From Symbiodinium sp. CCMP2592 (Eukaryota > Sar > Dinophyceae > Suessiales > Symbiodiniaceae), in the NCBI GenBank assembly GCA_905221615.1, contig CAJNDT010000134.1, forward strand, positions 186,001-250,000: a stretch of 64,000 bases of DNA, in the 5' to 3' direction. Positions 1 through 64,000 of the stretch are shown in pieces (within the stretch, counting starts at the first letter, position 1; each line of letters opens with the position of its first letter). The notes under the pieces were generated by a model, which was given only the letters and a program-made list of their open reading frames with translations, ran no database searches and was not told the origin of the DNA. Both the position numbers and the translations under genes were made by a program.

Positions 1-880
1 CACTCTCTGGATTCTGACTTAGAGACTTGGTTCGTGCGCGTGCTCGGCGGCGGCGCACAAACTTTCACAGGGACGTGGCTTTTTCTGTGGTGTGGGGCAT
101 ACTTCCATTTCATGTCTTGTTATTACGCAGGGTCGCGGTGGACACAAGTCTCCGCCAGCGGGCCACCTTTTGTCTTCGGAGTCTTTGACAGCGGCCACAT
201 TAGGGGGAGAAGTTTGCTCTTTCTAGTAAATCCCGCCGCCACTTGGGGGAAAGGATTTTGCTGCGCTCCTGAATTCTCCAGGATCCCGTCAGTGCTTGCA
301 GGAAGGCATTTTGGCCGCGTGCCTGAATTCCCCGATGTTTCGGGAAGTCATTTTGGGCGTGCGTTTGAGGAACTCATTCCGGTCGTGCTCCTGAATCCCG
401 TCAGTTGCTGGCAGAAGCATTGTAGCTCGCCAGTACTTGGTGGAAGCAGTTGGCCGTGGTGCATGGTCTCCTGTTTGTTATTTGGTGGTGCGCGGTCGCT
501 TGATGGTCTGTGGTTTGCGGTGGTCTGGTGGTCTCTGGGTGCTCTCTTGGCAGCCTCCTTGTGGTGGTCTTGGTGGTTGCAGTGGTCGTCGTGGTGCTCT
601 GTCACTGTTTGGGGATCTACGCCGGCACAGCTTGTTTTCTTCCTTCCTGCCCGCCAAGCCCTCAGAGGAATCATGTCCGCGACCTCGGGCCGCTCTTCTT
701 GGCCTCCAGCTCAGCGGCTCTGCCGCGCGGCGGCTGAGACGAAGGCACTCTCTGAAGCCCAGGCACCACCCAGCTTGGCAGCGCAAAGCCGCGCCTTCCC
801 AGCTTTGGAGGCCCGGTTGCACCTCATTTGGTCCAAGGATTCCCAAGCTCTCCGTCAGAGGTCTTGAACATATCGGCAAA
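1..880. other. No gene recognised; degenerate repeat and GT-rich stretch
   Basis: Open frames exist here but none has a recognisable family pattern. Between about 262 and 440 a degenerate unit of roughly 60 bp recurs: 'CTGAATTC' or 'CTGAATCC' followed by 'CAGT.GCTGGCAG'-like and 'GCATTTTGG'-like pieces. From about 475 to 600 the strand is rich in TGGT and GGTC, which gives Trp/Val/Leu-rich translations that look like composition rather than protein. Confidence 0.4.
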
Positions 881-887
881 TGCGGCT

Positions 888-3130
888 CTCAGCGATGTGA
901 CTGCAGCAATGTCACTGCAAGTGCCAAATCCTTAGTGCTTGCACTGCTTTCCAACGGCAGGCAATACCCGCAACTTAACACCACGCTGAGGCTGCGAAGT
1001 CTTACAGCTACTGGCCTCAACGTGACGTCTCTACACTGTGTCCACTGCAGCCTGGAGGCCTTGCAAAAGCACGCTCTGCGACTTGCATTCTTGCGCCTGT
1101 GCACAGTGAAGGTGATAGACCTGCGTGGATGTTGTCTGCAGAGGGTTACCTCCCTGAAGGCACAGCACATGTGTGTCGAGAGCACCTTCTTCCCTTGAAG
1201 CCCGGAGTCTTCAGAACTTGCTGCAGGCAGTCCCGTACTTGTCCGAGATGATGCTGGACGGCAACGCACTTCTGTCCTGCAAGGACCGGAGATCTTAAGG
1301 AATCTGCAGCGGTCTTTGACCTACTGATGAAAGCGATGTGCTTTGCCACGCGTGAGAAGGGAAGTTGTGCAGACTGCAAATGGTTTTTCTGTAAGCCGAC
1401 CTGTGATTGTTCAAGATTGTGCAGCATAGACCATCATTCCGGCATGCGTCTGTTTGCTGTGATCCGTGTCAGATCCACATCAAAAATCGAGACTCCGTCG
1501 CAAGAGTTTGCCCATGAGGTTCAGCCATCTCAGGTGTCCACTGTTTGACAGCTGTGGCTGTATGATTTCTGGAATATGCCTACCGCCAACCGAAAGCCCA
1601 GCCTCGACAGGACTTGCTGGAGCATTCAATGCTGCAGGACTGCGCAACATTGCAAAACTGCACAAGCAGCTCGAAGAGACGGTGATAAGCTGCGGCTCGT
1701 TTTCGACTTGAGACCCTCCGCTTGGCGCACAACGCCATCGAGGAAATCAGTGCCGCGTTTTCCCCAGACTTCCCAGAAATTCAACCTGCATCTCAGCCAG
1801 AAGGGATCTGTGGACCCAGGTGCAGCTGCCTTCTCTGACAGAGCTGGACTTGGCATCCAACAACATCTCCCAGGCGATAAGTCGCATGAAACTCTACTTT
1901 TCGCTTTGACTTGGCAGAGCCCTGGCCGTTGAAACTCCCGGAAGTCTCGAGGCCTTGCACCTGGCAGGAGCTCCGCGCCTCGTGTCTCTCGCTTCCTCCT
2001 TATTTGGGGGTCCCTATAATAAGGATCCTGCTATTTGGGGTACTATATTAGGCCGGAAAAAGGGTTGCTGGAAAGTCAGCTGCTGACGAGGTCGTGCGTG
2101 GCAACCAGCTCACATCGCTAGGCTGGGGCTGGCGGTGGTGAAGTGTTTGTTCCTTCGCAGGTTTCTGGCCCTGTTTTGCGCCAGTTTCTCTTTCACCATT
2201 GCGCAGCCTCACATTCTTGGACGCCTCGCAGAATCAAATACGTGCACTGGAGTCACTGCCCCAGCACCAATGCCAGTTCGTCCGACTTGGTACGTTTCCA
2301 TGTTCTGAACCTGACCTCCTCCTTGAGAGTCGGTTCTGGAGGCCATCTTTGCGCTGGAGTCTGCGACCGCTGCGAGTGCTTTTGTTAAATGGCATGAGGC
2401 TAAGGCGAGCTCGGCTCCTGTGTTCGGCCCACCTGGGGCTTCCGAGGCAACGAGATCGCCGATGTAGAGGACGGGACGGGGCAGACAGAGTTGGAGAATT
2501 TCTGTTCACCTGCCTTCTCGCAGGATGTTGCGCAGACTATGGAAATGGCCGGCGGCTTGAGCTTGGAGTGGGGCCCTCGGCCCGATGTCGTTGTTATACG
2601 CCGACAAGACTACCGCCAACGCCGAAAATCGAAGACCTTCGATTCCAGTTTGTGCCGACAAGGAGCACGGAGTGGAGTCTGGCGGGTTTCGAATCTCGAA
2701 GTTTCCCCTAAGTCCGTGAAGGTTTGCAACAGCGCGCGGGGATGTCCGAGCGCAAGTCTGAAATTTCACCACTACTGTATGGGTCGCCAAAATCGAGCAC
2801 GGAAGGAGTGTGCGAGCAGGCCTTGAAGAACCGCTCACCAATTCTCGATCCTGAGCTTGGTTCCAGTTCCTTCAAAGATTAGGCTTCCTGTGTTCTCCGG
2901 CGGTTTGCACTGCCCTGCGGGATGCCGTGCGTCATGCTTTGTGTCACTCTCAGTGTCATGCTGTTCGCCTGTAGTAGTACAGCGGACGAACTCTTGCAAA
3001 GCACCTTCCTTCTCATCCTCACCGCACCAATCCCAGGCATCTGGATTTGCGGAACAATCCCCTCAGCACGGCGCTGAGTGTCGATACACCGAGGGGCTCT
3101 TCTCTCTCGCATGTTGATGGGCAGGCATCG
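888..3130 (+). CDS. Leucine-rich-repeat protein, multi-exon, joins unresolved
   Basis: Pieces in different + frames carry the LRR pattern LxxLxLxxNxL: PYLSEMMLDGNAL near 1230-1270, LETLRLAHNAIEEIS near 1707-1750, LPSLTELDLASNNIS at about 1826-1873, SLEALHLAGAPRLVSL near 1944-1995, LTFLDASQNQIRALESLP near 2205-2260 and HLDLRNNPLS near 3035-3065. A Leu-rich segment with IDLRGC lies at 888-1143. The 1826-1873 piece starts after a GCAG acceptor and ends at CAG|GC, matching the GC-donor style of genes further on, so frame changes are best read as short introns. LRR domains are protein-interaction scaffolds; the partner is unknown. Neither the start nor the end of the gene is fixed. A decayed gene remains possible because not all junctions can be placed. 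Confidence 0.5.
2006..2060 (-). mobile_element. MITE-like element copy, related to the one in the prefoldin intron
   Basis: Read on the - strand, this stretch has CTAATATAGTACCC, then ATAGCAGGATCCTT, then AGGGACCCC, in the same order and spacing as the 36534-36635 element. It lies between two LRR exons and so is probably intronic. The outer inverted repeats of the 36.5 kb copy are not clear here. Confidence 0.5.
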
Positions 3131-4430
3131 CCTTCTATCCGTTTGCAGAGAAGTTGCCCACATGGACCTCAGCCTTTTTTTGCTGAGCTGTCTGTCAGTG
3201 CATGTCATGTCATGCACAGCCGTGGCCCCTGCAAAGATGTTTGGGCTTTCGTGTGAACTGCGATGACCAGGACATGGGAAGCAAGTGCAACCCTGGAAGA
3301 CTTCGCCTCCATCAGCGCCGGAGTCTTGGAGCTCAGTTCTATTCTGCGGGTGGCTGTGGCTTCCTACTTGATGGCCACCTTGACTTTCCGTAGTTCGTGA
3401 CAGCTCAGAGCTTGTTGAATTCACTGTCTGCGAGGCTTTGTTTAGCTCCGGATGCCGGCTTGCTATCACTTGTGAGGACGGATACGACTCAGTACCGCGA
3501 AGCTTACGAGATCGTGGACGCCCAAAGACCTCAGCACGAGTCACATTGCTGCGCATCCTGCAGTGGCAGTCGCCCAGGTTACTGGCACCGGATGTCTTTG
3601 TTGAGCCCTTCGTTGCAGAGCCGCGATCTCAACTGCTCTCGAGTTTGAAAGGTTTCAAGGAGAGCCGAGCGAGCACCGGAGGCTTGGACGGGATGCTGAG
3701 GGACGCACGGCGTCTGCCGTTGCCTCTTTAGCTTAAGTGCTGTGCGAAGACTTGAGTTTCTACACCATCCAAGGCCTGAAACTGTGGCTCTGAAGCAAGA
3801 TCGATCCACAGCTCTTGCACTTCAAGGACCTCGGAAGCATTCGGAAACAGGCTTGCTTGTTGCCTGACATCGCAGGAGTTGATGGCGATGAGGTGATGTA
3901 TTGCACACCCAGGCAGCCCGCGAAAACTAGCTCCTGGGCGCTAGCGTGTACAAGCCCCGTTTTGGGTCTGTACCGCATCGGATTCCAGTGTGGGGGGAGT
4001 CGATTCTGCACCGTCGGTTCTCTCACGGTCGACCATCTTCTGTGGTCCTTTTTTTGTGACTTCAACCTCTGCTCGTGAATGTGTCACGACGTACACCAGA
4101 TGCAGGCGCAGCGCAGAAGCCTCGACACAGGCTTGTTTGGATCCGTGCCGTGCAAGCTACCGCTCATGTGTGCGACGTCGTGCGCAGGACTTCGTGGCAG
4201 AAGGCACATTCAGGCGAGCTTCTGTCGCTCGAACTGTTTCAGAATACATGTCTGCCTCTGCAGCCCCAGGAGCAACGAGGCCATCCCTTCGGAAGGTAGA
4301 AGCCAAGGCAAGGTACATGGTCGCACTGACATAGCGAAGGCGGTACCGCTTCGTTGGCCAAGGCACCAACGCGCAGCTTCCGACACAGCCGCTGACGGTG
4401 GACACAGCCGACGCAGAGCCATCCCTGGAG
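3131..4430 (+). other. Possible further exons, product unrecognised
   Basis: One + frame near 3286-3394 gives LEDFASISAGVLELSSILRV followed by a hydrophobic run ending at LMATLTF, which could be a membrane segment of the preceding LRR protein. Another frame at 3640-3730 reads FERFQGEPSEHRRLGRDAEG. No splice joins could be proven and no family was recognised. Confidence 0.25.
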
Positions 4431-4577
4431 TTCCCATGTGATACAAAAGCTGTTGTATCTTAGCGGCCCCAGGCCACTTCGCCCGTGTTCCGGGAACGTG
4501 AAGGCGCGAAGCTTTGCGCATCGAGCGAGGACCAAAGTTTTTCCCAGCAGGCTCACGGGACCAGGCTTCCAGCGCAA

Positions 4578-5337
4578 TGTCCACCGAAGCGCTCCTGAAT
4601 TTGGGCCTGGCGTCGGAGACTCAAACCCAGCCGAGGCTTTTGAACACATCAGCGCCCCCATCGTTTTCAGGCCTGAGTTGCTCGGTGAAGCGCAGCGAAG
4701 AGCAAGGAGAGCAGAGCAGCCACCAGTCGTCCTCGCGATGGAGGCCTCCATTCTGCCTTTCAGTCGTTTATCATTCAGATGAGAAGCAGGGCCTTTGCAG
4801 CTGCGGAGGTGGCAGCCGCAGCTGCCGCGGCCGCTGTTTCTGCCGCATCTACAGATCAGGCTTGCTGTTCTCAGTGCCGTGGTCTGCTGTGCCTATCTGC
4901 AGCCGAGTTTGCTTAGCCGGGTGTGTGTTTTGTTGTTCCCTGCAGGTGTTTGGCCAGTACCAAGCAAGAGCCTCGCCAGAGCATCGAGGAGGCCAGCGGT
5001 GCTCGCAAACCGCAAAGGAGGGCTCTTTCCTCGTGGCACTGTTGCACTTTCCCAGGCCGCCGACATGGCTCGGAGCAGCCTGGGCCTTCCCATGGCTCGG
5101 CTGAAGGCCCTGGGCTGTCTGCCGTCTGCATCCGTCCGCCGTCTGCCAGAGTCTTCCCTGCAGGTCTCGGCCCGGGCTCCATCTGGACGGGGGAGAGGTA
5201 AGCTTACGCAGAGCCCTGGGGGGGGGAACCCCTGGGAAGTGGAAGTCGTGAGTCGTGGCGGCTGCTCGAGAGGTCGGTTCCCGATGGTCAGGCAGAGCAG
5301 GCTGGGCGATCGAGTGCAAACGCATTTCTCGCAATAG
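4578..5337 (+). CDS. Hypothetical coding region, low support
   Basis: All three + frames are unusually open here. One frame holds MSTEALLNLGLASETQTQP (from 4578). Another holds an Ala-rich run, AEVAAAAAAAAVSAASTDQA (about 4805-4865). A third runs 180 codons to 5337. The shifts could be short introns. No family was recognised, and GC-rich DNA keeps frames open by chance, so this is a weak call. Confidence 0.22.
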
Positions 5338-5339
5338 CA

Positions 5340-6120
5340 CCCGGAACAGGTTGATGAAGGAGTTACTTCAAGTCAAGGCTCGTTCTTGCCAGTGGTTGAC
5401 TTGAGCGTGCCGTCCCCATAATTTCGCCGGGCTGGAGAGAAGTGGTGGCTCGTGTTCTGTGATGTGTAAGGCCTGTGCCGGACGCGGTCCACTCCCTGCA
5501 GCAGACAGCCTGCACCGACCCCAACAGCGGACGGCACGGGAGGTTCATCGGTCTGTTCAGCATTCTGGCAGGTCGGCACGGGCCGCATCTGCGCAGCTCC
5601 CAGGTGTCTCGGTCGCTTCAGGGCAGGGCTGCTCGTGGCCCCGATAGTGCCAGCAGACAGAACTTCGAGATGGCCATCGGTTGCAAGAGATTTAGGGTTT
5701 GACGGTTTGAGTCTGAGTTTAATTGCTGTTGTGCGAAACAGTACTCGTAGTTGTCTGGAGGATATGGTTCAGACAGATTCAGACATGTCCAGACACGAAT
5801 TCTGAGCACCTGTGCCCAGACACACCCTGAGAAACTCATACACTGTCGATATCATCTGGGTCTTGTTTAGTTTCCATTATTGTTCATTTCTCTGTTATGT
5901 CACAGGCAGTGTCTGTGCCCCGGTGACCACATAGTTATCGCTGTTCCATCAACCCAACAGCGAAACCCGACGCCTGCTCGTCGTGCCAGCCGCCTACTTC
6001 GAGGGCTAACGGCTTGTCTGCGGCTGGCCAAACAAATCCCCAAAAGAGAACAAATCGAATAGTCTCGTCGCCTCGAGTTGCCTGCCGCGCGCACGATTGC
6101 ACATGCCCCGGACGCAGGGA
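5340..6120. other. No gene recognised
   Basis: Short open frames only, without family patterns. The stretch ends in a pyrimidine-containing region before the coiled-coil gene and may hold its upstream exons or intron. Confidence 0.3.
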
Positions 6121-6139
6121 TGAGTTCGGGCCAGCCTGA

Positions 6140-7378
6140 CCAGGACGCCCTTGCAGAATCCTAGTGCCTAGTGGTGGCGTTGGCAGCAGCCTTGATCCAA
6201 CGTTTCAGGAGACTTTGCCGAAACTTGCGGAGCCGCCAGGGGAGAAGGAAGCTTTGAAAGACCACAAAGACCCACAGCGAGGGGATAGGGCTCCAGAGGC
6301 TCCAGGCGAGCCGAGCGGAGTATGGAGAAGGGCAGATGCCGGCGAAGCAGTGGCGTCGCAAGTCCCCTCGCAGCTACTGGACGTCCTCCAGCTGGAGGAT
6401 GCGCTGCGTGAGGAGCTCTTGCATAAGGGAACGGAGTTCGAGAAGCAGCAGCTGCAGATTGTGGACAAGCTTGAGCGGGCGCACGAAGACTTGGCCAGGC
6501 AATGGCAGGAACTGGACAACGAGCGGAAGAAGTCGACGGAGCAGCAGCAACAGCAACGAGAGCTCCTGGCAAAGGAGCAAGCTGAGCTGGCCCAGTACTT
6601 CAAGGAGTTTGAGTCCGAGATGGAGAGGAGATACACATGGCAGCAACAACAGAAGCAGGAGTTCGAAGAGCAGTGGCACGAAGAGTTGACGAAAAGAAGG
6701 CAGACTTGGACGAGTGAGCGTGAGAAAGAAAGGTACAAGTTGCAGGAATGTTTCCACGAGCTAGCGGAGCAATTCCAGGGAAAGCTGGCAGCAGCACAGA
6801 CGAAAGCGGAGGTTCGCATCAAAAGCGAGGAGACCTCTGAACGCTCTGCAAGCCAAGGGGCAGATTCTGCTGCTCCTGTCCCAATTGGTGAAGGGAACCA
6901 CGGGAATCGAAGCCAAAGCAACCCGACAGGCCCGTGCGTGGGGTCGCCGCAGGACAGGTCCAGCGAGCTGCTTCAGCCAAAGCTGGATCCACAGGTCCGG
7001 GCGAGGCTCCTGGGCCTCGCACCGAGACAGGCGCAGGCCGCAGAAGCCTCATTGCCATTGCAGGCTCCAGAAGCCATCACTCAGCAGAGGGAGATGATTG
7101 CACATCAATGTCAAGCCTGTGGTGTGTGCAGCTCCTCCTCCACCCCCGGGAGCTCTACAACGAGAGCCGGCGTGGCGGTTGCCAGACCAGCACCTGCGGC
7201 CCCAGCGACCCCTTCACGCCAGGGCCTCCAGGGTGTCGAGCCAGGAACGGGCCGCATCTCGGAGCGGCCGTGGCAAAGAGATCAAGATGCTGCACTTCCA
7301 CGCAAGGCCGGGTTTTCGCGGAGCTCGCGCCATGCTTTGACGAGATCGCTTGCAACACTCTCGAGGTCACGTTCCTAG
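6140..7378 (+). CDS. Coiled-coil protein (large exon), function unknown
   Basis: An open frame of more than 400 codons encodes a Pro/Glu-rich lead, then about 150 residues of charged heptad-like helix rich in Gln/Glu/Lys (LLAKEQAELAQYFKEFESEM), then a Ser/Pro/Ala-rich tail. The frame is open from 6140 but has no ATG at its front. Its first plausible initiator at 6164 is GTG, so the segment probably starts inside an exon after the TGCAG or ACCAG acceptors at 6142-6157. CAG and GAG runs at 6541-6560 encode poly-Gln. A long coiled coil suggests a structural or scaffold role; nothing more specific can be said. The final stop at 7376-7378 overlaps a TTCCTAG that could be a further acceptor, since the frame after it (IRLEVMVPFGEQGPE) also looks coding. 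Confidence 0.6.
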   Translation, partial: PGRPCRILVPSGGVGSSLDPTFQETLPKLAEPPGEKEALKDHKDPQRGDRAPEAPGEPSGVWRRADAGEAVASQVPSQLLDVLQLEDALREELLHKGTEFEKQQLQIVDKLERAHEDLARQWQELDNERKKSTEQQQQQRELLAKEQAELAQYFKEFESEMERRYTWQQQQKQEFEEQWHEELTKRRQTWTSEREKERYKLQECFHELAEQFQGKLAAAQTKAEVRIKSEETSERSASQGADSAAPVPIGEGNHGNRSQSNPTGPCVGSPQDRSSELLQPKLDPQVRARLLGLAPRQAQAAEASLPLQAPEAITQQREMIAHQCQACGVCSSSSTPGSSTTRAGVAVARPAPAAPATPSRQGLQGVEPGTGRISERPWQRDQDAALPRKAGFSRSSRHALTRSLATLSRSRS

Positions 7379-7936
7379 ATCCGCCTGGAAGTAATGGTGC
7401 CTTTCGGCGAGCAAGGTCCTGAGACACGCATGCTCGAAACTCGAAACGGAACGGGTCCTGTGCACTGAGGCCTTGCAAGGTCAGGGGATCTGGGAAGTCG
7501 AAGATTCTCCGAAGACCAAGGAGGTGCATAGTTTAGCACTGCTCCCACGTTGATGGTAGCCCACTGCGTAAAGGGATCATGTTTGTGCCAGGCCCAGGCC
7601 CAGGCGTCGGCGCCAGCGGAGCTCTTGGCCTCGGAGTCGCGACCTTGGATGACAGCCGAAGCCAGTTTCGATAATGCCACTAGCAGAAGTCTCGGCAAAG
7701 ACTTAAGGCATGGACTGGGTAGGCATGCATGCCTGCACAGCTTGATCTGTCTGCCATGGTATTCGTCCGTTTTTTCGGGGGCTCAGGCCCTTGAGCGGCA
7801 GTCCCATTCACGCAGCTTGCCGGGCGGAGGCATCGCAATCATGTTCACAGCGGCTATTTGGTTCGTACATCTCCCCATTCTTGCTTCGAGCCCTCAAGCA
7901 GAACCATCCCCGTGGTGCATGCTCGAAAGTTGAAGC

Positions 7937-8722
7937 ATGTTCAAAAGCGCTGCGGAGGCAGAGAACATGCAGGTGAACGGTCATCCGCGTGATTTAACGA
8001 TCACAGCTTCGCTGGATGCCGCATCCTTGGACACCACCATGAGTCGCTGCAAGGGGCTTTGTAGTGTTGAGCCTTCCAACTTTGAGAAACGCCAGATGCC
8101 GGCGCACCCAGGAGGAGGGAAGCCAAAGGGTGGTTTCGAGCACGGAGGCGTCCCTTCCGTCTTGATTGTATATAGGCTTGTCCAAGGTCATGTAGTTGTC
8201 AGATGGACAGAGTGTGCATTAACTTCGTGTAGCGGTGATGTCGGTTTCGTGTTGCGCTGCACATGCAAGCCAAAAGCTAGACCCTGCCGTGGTCGCTTCC
8301 CTTGCAGAAGGCCAGATCGAATGGCCGCTCGGAAGCATTTTGAGGCCGTGGTGGAATGTCTGAGCACACCGTGCAATATCGTGTGTCACTGTCATTTTGC
8401 TGGCTTGCAGTTCTGCGTTGTCATGGCTGAGAACTGGAAGCCCGAAGCTTTCAGTCCATTCGTGATGTCCCCGTTCTTTCGGGCATGTCACCCAAAGCTA
8501 GAACATTTCTCTTGTGTAGCTCGTTGCATCCATGCTTTGTCTTTGTCTTTGCGCCGTTTGCGATGGGTACCCAATTCTACAATGAAGAAGTGGCCTGTGA
8601 TTTCTGTTGAGACTGTGGAGGAGAGTACCCAGTCCAAAGCGCGTCCCGAGTCCGTGGCTTGTGTTCACCTGCTGGCCAAGGCTACAAATTTCCGGCTAAC
8701 TCAAGAAACCACGTTGTTGTAA
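7937..8722 (+). CDS. Hypothetical ORF, 261 codons, unrecognised
   Basis: An uninterrupted ATG-to-TAA frame rich in Cys, Arg and His. It shows no repeat, membrane segment or domain pattern that I know. Length is its only support, and long chance frames are common at this GC content. The other recognised genes here, apart from cytochrome c, the SPOUT-like gene and the BART-like gene, are split into short exons, which argues mildly against a single 786-bp exon. Confidence 0.2.
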   Translation: MFKSAAEAENMQVNGHPRDLTITASLDAASLDTTMSRCKGLCSVEPSNFEKRQMPAHPGGGKPKGGFEHGGVPSVLIVYRLVQGHVVVRWTECALTSCSGDVGFVLRCTCKPKARPCRGRFPCRRPDRMAARKHFEAVVECLSTPCNIVCHCHFAGLQFCVVMAENWKPEAFSPFVMSPFFRACHPKLEHFSCVARCIHALSLSLRRLRWVPNSTMKKWPVISVETVEESTQSKARPESVACVHLLAKATNFRLTQETTLL

Positions 8723-9379
8723 ATCAGAGTTGGTGGCTCGTGTAAGAAATGCAATGTCAGGCCTGACCAGTATCAGGTTCCAGGGCTGGAACACCTTGGA
8801 AGGGACGCGCTAATCCGACCACACCATTCGAGGGCATTGAGGCCAATATTAGTCACGCCCGTTTCCCCTCTCCTGGCTCGTGAAACAGCTGAGCTGTTCG
8901 GGGTGTGCGGATGTAAAGACAAAGCAGAGCTGCGACAGCAGAGGGTAGAGTGTTGCAGACAAGTTGCGGAAGACTGCCTAGGCCAAGACTCGAGGCAGGC
9001 CTACTTGAGGCTTCTGGATTGCAATTGTGCTTTCTTGTTTTGTTCTGGAAGGTTTCAAAGTCAAGCTCACAAGCATGCAGCATGCTGCAGGTTTCTTCGG
9101 AGCGAGATGCTGGCACAGCAAGCTTATCTTCGGTCGGACACCTGCTTTCATGACTTGACGGACGTGTCCATGCCTGTGCTGATGTGGACAGAGACCCTTG
9201 ATCTGCAGGGAGATTAGAAGCGCCAGACAAGCGAAGAAGCAACATCTGAATCTGTGTTGTTCTGAGCTGGTCGGTGTGGGCAGGGTGCTGCAGCATCACT
9301 TCTAGACCTGACTCGTGAAGGCAAAAGGCCTCGCCCAGGTGCCCTGAAAGAGCCATGCAGGCACGGTGCGCTGGTCGTT
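8723..9379. other. No gene recognised
   Basis: Open frames on both strands but no family pattern or convincing splice signals. Confidence 0.3.
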
Positions 9380-11060
9380 GCATGTCTCCCGCAAATTTTA
9401 GCCGAGCCTGGTCAGGCTCGTCCATCAGAAGATGCTTCGGGAAGCACAGGCCAGAGTCTTCAGGTCTTTCAAAAAAGGGGCGAAGACAGGTCTGCTGAAA
9501 ATTCGACCTTGGAAGGGCACGCGATCTGAACCTTTCTGAGGTGCTGGGCGGGCCCGTTCCTTTTCGCCACGGGCGAGGGCCTGAAGCTGCTCCCAAGCAA
9601 CGTTCAAGTCTCCAGTATCAACGGTCTGGAGATTCGTCATGGCAGAAAGCATGATTCGGCCTCGACATGTTGAAGCCGAAGGTTCAGATTTTACGCCAGG
9701 GGCTTGCTGAAGTGGCCGACTTTAGTTGCGGACTGAGCTTGTCCAGCCGACCTGCTTCACCTGTGCTCACCTATCGTCACCCGTTCTCCTGGAGGCAAGC
9801 GTGTGCCCGCCCAGCCATCTTCACAGCTGCGGCAGGTGAAGGCCTGCCTCGCGCCTGTTCGAAACGGTCGCTTCTGCTCCTTGCTCTGTGAAAAAGCGCT
9901 GGCGGCCAGCGGCGGCCAGCGGCGGCCAGGTGGTTGAGGAGAGCCAAGTCGAAAGAGGACCTCCGCAGAGCACGGCTCTTGGAACAACCAGAGGCTAACC
10001 TGTACACTCCGCGAAACCACGTCGGCAAGAGTTCCACGGAGGTACGAAGACTGCTGCTGACGACGGTGCTTGGCACTGCACGGTGACACCCGCCGCGGGC
10101 TTGCCATGGAATGCTTCTGGCTCCTCTGAGCGAGAAACAGAATTTCTGCAGGTCAATGCTGGAGTGCGTGGCGCTTTGGAGGCTCTGGTGGCTCAGCAGG
10201 CGACGTGACGTGGAAGAGAGCCCAAAGCATCGGCGATTTCTGCTCTGCGAGGCTTGGTCCGTTCCGGGCAAGCCTTTGGCCTACACCTACTCGCTCCCTG
10301 GCCTCTAAAGACAAGCGGCAGCTGTTCAGCTGTTGCTGCGCCTTTGCAGCCGTGGGAGGCTTGGCCGTGCGATCCAGAACATGACGCCTCCGGCGAGGCA
10401 GCGCTTCGACGCAGCGATCTCGAGAGACTCCGCTCGCGAAGGCGAGCGGAGGCATTCCTTTTGCTGTGACCGCTGCGACAGAGTAAAGAGATCTCCTTGC
10501 AAGGGCTATTGCCGCCGTTGCTCGGCTTCTCGCAGCGAGCGTTCTTCTTGGATTCCAGCAACAGGATGTCCGAGGTGAGAATCCACAAGCGCCTCCCACA
10601 GCAGATGCAGCAGTTCAGGAACACCACTGGTCGCAGGTGATCTCGTCTCCCTTCGGCTTTGCCGCAGTCTATAAGGGCCCTACAGCACTTCTCTTCGCAC
10701 ACAACTTATTCACGGCACGTGAGAAAGAGCGAGTTCGTTCCTCTCAGAAAAGCATTTCTTGAAGACCTTGGTCTCTGAGGCCTTGGAATTGAGACAAGCC
10801 GAGCGGTTGAGTCAAATCCTCAGATGCAGTGCAAGCGGCACAACAACTCACGCCACGCGCGGCCGATAGCAAGAACATCTCTTCTAAGGCCATCCTCGAT
10901 TGTATGGAGCGCATGCAGGTCGGCTCGGCTAGTCGATTCAGCTTTGCTCACTCCTTCTCCGAGCACGTCGCACTTCGCTGAGGTCGAGTGATCCTGGCAG
11001 AGATTGCGCTGGGACGTTGCCACACCGCGTGCCTTTCTGAGACCGCCAGTTTCGCTTCGC
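9380..11060 (+). CDS. Unidentified multi-exon gene(s)
   Basis: Several short + frame segments have protein-like composition and end near splice-like signals: QKMLREAQARVFRSFKKGAK (about 9427-9530), ETEFLQVNAGVRGALEALVA (about 10135-10195), AAVQEHHWSQVISSPFGFAA continuing to AREKERVRSSQKS (10580-10760), EALELRQAERLSQILR (10770-10825) and AILDCMERMQVGSASRFSFA (10885-10970). Together they suggest one or two genes on the + strand. Exon joins, start and product are unresolved. A GCGGCCAGCG triplet repeat sits at 9898-9932. Confidence 0.35.
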
Positions 11061-11960
11061 TTCGTGTGGGCTTTGCGGCTCAACAAGGCGTTGCTCCCTG
11101 CATGAAGCGGTGACGGGCCAGGCCGACGGCAACGCAGTCTCAGGCCTGACAAGGGGAACTCAGCTGGTCCTTTCATGGCGCTGCGACCACTGCGCAGGTT
11201 TGGGAAGTTCGGTGCCTTTGGCACTGTCCTTAATTTCTCACACGGAGCGGGAGCACTGATCCTGATCTGAAGTCTCAAAGGCAAATGTCTTGGAAGTTGA
11301 GTACCACCGCGGAGCAGACTCAGTGCCGTTGCCTTAGAGGTGCCCCGAAGAAGAGTCCGTTGTCTCTGGCGAGTGTGGCCTTGAGGTATTTCCCTAAAGT
11401 TGGAGTTGTGGCACTCCTGTGCCCAAAGCTCTGCAGTATGATGGACGGGTGGCACAGCCGTTTTCTCTGAAGCGACCGAAGGTCCGTCTCGGGCCCTTCC
11501 AGTATTTCTGGCAGAGTGACCTCAGCTTTTCCTTTGGCAGCCCTTCGTCAGGGTAGTGTAGACCGGCTCAAGTACCCCGCCAGGTACTCTCGTCAGCTCG
11601 TTGGACAGTGACCGTCTCGGATCTGCGCGACCTGGCGTGATTCGGCACGGGTCCTCGGCCTTTCACGCCACCACAATTCGTCTGCAGGTAATTCGATCTG
11701 GATCGAGTGCTTGTAATTAGTTATGCATGCTTGTCCGTGAGCCGGACGGCCTCAACCTTGAAGGTTGGGCTTCTTATCTCAGCTGTCGGGGCTTGTCTGT
11801 CTTAGCCTGCAGCGCATGCCTGCACGGAAGGACAGCTTGGCATCAAAAAAGATGCGCCGGCACATCAGGTGTTGAGGCGGCGCACAAGACACTCTTTAAG
11901 CCTGTTGCTGCTTGTTTGAGTATCTCGCACCACGGTGACAAAATTTAGGCTTTGAAGAGC
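11061..11960. other. No gene recognised upstream of cytochrome c array
   Basis: Short frames only. A possible exon piece at 11285-11470 has no recognised pattern. No TATA-like promoter motif was seen before the cytochrome c genes. Confidence 0.3.
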
Positions 11961-12013
11961 TACCTGGGCTCAGTGACAGGGTTCCCTTCTACCACCTACA
12001 GGCTTGCTTTGCA

Positions 12014-12358
12014 ATGCCGGTGCCTGAGCCTGACGTCACAGTCCCGGAGGGCGACAGCAAGAAGGGCGCGAAGCTCTTCAAGGCCAAGTGTGCTCAGTGC
12101 CACACAATCGAGAAGGGTGGGAATGCCAAGCAAGGCCCACCTCTCTGGGGCCTGCCCGGTCGCACATCTGGAACCTGTGATGGTTTCGCATACTCGGAGG
12201 CAAACAAGAACGCAGCAATCGTTTGGTCGGACAAGCACCTCTTCGAGTATCTCCTGAACCCGAAGAAGTACATTCCCGGAACCAAGATGGTGTTTGCAGG
12301 CATCAAGAAGGAGAAGGAGCGTGCCGACCTCATTGCCTACATGATGGAGATGAAGTGA
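12014..12358 (+). CDS. CYC: Cytochrome c, array copy 1
   Basis: Encodes a 114-residue class I cytochrome c, the soluble electron carrier between complex III and complex IV in the mitochondrial intermembrane space. Heme attachment is KCAQCH, with Cys26, Cys29 and axial His30. The second axial ligand is Met92 in GTKMVFAG. The motifs [10 protein letters not shown] and YIPGTKM and a helical C-terminus complete the fold. A short N-terminal extension ([14 protein letters not shown]) is typical of protist and plant forms. The gene has no intron, unlike most neighbours. Its upstream sequence differs from copies 2-5: the region up to TACAGGCTTGCTTTGCA is unique, so it is the outer member of the array. 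The protein is identical in all five copies; substitutions are silent (CACATCTGG here against CACGTCTGG). Confidence 0.96.
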
Positions 12359-12605
12359 GGGATGGGTCCCATGCCGGGCAGCTTGATTTTAACACAAACT
12401 CCGTGCAGAACTCCGTACAGCGTCACTGTTTTCTGGTCGCATTCCACGGTGTCGTGAGCGGTGTGCTGACAGGTTCTGATTCATTGATGTAAAACATGTT
12501 GGGGAGAGTGAGGTGGAGCGAAGTTGAGGCGAGTTGTGTGCTCTTGCCCATTCCGCATGTTTGACCACAAACGGAATTGTGGGCTTCCGGCGGCGTTGGC
12601 GTTTG

Positions 12606-12672
12606 TTGCTCAAGCCAACAGCTGGTAGGACCTGGCAGCAATCTGGTCAAAAACCACCACACCTTCGCTGCA
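12606..12672 (+). promoter_or_regulatory. Conserved leader of cytochrome c copy 2, starting with spliced-leader-like TTGCTCAAG
   Basis: About 67 bases before the ATG are shared by copies 2-5. The shared block starts at TTGCTCAAG and contains CAG and TAG acceptor-like sites (GCTGGTAG, CCTGGCAG) before a CCACCACACCTT run. This is the expected place for the spliced-leader trans-splice acceptor of a dinoflagellate mRNA. Matching blocks begin at 13256, 13864 and 14527. Confidence 0.55.
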
Positions 12673-13017
12673 ATGCCGGTGCCTGAGCCTGACGTCACAG
12701 TCCCGGAGGGCGACAGCAAGAAGGGCGCGAAGCTCTTCAAGGCCAAGTGTGCTCAGTGCCACACAATCGAGAAGGGTGGGAATGCCAAGCAAGGCCCACC
12801 TCTCTGGGGCCTGCCCGGTCGCACGTCTGGAACCTGTGATGGTTTCGCATACTCGGAGGCAAACAAGAACGCAGCAATCGTTTGGTCGGACAAGCACCTC
12901 TTCGAGTATCTCCTGAACCCGAAGAAGTACATTCCCGGAACCAAGATGGTGTTCGCAGGCATCAAGAAGGAGAAGGAGCGTGCCGACCTCATTGCCTACA
13001 TGATGGAGATGAAGTGA
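12673..13017 (+). CDS. CYC: Cytochrome c, array copy 2
   Basis: The same 114-residue protein as copy 1 (CAQCH heme site, Met92), in one exon. It starts 659 bp after the start of copy 1. The leader before the ATG is the array-specific block from 12606. Base differences from the others are silent, for example TTCGCAGGC where the rest have TTTGCAGGC. The stop is followed by GGGATGGGTCCC and GCCGGGCAGCTTGAT, a 3' segment shared along the array. Confidence 0.96.
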
Positions 13018-13322
13018 GGGATGGGTCCCTACGCCGGGCAGCTTGATTTTAACACTAACTTCGTACAGAGTTCCTGTTTTCTGATCGCATGCCACGGTGT
13101 CGTGAGCATTCGGATGTCCTGACAGGATCCGACTCATTGATCAAAATCACGTGGGCGAGAGTGAATGGCTTCCGCAACGAGTCGTGAGGTGAATCGTCCT
13201 ATTGCCCACTTTACATGTTGAGCCAAAGACGGATTTTGCTGTTTGCCGACGTTTGTTGCTCAAGCCAACAGCTGGTAGGACCTGGTAGCAATCTGGTCGA
13301 AAACCACCACACCTTTGCTGCA

Positions 13323-13667
13323 ATGCCGGTGCCTGAGCCTGACGTCACAGTCCCGGAGGGCGACAGCAAGAAGGGCGCGAAGCTCTTCAAGGCCAAGTGT
13401 GCTCAGTGCCACACAATCGAGAAGGGTGGGAATGCCAAGCAAGGCCCACCTCTCTGGGGCCTGCCCGGTCGCACGTCTGGAACCTGTGATGGTTTCGCAT
13501 ACTCGGAGGCAAACAAGAACGCAGCAATCGTTTGGTCGGACAAGCACCTCTTCGAGTATCTCCTGAACCCGAAGAAGTACATTCCCGGAACCAAGATGGT
13601 GTTTGCAGGCATCAAGAAGGAGAAGGAGCGTGCCGACCTCATTGCCTACATGATGGAGATGAAGTGA
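13323..13667 (+). CDS. CYC: Cytochrome c, array copy 3
   Basis: A single-exon gene encoding the identical 114-residue cytochrome c, starting 650 bp after copy 2. The leader block begins at 13256 and has two changes (CCTGGTAGC and GGTCGAAAA). A longer in-frame reading from 13215 exists but runs through the leader and acceptor sites, so the ATG at 13323 is preferred. Confidence 0.96.
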
Positions 13668-13930
13668 GGGATAGGTCCCATGCCGGGCAGCTTGATTTTC
13701 ACACTAGCTCCGTACAGAGTTCCTGTTTTGGTCGCATGCCACTTTGTCGTGGGCATACAGGTGTCCTGACAGGTTCTAACTCTTGGTTGCGAAAAAGATC
13801 GTGTTGTTTCTTACACCACAGGTTGCATAAGTTTGTGCGCGCCTCAGGCTACACTCCCGCCTCTTGCTCAAGCCAACAGCTGGTAGGACCTGGCAGCAAT
13901 TTGGTCAAAAACCACCACACCTTTGCTGCA

Positions 13931-14275
13931 ATGCCGGTGCCTGAGCCTGACGTCACAGTCCCGGAGGGCGACAGCAAGAAGGGCGCGAAGCTCTTCAAGG
14001 CCAAGTGTGCTCAGTGCCACACAATCGAGAAGGGTGGGAATGCCAAGCAAGGCCCACCTCTCTGGGGCCTGCCCGGTCGCACGTCTGGAACCTGTGATGG
14101 TTTCGCATACTCGGAGGCAAACAAGAATGCAGCAATCGTTTGGTCGGACAAGCACCTCTTCGAGTATCTCCTGAACCCGAAGAAGTACATTCCCGGAACC
14201 AAGATGGTGTTTGCAGGCATCAAGAAGGAGAAGGAGCGTGCCGACCTCATTGCCTACATGATGGAGATGAAGTGA
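13931..14275 (+). CDS. CYC: Cytochrome c, array copy 4
   Basis: Identical 114-residue product, one exon, 608 bp after copy 3. The spacer before it is the most divergent: homology with the other spacers starts at TTGCTCAAG (13864), with unrelated sequence upstream. One silent change (AAGAATGCAG) marks this copy. A frame running in from 13532 through the whole spacer is a by-product of the shared reading frame, not a fusion. Confidence 0.95.
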
Positions 14276-14593
14276 GGGATGGGTCCCATGCCGGGCAGCT
14301 TGATTGTAGGATTAAGTTGGGTCAAACGTCCTGTTTTTCCTCGCATGCCACTTCGTCGTGAGCATGCGGGTGTCCTGAACAGGTTCCGGCTCATTGATGA
14401 AATGCATCTCGGGGGGAGTGACGGTTGGCGAGATTTGCAATGAGCCCTGACGCGAGTCCTACTCTTGCCCCTTCTGCATGTTTTGCAAGCTGCGGTATTG
14501 CTGGCTTCCGGCGGCGTTGGCGTTTGTTGCTCAAGCCAATAGCTGGTAGGACCTGGCAGCAATCTGGTCAAAAACCACCACACCTTCGAGCCA

Positions 14594-14938
14594 ATGCCGG
14601 TGCCTGAGCCTGACGTCACAGTCCCGGAGGGCGACAGCAAGAAGGGCGCGAAGCTCTTCAAGGCCAAGTGTGCTCAGTGCCACACAATCGAGAAGGGTGG
14701 GAATGCCAAGCAAGGCCCACCTCTCTGGGGCCTGCCCGGTCGCACGTCTGGAACCTGTGATGGTTTCGCATACTCGGAGGCAAACAAGAACGCAGCAATC
14801 GTTTGGTCGGACAAGCACCTCTTCGAGTATCTCCTGAACCCGAAGAAGTACATTCCCGGAACCAAGATGGTGTTTGCAGGCATCAAGAAGGAGAAGGAGC
14901 GTGCCGACCTCATTGCCTACATGATGGAGATGAAGTGA
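14594..14938 (+). CDS. CYC: Cytochrome c, array copy 5
   Basis: Identical 114-residue product, one exon, 663 bp after copy 4. The leader (from 14527) has CCAATAGC for CCAACAGC, and the bases just before the ATG read CGAGCCA rather than CGCTGCA or TGCTGCA. The shared 3' segment ends soon after the stop (GGGATGGGCCCATGCC and then unrelated DNA), so this is the last member of the array. Confidence 0.95.
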
Positions 14939-14959
14939 GGGATGGGCCCATGCCCCATG

Positions 14960-15560
14960 CCTTATCCAAAGTTTTTCCTTGTGATCACATGCCGTGATGT
15001 TGCGACTCCCGACAGGGCTTAGCTGTAACTTAGAAATGTCTGCAGGAGAAGCGCCGCGCTTGGAAACCAGTGTGGTTGTTTCACACAACTGTGAAGGGGC
15101 AGTGGCAGTTTTAGCTGTTTCCATCACTTTGTGTCTTTGTGCTGCTCGAGGCTCGTAACTCTCATGGCTCTTAGGCACCGTCCGACAAGTCTTTCCAGGT
15201 GTGAACGAGGAGCTAGCCTAGCAGCTGGAGATTCCTGCTAGGGGTCTTTCTTCTCAAGACGGATTAGCCACGGATAGGTTTAGGCCGGCGAACATCGGAT
15301 CGAGCCATGGAAATTCTGCCGCAAAATGTGAGGCAGCTGGTGCAGAGTCTTGCCTGGGCGATGCGTGAACCTGTGTTGTTTGGTTCGGGAGGACACCTTT
15401 CGACAGGGCTGAACACATCCCGCAGCTTGGATGGTCAACGCGGGGTCTTCATGTGTCTTGGCTTCACATAGACTGTGTGAAACTACAACACAAGAAGCTT
15501 TCGGCTTGTAATCATGCTGCACTTCGTCAGTGTCTCTGCCATGGCCCTTAGCCTCTGTGT
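14960..15560. other. No gene recognised
   Basis: Spacer after the cytochrome c array. Short frames without family patterns. Confidence 0.3.
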
Positions 15561-15563
15561 CAG

Positions 15564-15800
15564 ATTCGCCCTCTGTTTGAGCTTCTGCCCTTCACCGAGG
15601 TGCTTAAAGGGGGCTTCACGGAAGGCAAGCGAGCGTCGCAAGCGCAGCAAGGAGGCGGCTCCTTGTCGGGTTCCCTGCGCATATTATGCCTAAGAACGTG
15701 TCGGAGCCTGGCAGGCTTCGGCCGTGCGTCGGCCTGCCTTGCCGTGGTGAGCTGCGCTGCGGTCCTCGCCTTTGGGATGCTGATGATGTGTCCAAGAAGG
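15564..15800 (+). CDS. Candidate exon with membrane segment
   Basis: After a CTCTGTGTCAG acceptor a + frame reads IRPLFELLPFTEVLKGGFTE, then a basic and Ser-rich stretch, then a hydrophobic run of about 20 residues (ASACLAVVSCAAVLAFGMLM) that could span a membrane. A GTACTG donor-like site follows MCPRR near 15800. The frame continues open to 15989. Product unrecognised. Confidence 0.35.
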
Positions 15801-16067
15801 TACTGTAAGAACCGACAGACTAACAGGCAGCATGCTGCATCCGATCGCGATTGGCACTGCACCTTTTGGTTAAGGCAAGGGCCAGATGCCGAGTGGCTCG
15901 CTTTTCCAGCAGCCTCGCCGCATGTGGCGCATTTGTCTGCTTGTGATGCGAGCAAGCTATGTGGTAGAAGCTTCGGTTTGCTCGCATGAGGTCACGCTTG
16001 CAACTTTGCTGGAGGGCGAAGTGAGGGACGTGATTCGAAGAGTCTGTGCCTGAGACCCTCAGGATCT

Positions 16068-16150
16068 CTGTCTCGTGGCATCTCGTGGCATCTCGTGGTA
16101 CCTCATGGTATCTCGTCGTATTTCGTGTGTTATCTCGTGGTGTGTCGTGG
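16068..16150 (+). repeat. Degenerate 10-bp tandem repeat (CATCTCGTGG)
   Basis: About eight imperfect units of ATCTCGTGGT or CATCTCGTGG follow one another. Later units decay (TCTCGTCGTATTTCGTG). Confidence 0.75.
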
Positions 16151-16289
16151 CTCTGAGGCTCACCGGAGAGGCTGTCAGACCTCGCATGGAGCCCGGCCAG
16201 GGTTTGCCTCAAGAGATCATGACTGCCGTGCCGTGTTCCCGGACTGCAGTTTCTGCAGCTTTCACTTCCTGATGCTGTGCTGCTGTCCG

Positions 16290-17170
16290 GGGTGTTGGCA
16301 CGAGACCAATCGAAGGTGCAGACCGGGGCTTGTTGCCAGCTGGCAGCGATCGTAAATGACTCTGCAGAGCGCCTGAGACAGGTCCGCATGCTGCCGCCCC
16401 CAGCATCTTCCATGCCTCGCTTGGCCATTGTGCCGGTCGTGGAGGGATCCTCAGCTGTGGAGTCTCGTGTCAAAGAGTCACTTGTGGATTTAGCAGAGAT
16501 GTGCTATCCTCTCTCTGTGCTAGGACAGCAAGGAGGCATCCTGCGTGCCCTTTCATGACCGGGATGAAGAAAGCCTGGAAACCCTCAGGCTTTGGCCGGA
16601 AATGCCTTCGTTTTCACGTCTTGGAAGCCGCTTTGCTTGAGGCGCTTCTCACCTGGGCCACTGCAGCCTCTGACGGCTCCTGGCAAAGCCCTGAAGTGGT
16701 TCTGGCAGCGGGCACCACAGGCTGGAGAGTAGAAGAAGAAAGGCACAGACCATCAAGCGACTTTGGAACTGCGGCGAGGATTTCGAGTCATTCTGCAAGT
16801 ATGAGCATGTGCGGGCTGCTTGCGGCGGTCGGAATCCCAGCCGTGACGAGAGTCGATGGGCGGAGTAAGTGTTGTATTCTGCAGAGGAACGCAGTCCTTG
16901 GAGGAGCAGGCCTTTTGAGCAAGCGGGCAAGCGGCCAGCCACAGCCCAACATGACAACTTTCTCAGCAGGCGGAGATCCTCCTTTTTAATGTGTATCAGC
17001 GCTTCTGCCAGCAGACTAGCGCACCGCCAAGGCGGGTCAGGCCGTGGCACCGGGGGTCCCAGGTGCTGTAGTCTCTGAGAGGCCATCCTCAAGTGATGAG
17101 ACGGATTACGACTTGTGCGCCTCTCTGCCTTCTCACAGCAGCCTCATCCGCGCGTCATCTCCCAGCAGAG
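16290..17170 (+). CDS. Unidentified multi-exon gene
   Basis: Successive + segments look coding and abut splice signals. One has QLAAIVNDSAERLRQVRMLP and VKESLVDLAEM (16300-16500). One has SKEASCVPFHDRDEESLETL (16527-16610). One has TIKRLWNCGEDFESFCKYEH and runs to a canonical GTAAGT donor at 16865 (about 16755-16864). One has PGAVVSERPSSSDETDYDLC and ends at AGAG|GTACAT near 17167. The GTAAGT donor and the change of frame across it support real introns. No known domain was recognised, and the start and end are open. Confidence 0.45.
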
Positions 17171-17294
17171 GTACATATCAGTTTTTCAAGATGCTCCAAT
17201 GAAGGTGCCCTGAGAGCTTCACTTTCAGACCTTCTTCAATTTTTACGATGGGAGGCTGAAAGGATTGTTGGACAATCGCGGAATGGCAGTTGGT

Positions 17295-17385
17295 CGAGAG
17301 CAGGGTCGGGGGAGGGGAGGGGACGGCCACGAGGGGATGGAAAGAGGGGAGAGGGGGTGATCGGGGAGGGCGGGGCAGCTGACCT
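17295..17385 (+). repeat. G-rich purine tract with runs of four or more G
   Basis: The + strand has GGGGGAGGGGAGGGG followed by GAGGGGATGG, GAGGGGAGAGGGGG and GGGGAGGGCGGGG. At least four G-runs lie close together, so G-quadruplex folding is possible. It lies downstream of a coding exon, probably in an intron or 3' region. Confidence 0.55.
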
Positions 17386-17969
17386 AAATGCAGGATACTG
17401 AAGGCTTGTTTTGCTGCTCGGCTTTGTGACTTCCTGCAAGGATCTTGTTTTCATTCTGGCCTGTTCCGGCAGGCTTTGCATCAGACTTGCAGCGCCGACT
17501 TCTGCATGATCGCAGAGGCTCCTTTCCTTACACGCCTTGCTTTGCATGTCGCAGCTCCGCTCCGGTCTGCAGGCGCACGTGCTTGGCTTGGCCAGCGGCA
17601 CGGCCGGCTTTCCCAGGCCGTGTCCGGTTTTTCGAGCGCACGCAGGAGCGTCAACAAATCGCTCCAGGTTGTCTCAAAAGGATGCCCGGTCGATGTATTC
17701 GAGTGCAGCAGCCCGAGTTCTCGATTCTCGTCTCGGAGACGTGGAGCCATCCTGAAGCGCAAGGCCATGCGCTTCGGCTATGCTGTCCGGCAGGCCGAAA
17801 TCCGATTCCAGGTGGGGTGGGGTTCCGGAATGGGGTTCAGGTCACCCTGGAAGTCACCTTTGCTGGATAGGTCGATGGTGCTGCGGGCACCTTCGTACCA
17901 CTACCTCTTGAAGCTGAAATGGTACGTGAGGAGTCTCGCCGCCCGTAGCTCGCCTGCGTGGGGGCGAAG

Positions 17970-18662
17970 TGTTAGGCGTCCCGACTTCAGGAGCTCGAGT
18001 ACTTGTGGACGAAACCTGCTGTGCAAGGCGTGAAGCGCAACTTGCTGCGGCAGTAGCCAGACAGCATGGCAGCATGGCATCCACGCATGGTCCTGGTCAG
18101 GTGAAAGGGGTTCATCAAGTGGAAGCTCGTGTGAGGCACCGGTCTCTCCGTGATTCTCTGTGATGGTTTCTCAATGAAAAACTTCGCACACCTGGTACAG
18201 GATCAGCTGAGTAGCTCCCTCGGCTCGGCACAACTCGAAACACTCGCTCTCTCGCTCTCTCTCCTCTGTGGCCAAGGCGATGCAGAAGCGGCGCAGCGGA
18301 GCCTCCAAGAGGCAAAGCCGGCAAAGCTCTCACGGGCTCTTGGCTCTGGTCCTCTTCCTCGAGCCTCTTGGGTGTTGCAGGTCTTTGGGCGATTGAAGCG
18401 CATCGGCGAGACAAAGCCCGCTCTTGCCACGTGAGCCTCTTTTCGCCGTCGCTGTCGCTTCTGCAATGAAGTTGGAGCTGATGCAGCTGAATTCAAGCAG
18501 TTCTGATCCTAAAGGTACCTGGGATGGCTCGGGAAGTTCGACCCAGAGGCATCTCCATGACCCTCTGCGAGAAGCTCCGCGGACGACTTCTCACCTCCTC
18601 TGAAGGCCTTGTCCATGCTGTCCAATCCAATGCCGGCCATTGCCATCGCAATGAAGCATCAG
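17970..18662 (+). CDS. Unidentified multi-exon gene with well-defined splice sites
   Basis: Exon one reads VPTSGARVLVDETCCARREA and on to GPGQ, ending at CAG|GTGAAA (18100). The next exon starts after GGTACAG at 18201 with DQLSSSLGSAQLETLALSLS, continues through LQVFGRLKRIGETKPALA and ends at GCCAC|GTGAGC (18430). The phases fit: the first exon ends on a whole codon and the second starts on one, leaving a 100-bp GT-AG intron. A third piece (SPPLKALSMLSNPMPAIAIA) ends at CAG|GTAGGT (18662). The Leu/Ser-rich second exon is probably helical. The LQVFGRL-type helices recall RAP/FASTK-like octotricopeptide repeats, but this is a guess. Start and end are not found. Confidence 0.5.
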
Positions 18663-20220
18663 GTAGGTGCTTTCTTTGCGCATTGCATTCTGCTTTGGGG
18701 GGTTATTGTAGCCGATGTAACTCCCACGGTGTGGAGTGGAAGGCCGATGCCGTCTGGGGGGGTGCAGCGCAGGAGGAGGCTCCGTCCCCGTCCATTTATG
18801 GAAGGATCGGTGTTGCTACCCCTTGCACGCTCCTCCGCTCACCTCTTCCAAGAAGGCGAATGATCTTACCGTTACAACAACTCCATCGGATATGCTTGAG
18901 GCAGACCTTCACGAAGTGAGGTTTTGCTTCACGCACGTGCTGGCCAGTTCTTGAGGCCATCCTTCTGGGTGCTTGGCTTCATGATTGCGATGCTGACGTT
19001 CGCGAAGCGCGCTCGAGGCAGTGACCGATAGCTGCAGTCGGGTGTTCCTTTCCCTAAATGTCCCTGTGCCGTAGGCTACAGGCTCGCGAGGCTCGCGAAC
19101 AAGGCCGCGCTTTCCTGTGTCAGCGGTTTTTTTGGATGTCAAAGTTTGCTCCGAAGAGGCTCGTAAAGGCCTCTTGGTGAAGGAGAGTCGTGCGGAGTTC
19201 GCAGAGGGCTGTTGGCTTGCCGTCAGCAGCCCCTGACCAGACACGGGGTGTTGTCTGGCTTGTACAAAACTGCAAATTAACTCGTTCCAGCAAGCGCCTG
19301 CCTGTGCAGCGAGCTTCATTTTCCGTTTGCTTCATGTGGTAATGCTCACATCAAGGCTGTACAGAGTCTGAGTCACCTAGCCCGAATTCGAAGGAGGTTT
19401 GGGATGCTCCTTGTTTGATTCCCTAGCCCTGCAAGTCGGGATTGGCCGCGGGACGTCTCCACTACCTGCATCCCAAACCTCTGCAGTGCATCATCGCTGT
19501 GGTCATCTTGGGACACATCTAGGAAATCTTCGAACTGAGGTTTGGCTGGGACTACATGGCGACCACGGTAGAAGCAATTGTCTATCACTTCATCTCCAAT
19601 TCCGCGCGTCGAGAAACAGCTCCGAAAGCCCGAATACTAAACTCTGAGCTCTCTTCGGAGCTTCGTGCCAATCGCGATTTCCTGCTCCACAGCTGACAAG
19701 ACTAGCCTCGCGATATTCTGCTGACCACAGCAAGGCGAGTTCAGATGCTTCTGGAGCCTAAACCCTATAATCCTGAGCCCTCAATCCTGTCATCTGAATA
19801 TAACTTGTACTAAACTTTAAACCCTCAAAAACCGTGAACCATGAGCGCTGCAGCAGGGAAGGGCTGAACAAGCGGCGGAACCCTGCCTCGGAAAGACAAG
19901 ACTGAAGAGGGAGCGGGAGAGAGCGTGAGGGAGAGAGGGAGCGAGAGACAGAGACAGGCGGGGGGTGGGGGCGGGTGAGGTGAGTGTTCTTGCTCCGCTT
20001 TGGTGGAGTGGAGGAAGAGACAGTCGAGCTTCCGAGAGAACGTTTTGAGTTAAGGGAAAAGCATAGCAATCGGGAGCACAGACTGTCGGGGATAGTTGAG
20101 CAGCATTTTTGGAACATCAGGTTGTTTCCAGCTGAGCTCAGTCCTCAGGGACACAAATGAATGCTTCACAGCGACGGCAGCAAAAACAAGAGAAAGAAAC
20201 AGGTAGAAACAAATTGGAAA
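18663..20220. other. No gene recognised; purine-rich tract at 19905-19985
   Basis: Open frames on both strands without family patterns. From 19905 to 19985 the + strand is nearly all purine (GAGGGAGCGGGAGAGAGCG and so on, ending in GGCGGGGGGTGGGGGCGGG), a possible triplex or G-quadruplex former. Confidence 0.35.
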
Positions 20221-20227
20221 GGATTAG

Positions 20228-20297
20228 TATAGAGGCCTTACAAATTGCAGTACAATGGGCCGCAGAGCCCTATTCTAATAAGTAAGGCCCCTATACT
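20228..20297. mobile_element. Small inverted-repeat (MITE-like) element
   Basis: GTATAGAGGCCTTAC on the left pairs with GTAAGGCCCCTATAC on the right, with one mismatch in 15 bp. About 40 bp lie between. The TATAGGGGCC end recurs at 20529-20540, suggesting a related element or a split copy. Confidence 0.5.
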
Positions 20298-20407
20298 ATG
20301 CAGTGCCCTGTCCAGGCACCACGCTTTCGCCTCTTCCCCATGGCCGCTGTTGCTGTGCGACGTCCGCAGGACTTCCCCGAGGCTGGGTGCTTAAGTCCCC
20401 ATCACCA

Positions 20408-20535
20408 AGGGTTCCTTTAAAGGGGTCTAGAGGGTCTATAAGGGTTCAGGTTCCTTTAAAGGGGGTCTATAAGGGTTCCTTTAAAAGGGTCTATAAGGTT
20501 TACTACAAGGGATCCATAAAGGTACTCTGATATAG
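20408..20535 (+). repeat. Tandem repeat of GGTTCCTTTAAAGGGGTCTA-type unit
   Basis: The unit GGTTCCTTTAAAGGG plus GTCTATAAG is repeated about three times with truncations between 20408 and 20490, followed by diverged pieces ending at the TATAGGGGCC motif. Confidence 0.65.
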
Positions 20536-21578
20536 GGGCCTAAATAATTGTCTGTCTGTCGTTGTTTGCAGGCAGGCCGTTTAGCCGGCTTGAAATCATG
20601 TGTGGCGCTTGGCACTCGCTGCCTGGAGAAGTGTTTTTGGTGCTTCGTCTTGCGTCTCGGACGCCTTGAGGTGCAAGCTCCAGCCTCGGGCGCATGCGCA
20701 GGCCCAGACAGGTCGGAGCAGCGGAAGATCCTCGCGTTGGCTTTTTGCCTTTTGCGCCTGCTGTGCTGTTCAGGTTGCACCTGCAGGCTGGACAATGTGT
20801 GAATGCGAGGCGGACAAGGCATCTCGAAAGCGAGGTGATGTGGCCGACGTGGCACTTCCATTCCATCCGATTGAGAGGAATGGGTTCTGTGCGATCGCGT
20901 TGAAGCGATGGCGGTGACCCGGCTCCAAAGATTAGTATCTCATTAGTTGGCGGTCCTTCGGATGTTTGGTCGATCCTGGAGTTGTGCTAGGTCCGCACTA
21001 CACATCCAACTAGAAAGGCATCCCATTTTGCTTCCACCACATATCTAGTAACTTCTTGGGACGGAAAGAAACGTGCAAAGAGATGGGCAGTTGCCCCCTT
21101 GCCTAGAACTATTCTGAGGCTCTGAAGTTCCACCACCCCGCCACACATACACACAAAGCAAGCTAGGTATATGCACATGGCTAGCTTGCAACGTGGCATC
21201 CGGCCGCATCACACCATGGCCCTTACTCACCAAACAAATGCCTGCCCAAACAGTGCAGTTGATCTCACTGCAAGTTGCACGATTGGCATAGTCACTGGCC
21301 GTGAGCCGAAGCTAGGATTAAGTGTGACTCTCATGGTTTAGGCACGCACGGGATCAGGGTGAGACAGAGAGTGCAAGTAGTAGTGTGCACTGGATGACGA
21401 AGGAGGAGCCGCAGACCTCAAGTGCGCAGTGAGTAGTAAGTAGCGTTGTGACGGTCTACTTTTGTTTATTGGTACCGCTGCGGGGTGTCGGCGTTCACGT
21501 TCGACAAGAAGAACACCTGTCGGGCCTCGGAAAACCCTGGTCGCGTTTACATGACGACTTTCGGTGTTGATCGTGCAG

Positions 21579-21727
21579 GCCGGCACATTGCATGAAGAGA
21601 GCGAGAACTGCAAGCCGCGATGTTTTCTGTGTGTGGCAGTGCACTCGGCATTCGAGGCGGAAATGGCTGAGAACTTACAAAAGCACCTCAGAACCCAGAA
21701 GGCCTGGGTCAGCGTCACTTCTCCAGT
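21579..21727 (+). CDS. Candidate exon, unrecognised
   Basis: After GATCGTGCAG the frame reads AGTLHEESENCKPRCFLCVA and then AEMAENLQKHLRTQKAWVSV up to a CCAGTGTAGGT donor-like site. The frame after the next TTTTGCAG (21761) reads ELVEDTDASCSQASGCPAIE and stops. Both look coding, but the gap between them is only about 33 bp, shorter than the other introns here. Confidence 0.35.
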
Positions 21728-21879
21728 GTAGGTGCGATATGGTGCGATGTTGTTTTGCAGGAGCTGGTGGAGGACACGGATGCAAGCTGCAGCCAGGCAA
21801 GTGGATGTCCAGCTATCGAGGCTGTGCAATAGAAGAGCGCAGACAGGGTCCTGCAAACAATGCCGCGCCAGATGTTCCC

Positions 21880-22101
21880 ATGAAGAAGGTTTTGGCCTTG
21901 CTTGTACTGTTGTCTTTCACTGTTCCGGTTTGCTCGTGGCAAGGCAACGGGGAGTTGCGCGGAGATGCAATTCGAAGCAGAGGCAATCTTGGATGCTGCG
22001 ATGCTCCGCGACGGACTGCAGTCTTGGAGCAGGATGCCCAAGATGCCCATGACCCAAACGAAACGCCAGAGAATGCCTCCGAAGAAGAGGCTCTCCAGTA
22101 G
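21880..22101 (+). CDS. Small protein with signal-peptide-like start
   Basis: A 73-codon frame begins MKKVLALLVLLSFTVPVCSW, a textbook basic-hydrophobic-polar signal sequence, followed by an acidic tail (NETPENASEEEALQ). It would be a secreted or membrane-targeted peptide. An overlapping + frame (EAEAILDAAMLRDGLQSWSR) also looks coding, so only one of the two is likely real. Confidence 0.3.
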   Translation: MKKVLALLVLLSFTVPVCSWQGNGELRGDAIRSRGNLGCCDAPRRTAVLEQDAQDAHDPNETPENASEEEALQ

Positions 22102-22204
22102 TGTCTGGTGAGTTGCGACTTGTTTCCTCCTCGGTGATCAGGCCGAGACGCTTCCAACGAAGCGGTCTGACGCAAAAGGGGCGAAGGTCCGACCTCAATC
22201 AGAA

Positions 22205-22405
22205 GTGTAAACCCCCAAAATGAAACCCTAAACCCTAATCCCTGAAATGTGAAGTGCAGGAAGATCCTCGCGCCGACAAGAAGACCCGTGTTCTGAGCCC
22301 AGAAAAGCGGGTTCGCATGGTACTGTAGAGGGCCGTGATAATTGGAATAGGGTTTTGGGGTTCCCTTTTACAATGAAAGTATAATATACCCCCAAACCCT
22401 TTTCT
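22205..22405 (+). repeat. Short CCCTAAA telomere-like tract and a GGGTTTTGGGG inverted repeat
   Basis: AAACCCTAAACCCTAA lies near 22224-22240. At 22347-22402 AGGGTTTTGGGGTTCCC faces ACCCCCAAACCCTT around a 25-bp AT-rich centre, which can fold back. Confidence 0.5.
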
Positions 22406-22677
22406 ACCTACATCAGCTGGTACATGTACGCAGGTCTGTCACTCTGGTGGCCCAGGGGCTCATCTGACACTACTGGTGCGTGCACTGTTGCAGTCTTTGC
22501 CATGTCAAGCGCTTTCTGAAGCGAGCTGTGCAGGATGCGTTAATTATGCGATTTTGGTTTTGGACCTCTCAGACCGAACTGGTCTTGCATAGATCACGGG
22601 CCCCGACCCCTGCACCCAGCTTCGCAAAGTAGCAGCCCGCCGGCGCTGTTGGGCAGTGAGGAACCTCAGCAAGACGT

Positions 22678-23010
22678 TTAGAACGGTCTACTAAACGGTC
22701 TACAAGGTTCTTTAAGAGAGCCCACCTTCCCATCCGGAGATTTCTCGGCGTCTCGCTTTAGCTCCAAGGCTGAGAGGAAGGCTGCCTGGAGAGCGGCCCA
22801 AAAGGCTTTGGAGGCGTTCTCATTGACGGGTCCTCGCACAGAAAAGCATCCTTTTTGCATGCCTTTCTGGTGGTGCAGGGTCAGGGCGATGATGGGCAAG
22901 AGAAGGGCAAGGCCAGATCCTTTCGTGTCCGGTGCTCCTATGATTCCGCACGCGGCGCCCAGGAGGTGGAGGAAAACCTGCATGGCAAAGCGTGCGCGTG
23001 CCAGATTCAT
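22678..23010 (-). CDS. Hypothetical 110-residue membrane protein on the opposite strand
   Basis: This frame starts MNLARARFAMQVFLHLLGAA, has a second hydrophobic stretch (SGLALLLPIIALTL) and an amphipathic helix (KAFWAALQAAFLSALELKRD) before a Lys/Pro tail. The composition is protein-like. It is one of very few candidates on the - strand in the first 52 kb, which lowers confidence. Confidence 0.33.
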   Translation of the reverse strand: MNLARARFAMQVFLHLLGAACGIIGAPDTKGSGLALLLPIIALTLHHQKGMQKGCFSVRGPVNENASKAFWAALQAAFLSALELKRDAEKSPDGKVGSLKEPCRPFSRPF

Positions 23011-24240
23011 GTCTCATTCCGCTCCGGCCGTTCGCTGTGATTTCTCTCGAAGCAGGCGTGGTAAGGCACGGCGAAGCCGCAGGGACCAGTAAGAGCACAT
23101 GGTGGGTGGCCCAAGTTTGCAGCTTCTCAACCATCGCTCTGCAATGCCATGCTGGCAGGAAGTCAAATTCCGACGTACATGAAAGGGTCGGTTGGTATTG
23201 CTTGGACGTGAAATTAAACTCGGAAGCGGTCTAAGTCCTGTGCCACTTGGGTGCCCATTCTGCTGGAAACTCGTTGCATACGGTTGCAGGAGTCTTCGGT
23301 CTCGGAGTGTTCGTCGCAGTTTGTTGGTGGAGACACGGACAGCTTGGCGCACTGGCGGCGCATAAACTAAGCGCAGACAGAGCAGGATGTCCCTTCCAGT
23401 AACCCTGACGTCACTCGTCCGTCTCAATGAGATTAGATAAGCGGTTTCAGTGTTGCCTTCTGCGGCAGAAATGTGCCGGCTTCACAAGACGGACGATGAC
23501 AGCTCGAAAAGATGGCAGCCAGCCTAGCACTCCAACAAGCCAGCCGATGAATCGCTTAAACAGAATCCGAAGACACTGCTGCTGCTCGGTTGGGAAGGCA
23601 CGGAAAGAAAGATTCTCAGAAAAAGCCTGCGGGCTAAAACACTAAGGGTCCCTGGGACAGAAAGAAGCCTTGTCCACGCAGAAGGGAACCGAACCGTCCT
23701 TGCTAGGACTGCTGGGAATGCTCCCCGAAGCCCTCAGCCTTAAACCCTGCCTATCCCTGCCTTCTTTGGCTCCCCCATTTGCGTGCGCGGAGGTCTTGTC
23801 ACTGGGTGCTGCCCCGAGCCTCGCCTGTGAGGGCATATCATCTTCCGACTTTTAAAATTGTTTTTGTTGCGGGGTTACCCGCGGGACTGTGCTGACTTGG
23901 ATACGAACCTAAAACAGGGCCGAAGTTTATGGCTCAGAACTTTTTATCCGTGTCAGCACCAATCAGTGGGTTGGATCTGCAGGGTGCTCCGGCCAGCAGT
24001 TGCATGCCTACTCTCTTGTGTCACAGCTGTCGTTGAAGTGTGCAAGGCCGAGAGGTGCCCAGCAGTGTGAATAGTACAGTGCATGCGAAGAGCTGGGCTT
24101 TGGACTATGAGACGAAGACTGCCCGCATGTCGTATGGTGGCGCCCTTAAGGGGGGGCCTCTTTTGCCGTGCTAAGTTCTTACTGACTGCGCAGCGACGCA
24201 AGGTCTACATTAGGATGCTGAGAGTCGCGACCCCAGAATC
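23011..24240. other. No gene recognised
   Basis: Short frames on both strands, none with a family pattern. Confidence 0.3.
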
Positions 24241-24249
24241 GAATGCGTC

Positions 24250-24822
24250 ATGTTGCGCAGACAGCGTCCGCTTCGCGGACCTTGTGAACAAGCGTCGGAC
24301 GAGAGTTGGCATGCCGAGGTCAAAGAGGCCGCTGAGGTTTCGTGCTCAGACAAACCTGCCGCCTGCCTGTCTCATGCCACCTGCGGCGTCGCAACGTCAA
24401 GTGCAAAGGCCGGACTTTTCGCCGCCTATGCACGTGCAAGCAAGGACTGCAGAGAGCTGAGGCCAAGGATCAATGACAGCATCTCGCAACCGTGTGTGAG
24501 CTGCTGCACAAACTTTGTCATGATTTTGCAGCTCAGCCGAGGCTTAAGCAGCATGCTATAAATCTTCGCGGATCTTCGTGGACCAGGAAAGACTGGGCCC
24601 TGTGCAGATAAAAAGCAACGCTGAGTGGAGGTGATCTGCCCGTGTTTGCTTGCGGCTCATCGGTCTTCAGAGTCGCGATGTGTGACGAAGCTCGGGGTTC
24701 TGCTCAGTTACTTGTGATTTCCGCAGCTAGCACAAGATTATCCTGCTTGTTCCTAGAGCTGCCTTTGGATTTCGACCACGTAATGGCTGATGCCCGGCAC
24801 CTACAGATCCCATCTGGTTGAT
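24250..24822 (+). CDS. Two candidate exons, unrecognised
   Basis: One frame at 24280-24460 reads CEQASDESWHAEVKEAAEVS and continues with SKDCRELRPRINDS. A separate frame at about 24616-24822, without its own start codon, reads GGDLPVFACGSSVFRVAMCD and then LSCLFLELPLDFDHVMADAR before a stop. Both have protein-like composition. The join is not found. Confidence 0.33.
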
Positions 24823-25530
24823 ACGTTTGTCTACTTTCCAAGATTACAAGTATCCGCATGAACATGAAGTAGACTGCTGCAGAGGAACAGGGCACCGTCA
24901 CGAGAGCAAGGTGGTCATGTTCCTTTTGCTGTTCGTTTCGATCTGTACAGAAGGTTGCTGTGTGCACTGCCAAGTTTGCTGCCGCATCTCACCCTGATGA
25001 CAATGGCTCCAGCTTGTGGCGCGCTAGGCGTTTGTAGAATGTATTATAACTCTCTAATATACGAGGTGTAAGAACAATGCAAACCGGACGTCCAGGCCAA
25101 GAGGGCCCTAGCAAGTTGTGCACAAGATCGATTTCGGGCGTGTGGGATCCGGTCAGCTGCTTCGCCTGGGGGTGGAGCACATGGCCCCTCGGCTTCCGAA
25201 GACTTCGGCTTGTGACGTTTCGACCGACTTGAAACTCTGAGGCGGACTTTTTCTGGATGGACTCGGGCAGCTCCCATTTAGGCATCCGCACGAATGAAGG
25301 GGTGTCTGTCCGAAGCAGCCCAAGCGCAGGCATCCCTGGACAGTTGAGGCAGGTCGTTTTAAGCCCCAGAACAGGTTTGATTATGCGTGCTTTGCGTGGT
25401 CTCTTTGGGGTCCCGCAGGATGCCAGCTGCGTTGACCCATGTGCACACGCCGCAGAAGATTTCCTATGCCCAGGCACATTGCCGTACCACCGCACTCACT
25501 GCAACTCCTCTGCAACTCTGCTGTGAGTAG

Positions 25531-26150
25531 ATGGCGCCTGGCCTGGAGGCTTTTCGCTTCGAGCGGGAGGAGGAGCCTTGCCTCGTGACTCCACCGAAAG
25601 GCGCGGAATCCTTCACCGGCCGAAACGTCGGAGACGGAGCCGCATGCTTCAATGCGCTTCAGGCGCTGTTTCTCCTAGTTTTCGCCAGCCAGAATGGCGA
25701 CAGCATCAGGCTCCATTGAAGGCGCTTTCTCCTTGGTTTTCTCCTCTCACGTCCACTGCGACCGTGGCCGTGAGGATGAGACGAGGCCTGGCTTGAGTGC
25801 CGGCGACGCCGTGAGCACAACGAAGAGCCGACTTTTGTATGAACCCCCGGGAAGTCTCACACCATGGTCAGCGCCAAGCGACGAACGTCATTCTTGGGAG
25901 GCAGTGCGCAGCTCCAATGGGAAGGCTTCCTTTGCCGTCACGTGGCGCTTTCTAGACACAGCCCTGTGTGATTTGTATGGCTGTCCTACCGGCCGAAGCG
26001 TTTGTGCAGGCAGAGCAAAGCGGCCACGTGCGATCAAGTGGAGGAGACTTCAGGGGGGTTCGTGGCTTTGGCCTGCACTCTCATCTGTCCCACTTCGCCG
26101 AGCTGGATCTATGAAGGAGACTCTGCGGGACGTTCGAGTTCTGTCATCAG
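25531..26150 (+). CDS. Possible 5' exons of the NIF-domain phosphatase gene
   Basis: An ATG frame at 25531 (MAPGLEAFRFEREEEPCLVT) and a second frame with MKETLRDVRVLSSGG near 26112-26151 look coding and lie just upstream of the phosphatase exons. The latter ends at CATCAG|GTGGCG. Whether and how they join the downstream exons is unresolved. Confidence 0.3.
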
Positions 26151-26191
26151 GTGGCGATACCACTGGTTGGTCCTGGCAGGACATTCGCACA

Positions 26192-27598
26192 GCTCTGCAG
26201 GTGTTGTCTGAAGATTATTCTCCGCAGGAGCTGCCAGAGCAAGTGCGGAATGCTTTGCGGTTCTTGCGGACGCTGCCAGCCCTGCCGCACAGCGTTGGAA
26301 CCAGGTCTCACTGCAAGGCATGCTGGAGCGCTGAAGCTTGAAGCCTTTTGTTCCGCCAGGCCTTTTCTCCCTGCTACTTGGCCTCTGGAAGCCAAGCCGA
26401 CCCTGGTTTTGGACCTGGATGAAACTCTCGCCCTGCCCGCAGCGCCTGTAGGGGGTATCAGGATCACCGGAACTTCCGAGTCCCTTTTCCCAGCGGCCCG
26501 AGGTGCATTGCTGTCGAGGATCGTCTCCTGTTGACATCATCCGACCACCTGACTTGCAGGTGGAGGCTGCAGTCTTTCGCAATCTTTCGCAGATGCCCTC
26601 ACGAACATGATGTGATTTTGCTTGTCGGCTGCCTGTTCAGTTCGATGACGCCGTTGGCTCTGGGCGCGTTTATTATCGCCCGTTCGCGCAAATCTTTCTG
26701 GAGGTTGGTGCCGGCCAGAGCTTAAACTGCTAAAGTTTACTGCTAAGGCTTAACAGATTTGGAAGTAGACGGTCGCCGCGACAGGTGCATTCCACGAGAC
26801 TGAGACATGACTGGCAGGTGATCTCCAGAACGTTCGAAGTTGTGATCTTCACGGCTTCGCAGCAATCTTATGCTGACCAGGCGGAGTGCACAACCTGACT
26901 GAGGCGTAGAGGTATACAGTTTGCAAGCGAGTCACTGCGATGGCACCGTGCAATCCATTTGCATGCAGATTTGCGACTCTACAGGTGATAGATGCCTTGG
27001 ACCCAAAACGTGCCTTTGTTGCTCATCGGCTATACCGCCAACATTGTACGGACTGCTGCATTCTTGACGATGGTTGCTCAGATCCTGTTGGAAAATGATA
27101 GCAGTTGCTCCTGGCAGAAGCACCCGCAGGAGTTTCACGGTGCCTACTTTAAGGAGCTTGGTCTTCTTGGTAGATCCTTGTCCAAGGCTGAAGTGTGGGA
27201 TGCCCCCGCCCCTGGCCAGTGCGCACAACTAGTGCCCGCTCCTGCCAGTGCGTGCTGATCGACAACTCCCCTGTCTCCGTCGCCTGCAACGCCGAGAACA
27301 GCGCCGGAGCCTCGGAGAGACCGCCGCTCCGGCTTGCGGATCCGAGAAGCCTTCGTAGAGAGTCGTTGGTGGTGCCTTCAAAATCAAGTCTGAGGTCCTG
27401 ATTCGCAGTTGGTACGGCGACTTGGCGGACCAGGACGGGAGGAGAAAAAGAGGTTAAACGAGGAAGTGTTGTATTTCCCCCCCCTGTGGGTTTTGCCACG
27501 GGAAGTATTGATCTCTTCCGAGTGTGGGTCGTCGCACAGTCCTCTGGCAGGAGCTGCTTGCCCTTCGCGAAGTGCTGGAGGTTTTCGTGGGGATTTAG
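26192..27598 (+). CDS. FCP1/SCP-like (NIF domain) HAD phosphatase, multi-exon
   Basis: Catalytic motif DLDETL (DxDxT/V, acceptor and acid-base aspartates) lies in KPTLVLDLDETL on the exon from 26360. Conserved NIF blocks follow in order: SGRVYYRPFAQIFLE (26641-26703), FEVVIFTASQQSYADQ (26818-26880), VIDALDPKRAFVAHRLYRQH (26985-27050), GAYFKELGLLGRSLSK (27130-27186), CVLIDNSPVSVACNAEN (from 27249), WYGDLADQ (27409-27433) and ELLALREVLEVFVGI ending at TAG 27598. This is the whole NIF fold. Such enzymes dephosphorylate Ser/Thr, classically in the RNA polymerase II tail. Introns that fit: 26305-26359 GT, 26704-26817 GT, 26881-26984 GC, 27051-27129 GA, 27187-27248 GC, 27434-27550 GA. Between DLDETL and 26641, and at 27300-27408, joins are less certain. 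The N-terminus (DIRTALQVLSEDYSPQELPE) is not a known domain. Confidence 0.85.
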
Positions 27599-27599
27599 G

Positions 27600-28960
27600 C
27601 ATCTCATTTCACCGAGTCCTTTGCCATGGCCCCGTGCTGCCAGGACATGCGACACTCATCCACTCGAGGATCGAAGCTTCACCACGACACAAAACTCTGC
27701 TGTGCGTGTCTTTGGACAACCTTAGAGTCAATCTTCCGTGCTTTCCAGGCATCGGATTTGACAGGCGCCGTGCTTAGATGCATGTTTGAATGTTACGCAG
27801 TCGCCGCACCTTACAGCACAACGGAGAGCTTTGTCTGAAGGTACTTGTCACGACCCCAGAACCTTCACGACTTCCTGCAGGCAGAGAGCAGCGCTCCGTC
27901 GTGTTTTCGCACCTTGCGTCAGAGTTGAAGGTGCCCTTGGCGGTTCTCCTTCACGACTGCTTAGAACGGCCTGGCCAAGCTCAAACCGGCGCTGGCCAAG
28001 GTGCTTGGACAGCTATCTTCTGCTCTCATGGACGGCACTCTGCACCCTACAAAAACGAAAGCCTACAGACAACTTACAGCCCACGCACATCTCTAAACCC
28101 GAGCAACAATCCCTCCCCCCCGACAAGCCCATCAATGCTGCAACACCGCAAACCCGTAAAGCACCCTGCGGTCCCAACCACGCCAAAACACAGAGCCGCA
28201 AATCACGCGCAGCCGTCGAATTGTGAATCATAGAACTACTCTACACTGTGAAGGCTTGCAGCCCTGAGCAGGTTTCCAACGCTGGAAAATCGTATTACAA
28301 AACGCCTTAAACCCCAGCCTTAGAACAGAATCTCAACCTTTGCAGTCCCCCAAAACCAAGACGTGTCGCAAAGAAAGCCAACAGATCTCGAGCAGCAAGT
28401 CATGCCCAACAAGCACTGGAAAAAAACACATGTGCTCGTGATTGCCAAGATGTTGTACACCCTGCAAGGTCAGGGGTGTCGCCCCCGCTGAGGCGAGCCC
28501 AGGGGGTTACATGAACTGAAAGGCTGCTTTGAAGGAGCGTACTGCGCATCCTCAAATTAGTTTTTTAGTGTGAAATCTCAGATAAAGCTTCTGAGAATCT
28601 ATGGCAGCAGTCATGTGCTGCATGATACTCTAGTCGCGGGACAGGGCTCGGCTGTGAAATCGCAGCCTGTACAACGCAACAATGGGTGTGTTGCGAAACA
28701 CTCTATTCGCACCTGATCGCTTGTCGCATGTTGTACATGGCTCCGTAAGCACTTTGGCACCCTTGGAAACCCATTTGAATCCAAAGTTAGTTTCCCAATT
28801 TGGTGTTTTGTCCCAAATTGCATTCCAACGGCAGCAGAGGGGGTTTAGGGTTTATGGTCGGAGTCTAAAGGGGAATGTGGATGTGCAAGGGTAGGAGCGG
28901 CTACAAGCAGCGAGGCTGCGGAAGGGGGGGGGGGTAGGGATAAGTCAGCCGCCTGCATGG
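27600..28960. other. No gene recognised
   Basis: Downstream of the phosphatase stop. A + frame at 27790-28233 is long but Pro/Ser/Asn-rich toward its end and has no family pattern. A G-run lies near 28925-28934. Confidence 0.3.
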
Positions 28961-28975
28961 TCATCTTCGGGATCT

Positions 28976-29000
28976 TCATAGATTCATAGATTCATAGATC
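28976..29000 (+). repeat. Microsatellite, TTCATAGA repeats
   Basis: TTCATAGATTCATAGATTCATAGA: three copies of a 9-bp unit. Confidence 0.8.
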
Positions 29001-29347
29001 ATGGACGTCTGAGAGCCCATGTCTCTACTGATGTTATAGCCGACGGCTCAAGCTCAGTCCCGAGTGTCTGAGGCTCCGAAGCCGCAGGCGAGCGCAGGTT
29101 TAACTGGTGATATGTCCCTTTGCCCTTTGTGCTCCGAGGATGGGTCAGACTGCCTGTGCGGAATCCATCTGCCAGCCAACGGTCCCATCCTGAAGACTGC
29201 GTGCTCCCATTTGTCTGACCTGTTCTCTGACTCGATGGTCTGACTACAAGGCGAAAGTCAGCACGGAATCGGAAATCACCTACTGCAACAACGACCGTGA
29301 AACCAAGCCAGTCGACAAGGCGACTTCGGCAACATATTAATGTGTGT

Positions 29348-29467
29348 GTAATATATATATATATATCTATATCTATATATCTATATATCTATATATCTAT
29401 ATATCTATATATCTATATATCTATATATCTATATATCTATATATCTATATATCTATATATCTATATA

Positions 29468-29508
<41 letters not shown>

Positions 29509-29530
29509 ATATATATATATATATATATAT
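29348..29530 (+). repeat. Long TA/TATATATC microsatellite
   Basis: About 180 bp of ATATATCT octamers (roughly fourteen in a row) grading into pure (TA)n, then TTTGTATATATA. It reads as Tyr/Ile runs in all frames and on both strands; these are not genes. Confidence 0.97.
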
Positions 29531-29539
29531 GAGATATAT

Positions 29540-30130
29540 GCATGTAGACAAGACTTGGCTCTGGACAGGTCGGACAGGTTCCACTTCCAAGGCTGCTGGG
29601 AGCAAAAGAGGACTCGGGCAAAGTGAGCGCGTGTGCCCCAGAGTCTCACCCATATCTGGCTCAGCTGCCACATTGAAGCTGCAGATCGTCTAAGGGTGAT
29701 AAGTCGTCGCCACTGAAGGAGGATTGGAGGGTGTGCCGAAGGGCTGTGGAACTGTGGAATGCAAGCGTCTTGAGATAGGACGAGGAAGCTCTTGGAGGTG
29801 TTGATCTGGAAGGAGACGCCGAAGCCATGTTCCCAGTTCTCATTCAGTCTTACGTGCCAGTGCTGCTTGATGCTACTTGTGCGACGCACGTGGTGTAACG
29901 GCAGCAGCAGCGCAGCACCAAGGCAGCGTCAAGTATCAGGGTGGAGTTTCCAAGCGCTGAAGAGCTTTTAGATGCAGGCCGGGCTGCGACATTCGCAACA
30001 CGAGAGCTCAGAGAGGGTGCTCTGTGACCAGGCCGCCACAACAGCAGCAAGGAGAGCAAGGCTCGAAAGTTTCCGGGTGGCGACAGGCGACGGCGCACTG
30101 CACCCTGTGTCGCCGCCAGGCCCAAAGAAA
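29540..30130. other. No gene recognised
   Basis: Frames without family patterns on both strands. Confidence 0.3.
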
Positions 30131-30144
30131 GCTGGAGAGGCCTC

Positions 30145-30420
30145 CTAAACCCTAAACCCCTTTAAACCCCTAAACCCCTAAACCCCTAGACCCCTTTAAA
30201 CCCCTAAACCCCTAGACCCCCTGAGCCCCTAAACCCTGCCGATGTGTGTGGCGCGCAGTCGAAATCGTAGAGACCTGGCAGGGCCGAAGCCCGAAAGCAA
30301 GTGCTTCCGTTTCTGCTGTACACCTGCCATGATTACAGGTTAGGGTCTAGCGTCTAGCGTTTAGGGGTTTAGGGGTTTAGGGGTTTAGGGGTGTAGGGTT
30401 TAGGGTTTAGGGATTACAGA
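30145..30420. repeat. Two interstitial telomere-like tracts facing each other
   Basis: Left tract 30145-30236: CCCTAAAC and CCCCTAAA, AGACCCC variants. Right tract 30352-30412: GGGTTTAGGG and GGGGTTTAGG. They are reverse complements separated by about 115 bp, so the locus can fold back. The units resemble TTTAGGG, the telomere repeat reported for dinoflagellates and plants. Confidence 0.8.
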
Positions 30421-30605
30421 TTGAAAAAGATTTCTCATGACTGTCGTCCTGGGAGTTTTATCGTCGGTTTCTCCTTGCTTCTCGGATGCTACGTAAGCAA
30501 CGCAAGGCAGAACGGCTTCCACACCGTGAAGTCAAAGAGGACGTTCTTCTGGAGGCCGCAGTGATAGCGGCCAGCCGGGACGTGCCTCCTTGCAGCAGCG
30601 TGCAG

Positions 30606-31379
30606 GTCATGGTATCCTCTGCACACTGCTGTGAAACACAACGACCTGGAAACGGTGCGGCTTTTGATCACAGCAGGCCGCACTTCTGCGCTGCTCTTGC
30701 TGTCGGGAGGGTGCTGCTTGTCCTTGAGGTGCGGACCCGCAGAAGCTGAACTCCAGGGGTGAGACGCCGCTTTGGTTAAAATCTCCGCATGTAGGATGCG
30801 TCTTGCTTGGCCAGACAGTGTCCATGGCCCCATGGCTATTCGTTTGAAAGAGGATGCTTGCTTGCGTATGTGCCATATCGGGACCCGGCGTCTGAGGCCT
30901 GAGCAGCTGGCTGAGCGCCAAGGGCTCGGAGAGCGTAGCATCATCCGATGAACTACCCTCGATTCCGGATCCTGAGTATTGGCGAGGCCTGAACCGATCG
31001 GGTTCCCATGTTGACATCATTGATGCCTTGCATCACGCGAAGGCATCTGAATCTGGCGCTTTCCAGCTCATTCGTATGGTCCTGCGGCCAGGGGAAGCGC
31101 AAGAAGTCATCCAAGCACCCACCTGATGCAGAGTCCTCGATGAAGGCCGGAGCCCTTTCAGAGCAGCCGTGAGCATGACAAGTCCGTGCCTCTCTCTCTC
31201 TGCAGACGAGTCCTGCCACTCAGGGCAAGGCCAGCATGGCCAGCACAGCATCGTCACTGGAGATTACACCCCGAGGCAGCCAACGGATGTTGCAGAGAGG
31301 GAGACGGAGCGGACCGTTGAAGCAGATTTCAATGGACATTGTTAAGACAGAGGAAAGTAAGATGTGCAATACAATGTAG
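30606..31379 (+). CDS. Ankyrin-repeat protein, multi-exon
   Basis: After a GCAG acceptor the frame reads YPLHTAVKHNDLETVRLLIT, a full ankyrin signature (TPLHxAxxxNxxExVxLLI). The next exon, after CCCGCAG near 30747, gives KLNSRGETPLWL, the start of a second ankyrin repeat. A third exon (about 30910-31125) reads VASSDELPSIPDPEYWRGLN and DIIDALHHAKASESGAFQLI. The last starts after a CTCTCTCTGCAG acceptor at 31206, reads TSPATQGKASMASTASSLEI and stops at TAG 31379. Ankyrin repeats bind other proteins; no catalytic domain is visible in these exons. Upstream exons probably exist (frame at 30486: EDVLLEAAVIAASRDV). The intron before the third exon is not defined. Confidence 0.65.
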
Positions 31380-32190
31380 ACGAAGACGAGGATGCAGGCG
31401 CGGGAGAGAGACACCGAGCGTCGGCTGAAGTAACGCACCTTTGGCTGCTCCCCCCACTGGAAACGCGTGGGTGTTGTCTTAGCCTTGGATGGCGAATCAG
31501 TTCGACCAGCATGTATCAGGGGGACCAAAGGCCGTGGAAGAGGCGACTACTGGACCGGTCGAAACACTGCATCGAGAAGTTTGTCGCAGTCGCGAAAGGA
31601 GAGAGCTGAGAGGCAGCCACCCAGAGAGACATCGAGAGCGACGGAGCAAGGGAGCAGAGGCTCGAGTATGCGTAGACCGAGGCACTGCCCGAGTAACCCT
31701 TCCCTGACTCGCTGCAAAGAGGCAAGCAACAAGCAAGCATGCAAAAGAGTCTTGGGATCGCACAGCTGTGGTTGTAGAGAGTTGGTTACTGGTGTGGGCT
31801 TGGTTCTCGAACTGTTGGACGGGCTAAGTCTGAGTGGAGGAGCATCTCGATCTCGAGCATTGCCTGCTTGACCCTCGAGCTTATCCACTTCCTGACTAAC
31901 AATAAGTATAACATCTGAGGCGGACGATGAACCCAAGACCTGCAGGCGCCCGGCGCACACAGCGTTGGCCCTTAATCGGGTGACTAAGACTAGAAGAGAT
32001 CGAGGTCCTGAAAGTCTGGGAGAGGAAGCGAGGCAGACCCGCCTGAAAGAGCTCCGAAACGCTAGAAGAAGAGGCTGTTTTTCAAGTGCAAGTGTCGGGC
32101 ACTTTTCTTGTTTCAACATGGCAGTACCTCAACATGCTGTGCGAACGCAGCTAGTTCTGCGGAGTTGCTTCGAATGCTGCTCTCGTCAGG
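31380..32190. other. No gene confidently recognised
   Basis: A 190-codon frame on the - strand (32119 to 31547) and a 134-codon frame on the + strand (31467-31871) overlap. Neither has a known pattern, and GC-rich repeated Arg/Ser codons explain much of both. Confidence 0.25.
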
Positions 32191-32193
32191 TGT

Positions 32194-32634
32194 GTGAAAC
32201 GAGCCGAAGACTTGCAAAGCCAAGGTGGTAATTCAGATGAGTCTTCCCGCTTTTCAGTAGCACTGCAGGACGTGAAAGATCCCGTTTCGTATGAGCTTTG
32301 TGTATTTCTGCTCGAGTTTCTCTCAACATTGCATGCAGAACTCGCCGTACTTTCGCGGTGTTCACTTGTCCGTTTGCTGGCCATCCACAGCCATGGCCAG
32401 TTTGGACGCACGGCACATGCACCGCCTTCCAACCGCGAAGGGTCAAAGGCTAGCGAATGCACCGATTCACCTGCTCAGGTCGTCGCGTCGCCGACCGCGA
32501 CCTTGGCATTTGCACAGCACAAGTGTCTGTCCACATACACTTTCGGCTCAGTCAGCCTTGCCACCGACAGAGATGAGGGCACTGGTGGCAAGTGTCAGAT
32601 ACAGACAGGTGCGGCAGCAGCTAGCAGGCAGTGA
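32194..32634 (+). CDS. Hypothetical coding segment
   Basis: A 146-codon + frame begins MKRAEDLQSQGGNSDESSRF and has a Leu-rich middle (YELCVFLLEFLSTLHAELAV) that looks helical, then a less structured tail. The first half is the more convincing part. No family recognised. Confidence 0.3.
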   Translation: MKRAEDLQSQGGNSDESSRFSVALQDVKDPVSYELCVFLLEFLSTLHAELAVLSRCSLVRLLAIHSHGQFGRTAHAPPSNREGSKASECTDSPAQVVASPTATLAFAQHKCLSTYTFGSVSLATDRDEGTGGKCQIQTGAAAASRQ

Positions 32635-33536
32635 CGAAGCAGTCAAGTAGTTTTTTATCAGCAACAGAGCATCAGAATGACGTATCCAGCTTTACCGCCC
32701 AGGGGCACAGCTTGATGCGTGCATCTGTGTAAAGCTTAAATGGGGATCGTGGATGCGATAGGTTGCGCTGCTGGACGCTTGGTGGTCAGTTGAACCATGC
32801 ATGAGATCGGCGGTCCGGCGCATCCCTAACTTCCACGCTGAGGAGCCTCATGCCGCTGTATGCCATCAATGCCAGCAGAGGCAAGGATGGTCCCAGGGCG
32901 AGCTGAAACGCGCCAAATCTGCGACACATCGCCAGGTGTTCGCTTTCATGGAGTGCCTCCACGTGGTGCACAGATCTGCCGTCTCCCCGCCAGGTACAGC
33001 CACGAGGCCCTAGTCTGATGCAACAAGATTTCTTTTGGGAAGGCTTAATTGCAGTAAAACCAAGCAGAGCAGGCGAGTGACGAAGACGAGGAGCTTGACT
33101 GTGGATGGCTTACTCGCCTTGCTGCTACCATGCTGCAAAGCCGAACTGCTGAGGGCCGGCTCAGTCAGAAGCATCAGATTCATCACAGAGGCCAGGCAAG
33201 TCCTTTTACTGAAACAGATTCTGTGGCATTACCTCCGTTTGGCACACATGGGTCTTTCTTCAGCTGACCTGCAGTGTGAACGATTTCGTCTTGAACCCGC
33301 CGGACGGCATGTCAGAGGCAAGTGGGCAGTGTACAGCTTAGTCCCACTTAGCTACATAATAGAGCTGAAGCCCTGCATCGAAGGTTGATTCGGGTTCTGC
33401 TGCAAGCCCTACTGTCAGGCTGCATGCTTACTCAGGGGTCGAAAGCTTTACTGAAGCAGCTGCCCTGACCAGTCGGCACAGCTCCACGTACGAGCTGCCG
33501 AGATTCGGTCGATGCCTTTGGTTGCGAATGCAGAGC

Positions 33537-33539
<3 letters not shown>

Positions 33540-33575
<36 letters not shown>
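33540..33575 (+). repeat. (TC)n microsatellite
   Basis: About seventeen TC dinucleotides in a row (33541-33574). Confidence 0.97.
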
Positions 33576-33577
<2 letters not shown>

Positions 33578-33699
33578 TGTGTCATTATGTGTGTGCGAGA
33601 GGACTTGCAGACTCCGACCTTTCCGAGACCGACTTTCTTGGTGTCGGCGAGGCAGGGGCGAATGGCAGCTTGCCGTGGAGCCCTTCACCAGTTCGCTAG

Positions 33700-35465
33700 G
33701 AGACGGATGACAGCCACGACTCCGAGTCTGATCTCTCGAATGTCCACGAGGTTGATCTTGAGGCATCCGGCACATCCGATCCGGTCCTGTGCTGCGGATA
33801 CAAGAAGGCAGAAACTCTAGGCCATGGCACCGAGCAGTTAGGGCGCTCAGGTGCCAGAAAGTTGATCTTTCGATCTTTCCAGTAGCTCAGCGATCCCTGG
33901 GTTTCAGGATGACGAGGAGATCCAGGAAATACCAAATCCTCCACAGCTGCCCTCGGTGGCAGAGGAGTGCTCGCCACGACTTCGACTGGGAGTGGCATTT
34001 CCATGCTCCAGCCCTAATCCCTAAACCTTCAACGCTGAACGTTAGGCCCTAAACCCTAAACGCTAAGCCCTAAACACAAGCCTACATTCAAAGAATAACC
34101 CAAGCCCACAAACACAGTTTGAGTAAGAAGTCCGCTTCCCAGGAGCGCTTGCAGGAAGTCTGGCCGTTGGGTGAAGCCACGTTTGGCATCTTCATCTGAC
34201 CGGAGCTCAGAATGCGGAGTATGACGTTCGCAACTTCTGGGAGTGTGTGAGAAGCCTATCCACTTCGTTTGAGAGTGTTCAGTGACTGCACACCGGCACT
34301 GCAGACACTGATCTTCTCAGCGCAGGGACACATCCAGCTTTGAACCACCTTCAGCATCTATGGTCAGTGCTGGCTAAGGTCCCATCACTCACGATGTGAT
34401 GACGGATCCGGTTGTCCCATCCTGAGTTGTGCTAGTGAGGCACCGGAATGAGCGGTATAGTCTTTGTGTTGTCCTCATGCGGAAATTGTCTTTGAAGTCT
34501 TCATCTTTGAAGGTCTGTGCCGATGGGTACACCTACGAGCGCACAGCGATTAGCAGATGGTTCGAGACGTGCCGCGCCCGATCGTGCCTTGTGTGCCAGT
34601 GTTTTCACTTGGGTGCAGGTCACGGAAGAGCCCTGTTACTGGTCAGAGTCTGCCCCACGTTGAAATGGTAAGGGGCTGAGATCACTGTCCCTGGCATTGC
34701 CTCGGTGCTTGGTCCAGACTTGGCAGGTGCCAAACCAGTCTGTCAGAACCCTGCTCAAGACTCTCATTGACATGAGCGACAAGCCTCAGGCATGAATCAT
34801 TGGGTGTTCTTGCCTGGCATTGCCTTGGAGCACCCTGTATTTTCTGCAAGGCATCTTCCAGCCGCAGAGGTTCGGTGGAATCACCAGAGAAATCCAACGA
34901 AGAGACGCGGGCAGCGGAGAAAGACAGCAAGCAGCCAAAGACAGCAGACCTGCAAGCACGGCTGCAGATGATATCTATGTCATCGGGACAGATGACTCGA
35001 GACAACTCGGGAGACGAGAAACCTTGCTTATGCCGCCGACCATCCTCATCGGTCGATACAGAGACGGACTTGGTGCGCGGGTCCTCTTCCGTTGCGGGCT
35101 CATGCTGTTTCAGAGTTGCTGCAGTCATGTATCTTTCTGAAACCATGTCCAAGCGAAGCTGCACTGCCAAGAGCAGCTCTTCATCATCCTCGTCGGGTCA
35201 GCAGAGCCGCGCAGCCGGCACCAGTCGTCCACCTTGTGTGCCAAAGCCAAAGCCTTCGCTGATCTTCCCATCTCTGCTGGCACCTCTCCAGGCGAGCGCC
35301 GTCACGGCGGTTCGGAGTCCAGGCATTTTGCAGCTGTGTTGCCTGAATCTAGGCTCCGTCTCTTCGAGCATCCAGCGACTTTCGCAGGATATCCGCATTG
35401 ACAACATGAGCCACCGGACATTGCAGAATCCAACGGCACGCCTGACCTGGGATGCCGTGGCGTAG
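33700..35465 (+). CDS. U-box (E3 ubiquitin ligase-type) protein, multi-exon
   Basis: A complete U-box is spread over four exons: (C)PITHDVMTDPV at 34379-34413, VCADGYTYERTAISRWFETC at 34513-34583, SPVTGQSLPHVEM at 34631-34667 and VPNQSVRTLLKTLIDMSDKP from 34727. All junction phases fit. The Cys before PITH is formed across a junction, and the Ser of SPVTG is formed from TC plus C. Introns: 34414-34512, 34584-34630 (47 bp) and 34668-34726, all GT-AG. U-boxes recruit ubiquitin-loaded E2 enzymes through a RING-like fold without zinc. Acidic exons precede it (ETDDSHDSESDLSNVHEVDL from 33700; DDEEIQEIPNPPQLPSVAEE from 33908). A Ser/Lys-rich C-terminal exon follows (SVESPEKSNEETRAAEKDSK to about 35465). 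How the first and last exons join is uncertain. Confidence 0.82.
34035..34085 (+). repeat. Interstitial CCCTAAA telomere-like tract
   Basis: GGCCCTAAACCCTAAACGCTAAGCCCTAAAC: degenerate CCCTAAA units inside the U-box gene, in an intron by position. Confidence 0.6.
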
Positions 35466-36025
35466 GGCTCCGATTCCAACTGCAGGAGTGGATGCAATCG
35501 CAATGGTGCTTGCAACAGCTGTAGACTGCCGGTTTGTGTAGCATTTCTTTCTCAGCAGACAGTGCTGGTGCATGTGATGTCTTGCCAGAATGGCTGAGAC
35601 AATTCATCATAGGTCCTATCCGTCTATTCCGTTTAGGAAGCTTACTTGCTCCTGCCGAGATCGCCAATCAGTCTGCGATGACGAAAGGAGTTGCAATTGA
35701 ATTCGTATTGGACAATGCGGCTGATAAAACCAATGCTGCCAAGCCGTCCGGTGCATGCTGAGTCTATGAACGCGATGGTGCTTGTGCTTGGAGACAGACC
35801 TCTGCACTGTTGCCTTCTTCAGAGCAGCTGAATGTCACAGACCGACACCACATGCCATGCCAGTGCAGAGAGAGTTGCAGAAAAACCGAAGTGGAGCCTA
35901 AGAACAAGACGGGCGTTTTCTCTCGAATCGAAGACCGGAAGCCGGCCGGTCAAGGCGCGCAAGAGCCTGCCTTGAGAGGCTGCGTAACGCATGGGCACCG
36001 CATCCCGGCAGGCTTGGCTTGCGTC

Positions 36026-36928
36026 ATGGCCGAAAGCTCCAAGGAAGAGCTTACACCGCAGCAGGTAACACTTTGAAGTACTTAGTTTCCCTTTCTCAGA
36101 AAAGTCTGACATGACAAGGTGCAGGCAACGTACCAGCAGATAGAGAAGGAATGCTCTGTCATGATCAACAAGGCATTCGGCCCAGCGCAGATCAGCAGTT
36201 TCGGGCTTGTCAGCGCATTCGACTGCAGATCGCGGAGCTCGAGCAAGAGCTCAACGAGCACGCTTTGGTGATCAAGGTGGGGAGAGGGATGCTTTAAAAC
36301 CTCATGTTTGAGATTTGAATCTCTGCAGTGGCTGGTGCGGAGGCTTTTGACAAAGTAGACTCCACCAGAAGATGCTTTCGTATGGCTTGCCTCTCGAGAC
36401 TCGAAATGATGCTTTGCGTCGTGTGCCGAGCAATGCGAACACATCAGGTCGGTGGTGTTCTGGTAGAGCGCACGGTCGCAGAGGCACCCAGCCAGCCGGA
36501 CCGTCGTGCTGCTTGTGCTTGGTTTCGAGCGGGAGTTTCCGAAAATAGGGGACTCTAATATAGTACCCTCCTAATAGCAGGATCCTTGTTAGTTAGAGGG
36601 ACCCCAAAACAAGGTACCCCGAATTTTCGGAAACTGCAGCAGGTCAGACCAGCCGTCGAGTCCAACTTGGAGAAGATACAGCAGGCATTGCGGCATTGCC
36701 AGCCACGGGTGCTCCTCTTCGAGACTTCGTGTTTCACAGGCCGTGAACCAGCTCCAGGAACAGCTGAAGAAGAAAACTGAGCAAAGGATCAACTGCTGGA
36801 ACTCGCGATGATGCCGCTAGCATCCGCCGATGGGTGTGGCTGGCAGGACCCAATTCATTCAGAAGTACAACCTGAATCAGCAGAAACAGGCTTTCCGAGT
36901 GCAGCTCGCAGACCTCTTTCAAGCGTAA
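36026..36928 (+). CDS. PFDN2: Prefoldin subunit 2
   Basis: Eight exons give a protein of about 125 residues: 36026-36064, 36125-36172, 36229-36276, 36343-36384, 36448-36483, 36643-36684, 36740-36780, 36847-36928. The pieces align without gaps to the prefoldin-2 pattern from the N-terminal helix through VGGVLVERTV: TYQQIEKECSVMINK, IAELEQELNEHALVIK, AFDKVDSTRRCFRM, VGGVLVERTVAE, VRPAVESNLEKIQQ, AVNQLQEQLKKKTE, TQFIQKYNLNQQKQ. Prefoldin is a hexamer that captures nascent actin and tubulin and passes them to the CCT chaperonin. The gene is a beta-type subunit: two helices of a coiled coil around the GGVLVERT hairpin. Introns are GT, GC, GT, GC, GC, GC, GC. The start ATG is in MAESSKEELTPQQ. The final stop at 36926-36928 is used if the last exon reads through CAG|GCTTTCC; another intron there could extend the C-terminus, as human and plant proteins have about 150 residues. 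Confidence 0.9.
36534..36635. mobile_element. 102-bp MITE-like element inside prefoldin intron 5
   Basis: Perfect 13-bp terminal inverted repeats, AGTTTCCGAAAAT at 36534 and ATTTTCGGAAACT at 36623. Without it the 159-bp intron would be about 57 bp, the size of the gene's other introns. Its centre (CTAATATAGTACCC, AGCAGGATCCTTG) is shared with 2006-2060. Confidence 0.75.
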
Positions 36929-37495
36929 ATCAAATCATCGCTGCGTTGGAGCAGTGCAGGCCTCTCCTGCTCCGGCACCCGAAGCTGATGCAGCCAGCAA
37001 GGGTGGGGGGAGTGTTCTCGTTTGATGGTCGCCACAGTGCGAAGCCTGTACCTAGTCCTGTCCAAAGCGTCAGTCCGTGGATGATTGCGCTACGCTGTTA
37101 CCCGAACAATCTGTGCTAACACCATGTCATTCTGCAATATATGGGTACATGTCTGGTTGCTAGCACAATTGAGCTGAGTGCCTGACATTCAGATATAATC
37201 ACGCTTTTGTACAAATTCGTGCCCGGTTGTATGCCGATACGAAAAGAGCCCGAAGATATGCTGCTCACGGAGTTTGCCGCAAGTCGCAAGGACCTACTTC
37301 AGATCAGAGCCTCAAGCCGTTTTAACCTAAGCCGAAGATAGGTGTGAAAATAGGAATTGCTTGCTGAGCCATCGAGGCACCCGAAATCATTGGAACTCGA
37401 TAATCTTGCCACGTGGCATCCACGATATCTGTTAGAGATCCTTTCCAGGCAACGCTTGACTTGTTTGACAGCACATTTAGCACTTGAAGCTGTAG
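36929..37495. other. No gene recognised
   Basis: Between prefoldin and the SPOUT-like gene. A + frame to 37119 continues past the prefoldin stop in another phase and is not recognised. Confidence 0.3.
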
Positions 37496-38092
37496 ATGTC
37501 GTTTATGGACCTCCAGTGGCTTGTGTTCTTCCCTGGCCGGCCTAGCCGTGACGACTGGCGTCGTGTTGATGCCTCTGCGCGAATTGCACGTGCAGCTCTT
37601 CAACGCGGCAGCATTTGCCATATCATCTTCGAAGACAGAATAAGTATCAGCTTGAGCCCGGCCTTCTTGGGCGAGGGCAGAGCATGGGATGGCCACGAAG
37701 CGAGCTACCAGCGCTTACTGAAAGACATTGCCAATGGAGAAAGAGTTCCAGATGCAAGCTTCAAGCCAAAAAGTCATCTGGCAGAATTCCTTCGGGAAAT
37801 GCTACGACCCGTGGATGTTGCCTTGGATTTCCGTGAAAACGGTGCCTTGGTGATGGGCCTTTATCAAGAGGGCTCCATCCGTCCCCGAAGTGCCTTGTGC
37901 GTCATCGGGGGTGTCAAGGACCTTCACGAGGAAGAGACGAAGGTCTTGACTCAGGTCTGCAAGGATCTGAAGAAGACCAGGCTTTGTGTTAGCCTCGGGT
38001 CACAAGCTGAGCTGACGTCGAAGTGCATGAAGGCAGGTGTGCTCTTGAGCGGAAGTCGTTTAGGATTCCTCATTGGAGCTTTAGTCTCTTGA
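37496..38092 (+). CDS. Possible SPOUT-class RNA methyltransferase (TrmY/DUF358-like)
   Basis: A single 198-codon exon. The C-terminal third has a pattern like the SPOUT knot of the DUF358/TrmY family: CVIGGVKDLHEEETKVL (about residues 135-151), where TrmY has a Gly-Asp loop followed by Glu, and VSLGSQAELTSKCM (about 165-178), like VSLGPxxLLASHCI. The N-terminal part (RVDASARIARAALQRGSICH, then YQRLLKDIANGE) fits the earlier helices. TrmY makes N1-methylpseudouridine in archaeal tRNA. A eukaryotic member would be notable, so a distant SPOUT relative of other function is also possible. The frame begins at ATG just after TGTAG, which could be either a stop or an acceptor. Being one exon, it differs from its intron-rich neighbours. 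The coding call is firm; the family call is tentative. Confidence 0.5.
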   Translation: MSFMDLQWLVFFPGRPSRDDWRRVDASARIARAALQRGSICHIIFEDRISISLSPAFLGEGRAWDGHEASYQRLLKDIANGERVPDASFKPKSHLAEFLREMLRPVDVALDFRENGALVMGLYQEGSIRPRSALCVIGGVKDLHEEETKVLTQVCKDLKKTRLCVSLGSQAELTSKCMKAGVLLSGSRLGFLIGALVS

Positions 38093-38289
38093 GCAGTGCG
38101 AAAGTGTCAGTGAAGCTTGCAACCAGGCGGTCGGGGAGTTGAACAGGCACACGGCCTTCTCCAATGCTGTCTCTCATTGCTTATCATCCCAGCTTCCGGC
38201 CCAGCTAAACCAGAATCGGGTTGATCGACCCCGCTTGCATCTCATCGCTCCATGGCGGCAGTTCTGGAAGGGTTTGTTGGAACCGCAAT

Positions 38290-38313
38290 GTGTGTGTGTG
38301 TGTGTGTGTGTGA
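38290..38313 (+). repeat. (TG)n microsatellite
   Basis: About twelve TG dinucleotides downstream of the SPOUT-like gene. Confidence 0.95.
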
Positions 38314-38329
38314 GCCCGCGGGGTTAGAG

Positions 38330-39020
38330 CAGCACGAGATCACGCCTTCTGCCAACAACTTGGCCAGATAACCGAGGGTCACCACTTCCCAGTCTTTGGG
38401 TAAATGCAGGTGCTAAAGGTCCCCGGTCGGTTGGTTGCTGCACTAGCTCCCTAAGAGTGGAGGGACTGAGACCGACGTTCTCCAATCGTACGGCGAGTCC
38501 TTCGTCCCAATGCCTTGTGGCAGCACTCGTACCGTGTCAGTGAGGTGATGCTCCCACCAGCGACAGCACTCCTCCAGTTTTTCGAGCAGCGGGGGACTGC
38601 GACCATGGTCGTGGATGCGTTTGTGAACAGCCACGGTGGCTTGGCTAGCATTGGATTGACCCTAAGGCTTGCAGACAGATGAAGGCTGGACCCCGGCTTC
38701 AGAAGTGTTTCAGATCACATAAACTCATGCCTTAAGAACAGGTGCCTGGGTTCGATACAGACTTGCACAAGTGCAGCCATGACATGCACACTAAATGACC
38801 GGCGGGATGACCAGGATGTCTTGTTACTCCAAACTCTTTCCCATCGGAGAAATCCGTCGTCCAAGGTGTGTTCAGGAACACATGGACACTCAGCTGCAAG
38901 TGATCTTAGACGTGTTGCAGGTGGTGCTAGTGTCTGGAAGCACGCGACCAGCTCCGCTGCCGTTGTTTGGTTGCCACCTTCCCGACTCACATCCAAGGCT
39001 GAGCTTCCTAACGGACAGAG
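38330..39020. other. No gene recognised
   Basis: Short frames without family patterns. Confidence 0.3.
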
Positions 39021-39030
39021 GCCGAGTTTC

Positions 39031-39078
39031 GGAACCTGATGAAGAAACCCTGGGCCCAAGGTTTCTTAATCAGGTTCC
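39031..39078. repeat. 48-bp near-perfect palindrome
   Basis: GGAACCTGATGAAGAAACC on the left and GGTTTCTTAATCAGGTTCC on the right are reverse complements with one mismatch. The centre is CTGGGCCCAA. It can form a strong hairpin in DNA or RNA. It could be a small fold-back element. Confidence 0.8.
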
Positions 39079-39245
39079 TACATAACGGTTTGTGCGACGT
39101 AACCGAGTGTGCAGGGGACGCGCTGACCATCCAGGGGCCCGGTGGCAAATGTCTGGCAGAAGCCGACGCAACGACCTTCTTAAAGGACGAGCATGCGCTA
39201 CATGCATTGTTGCTGGGGTTCATTTTCTAGGCTCTTTCGTTAGAA

Positions 39246-39860
39246 GTGCGGCCTAAACGTGCTTTGACGTTCGTCCAGGAGAAGCTGCGACACACCCAAG
39301 CCTCCGGTCGATCTCTGACGGCGACCCGCCTGTGCTCGAGCAGTGTTCCTGGGCTTTCCATTCCGTGCTCGCATGCTTCTGAGGCCCTTCTCAAGGAGAG
39401 CCAGAGCCGTGGCCAACGTGTACTGGTGGCCGATGAGTCGAGGAGCCAACCCTCTGCACATCTCTGCACTTCCCCTGCCGGTCCTGCGTGCAGGCCACTG
39501 TTGCAGAAAATGGACAGAGCTGACAAAGCAGAGGCAGGCATGCGAGGGGATAGCCGCAATTTCGAAGCAAACATAACCATGTCCCTTCTGAAGCAGCTTG
39601 ATTTCCTTATTCAAGACAACAGTGATCCACGTTGCGTCAAACGTTTGTGCGCCCTGCATAGTGCAATTGCGCGATCCCAGTTGTTCAGACGCTTAAAGCC
39701 TGTACGTAGACCCGTACAGCAATATTTGTTTGTTCATCTGCCTATGACAAGATGCATAGTTCCGCAGATCATAAGAGTGAAAAGGGATCCAGATGGTATA
39801 GTTGGCTCGCCCCGTGAGACTTCAGTCCTTGTCTTCCCCGACTTTTCTTACGAGTTCTGA
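39246..39860 (+). CDS. Hypothetical ORF, 204 codons
   Basis: An open + frame with a plausible helical middle (SLLKQLDFLIQDNSDPRCVK, LHSAIARSQLFRRLKP). No domain recognised. The following frame (39864-40379) begins MLDRFRQDPVAVVFLSREGG and could be a continuation across an intron. Weak call. Confidence 0.27.
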   Translation: MRPKRALTFVQEKLRHTQASGRSLTATRLCSSSVPGLSIPCSHASEALLKESQSRGQRVLVADESRSQPSAHLCTSPAGPACRPLLQKMDRADKAEAGMRGDSRNFEANITMSLLKQLDFLIQDNSDPRCVKRLCALHSAIARSQLFRRLKPVRRPVQQYLFVHLPMTRCIVPQIIRVKRDPDGIVGSPRETSVLVFPDFSYEF

Positions 39861-40379
39861 TGGATGCTTGACCGCTTCCGACAGGACCCGGTGGCCGTGG
39901 TTTTCCTCAGCAGAGAGGGGGGTGATGTGAACACTGCGATTGAGGCGTGTGCCAACGCAGGCCATAGATGCTTTTTGTCATCTCTTGACAATCTTGCACT
40001 GCTCTGCGGCATGCACTGGTCTCTGGCAGGCGTCTACTACTATGGTTGCGCTTCGGTTGGTGGTGTGGAAGCTGGAATCGCCTATGCTTCGAGCTTGGCT
40101 TCAAAGAAGCTACTTGCACCGTCGGCTTGCTGTAGCCTCTCCAAGCTAAGGTCAATGTCCTGCACAGTGCAGGAATGCTTGGGCGCTGCCTGGCAAATGC
40201 GGTGCCCAGACGTGCACCGAATCGTGCGACTGCGAACCTTGTTTGCAAACAGATCTCTGTCTGCATGCGCTCCTGCAACAGATCGTATCCATTGCGGCCC
40301 TTTCCCCTCTCGAGCACGTCACCCCCGTACTTTTGGCAGTTGTGATGCTTTTAGAGGCCCCACAGCTACACCCCCCTAG

Positions 40380-41020
40380 CTCATGTCCTGAGGAAGCCGG
40401 CGCAGGCCCTCTGTCCCAGCGTGAGCCGTGGGCTTGTCGGTGGGGCTCGGACCGGGCATGCGGCATACCAGCCATATGCCATATGCCCGCCAAGCCGAGG
40501 TCTCACCTCTCGGCTGCCTCCAAACCAGCGGCCGAAAGGAGCACCGTCGCCGTGTGCAAGCCAAGCGCAAGCAGACTTTCGCCCAAGCGCTGGGCGCCTG
40601 CAGGCAGCGGAAGAATGGCGCCCTGGGCGGCCGCGGCCTGCGGGGGACGGTCGGAGTGGCCAGCAGCTCTGGCGTGGCCGGAAGAGGTGGGGGGATCCCG
40701 GCAGATCCGATGTGGCCATGCGACAAGCCACATAAGCCACTAGCCTCAGGCATCGTCGAGCAGTGCTCAGAGCGAAGCTCGCTCTCAAGGCTGCGGCTTG
40801 TCTGCAGCTTTGCACCCCGAGAAGAAACTCTGCCATAAAAGGCCGGCCGCCCCTCATTCTATTGGAGATGCACTCTGTGCTGACTCCAGGAAATCACCTT
40901 GGCCTTGGCGATTAAGCCAAGGTGAAGGTTACAGCAGTCGCGAGTGGTCATGCTGTGACTGGCAGTTGTAAACGAACAAGCAGCAGTGGATCTTCTGTTT
41001 TCATCCGTTCAATCATCTTT
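40380..41020. other. No gene recognised; very GC-rich
   Basis: All six frames are largely open between 40380 and 40850 because of high GC content. No family pattern stands out. Confidence 0.3.
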
Positions 41021-41184
41021 TTGACTGAATGTTGATTCTTCCTGACCAGTCTTTATGGGGTGTTTCAAACAGGGAGCACAAGGCAAAATCCTCGACGACT
41101 CGAGGGGGCTTGACTTCAGACTGGACAACCCGAGGCGACGCTCTGCCGACGCCAACCACCGACCCTGGCAACACCGTGCTCAGT

Positions 41185-41311
41185 ATGGACACAAACGGAG
41201 CAGAGCATCCCGAGCCAAGCGATGCGGCTCCTTCGAGTGCGGAGCCTGAAGAGAAGCTAGAGCCTGAAGAGAAGCTCGAGCCGGAAGAGAAGCTAGAGCT
41301 ACTGGGGTGGC
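41185..41311 (+). CDS. Candidate exon with EPEEKL tandem repeat
   Basis: A + frame reads MDTNGAEHPEPSDAAPSSA and then EPEEKL repeated three times followed by ELLG. The DNA repeats are 18 bp (GAGCCTGAAGAGAAGCTA and variants with CTC or CCG), so codon changes are mostly silent, suggesting selection on the protein. Acidic, disordered. Its parent gene is not identified. Confidence 0.4.
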
Positions 41312-41399
41312 ACATCAGTATTTCTTTTAAGTCTTCTAGCCTAACCCTCTGTGCACATAGAACAATGATACCAAGGAGCCCCCAGCCATCAGACTGAAT

Positions 41400-42520
41400 G
41401 GCAGTGTTTCACAAATATCCTCTTGGACAAGATCAACATGGCTTAGCCTGATATGCTGGTAGTGACGCGCTTTCTACCTCTGGAGGGCAGCTGGAACATG
41501 CTTTACCCTCGTTTGACGCTTGTGGCCCAACGTCGGCCCACTGGCGCTGCGTCAGAGACGGTGCCCAAAGTGCAATCGCCCAGCTCAAGGGCATTGGCAC
41601 CACGCCCAGACTTCGTCCTCGCGGAGTTGCCAGTCTGTGCTAAGCAGCACAGTACGCCAGGCAGAAAATCAATCGTCATGTGACGAGTCATGGCGAGTGA
41701 GAGCAACCACGGTCCTCCGTTACCAGGGGGCGGCATTCTGTTTGGGGAACGGGATGGGCTCCACTGTGGTCATGATGAAGGGGCATAATTACTGTTTTAT
41801 AAGCTGAGTCAGCTCCAAGGCCAGCAGCAGTAGTGGCAGACGGTCCGTCTTGAAGGTTCGTCAGACCCAGTCGGGACGGTCTTGTGCTTGGCATCGAAGA
41901 GTGAGACAAGCGGGTCAGGGCTGTTCAGCTTTGTAATGTTGGTTGTTTTGAGGTCACTTTCTGAATCGGCTGGCCGCTGCAGCTTTTGTGCTTTCTGCCT
42001 GGGCCGAATTGTAGGGTAGCTTGCAGTATTCCAGCCTTTGGCAATGGGTGCCCCAAAAGGGAAAGGTGGCAAAGGAGGCACCTTGGCAGGCTTCTGCCAT
42101 ATGACATGATGTCGCCTGTTCACGCTATCCCGGAGCTGAGGCAAAGGCAAGGCGGTTGCGAGCAAGGCCGCGTGCGCATCGTGAGCATGCTTGTGAGATG
42201 CATCAAGCAGTTGCGTGTACTTTCAGGGCTGGCGCAAGATTTTTCGCTGTTGCCTCGTCAGGAATGAGTAGAGTAGCAGGGATTAGAGTGAGCTTATAAG
42301 CCCGCATGCTTTCGTTGCCAACTCGTCCATGACATGCTGCGTAAAAACAAAGACTCAGCTTCTGCAGGGTGGAAGTGTTTCAAAAGGTCTGGCACTCGGA
42401 AAGTTTGGAGTCCGGTAGAGTTGCACTATAAGTGATGAATCTAGGCTAGCTCAGGAAGGCACACGGAAGGGACTGACAGCTCAGTTTCAAGCTTGGGACT
42501 ATTCACTTCTTCGATTTCTG
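41400..42520. other. No gene recognised
   Basis: Scattered short frames only. Confidence 0.3.
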
Positions 42521-42529
42521 CTTGAGGCA

Positions 42530-42680
42530 AGGGCAAGGGGGGCAAACCCAGCGGCAAGGCACGGCTAGTGCGACGGGTTTTCGTTCACAAGATTGAAGCT
42601 CCGTCCAGGGGAAAGACAATGGTGGCGAGAAGTGGATTCAAGCCCGGCGCCCGTTTCCCTTTCGCAGGTGTAGTAGTGTA
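42530..42680 (+). CDS. Candidate exon, basic protein
   Basis: After CTGCTTGAG a frame reads GKGGKPSGKARLVRRVFVHK and then SRGKTMVARSGFKPGARFPF, ending near CGCAG|GTG. It is strongly basic and looks coding. It lies about 60 bp before the reductase gene; whether it belongs to that gene or to another is unknown. Confidence 0.33.
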
Positions 42681-42740
42681 GAAGACACTCGCCGTGACGA
42701 GCAACGAGCTGTCAGTCGATGCTGACAGAAGCGGCATGAG

Positions 42741-45700
42741 GTCAAGCCCACAGTGCTTGTCACTGGATGTGCTGGCTATGTGGCAACGAAGCTTGGCAAA
42801 CGACTTGACAACCAGAGCTCAGAGGCTTCATTGGAGAGAGACATGATGCGACATCTGCCGATCTGAGGAGTATCATACGCAAGCTGGTCAGTGATGGGTA
42901 CAAGGCCAACATGCCCTCCGAATGTTGTGCTTGGAATCAGTGTTTGCAACCTTTCCAGAAAGGGTGTTTCGGTTTTGATCTCGAATCTTTTCCTCGAGCT
43001 GGGTCATCTGATTTCCGACCCGTGTGCCTGTTCGAGTGCCAAAAGTCTCGAAGCCAGCCCCTGGCGTCTTAAAACAAGCCTCGGCCATCAGAAACCTAAC
43101 CTGGAACGGATAAGGCATGCCTGCCCCTCTTCTCTCTATAGCCACGACAATCTGAAAAACACAACTTGCGTCGTCTGATAAAGAGGGCACAAACAAGATG
43201 GGCTAGGTCAGAATTAAGATTGTCGAGGTCAGAAAAAGGACGCGAGGCCAAAACGTATTTCTGATGGTCAAAAAAAACACCTCCTCCTGAGTGATGCGCC
43301 AAAGCCGTTGCATCTACCAACACGAGCTTGATCACACGCGTGCAGTGTTCGTCTTTCCATACTTTCCCGTCCACTGCTATCACCTCCATGGTGTGAGAGT
43401 CTGGTCTTTGCTTTGCTGTTTTTACAGAGTGTCTCCAGATCTGTCGATTTCCTTACATACGTCGCCGGGTTCCTCAGATTTTTTTCGATTGCCCGGCGTC
43501 GTTTGCTTGCTGCCTGGTCTTGGATGGTAACCAACCAGAAAGCCTCCGCCAGCGTTTTGTCTTTCTGCTCGTCGTTGCTGTTATATATCTCAGCTGTACT
43601 GACCAAGTTGATTCGTCGGTCGGTGTGCTGTTTGTAGGCATGAACTGGTTTCTATGTCGGAGCTTCGGAACTGGTTGGTGCTTCGGCTCCAGTGGTGTCC
43701 CTGGGGCACTGGCCAAGCTGCAATGGCGTACTCCGTAGTTGCAGCTGTCACAATGTATGGCTTGGAAAGAACGGTGCAAGTTCCTCCACCCATTCGGATG
43801 GAGACTGGAACCGGCCGAAAATTACTTTCATCTCGCTCCGAGCAAGGCCGCTCTCAACTCAAAAAGCAAAGGAAGGCATAGTCGGCATAGCACAGTCGGC
43901 GCATGATTTGGTGGCTTCGAGTGCAGTAGCGCGTCACTGGCAATGGCATAGAACCTCATTGAAGGCATTCGTGTCTCAGAGACTCAACACCCAAACGAAG
44001 GTGCGCGGCACGATGCGATCCGTGGACGTCAGTGACACTCGAGCCTGTTGCCCGGAGAAAGACATGCACCTGAGGTGTGCAGTGTCCTCGACACAAGGTA
44101 GCGATGATGAAGCGCATCTTCCCTCAAGTGGAGTTGGTGGAGGCATCTGGGCTCGCCCCAACGTATCTTGCCCCGCTTTCTCTCAAGCTTACCTTGTCCG
44201 AGGCTGATCTGCTAGGGGCAGAGGACAGCTTCGCCAAGGCTGGATGGACTGAGAAGATCTCATGTTCCAGTCGCCATTCCTGATGCAGCAACAAATGTCA
44301 GGCCATGGAAGGCTGCAAGTACGTCATCCACACGGCGTCACCTTTTAAGCAGCGGCCTTTACTCAAGCGAGACTGTGAGAGGACCATTGCACCACAGGCG
44401 TTGTCTTCAAGCCTCGAGGCTCGATGCCAAGGACGTCCAGGCGGAGCTCATCGCACCAGCGATAAAGGGCACCGAGGCAGCGATGAACTTGGCATGCCTT
44501 TCTCGGAGCTCAGTCAGGCATTAACACGAAGGCAGTCACATTAATTCGAAATCGGGCATGTGCTGGGCATGTGCATCAGCTGGCCATCGCATGCGCAAGA
44601 GGGCAGCTTGATGCGGTACTTACCACAACATCGGATTATTGCCCAGATGGGCTTGGAGAGGCTGTGATGCGAGCAGCAGCGAAGGCTCGCTCTTGAGACC
44701 GAGTGCTTTGATCAGCTGACGAGCAGAGTCGAAAAACTAACCGAATTGGTTCCATTTTGGCTTGTCTATGGGTGCAGGCAAAGATTTCCAGAGTGGTCCT
44801 CACCTCCTCCGTTGCAGCCATTGGAAACTGGACAAAGGCCGCTGTACCAACTCTGTGCTAAAGTGTATCGAAGAGACTTGACTGTGCGCGAAAGGAGGGA
44901 AAGTCGGGCAAGGCACGGCCTGCAGCTAATGTGCTGACTGCGTTTCTTCCAGAGATGCCAGCTGATCTGCTGTTGCCAGGTCTGGACTGAGGAGGATTGG
45001 TGTGAGGACGAGCCGGACGGTCCGGTTACAGGCCTCTGAATTCCATGCTTCGGCAGAAGCACAGAGTCAGGCAGTTTAATAGACAGCAAAAAGGTCAGGG
45101 GGCAGTTCCCTTCATGTGCTCTGATCGTGTAGGAATCCACCTCCCTGCACGGAAGAGCCTTTTCTGCCTTGGTGCTGCGCGGCAATATCGGTGCAGGTTA
45201 CAGAGTTTCCAAGACCTTAGCTGAAAAGAAGGCTTGGGAATTGTCCAAAGAGCCTGTTCCTTATTGTTCGCTGAGGCCAGGCCCCAAAGTCCAAGTCGCA
45301 GATCCCTGCTTGGGCTCAGGTTAGGTGTTGAGCTGGCAGTTCTGAACCCGGGCTTCGTGATCGGTTGGATCCTGAGGATCCTATAAACTCCTGATCTTCT
45401 CTCTGCGCCCACTGGAGTCGAAGGCCCCATGCTTTCCGCGCGGAAAGATGGTGAGTCCGTGCAGTTCATGGTGAAAATGCTGGACCCAAGCTCAGCGTGC
45501 TCTTGGTACTTGGTATGTGTATCTGGCATTTACGTCTCCGTCTCGTGGTGTTACAGCAATTTCTGCCTGCCGAAGGATGGCACCATGAAGGAGAAGGCAC
45601 CTCATATCATACGTTATATGTTATATAATCTATATAGTGTATATATATATATATTTATTTAACATATCCTGCAAAGTACAAATTACGTATGTATATATGA

Positions 45701-46800
45701 GAGTTGGCTTTCTGCGGAGCTTTGCGTTTGGCAGCTTCTGCTCGTGCTCCTTGCAGGCCGCTGCTGGTCAGCTCGCCGGCTACCCGAAGCCTGTCCGGCT
45801 CCCGATCTCCCCCCATCCTGTGGTGTGTATGATGGTTTAGGGTTTAGGATTTAGGTTTTGGGGTTTAGGGTCACCCGTTTTGCGTGCAGGTTACCGATGT
45901 TCGCGACCTGGCCCTGGCGCATGCTTGGACCTCAGAGTCGTGAGCCAAGTTGGCTTCTGGCCGACAGCTACTCTGCAACTCTGCTCGACGATGGATAGCG
46001 GATATCGTCTTCTTGCTGTTCTTTTAGGCTGGCGATGGGCGTGCTGGTTGCTTTCTGTGAACTCCCTTGTAACTTCCCTGTAGCTTCTCTTCTTCTAGTT
46101 TCTAGATGATTCTGAGATTCGTGGCATGGAAGAAGACATGATTCTCAACAGAGTTTTCATTCTCCGAAGTGGTGACGCCAAGCACCATAGACGCGTAGCA
46201 CTGCAACATATGGCGCACTTTAACCCTGACCCTCCATGGGTGCTCTGAGAATGTTCACAACGACGTGTTTCTAGCAGCCCTTGTCTGGGGGAGGTCCGAG
46301 CAATGGAGAAAGAGGAGGCTGCTGGCAAGCGAGTTCTGATCTGTTCAGAAACTGGTTATACGTCAGCGCGAGCCTCGGCTCCTGCAGGGACATCATTCTC
46401 GCAGAAGGTGCTGGCAGGCTCCGTTACCATCTGACTCAGGCCAAGATGGCTTCGCTTCTTGGTGATCGCTTCAAGGCGAGAGGGGTGAGCTGCGGGATGC
46501 TGAAGCTGGTCTTCTCGCACTTTCAGAGCGGGTTTGGTGGAGGCGTACCCACTCCCAACGGAGAGCCAGGAGCAGGAAATTGATGCGAAGTACGACCCCC
46601 AAAGTCGGCGCTGTGTCTATGATCCTGGCATCCCGGTACGGTAGGAGTAAGAGCCCAGGTTCGACAACAAGAGGACGAAGGAGGGGTCCTTGCATCCTCT
46701 AGAGTCAGAGTTGCCCTTGCCGTATGGACATGTCTCGAGGAGATCCTGGGTGTCTCTTTGCGCCCCGTGGAAGTCTCCTTGCGAGATATGGCAGCTGCCG
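42741..46800 (+). CDS. Dihydroflavonol-4-reductase/cinnamoyl-CoA-reductase-like NAD(P)H reductase, multi-exon
   Basis: An extended short-chain dehydrogenase. The Rossmann motif is TVLVTGCAGYVAT (42741-42790), followed by SIIRKLVSDGYK (42868-42904), VRGTMRSVD (44001-44027), VAMMKRIFPQ (44098-44127), LTLSEADLLGAEDSFAK (44188-44238), AMEGCKYVIHTASPF (44302-44348) and DVQAELIAPAIKGTEAAMNL (44419-44491). AVLTTTSDYCPDG (about 44620) and VWTEEDWCEDEPDGP (44980-45024) come next. The catalytic YxxxK is YRVSK in YRVSKTLAEKKAWELSK (to 45251). LGVELAVLNPGFVIG (45320-45363), PMLSARKDGESVQFMVKMLD (from 45424) and VTDVRDLALAH (45890-45922) follow, then VRAMEKEEAAGKRVLICSET (about 46293-46355), and LGVSLRPVEVSLRDMAAAAL near the end. 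The order is that of the family throughout. Such enzymes reduce ketone, aldehyde or acyl-CoA groups with NADPH; the substrate is unknown. Introns of fitting phase at 42791, 42905 (1096 bp), 44239, 44349, 45252 and 45923 start with GC. A few joins remain open. Confidence 0.85.
45600..45665 (+). repeat. AT-rich TATATA tract
   Basis: GTTATATAATCTATATAGTG and (TA)n inside an intron of the reductase gene. Confidence 0.7.
45833..45872 (+). repeat. Interstitial TTTAGGG-like tract
   Basis: GGTTTAGGGTTTAGGATTTAGG and then GGGGTTTAGGG lie 18 bp before the exon at 45890, in a reductase intron. Confidence 0.75.
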
Positions 46801-47199
46801 CGCTGAGGTGCTGCATGTGCGGCTTTACTCCAGCCATTGCTGAAGGGTGTTTACACATGTTTGTAAGCACATTGCAGGCTGGGAATGGTAGAACGAAAGC
46901 GGTCATCCTAGACCGAAAGCTGTTGACCGGAAACGTCTCTGTGTGTGGCTGTATGAGTTTTTCTGTGCAAACAAAGGTTCATCAAGAAAGCGGCCAAGGG
47001 ATTTGGCAAGGTCACAGACATTATGACAGGTGCTTAACTGGACACTCAGTCCCAGGCCCTTCTAGTACGGTGCTTCAGACGGGAATCCTGCCTTACTGAG
47101 GCCAGACAGCAGGAGCGTGTACCTCCTCGTGAGTGTCGTCTCCATCGGAACACCCGAGGCCTCGTGAGCGCGCGGATACAGCGGGCAAGCAGCCGGCAG

Positions 47200-47502
47200 A
47201 AGCTAGGAACTGGTTGCTGGGTGTGCCAGGAGGGCAGAGGTGGAGACACAATCACAGAGGCTGCCATTGCCCATTTCTTCTTGTTGCATTTGATTGTGCC
47301 TGGAGCACTTGCGTGTTCTGCAGGTCGTGGTTGGCGACTCCACCGGAGTAGTGACTGTCCGGTTAAACAGCGAGGAGATGAAGGCAAGACAGAAAGCTCC
47401 CCGTCTCAAGGTGTGTGTGCTCTTCATTGCTCCAATTTGAAGGCTTTGGGGGCCGTCGGCGATGTGGTCGAGATCAGGAATGGCGCCGTCAAAATGACAA
47501 AG
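47200..47502 (+). CDS. OB-fold nucleic-acid-binding protein (SOSS-B-like), partial exons
   Basis: Three exons fit together: one ending GRGGDTITEA (to 47262), VVVGDSTGVVTVRLNSEEMK (47324-47383) and ALGAVGDVVEIRNGAVKMTK (47443-47502). The pattern VGDxTGxxxxRL, then GDxVxxRNGxVKMxK, matches the beta strands of small OB-fold proteins of the SOSS-B/NABP type and their plant relatives, which bind single-stranded DNA or RNA. All three following donors are GC (at 47263, 47384 and 47503), and the two complete introns are 61 and 59 bp. Each full exon is exactly 60 nt. The N-terminal strand exon and the C-terminal KWG-type motif were not placed. WGNARHRS near 47785 and VMPVIEVRAAQVTHPHPIRK near 47780-47850 are candidates. 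Confidence 0.6.
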
Positions 47503-48329
47503 GCAAGAAGCACGTCACCTCAAACTGTTCATCTTTGACACAGCTGCGCGGTGCTGCTGATTTGCTTCCTGATGGACTGTGGCTCAAGCATAGCTCCTTC
47601 GCACCATATCAGAGCCATACATGTTTTCAGCGTGCATGTCCACTTCAGCGGGAGCTGCAAAGGCAGCAAAGGAGAGGTGCATGTGACATTCAGAACCAGA
47701 CGGCCTGGAATCCGAAAGAGTTCCTGACCATCCTCGCACTCTCTTCGGTGGTTACTGAGTCTCCACTCTTGGTGGCAGGATGGGGTAATGCCCGTCATCG
47801 AAGTCAGAGCCGCGCAAGTCACGCATCCGCATCCTATCCGCAAGTCCGAGTCGTTCCTTTTCGAGCCTCCGCCGAGAGATGCCGAGGACTGGAGATCCAA
47901 AGTTTTCCGTGATGCAGCCTTTCCCAGCAGGAATTTCCGAAAAGGACGCAGACCCATTCCTCATGTGTGCTTGGGCTGCAAGCCTGTCGGGTGCTGAAGC
48001 AGGACTGTGAGAGTGGGTGGGGGGCAGAGGCAGATTGGCGCATGTCCCGGCAGGCGACGAGTTTGGGCCTTCCGTTAGCTCAGGCGTGGAGACCCACCCC
48101 GCCGCTTGGAGAAGCGATGGACTCCCGTCACTCCCCGAAGCAAAGGGTCAAAGAGCGGACCTGAGGACAAATTTCCTGTGGCATGGCATCCTCACATGGG
48201 CATGGACACTACGTGGCACTTTGGGGAACTTTTTAAGTTCCCTTTATAGAAGGTGCCTATTCATAAATGCTTTTCTCAGCCCCAAAACTACAAGCCAGGA
48301 CATTATGACCTACATGCGAGAGGGATATG

Positions 48330-48511
48330 GCCGGCATGCAGACTCTCTCGGCAACCGAGAGACGCAACGGGCTCGTTCGCACACGTCGGCAGAGGGAGTG
48401 GCTGTGCGCGTCGGCAACAGATGCGAGGTTCCAGGGTCCCGGTTTTCAGTGGATCAGTGTTGGCAGCGGCATAGAGCACGCTGAAGGCGGTGGCACCCCG
48501 AAAGGCCAGGT
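48330..48511 (+). CDS. Candidate exon ending at strong donor
   Basis: A + frame reads TERRNGLVRTRRQREWLCAS and then WISVGSGIEHAEGGGTPKGQ and ends at CAG|GTGAGT, a consensus GT donor. No domain recognised. Confidence 0.35.
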
Positions 48512-49177
48512 GAGTCTAAACACCGTTCCTTGAGGCTGACCACCGCTCGTAAGTTGTTTGTTCTGACTAGGAGAGACGCAGCATGGTTTCCAGATTTGGC
48601 TGAATGTACCGAAAAAGCACAAAGCAGATGATCCTGAGCCCCCTGGTGTGATTTCATTTTCCTCTCTTGCTGTAACAGCCGTTCGTAAAGTGTCACGCAG
48701 ATACGGGACGGTGGACGAGAAGCTCTTGCCAGTTTTCGAACTGGAGGCAAATATGCGCAGTCGCTTGCCATGCTCTTCTCTTGGGTCTTTCTGAGCTGGA
48801 GGAAGGTGCCGGCCAAGCGCGGCTTCTCGCGGGTCCCTATCATGGTCAGGCACTGTGGGGTGAGGATGAGCAGAAAGCGGTTGCCATGACATCAGAAGTC
48901 GAAGCTCAGAAGAGGGTGGGTTGGCCGCGACCCCGTGCAGGCTGGCGCTTTCAGGACGAAGCAAAGTGTGCAAATGATCGATTTCGAGGCGCAGTGTGCA
49001 GACTGTCCGCAGACTTGACGCCCTGAGCTCTGAACTCAGATCCTGCCTGGATCCACGGTGTGTCATTCCGTCCCGGAAGAGATGAATACGGTTCTGGTAT
49101 ACTGCTACAAAGGCGGGAGGGCTTTATGTAAATCTGCCAGCTAGAGCGCAGCCACAGCCGTTGCATGCCTTTGGACC

Positions 49178-49881
49178 GTGTTATACGATGATGGGAGGCC
49201 AGTGCCGCGTCGGGGCAGAGGGCAAAGTGCGACTGGACTGTACATAGTTCTGGTGCACCTTCGTGCGATTCAGGTTTTGCCGGATTCTGTGAAAGCCGAA
49301 GTCAGAGATCGTAAGAAGCTGCAAGAAGCCTTCAGAGGCGGTGCCTGTTTCTGTCCTGTCTCTGTGGCTATGCTGCTACACTGGCAGCGTCAGCTCAGGC
49401 TGCCCGCTCAGCACGTTGCTCGGCTAGATGCCAACAGGACGGCCGACAGGAGCCTTCTGCTGGAAGCATCGGCCAAGGAAGCCTTGCCTTCATTTGCCTA
49501 GCGCCTTAGCACCTTTCGCTTCGAGCCGAATTCGCATGGCAGAGAGGATGGCGCAAGTTGCCTGCTGTTTGCTGGCAAGCGCATCAATGAATCGAGACTC
49601 GCCCGAAACTGTAGCTCGCATCAGGCTGCAGCATTCAGGGCCATGCGCGGTCTAAGAACTCTGGTCTTGATTGAGTGAGGATTGCCTGGCACGGGCCGTT
49701 CGTGGCAACCGACAAGAAGGAGCTGATGCTCGCCTTCCGTGCCTATCAGGCGGCTTGTTCTGTTCCTTGGTGGCCGCAACGGATAAGAAGCATCTCCACT
49801 AAGGATGGCAAGTTCCCACCAAAGCGAGTTCCGTGGGACTATCGCAAAGCCTCTGCGAAGCCAGAGTGTGACGTGGTTTGA
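49178..49881 (+). CDS. Candidate coding segments, unrecognised
   Basis: A 107-codon frame (49178-49501) contains VLPDSVKAEVRDRKKLQEAF and LLHWQRQLRLPAQHVARLDA. A second frame (49675-49881) starts MRIAWHGPFVATDKKELMLA. Both look protein-like. No family pattern or secure junctions. Confidence 0.3.
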
Positions 49882-51540
49882 AGGTAGTTTCGGATCCATG
49901 AGGCCATCTGTGTTCTGGAGCACTTCAGTGCTGAACTGTCTGGAAGCCTTAGCATAGTCTCCTGCCCGTCTCCCTCGCAGACGCATGTGAGGAAGGGGTG
50001 CCGATTTCGGACTTTCTCGCAAATTGTTCTGAGGAGCAGTCACCTGGCAGCGAGTGCACATCGTCGCCGATTCCTGGACAAAAGATGGGATCACGACTGA
50101 GACCTTGTAAATACCACAGGACAGTGTCCTACAGCCACACTACAATTTGCCTATTGCATTCACCCAGATGGGTCGTTATGGATCTCCTGTACAGGGCTGG
50201 TCGGTCGTCCGCGTTGTGTGGCTTACCAAAAAATGCCCGGTCTGCTTCCTTGCTGAGCAGTGATCAAGCTGCGTATCACCAAGCTGGTAAGATCATTTGG
50301 TCAGCATGGCTCAGGGCTTTATCCGGCTCATCGTCGGCAAGCTCCCGCCTGAGAAATCGATACGTGCTTGAGTGCTTGCAGTTTGCTGGCACTCCACCCG
50401 CAGGTGGGGCAAAGTTGCTAAACACGATGGTGACACCACCGTGACTCCCAGCCAGGCAATATGTTGAAAGCGCATAGTGTGACCGTGTCTGTGTGAACGA
50501 TCAACTGCAGGCGCGGGATATCTCCAGCACAGAGTATGAGCTCGTTGCAGCATGAATCTCTGAAGGCTGTGCTACTTTTTAATCTGGTCGTTCGTGTTTG
50601 CGAGTTGGCTAACTGCCGAATGCCGAACTTGGTACTGGTACTTGTGTCGAGGACGTCTGGACCATCTAACTAGGCAGCCGCTGATCGCAATCACATTCCA
50701 GAAATCGTGTTGCTGTTTCACGAGCTGTCGGCGTGGAGGAGTTTGTGTGCAGGCAGCTTTCCATGACAGTTTCAGCCTTTGTTGGTACAAGTTTCTGTGC
50801 ATTGATGTCCTGACTTGCTGAGCATAGCATCTTTTGGTAGTGAGGGTTGTGGGGCCATAAGCCATAAACGCTCACTGCATGGCAGCTCCATGGCGTCTCG
50901 TAGCAATTCGGGGACAGAAGTCAGGTGTTGCAGCCCGAATGCAAGCAAGAGATTTTTAGAGACTGCAGGCGTCGATTTTCTTTGATAGCAAACCGCAACG
51001 TACGTGTGTCTCGTTGGCTGCATACCCTACCTCGCAAGCGGACACAAGATCTCGGCAAGCTGTGCATCAACGCCGCATGGGCCTGAAATGATTCCGATAT
51101 TCTTGAAGAAGATGATTAGTGAGGTGCACGATTGCCATGTGCTTGCAATGTGTTTAAGTAGCCAGGACCTGTCGCATAGACGAAGCTATCTCGCGTATCT
51201 CGAACAAAAGCTGCAGTGCTGAGGGCCACCAGTACGGAAGTTGAACCAGATTTGATTCTTCTGGGCTCAATTCTATCCACGCCGAAAGCACCGCGACCGG
51301 GACGGTGCTCGACGCTGCCGATTGGAAGTCATTGTCAAGCATGGGCCGAGAGTCGTCCTCATACTTCTGAGACGAGTTCTTCCAATCCGGCAAGAAGACT
51401 GTTTAGGTGGCCCTCCACAACCGGTAGGAGCGAGTTGAACCTACCGTCAGATTTGCAGTTGCAGAGCAGCAAAGCACTCCTTGTGAGAAGGTGTCCCTGT
51501 GCAAACCTCGGGCTCGTACTGGAACATGTTCAGTCGAGGT
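49882..51540. other. No gene recognised
   Basis: Short frames only. From about 50.5 kb base composition begins to shift toward AT. Confidence 0.3.
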
Positions 51541-51554
51541 ATCTAGTACAAGAC

Positions 51555-51680
51555 AAGAACATACTTACCCACGCACATACCTACCCACATACTTACATAC
51601 CTACATACATACTGTTACATATATATATATATATATGTATACACACATAAGTGTCACATGTTGTATATGTGTATATGTGT
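51555..51680 (+). repeat. TACA/TACC and TA microsatellites
   Basis: CATACCTACCCACATACTTA-type tetranucleotide repeats (51565-51612), then (TA)n at 51619-51636 and GTGTATATGTGTATATGTG. Confidence 0.9.
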
Positions 51681-51705
51681 GGGCTTTACAAGTCCTTTGG
51701 CTGCG

Positions 51706-52158
51706 ATGTCGGGCCTGGAGCTGGTACAAGCGCTGAACGAGTGGCACTGGAACAACAATTGCTTCCACGATCACGTCCTGCAGTTTGCGAAGAGCCATGA
51801 GTTGGTCCTGAAATCGGAAGAGGATGAGCATTCTCATGAGCTGTATCAGCTCCACGAAGACTTCAGGCAGCTGCTGGAAAGCTTTGTTACGAGCTTTCTG
51901 GACCATTATGGTGCGACTCTAGACAATTTGGAGGCCGCGCTGCTTGAAGCGCAGGCCTCGGATGACCTGTACGTCACGATGAGCTCTGAGGTTGTTCGAG
52001 AAGAGCTCTTCGCGTTACTGGATTATCAGGCTTTCCATAAGACAATGCTTCGTGCAGTGGCAATGGATGCAGAATCACAGCGGCCAGTGGGTGCTCCTGC
52101 CGACGATGATTTCAGGGACACTGTGGGGCCAGGAAGGAACAATGGATACCTGTCATAG
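51706..52158 (+). CDS. BART-domain-like protein (ARL2BP/CFAP36-type)
   Basis: A 150-residue protein in one exon, starting MSGLELVQALNEWHWNNN. The segment from about residue 20 to 120 is helical and fits the BART pattern: FAKSHELVL, then EDEHSHELYQLHEDFRQLLE, FVTSFLDHYGATLDNLEAAL and VREELFALLDYQAFHKTML. BART domains (ARL2BP, CFAP36) bind the small GTPases ARL2 and ARL3 and act in ciliary and mitochondrial traffic. The first ATG of the frame (51658) lies in TA-rich repeat, so the ATG at 51706 is preferred. It is the last + strand gene before the AT-rich zone. The family is judged from the pattern of spacing, not from a search. Confidence 0.6.
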   Translation: MSGLELVQALNEWHWNNNCFHDHVLQFAKSHELVLKSEEDEHSHELYQLHEDFRQLLESFVTSFLDHYGATLDNLEAALLEAQASDDLYVTMSSEVVREELFALLDYQAFHKTMLRAVAMDAESQRPVGAPADDDFRDTVGPGRNNGYLS

Positions 52159-52439
52159 TATTCGTGAGATTTACAACAGCACAGACGGGCCGACCGGGAG
52201 CATCAGAACCCTTGTCTGCCTGATCAAGAGGTGTGCAGAAGAACATCTAGATCATCAATTCCGAGCGGCTGCTACCAAACGTTGACCCAACTTTGTGAAG
52301 GATCGTCGGATTACCGACGGACGTCGGAGGTGCAGGAACTGGACAAGATGGAGGCGGCCAAGGCTTGCATGCTACAATGCACAACTCAAATCTGGAAATC
52401 TCAAGAACTTTGGGAATTCAGATATCATGATTTATAAAC

Positions 52440-52563
52440 TTCATTTCAAACTCAATCATTCGACTTGAAGAACTTATATATCAGATTATCGAAATAGTTC
52501 ATAATTATTAAAGGTAGAAGATACAGAAATCTACTTACTGGTGGATCTCTCTCTCTCTCTATA
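52440..52563. other. Start of AT-rich zone; (TC)n at 52547-52560
   Basis: Composition drops sharply to AT-rich after about 52400. No gene seen. Confidence 0.6.
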
Positions 52564-52565
52564 TA

Positions 52566-55050
52566 AATGGGCGCGTGGTCATTCCCCCACCCCTACACTT
52601 CAGCATCTTCGGTATTGCGCCCAATACAATACAGTGCGAAGGGTGCGCAGTCATGCCCCATACCGCGAAGTACGGTATAATTATAAACCCATATATTTCA
52701 AAACACATGAGAGAAAATATGGCACATACACGGTTCTAACAAAATTACGCATAAGATGCCCCATACCACGAAGTATGGTATAATTATAAACCGATATATT
52801 TCAAATCACATAGCAGAAACTATGGCACATACACGGTTCAGAATATATAATATTCAATATCTAGGAGATGTGCAGTATTTCGTGCGACACAATGATATAA
52901 GAATATAAGATAGAATGTACTCTAGCATGATAGAATACTGCTTTTTTCCGAATGGCATTCGCCACGCTATATCTGATGGTCGTAGACTATATTGTGTCAC
53001 ATAGAGTATGCATCTGGTTGTCAGATACTTTTTCTTTTCAGATTACATCACATCAAAATGTTTACTGTACCATGCTAACTTAAGTCGTGCTGTATTGGAG
53101 CATAACATATTCTATCATGGACTACGTTATATGGTACTATACGATTCTATTCCAGTGTATAGCATCAGCCGTTACATCAAATATTTTGCAAATGAAAAAT
53201 AATGTGAAATATAGTACTGAATTATACCCAGATGTTTAACATAGATACGACGCGGTATAGGGTGAGATGACCTAATATAACCAAGCCTTCATGTAATATA
53301 CTCTCATGTTGTATAGCCCATTATGATCTGTGTCTAACTCAAAATAACCTATGCATCAAACATGGTTCAACACAATGTTTGGAAGAATATAGTATCAGTA
53401 GCAGACTAACATATGCCGCACAGCATGATAGGATATCATTTCTTGGGCTTATGTATGATAACAACTATATAGAATGCAATTTGTAACAAAATTACGCATA
53501 AGATACCTGTATAGTAAAGCATAGTGTAGGAAAGAAGAGTATAGTGAACTGTAAAAGTTTAGTGTAGATCACAATGTAGTATACTGCCTAGAAAATAGCG
53601 TATACTAGAGAGCATAGTACATGACATGGTATGCATTATGTGTCTCCTCGAGTTCATGGAATAGTCTTTCGTGCAGAACAAGTACATTGTACACTAACGC
53701 CTATGGTTTATAGTATAGTCTGCAATATAGTCTGTCGTATAGTATTATGGTGTATAGTATAATCTGCAACACCGGTCTGTAGTTAGCTTAGAGCCGACAG
53801 CATAGGCTATAGTAGATACCAGTTCGATTTCGTATATAGTTGAAAGTATATAGATGCTACATAGTACCACACAGTCGTATGCATTTGCAAAATCTTCAGT
53901 CACTGTGGGATAGGGAGAAAAGTATATTTTGAACCATATGTAAAACAAGACAACATAGTTGAATATGATCTAATGGAATAGGTCGTGAATTACTGACCCT
54001 TAAGGCTTTGGGTGCTTTGACTCTTGACAACTTGGTGAAGCGAAGTGGGCATCAGTTTGTTGTGCTGTCAGTTCTCACACTCGTAATGCCAGAGGCCTGA
54101 TCATACTCTTATATATATATATAGCTCGCTCTGCTTGGAACAACTGTCAGTTTACGTAACATTGAACCTGTAGCGGGCTATAGCTAGGCGTGAGTTTCGA
54201 AACACAGCGTATGTTTCGAAACACGCGCCTGCCACGGCCCCAACCCAGTATGTAACCCATTAACACATTGACCCGTTGACTCATTGACCCATTAACCCAT
54301 TAACCCAATCATTCTGGCCAAATGAACTTGCCTTAACCCGTTAACCTATTAACCCAATAACCCATTAACCCGTTAACCCGTTAACCCATTAATCCATTAA
54401 CCCGATCATTCTGGCCAAATGAAATTGCCTTAACCCATTCACCCAATCAGTTGCCCAATCCATTAACTCATTGACCCAATCATTCTGGCCAAATGAAATT
54501 TCCTTAACCCACTTACCCATTAACCCAATCAATCTGGCCAACTGAACTTGGGAGTAGAGTCCAGTCCCACTTGGGCAAATCATTGGGTTAATGGGTTAAT
54601 GGGTTGGGCAAATGAATGGATCAATGGGTTAATGAGTTAATGGGTTAAGGCAGATCCATTTGGCCAGAATGATTGGGTTAATGGGTTAATGGGTTGGGCA
54701 AATGATTGGGTTAATGGGTTAATGGGTTAAGGAAATTTCATTTGGCCAGAATGATTGGGTTAATGGGTTAATGGGTTGGGCAAATGATTGGGTTAATGGG
54801 TTAATGGGTTGGGCGACTGATTGGATTAATAGGTTAATGGGTTAAGGCAATTTCATTTGGCCAGAATGATTGGGTTAATGGGTTAATGGGTTGGGCAAAT
54901 GATTGGGTTAATGGGTCAATGGGTCGGGTTGGGGCCTCCTACGGATATGTTTCGAAACAGACACTAGTTTCGAAACCAGGTAGCAGAATCCATGAATATA
55001 AAAGCAAAGTTGCAGAAATGCAGGGGTGGGGGAATGACCACGCGCCCATT
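52566..55050. mobile_element. Terminal-inverted-repeat transposon-like element, TA-flanked
   Basis: The left end AATGGGCGCGTGGTCATT (52566) is repeated in reverse complement as AATGACCACGCGCCCATT, ending at 55050. The arms match perfectly for 29 bp. Both ends are flanked by TA (52564-52565 and 55051-55052), the target duplication of Tc1/mariner-type elements. The 2.5-kb interior is AT-rich, codes for no recognisable transposase and carries a fold-back array (54194-54976), so the element is probably non-autonomous. A 64-codon frame at 53008 (MHLVVRYFFFSDYITSKCLL) is retained in the second copy. Confidence 0.75.
54194..54976. repeat. Large fold-back: AACCCATT array facing its reverse complement
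   Basis: From about 54246 to 54535 the strand repeats AACCCATTAACCC with interspersed CATTCTGGCCAAATGAA. From about 54583 to 54940 it repeats GGGTTAATGGG with TTCATTTGGCCAGAATG. The halves are inverted copies. Outside them lie palindromes GTTTCGAAAC, two on each side (54194, 54213, 54949, 54967), as if bounding an inner element. Confidence 0.88.
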
Positions 55051-55052
55051 TA

Positions 55053-55903
55053 GGGCGCGTGGTCATTCCCCCACCCCTACACTTCAGCATCTTCGGTATT
55101 GCGCCCAATACAATACAGTGCGAAGGGTGCGCAGTCATGCCCCATACCGCGAAGTACGGTATAATTATAAACCCATATATTTCAAAATACATGAGAGAAA
55201 ATATGGCACATACACGGTTCTAACAAAATTACGCATAAGATGCCCCATACCACGAAGTATGGTATAATTATAAACCGATATATTTCAAATCTCATAGTAG
55301 AAACTATGGCACATACACGGTTCAGAGTATATAACATACAATATCTAGGAGATGTGCAGTAATTCGTGCGACACAATGATATAAGAATATAAGACAGAAT
55401 GTACTCTAGCATGATAGAATACTGCTTTTTTCCGAATGGCATTCGCTACGCTATATCTGATGGTCGTAGACTGTATTGTGTCACATAGAGCATGCATCTG
55501 GTTGTCAGATACTTTTTCTTTTCAGGTTACATCTCATCAAAATGTTTACTGTACCATGCCAACTTAAGTCGTGCTGTATTGGAGCATAACATGTTCTATC
55601 ATGGACTACGTTATATGGTATTATACGATTCTTTTCCAGTGTATAGCATCAGCCGTTACATCAAGTATTTTGCAAATGAAAATAATGTGAAATACAGTAC
55701 TGAATCATACCCAGATATTTAACATAGATACGACGCGGTATAGGGTGAGATGACCTAATATAACCAAGCCTTTGGTACCACATGTAATATACTCTCATGT
55801 TGTATAGCCCATTATGATCTGTGTCTAACTCAAAATAACCCATGCATCAAACATGGTACAACACAATATTTGGAAGAATATAGTATCAGTAGCAGACTAA
55901 CAT
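55053..55903. mobile_element. Second, partial copy of the TIR element
   Basis: Begins with GGGCGCGTGGTCATTCCCCC right after the TA at 55051 and follows 52569-53412 with few changes (one insertion near 55771-55781, several substitutions). It is cut by the assembly gap. It contains the related 76-codon frame at 55492. Confidence 0.85.
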
Positions 55904-56003
55904 NNNNNNNNNNNNNNNNNNNNNNNNNNNNNNNNNNNNNNNNNNNNNNNNNNNNNNNNNNNNNNNNNNNNNNNNNNNNNNNNNNNNNNNNNNNNNNNNN
56001 NNN
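55904..56003. other. Assembly gap, 100 N
   Basis: Exactly 100 N, a typical fixed-size scaffold gap, so the true distance and possibly the adjacency of the two sides are not certain. Confidence 0.99.
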
Positions 56004-56347
56004 AATCTCATCTGTTTCTTCCATGGCCACGAAGTCATGATGGGAAAAGTTTCTGATAATATTTGTTGCCAGATTGATATCATCCAGGAAAACCCACTGG
56101 CTTCAAGAATCACATCATAGTTGCACTCAGGCAGAACTTCATAAGGACCTTCATTATGGAACTCAAGAAGCGACGGGTCAACTTCGCAAAGGCGCAGAAC
56201 ATCCTGTCCTCTCGAAATGGCCAAGAATCTCTTCTCCAGTGCGATGTTTGCATCAAACTGCCGCCGAATGTCTGCTAACAGTCTTCTTCTTGTTTCAGCC
56301 GGGTCATCTGCTGCTGCAGACATGGCACTCCGAATTACACTCTGCAT
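56004..56347 (-). CDS. Unrecognised - strand exon, truncated by gap
   Basis: Reads MQSVIRSAMSAAADDPAETR, then LLADIRRQFDANIALEKRFL, then EVDPSLLEFHNEGPYEVLPE toward the gap. It is helical and acidic, with protein-like codon use. No known domain. It may be the 3' part of the gene at 57740 or a separate gene. Confidence 0.45.
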
Positions 56348-56759
56348 GGCACTCTGTCCTATCCGCAAGAAAGTGTAACACCTTAACCTCAAGGGTGTTC
56401 GAATTAACAACGTAATTGTGAACCAGCACATTCAGCAGTTGACACACTTGTGAGTCGATTGATCCATCACAACACAAGGATGAGACAGACATGATGCAAT
56501 CCCTCGTTGAAATTCACATGTGGCATAGTTGTTGCAGACCATGACTTCATGCTCAAGCAATCAAATACAGCACTGCCAGACCCTCACTCGATTCTCGTTT
56601 TTCTGGTACCGCACACAGCAGTCCATCCATCGTCCTCGACGATTCCGAGGCCACCGAAGTGGCAGACACAAGCATTCTTGGCACTCTGCCTTCTGTAAAG
56701 CTTCCAAGCTGTCATTGAAAGACATCAACCTTAGGGCCACCAGAAATCTTCAGGTGGCT

Positions 56760-57740
56760 CACAGTCGGAGGGTGGTTCTGAGGAGATATACCCCGATCGA
56801 CGACCACGAATGCGAAATCCTTTGCCTTCACCTGCAGAATCATACTGATTTGAGTCTGGGGACGACTGAGCTTCGTCCAGTGCGTCCATCTCCTCATTGT
56901 CTGACTCCTCACCTTCCTACACATCTGAGGGGGCTCCATCATCCGCTGAGCCGCGCTGACTCCAGTCCGGGTCTTCTTCTGAGATGTGCCCATAATCAAT
57001 ACCCAAACGACCCCGCCATCCAAGCTCACCAAGACGAACATCTCGAACACCTTCCTCAATCACATCTGAGTCTGAGGCGTGAATCTCACCTTCGGCACGA
57101 GCTGGCCCAGTCAACCAGGCATCCGGGCGAGATTCCAAACGAAAAAAAATTTGACCACGAACTCCACTTTCGAACTCATCTGGCACTCTGCCTTCCGGCA
57201 CTCTGCCTTCTGGCACTCTGCCTCAGTAGCTCCACTGTTGGCATTATTGTTAGGGCCAGGATAGCCATTTTCAGGCATCGGCCTTGGCGGCACTATTGGT
57301 GGCGGCGGGTTGTCTGGAGCATTGAAACACATGGCACAAATTCGCCGTCCCAACTGCCGACGTTGCATCTCTTCAGGGGTCAAGTGCTCAAGGGTGACCA
57401 GAACAATGCGGCCCTCCCTAACAGTAACCACATCCGGCTCGAAGTTGATCATGATCGGGGTCTCCATAATGTCCAACGCTTCTGCCACGGCTTGGGCAAT
57501 CTCAAACTCATGTCGCGCAGGGGCGGGAGGTCTTGGGCCAGGTGGGTAAGGTGGCCGATTCACAGGCGTTGGTGGCGGCGGACCCATTTGTGGCCCTGGC
57601 ACTCTGCCTTCCGCCCCACCACCTTCTTCACCAATGCCATTCACACCGGTTGGCGGCACTCTACGAGGCCGTCGCTTCGGAGTCCTCACCCCGCCGATCC
57701 TCCCCGCTGCTGCCGGTTTGGCCTTCGGTTTCGGTGCCAT
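56760..57740 (-). CDS. Pro-rich protein carrying GRVP/AECQ repeat insertions; frame broken
   Basis: Starts MAPKPKAKPAAAGRIGGVRT at 57740 with a good ATG context, then a Pro-rich part with GAEGRVPGPQMG (a repeat copy), then a folded-looking part (HEFEIAQAVAEALDIMETPI, REGRIVLVTLEHLTPEEMQR) and CAMCFNAPDN. At 57222-57182 three tandem repeat copies read ATEAECQKAECRKAECQ. Beyond them the coding-looking frame is a different one (GRVPDEFESGVRGQIFF to SADDGAPSDV), which meets TAG near 56917 and then continues coding-like (EGEESDNEEMDALDEAQSSP, ISSEPPSDCEPPEDFW). The frame change and stop may be introns, sequence errors or decay. No family recognised. Confidence 0.5.
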
Positions 57741-57859
57741 GGTGCTTAACTTTAAATATCTTTGATCCAACAAGCTGCAAGCAACTATATGTGTTGGATA
57801 GTACGAACAGGTACTAGAAGTTGATTGTCATGTCCGTTTCAATACCACATGCAATAGGT

Positions 57860-58340
57860 TCCACTGGACGACACAAGCATTTATGCACATGATCATTAGA
57901 TTAACACATATTTGAAGACAGAGTGCTATTAATAGATGATGTAGTTTAATGTTCGAAAGCAGTATGCCCAATAATAAGTGTATGCATATAATCCATACAT
58001 ATATCTATATGTATGTATGTATGTTATACATATACCTAGGTCTATGTGTAAACTTACCACACACAGTAACGGTTTAGGGTTTAAAAGAGCTTCAGGGTTT
58101 TAGGTTTTAAGGAGGTCCATGGTTTAAAGGTACTTCAAGGCAGAGTGCCACCTAGTTTATGCTTAATCATAAGATGTGTTACTACTCGTAGGGATTTGGT
58201 TGGGTTAGCTGGACTGTGCCGATTCAATGGGATTCGATATTGTATAACTAGCTCCCAAGATTCAATAAGCTCCAACAAGACTTTTGGGAGGGGATGCTAC
58301 ATGTGTGCAATTGTCTGGTACAGGGTCGGTGTGCCTTCAA
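57860..58340. other. No gene recognised
   Basis: AT-rich spacer with GTATGTATGTATGT near 58011 and a TTTAGGG-like piece at 58070-58082. One GGCACTCTGCC copy lies here in reverse orientation (58139-58149). Confidence 0.5.
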
Positions 58341-58344
58341 AACG

Positions 58345-58745
58345 TGATGGCCCGAACACTAAGATTCAATAAGATTTTTTCGGGTAGTCCACAATCCTGC
58401 AAATGTCTTCTAAGATTCAATAAGATTTTTTGGGCGAGCTGGAGGCTGTGTCCCTTGTAAAACCGATAAGATTCAATAAGATTCAATAAGATTCAATAAG
58501 ATTCAATAAGATTCAATAAGATTCAATAAGATTTTTTCGGGGTAGGCCACAATTGTACAAATGTCTTCTAAGATTCAATAAGATTCAATAAGATTTTTTG
58601 GGGCGATCTGGAGTCGTGTCCCTTTTAAAAATGATGGACCAATAAGATTCAATAAGATTCAATAAGATTCAATAAGATTCAATAAGATTCAATAAGATTT
58701 TTCCGGGGCATGCCACAAGTGTCACAAATGTCTTCTAAGATTTTG
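58345..58745 (+). repeat. Higher-order tandem array of AATAAGATTC decamers
   Basis: Blocks of two to seven AATAAGATTC units (58471-58528, 58569-58593, 58639-58697) each end in AATAAGATTTTTTCGGG or a variant. They alternate with a roughly 60-bp spacer containing GCCACAA, ACAAATGTCTTCTAAGATTC and GTGTCCCTT. The whole block-plus-spacer unit is repeated about four times. Confidence 0.9.
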
Positions 58746-59121
58746 CAGGGCCTGTGGGGCGGTATGGGGATGGTGTCCCTTCAAAGGCCATATGTTTTTT
58801 AAACACGGATGCACCCCATTGCAGACTTCCGTGGTCCTTTGTTGGGTCCCTCCCAACTGGTGTTCTAGGACAGGTTGGATCCTGCCTTTGGCGCGGATTT
58901 GTCCACAGGCATCTGCAGTATCCTTGTGAAATCGACAGACCGCCTGGGATTACAAAGAGACATACATTCCTGATGGCATAATGCAACACAAGGCAACACA
59001 ATCATGTCAATACATAATGATCATGGAACACATGTTACAACCCATGGCACTCCGCCTTCAGAAACATGTCTGTGACAATGGCATTGCCACACCTCCAAAA
59101 TTAATAAGACTCGAGGCCACA
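58746..59121. other. No gene recognised
   Basis: Spacer downstream of the RING gene (on its 3' side). Short frames only. Confidence 0.4.
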
Positions 59122-60820
59122 TCACCGACAACACATACACATGAGCCAGTTATTGTGGCACTCTGCCTTGTTACCGAGCCACCTTGTCGACGCAATCAGT
59201 CCACCAACGGGGTCGTTGACCTCAGGAGCTTCCTCTTCACGAGTGCGGTCGTCAACGAGTTGAGCTTGTATTTCCTGAACGATTGCGTCCACATCATTAG
59301 CATCATCTTCGACAGGAACAGGGGCATTGCTTCCCGTGGACCCCCTCGGACCCAAAAAGAACCTTGCCATAGAGGCTGAGCTCGCACACTTGAGAGGGCA
59401 AGCGGTGGCCTTGTTCCGCCCGGTCGACTCACAGTATCGATTGATACATTCGCTGTGAAAGAGGTGGCCACACGATAGCGCTTCCAATGCCTGCATTCCA
59501 GGGAAGCAACAGAAAAAGACACGTCATGTGAGAGGTACTGTTCTGAGGATTAGTGGAATGTACAAACAGGACAGGCACCACTATCAATGGTTCATTAACC
59601 AAAGGCAAACGAAACCAGCCTGCCTGGCCCGGGTGCATCTCCGAATGGCAAATGACACAGAGGTCCTGGTTCCACCGGTTCGCAGGTCTGCTCGACTCAT
59701 TCGGAGCATCCTCCTCCTCCTCCTCAAAGAAGGCACTGTCGTCGGCCTCGCCCTCGACCTCGGCCTCGACCTCGGCCCCGGCCTCGACCTCGGCCCCGGC
59801 CTCGGCCATGACCTCATCATCGACCTCGACTGCGACCTCGTCCTGCGACTCTGTGTTTGGTGCCGTCGCCCTGGCCTTGGACTTGGCCTTGGCTTTCGAC
59901 TTGCCCTTGGCTTTTGCTTTGGCTTTCGACTTGGGTGTCGCAAAGGGCACAACGGCATTCACGTCAGCACCGGCTGTCGAGTCACTGTTCGTGGAGGTGT
60001 CTGGCTCTGGCAACTCAACTGTTTGAGGTGCAGTGGTCACTTCTGCAGGAGGCATGACGATCTCCTGATCGGGCCTGATCTCTGCCTCTGCCGGCGCTAG
60101 ACCATCGTCATCCATGGCAGGAGCATTCCCATCAACTGGCACTCTGCCTTCCACAACCCTCGGCACTCTGTCTTGTTCACTTCCTGCAGCCTGGCTGCCT
60201 TCGGTTGCCTGGCTTGCATTGGAACCCGGAACGGCATGAGGGGAGGCAGGCGGCTGTTGAATCGGCACTCTGCCTTGTTCCCCAGCCGGGCTGCGACCCA
60301 CAGCCTGGCTTGGATTGGAACTAGGAGCAGTCGTTGGCAAAGGACCAGAACGGACCACGTCTGGCACTCTGCCTTCCGACGGCGGAACCGTTGGCGGGGC
60401 AGCTGGAGCAGGACTCGGATTGAAACTGAGACGTCCCTGCGTCTCAGTGGACTGCCTTGCTCTCGCTCTACGCCTGGCATAGGTCGTGACATCCTCGGTC
60501 ATCCATGTGGACTGCCATCCACACTCCAAGGCAACCCTGTCAACAGAATGCTCAGACATATTCACCCCCAGTCCCAGAACCGGTTTGGCTATGCGGTTCC
60601 AACTGCTGCTATCGCAGACGGATTGACGCCTATGGGCATTCTCACATCGCTGACCAAGCAAGCTGTATTTCATATCGACCCTGAGTTCACTGACCTTTGT
60701 GGTCGGCTTCAGATTGGTCAATATGAAGAGCAGTTGCAGCGCTGTTTGTTGTGGCAGGTCAGCCGTGACCGCAGCATCCCATGCACTATGAACTCGCTCG
60801 AGCAGAGCTTTCACCTTCAC
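59122..60820 (-). CDS. RING-finger protein with acidic and Lys/Ala-rich regions
   Basis: The RING finger is split by an intron: DLCVICHSEMHPGQ ends the first exon at 59624 (CAG|GC), and ALEALSCGHLFHSECINRYC starts the next at 59490, with ATACPLKC completing the C-x2-C, C-x-H-x3-H-x2-C, C-x2-C ligands. RING fingers bind E2 enzymes, so this is probably an E3 ubiquitin ligase. The 133-bp intron is GC-AG. Upstream in the same frame are an N-terminal helix part (SEHSVDRVALECGWQSTWMT), a Pro/Ser-rich part with several repeat-derived GRVP motifs, a run of KSKAKAKAKGKSKAKAKSKA and an acidic run (EAGAEVEAGAEVEAEVEGEA). The protein ends EARWLGNKAECH-like, with a repeat copy in a different frame near the C-terminus. 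The start at 60820 is only the first Met; introns near the N-terminus are possible. Confidence 0.75.
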
Positions 60821-60880
60821 CTCAGTCAGTAAGGCTTATCTAGGCTTTGTGGGGGGAGGGTTCAGGGATCATTGCTGACC

Positions 60881-61436
60881 TTAGGGATACTCTGTTGATT
60901 GACAAGCAGCCAGAGGGATCGAACGCAATGTCGTGGCGCTTCTCGGGATTGCATCTGCATCGGTAGTGGACGTTGCCAGCCGATCAATCCCGATCGTTGC
61001 TGCTTGCCTTGCTCTGTTCTTCTTGGTTTCCTTACGAATCCTCCTCACTTCTTGGTCTTCTGATTCCGACGAGGAGGAGTCGTTGGCACTCTGCCTTGAT
61101 TCACCCCCAGCAGCCATCTGCTGCTGTTGCTGCATTTGCTGCATCTGCTGCATGCATCTGCTGCATCTGTTGCATTTGCTGCATCTGTTGCTGCTGCTGT
61201 TGCAACAAGAAAGGGTTCATCATGGCCAGTGGGTTGTTCATTCCCATTGCTGGGTTCATTGCCCCCGGCATCGGGAACATCATCTGATCACTCACACGAG
61301 CGCTCTTCCTCGACTTTCCCATTGCTCTCGGCGACTGTCTCTGGCACTCTGCCTGGAAGCACCACTGCGGCACTAAGCGACTCGATCTTGAACACACATA
61401 TGTTGATGGCGGCCAGGTCAAGAAACTCTTGAGCAT
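60881..61436 (-). CDS. Gln/Met-repeat protein segment, partial
   Basis: A - frame reads MMFPMPGAMNPAMGMNNPLA and then LLQQQQQQMQQMQQMQQM. The adjacent frame carries on after the repeat with SANDSSSSESEDQEVRRIRK and basic residues. The DNA is a CTGCTGCAT/CTG repeat at about 61105-61205 (+ strand), prone to length change. Two GGCACTCTGCC copies are inside (61085, 61343). It is probably one exon whose frame is obscured by repeat-length variation. Confidence 0.4.
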
Positions 61437-61449
61437 CCACTCACTAGTG

Positions 61450-62020
61450 ACTAGAGTCAGTGCAAACTACGTGGCGTGGTCCCATGAACGGCCAGATAGC
61501 AAGCGTTTCAGCTTCCACAACTCACAAACACTTGCATCATGCATTCCAGCCTTGCCATGGTAGCCAACCAGCGTGGACACCAGCACCTGAGAGGTTTTAT
61601 GGGGCTGTCACAGGAAACCAAGGTTGAATCAATTCACAAGCACAGTAATCCATCGAGTTGCTGCCGACATGACTGTATGCATAGGCACCGTCTGTGTTTT
61701 CCAAAACGGCAAGCTCGAATGTGCCAGATCAGACGGACTGCAAAAGTGGCAAATTTCAAACGTCCCAAGAAATGCGATTTCACATTGGCACTCTGCCTTT
61801 TCCGGCACTCTGCCTAGTGACAGCGACACAAAAAAGAATCTGAACAGGCCACACTGTTTGGTGGCACTCTGCCTTAGTCACACCGAGAACTCTCTGGCAC
61901 TCTGCCTTGTGAAAGTCCCCAGTGCCCAAGGACGAATGGGATGAAGAAGAGGAGGTCCACTAGATGGCTTTGTTTTGGCAACACAATTAATAAACCTACT
62001 CGTTCAGCTCAATCATTGAC
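61450..62020. other. Intergenic spacer with four GGCACTCTGCC copies
   Basis: No coding frame recognised. Copies of the 11-mer lie at 61787, 61804, 61863 and 61896, showing that the repeat is not limited to coding DNA. Confidence 0.55.
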
Positions 62021-62025
62021 ACTGA

Positions 62026-62817
62026 TCAATCCTGAAAGCCATCTGCAGTTACTCCCCAATCAGGAACGAAGTTCGCAGTGGTCTGGTAAACATCCACATA
62101 CTCTTCATCTTCCGATGGCGGGACATCATCACCCATCTGGCTCACCGCGTCTAGGTCTTCCCCCCTTGCCTTCTGTTCCAGCTTCTTCTGACAATACACA
62201 AGCATGGTGTAATTGTAAGCATCCCAAATCTTGCAGGACAAAGGCACAATCCAGCTCTGCAGGTCTTTGGGCCTGAATTTTTCCTTTGAGATGACATCTT
62301 CCGTCGTATAAACCTCAACGAGTCTCTTGGAGGCCTCCCACCAGTGCCAGTATGTCAGATGTTTTCCCTTGACTAAATCACGGCCATGAACTGGCGGAGT
62401 GACATTGAACATGCACTGGAGAATCTGCTCAATGACCGCCACCCCAGTTTCCCTCTGAAGCCACAGGTGCCAGTCCCCAGGCTCAGAATTGTTTGGAATC
62501 TCCTTCACGTTCTGGTCACACAACAGATCCCAGACAACCGCAGTTTTCGAGCCCTTCGACCGAAAGTCATTCCACGCCATGTCCTTTCTATCCACTGGCA
62601 CGTTATTCTTCTCGCATTCTCGGACTGTGATCTCATGGACAGCCATGAGCAGCTGGGTCATGACAGTCGTAGTCTTGCTGTTGAACTTCCGATCGTTGTG
62701 CTGGGGGTTGAACGGCTGATCTTGTGGCACCGGTCTCGCCATACGTGCCCGATTGGCGAGGCGGCCCACCTTCGAAGTCGTCACCGCCCTGTGACTGCAT
62801 GGCAGCATTCCCCGCAA
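62026..62817 (-). CDS. Unrecognised 263-residue protein
   Basis: A long - frame with clear protein composition: MTQLLMAVHEITVRECEKNN, WDLLCDQNVKEIPNNSEPGD, HLTYWHWWEASKRLVEVYTT and an acidic tail (PPSEDEEYVDVYQ). The frame stays open upstream of the first Met (AETEEEKTLRALRG), so the start may lie in an earlier exon. The Trp-rich middle does not match a family I know. It contains no copy of the 11-mer repeat. Confidence 0.6.
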   Translation of the reverse strand: MRGMLPCSHRAVTTSKVGRLANRARMARPVPQDQPFNPQHNDRKFNSKTTTVMTQLLMAVHEITVRECEKNNVPVDRKDMAWNDFRSKGSKTAVVWDLLCDQNVKEIPNNSEPGDWHLWLQRETGVAVIEQILQCMFNVTPPVHGRDLVKGKHLTYWHWWEASKRLVEVYTTEDVISKEKFRPKDLQSWIVPLSCKIWDAYNYTMLVYCQKKLEQKARGEDLDAVSQMGDDVPPSEDEEYVDVYQTTANFVPDWGVTADGFQD

Positions 62818-62849
62818 CGCTCTGAGAGTTTTCTCCTCCTCAGTCTCTG

Positions 62850-64000
62850 CTGCAAAAGCTCGGCTGGAACCTTGATCTTGTTTTGACCCCTTGGCACTCT
62901 GCCTTGGGGGTCCGTAATTCCGAGGTCCTCCTCCGCTTCCAAGAAAGGCTTCACCTCTCCAGGCACTGGCGCAGTCGCACTCTTGGGGTTTGCGGCAGCC
63001 TTCGGGCTCGGGTCCACATTCATAGCCCCCAGCTCGTTCATGACCTTGGCAACGACGGGGGGTCGTCCTCCCTCTCAGTCACCTGGGCCTCTGGTGCAGG
63101 AGGCATCGGCTCATCTTGCTCCTCTCGGAGATGGTCCCCTAGTACCATTGTTGCTTGGCTGTCACCCTCATCCTCGTCCAAGCGATCCGGGTCGGGCTCC
63201 GCCTCCATCTCAAGCGGCGGTTGCTCATCCTGCACCATAACCTCGACAAATTCCATTTCATCGTCCGACGGATCTTGCACAGGCTCCTCCTCTTCCACCA
63301 CAACATCAACCAAAGTGTCCTCCTCCTCGGCTTCCACCTCCTCCTTGGGGTCCAACCATATTCCTCCCTTCTCCGTCTTCATATGCCGCAAAAAAGCAGG
63401 ATGAGCTTCGCCTGGACGGCCCTTTCCAACAAGGTGAGTAGGGATATTGGGACGGCCCTTTCCAACAAGTGGCACTAGGGCTGGACGGCCCTTTCCAACA
63501 AGGTCAGTAGGGATATTGTCCTCCACTGGCACTCTGCCTTTGTGGCCCTTTCCGGCAGGCTTGCCCTTTTGGGCGAAGTAAGCTGCTTTCCCGATCGGGA
63601 CGGCGTCGCCCTTGCTTTTCAAGCCCTGGGCCTTTGCCACCCAGGCCGGCTCAGCGCGTCGGCCCTGCGGAACGAAATTGGAGCCTCTTGCCGTATCGTC
63701 AGCATACTCGGCAAGTTCCTTGGCGAAATCCTGCTCGTCCATCCTTTGCTTTTCCGTCATTTCAGCAGGAGCACTTGCCGACATAAACTGTGGCTTGGAA
63801 CCAACAGGCACAGGCTGTCCGTCGCCGAATTTCCTTTTGGCAGGAGGCTGCTTTGCCGGCGGGGGACCCATCGGCTCTGGCACTCTGCCTTGCTCTGCCG
63901 GCGGGGGACCCATCGGCTCTGGCACTCTTGGCGGGGGATTCGGCTCGGGATCTGGCACTCTGCCTTGCTTTGCCGGCGGGGGACCCATCGGCTCTGGCAC
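62850..64000 (-). CDS. Acidic, Pro/Lys-Gly-Arg-rich protein with repeat-derived GRVP motifs, runs off window
   Basis: Enters at the window end reading MGPPPAKQGRVPDPEPN, repeats MGPPPAEQGRVPEP, then has VGKGRP repeats (LVGKGRPALVP, LVGKGRPNIPTHLVGKGRPG) and a long acidic region (EEVEAEEEDTLVDVVVEEEE). That frame stops at 63038. A second - frame (63041-62781) continues with MNELGAMNVDPSPKAAANPK, a further GRVP copy (DPQGRVPRGQNK) and a basic end, so an intron or shift lies near 63040. Low-complexity and probably disordered; function unknown. Confidence 0.5.

Follow-up and report, generated by a model that had tools for sequence, protein, structure and literature searches.

The window (the whole 64,000-nucleotide stretch of Symbiodinium sp. 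CCMP2592 DNA that was analysed) ends inside a transposon: the block from 56004 to 64000, on the minus strand, is part of a high-copy, giant, multi-gene DNA transposon with terminal inverted repeats (TIRs). A 14-letter word, whose gene-sense consensus over 67 nonredundant copies is RAAGGCAGAGTGCCRG, recurs along this transposon about once per 600 bases, both within and between genes. We tentatively regard RAAGGCAGAGTGCCRG as an internal signature of the transposon, which has multiplied with it and is a candidate cis-acting address tag. Even if the word is a passenger, this account explains the pattern and reveals a family of giant TIR transposons, and the word can be used as a single-word probe to find transposon copies in raw sequence.

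Count, orientation and position of the word

Exact counting between positions 56680 and 63964 of the window recovered all 20 copies (20/20) of the 11-mer GGCACTCTGCC that a preliminary description of this DNA had judged to be far beyond chance; the judgment holds, since 100 dinucleotide shuffles gave a mean of 0.12 copies and a maximum of 1. Positions 1-55903 contain zero copies. The orientation bias is also as first described, with 19 of the 20 on the minus strand and 1 (58139-58149) on the plus strand; this sole opposite copy has no long open reading frame (ORF) and adjoins a TTTAGGG-like repeat. A genome-wide count, which had been proposed as a check, gives 20,442 words in 1.098 Gb versus 244 for a reversed-word control.

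At positions beyond the consensus, information is nearly nil, and the edges of the word are sharp at ~14-15 bp. In the two gene-bearing transposon copies that were mapped, the nonredundant sense words number ~67, and a subterminal array is present in addition. Copy A has 57 sense and 10 antisense words, 9 of the 10 antisense words lying in a single 93-bp subterminal array, and in the mapped transposon body every word except one is in the gene-sense orientation. Doublets at a spacing of 13-28 bp are present; the dispersed words have a common orientation and do not share flanks. The proposed pairing of GGCA with TGCC in a hairpin finds no support from compensating changes, and 2 of the 9 listed one-mismatch words alter the loop.

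All other word copies of the window lie on the minus strand, as do the ORFs that some of them traverse. The leftmost is an exact 11-mer at 56680-56690. A transposon ORF at 57111-57773 contains four copies, three in tandem at 15-bp steps (57182-57222) and one in the phase read as GRVP (57598-57608), and the number of GRVP units at this site varies among relatives. The KAECQKAEC of the preliminary description turns out to be a shifted-frame reading: the same site in copy C1 reads EGRVPEGRVPEGRVP, and relatives P0012-P0015 have GRVP units. A RING-finger-like gene (59122-60820; ORFs 59429-60820 and 59122-59496) is recognized by weak, sub-cut-off Pfam RING matches and has homologs P0001-P0011; one named relative is from Symbiodinium. 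One word lies at the 3' end of this gene (59157-59167), and three are in GRVP phase: 60138-60148, where C1 copy B has GGCCGAGTGCC; 60264-60274, which is GRVP in 6/6 aligned sequences (five relatives besides the window); and 60363-60373, where the relatives vary (GGVP in P0001, NTMP in P0003). A one-mismatch word, GACAGAGTGCC, is found at 60162-60172, and its aligned place is AEC in relatives P0006 and P0009. Farther along, single words occur in the RQSA phase of a 90-aa ORF (61085-61095) and in the AEC phase of a 111-aa ORF (61343-61353), and four words lie without a long ORF in 61787-61906 (at 61787, 61804, 61863 and 61896). Finally, transposon ORFs 63038-64000 and 62026-62817 (together 62026-64000) have as their C1 counterpart a single 1245-codon frame, which extends past the window. 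Here, copy C1 has the word of 62893-62903 inside its long ORF, in GRVP phase, and GRVP-phase words are present at 63528-63538 and at 63879-63889 and 63954-63964, the last two in a ~42-bp coding repeat.

The transposon and the confinement of the word to it

The window copy is partial. A 100-N assembly gap (55904-56003) forms its left bound, and sequence further left is lost; on the other side it extends 8844 bases past the window and reaches C134:258844, the site of the right TIR (TIR core C134:258801-258835). By BLAST the copy matches the C1 copy at 96.6% over 16.95 kb. The transposon ends are ~60-bp TIRs; in the C1 copy, ~62 bp of one end align with the other. A 35-base TIR core has 411 matches in the genome (control 0), with many opposite-strand pairs among the 100 matches listed. 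On contigs C358 and C462, TIR pairs 32.1 and 33.8 kb apart each have a RING gene copy between them. Target duplications of 5 bp, read by eye, are ACTTA and TTAAT at two TIR-bounded 5-kb elements (L214 and L215, respectively) and ATATA, in low-complexity DNA, at C1. L214 and L215 contain 2 words each, both in subterminal repeats. One transposon gene has 362 candidate places in the genome, and of 40 that were scored, 39 besides the window are at 99% identity.

Maverick/Polinton elements are giant TIR transposons with many genes and a 5-6-bp target duplication. The present transposon is similarly a large, multi-gene TIR element with 5-bp target duplications; however, neither a DNA polymerase nor an integrase is present in the Pfam matches of the 15 transposon ORFs scanned. 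A 957-aa ORF, considered as a possible transposase gene, has, by eye only, a DDE-like look; it has no Pfam or PDB match, and its structure prediction (pLDDT 34.5) gave a useless model. At gathering scores, Rfam has 0 matches in 56004-64000.

Within the fetched copies the word is found inside the transposon and is missing from the surrounding fetched DNA. In 203.5 kb of fetched sequence without a transposon match of at least 200 bp there are 0 words; since an even spread would give ~3.8, this zero is by itself only modest evidence (P ~0.02). Word doublets number 4,233 genome-wide (control 0), a count that suggests roughly 250 gene-bearing copies of the transposon. Among the 100 doublets listed, all carry the transposon's own spacers (98 exact, 2 with one change), and 73 are on eight contigs besides C1. 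Judged from the counts and from the listed portion of the doublets, nearly all copies of the word are, by rough count, carried by a single family of giant TIR transposons. The word thus appears to multiply with the transposon, whose multiplication best explains the present numbers, and the earlier idea of a tiny element that spreads by itself finds no support in the copies compared. An adapter or assembly artefact is ruled out by identical word sites in copies on several contigs and by GRVP in the proteins of other genomes.

A candidate recognition tag or a passenger

As a cis-acting address tag, the word would be read by a putative factor, encoded by the transposon or by the host, that may act on transposon DNA or on transposon transcripts, the latter being considered because the orientation of the word is kept. 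By analogy with the VANC proteins of VANDAL transposons, which work through family-specific motifs, a likely purpose would be to maintain expression, or prevent silencing, across the entire body that bears the genes. New tags could be born by short tandem duplication and then retained every few hundred bases. Counting against a tag, the 5-kb elements L214 and L215 have words in their subterminal repeats only, so that a TIR element seems able to move with none spread over its body. A more specific version of this reading is possible but doubtful: an evenly spaced, strand-oriented 14-bp tag, placed through the whole body including exons, would mark the transposon's own transcripts or chromatin over ~28 kb, would be recognised, as RNA or as DNA, by a putative element factor, and would constrain the proteins that it traverses in all three phases. 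If the tag is functional, a giant transposon would have a recognition code running through the reading frames of the genes that it carries, and the tag would help to study how elements of high copy number remain expressed in large dinoflagellate genomes.

The closest known system in kind is, as a best guess, that of the VANC motifs of Arabidopsis VANDAL transposons. In the available parts of the source, the VANC21 motif YAGTATTAY is described as short, family-enriched, dense and in one orientation, and the VANDAL motif as gained through tandem repeat formation and kept inside the element (PMC5735166). The word is likewise family-specific (from counts and samples), dense and in one orientation, with tandem gains. 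However, the VANDAL motif, according to the same parts, is mainly noncoding and within tandem repeats, whereas the 14-bp word is dispersed over ORFs and spacers across ~28 kb (33/67 in long ORFs); nor was a VANC-like protein identified for the transposon that carries it.

A serious rival, possible if somewhat doubtful in its own right, is that the word is a neutral passenger: a slippage-prone short palindrome that, in an ancestral form of the transposon, grew in number through tandem duplication and locally templated copying, so that its present numbers simply reflect the transposon burst. The only word gains seen are short tandem duplications, and these differ between copies (16-bp in D, 24-bp in A and B). 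Doublets at 13-28 bp spacing and the differing unit number at one site among relatives are also as expected of a passenger. Nearly all word sites are shared across the compared copies, with one or two lost or altered; however, the gene-region copies are young, and thus shared sites tell little of age. Against a passenger, the dispersed words are co-oriented without common flanks, and their spacing is even: word clusters have a coefficient of variation of 0.45 versus 0.81 in simulations (0/10,000 simulations at 100-bp merging), and in copy A alone the evenness has P <=0.0037 at all four thresholds.

In addition, a passenger is expected to decay, whereas the words change less than their flanks. 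Copies A or B compared with D have 0-1 mismatches in 33-43 aligned words, while the flanks differ by 2.4-3.4%, in comparisons that dropped unaligned words (11/44, 24/57, 1/44 and 6/48) and used words picked for an exact match in one copy, a choice that reduces the expected difference by as much as half. For A versus B, word conservation has P values of 0.20 and 0.047, and the comparisons are mutually non-independent. Two subfamilies are 4-5% apart over the 5' part; there, 1/110 word columns are polymorphic versus 55/1042 nearby (one-sided P 0.023). The gene region, represented by five copies <=1.6% apart, is uninformative (0-1 word changes in ~200 bases, 0 to 3 expected).

Other readings of the word

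That the word is a transposase binding site or other mobilisation signal, required for moving or packaging transposon DNA, is improbable. The left subterminal array contains words, and each of the two 5-kb TIR elements read retains 2; however, the bodies of these elements are without words, and therefore ~60 body words are left unexplained. In addition, a palindromic DNA site ought to be unoriented. Still less probable is that the word is a micro-element, 13-16 bp long and mobile by itself, with the transposon as its insertion target. Its sharp edges (~14-15 bp) and the occupation of all phases would fit, but the copies compared within this genome contain neither a precise empty site nor a target duplication of the word itself, both of which the preliminary description had suggested seeking, and the 203.5 kb outside the transposon has 0 words.

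Short words and palindromes within genes are known elsewhere. Rickettsia palindromic elements (~100-150 bp) are scattered through the genome and lie in frame within coding genes; the word is also a palindrome read in frame in coding genes, but it is 14 bp and apparently confined to one transposon family. The DNA uptake sequences of Neisseria and Haemophilus are bacterial, genome-wide and tied to competence. Like them, the word is short, far above chance, present in genes and spacers and strongly conserved; unlike them, it appears transposon-confined. The introners of Amoebophrya and other algae, in the available parts of the source, lie within genes, have 8-20-nt inverted repeats and are introns bordered by direct repeats (PMC7789003). 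To that extent, these too are dinoflagellate elements with inverted repeats within genes, but the word has neither body nor border repeats, is also found within open frames, and is almost without information past ~15 bp.

At least 120 stretches in viral contigs have the 14-mer, with one match each among the 80 listed, and viral contigs yielded no relatives for the RING or 957-aa queries. Prokaryote contigs with two close words (61 stretches) were rejected, the 9 of 61 loci read containing other tandem repeats. None of the published texts found with the 11-mer or its reverse complement appears, in the parts available, to concern such a repeat, and the available part of PMC11114475 has nothing on the word.

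The preliminary description had noted the word in coding and noncoding DNA and in several phases, and this is borne out: 33/67 words are within ORFs of at least 300 codons and 34/67 are outside, and the long-ORF words, AEC and RQSA copies included, cover all three phases. It had also allowed that a repeat restricted to one low-complexity gene family, with identical sites in every relative, would be an ancestral protein repeat. Within this genome the one family and the same sites are largely what is found; however, this does not make the word an ancestral protein repeat, since roughly half of its copies are outside long ORFs. GRVP is encoded by GGCAGAGTGCC in 36/36 cases (ORFs of at least 300 codons of copies A and D, overlapping sets), in ORFs where codon use is GGC 33%, AGA 20% and GTG 42%, which supports the earlier view that constraint acts on the nucleic acid rather than on one peptide. 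Although 26/33 words in the long ORFs are in GRVP phase and relatives show 82-88% identity at GRVP residues versus 57-58% in the flanks, a GRVP motif repeated for protein function is the least credible reading, given the 34/67 words outside such ORFs, the 7 in other phases and the 0/36 synonymous variants. Relatives translated in the other frame have AEC at the aligned sites. GRVP also occurs in proteins of other genomes.

The word and its carrier

The window contains 20 copies of the 11-mer GGCACTCTGCC, the core of a short palindromic repeat ("the word") whose gene-strand form is RAAGGCAGAGTGCCRG. Every copy is present between positions 56680 and 63964 (shuffled mean 0.12), and 19 of the 20 share one orientation, as the preliminary description had counted. 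None is found in the window to the left of a 100-N gap (55904-56003). From 56004 onward, the window matches a stretch of a second contig, C1, at 96.6% identity over 16.95 kb. The homology between C1 and the window's contig, C134, stops at an inverted repeat that recurs at the opposite terminus of the C1 copy, the two aligning over about 62 bp. The 35-base core of this TIR occurs 411 times in the genome (control, 0), and among the 100 core places listed, opposite-strand pairs are numerous: pairs on contigs C80, C358, C462, and C469 lie about 32-34 kb apart, while the remainder are of various sizes, several at about 5 kb. The pairs on C358 and C462 have a match to the element's RING-type gene between them. 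For one gene of the block, there are 362 candidate genomic places; of the 40 that were scored, one was the window itself and the other 39 were elsewhere at 99% identity. By eye, 5-bp duplications flank the TIRs of two elements of about 5 kb, L214 (ACTTA) and L215 (TTAAT), and C1 has an ATATA duplication in low-complexity DNA. The carrier of the word is a transposon of a giant TIR family that makes 5-bp target duplications. The combined map of its body, two copies joined, is 28.3 kb, shorter than the 32-34-kb TIR pairs.

L214 and L215 match the giant element at their two ends and over an internal segment of 10-bp repeats, lack its genes, and are probably its nonautonomous derivatives. A tandem on C1 may be an assembly matter, an unmerged overlap, since the same 14.7 kb is present on either side of a 100-N gap (C1:1171294-1171393) at 99% identity.

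Most genes of the element have no Pfam family; the RING-like and phosphatase-like matches each fall under the Pfam cut-off, and a 957-aa ORF looks DDE-transposase-like by eye only. Two genes have relatives in other genomes, one of them named Symbiodinium necroappetens, which suggests that the host is an alga related to Symbiodinium. By eye, L193 7866-9023, inside the transposon, is methyltransferase-like (no Pfam match), and adjoining the transposon, ORFs at L200 2625-5557 (+ strand) look like the reverse transcriptase and C5 methyltransferase portions of a different dinoflagellate retroelement. Outside the element, the window contains an ORF with an ARL2-binding BART domain (51658-52158, + strand; Pfam E 1.1e-10).

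Confinement and spacing

Within the searched genome (1.098 Gb, 5383 contigs), the word was counted 10,552 + 9,890 times and the reversed-word control 126 + 118 times. Fetched sequence lacking a 200-bp element match (203.5 kb) contains no word, which is modest evidence alone (P about 0.02) because an even spread predicts about 3.8. A word-doublet pattern is present at 4,233 genomic places (control, 0); among the 100 listed, the doublets have the element's own spacers (98 exact, 2 with one change), and 73 are on eight contigs besides C1. With 16 doublets in copy A of the element (24.2 kb) and one in the 5' part, these places represent about 250 element equivalents, and the 20,442 words, at ~76 per element, about 270. 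Rough as both estimates are, few words would remain for sequence outside the element copies, and the word appears to be confined to the transposon.

Copy A contains 57 exact, 8 one-mismatch, and 7 two-mismatch sense words (shuffled-word means 0, 0.25, and 3.45); of its 10 exact antisense words, 9 lie within a 93-bp array close to the left TIR. This array was excluded from the spacing tests. On the combined map, with gaps below 100 bp merged, word gaps are more even than simulated (CV 0.50 vs 0.81, P 0.0002), and the CV is 0.45 when the single antisense body word is included (0/10,000 simulations). Copy A alone is also even (CV 0.40, 0/20,000 simulations), which answers the objection that evenness comes from joining two copies. 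At the three remaining merging thresholds, P was <=0.0064 in each of the three runs.

Conservation of the nucleotides

Among 67 nonredundant sense words (from copy A and the 5' part of copy D), flanks carry almost no information past ~15 bp; 33 words lie in ORFs of at least 300 codons and 34 elsewhere. The ORF words are read as GRVP (26), RQSA (5), or AEC (2), so the use of several phases, noted in the preliminary description, stands for long ORFs, but the AEC triplet in the window corresponds, through a frame shift, to GRVP units in the C1 copy and relatives.

Although codon use is mixed, all 36 GRVP cases examined (A and D, overlapping sets) are encoded by the word. P0006 and P0009, relatives of the RING-type protein from other genomes, have a start in common with a third, P0001, followed by an alternative frame with AEC at aligned sites where P0001 reads GRVP. 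If the three represent the same DNA, the codons must be GGC-[AC]GA-GTG-CC, and the nucleotides would be kept as well as the peptide. Between D and copies A or B (B on C1), the 33-43 words that align have 0 or 1 mismatch, compared with 2.4-3.4% in flanks (P 0.005 to 0.0001 by resampling). A and B are 0.7% apart (P 0.20 in one direction, 0.047 in the other). In the 5' region, where subfamilies D + L218 and B + L216 + L219 are 4-5% apart, word sites are exact at 10/10 in D, B, and L218, at 9 in L219 (one mismatched), and at all 8 covered by trimmed L216; polymorphic columns number 1/110 in words vs 55/1042 nearby (one-sided P 0.023). Comparisons of nearly identical copies have no power, and all these tests overlap and draw on few copies.

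Possible roles of the word

Orientation, evenness, conservation, and confinement fit a cis tag, which would be read at the DNA or RNA level; we hold this reading tentatively, at a little under even chances. That the word is simply a passenger is less likely but a serious rival reading, which fits the gains by tandem duplication and the young age of the element copies. The self-spreading proposed in the preliminary description, which would make the word a mobile micro-element, was not borne out, as gains among compared copies are 16-bp and 24-bp tandem duplications, with the remaining differences at word sites consisting of point changes and one small difference in a repeat. A body-wide mobilisation signal is opposed by L214 and L215, where just 2 words per element are retained and these lie in the subterminal repeat.

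To our knowledge, the nearest described system to such a cis tag is the VANC motif of the Arabidopsis VANDAL elements. This motif is family-specific and, like the word, occurs at high density with a single orientation and arises through tandem repeats (PMC5735166). There it is mainly noncoding (PMC5735166), whereas about half of the element's words lie in long ORFs. The 14-mer is predicted to form an RNA hairpin (-4.4 kcal/mol), a possible structure for which a covariation search found no support. Tandem repeats of an extended palindrome, GGACGGCAGAGTGCCGTCC, containing the same 11-mer, are present in gut Clostridia genomes (L130, L138, L180, L142, L160) and are probably unrelated to the element word.
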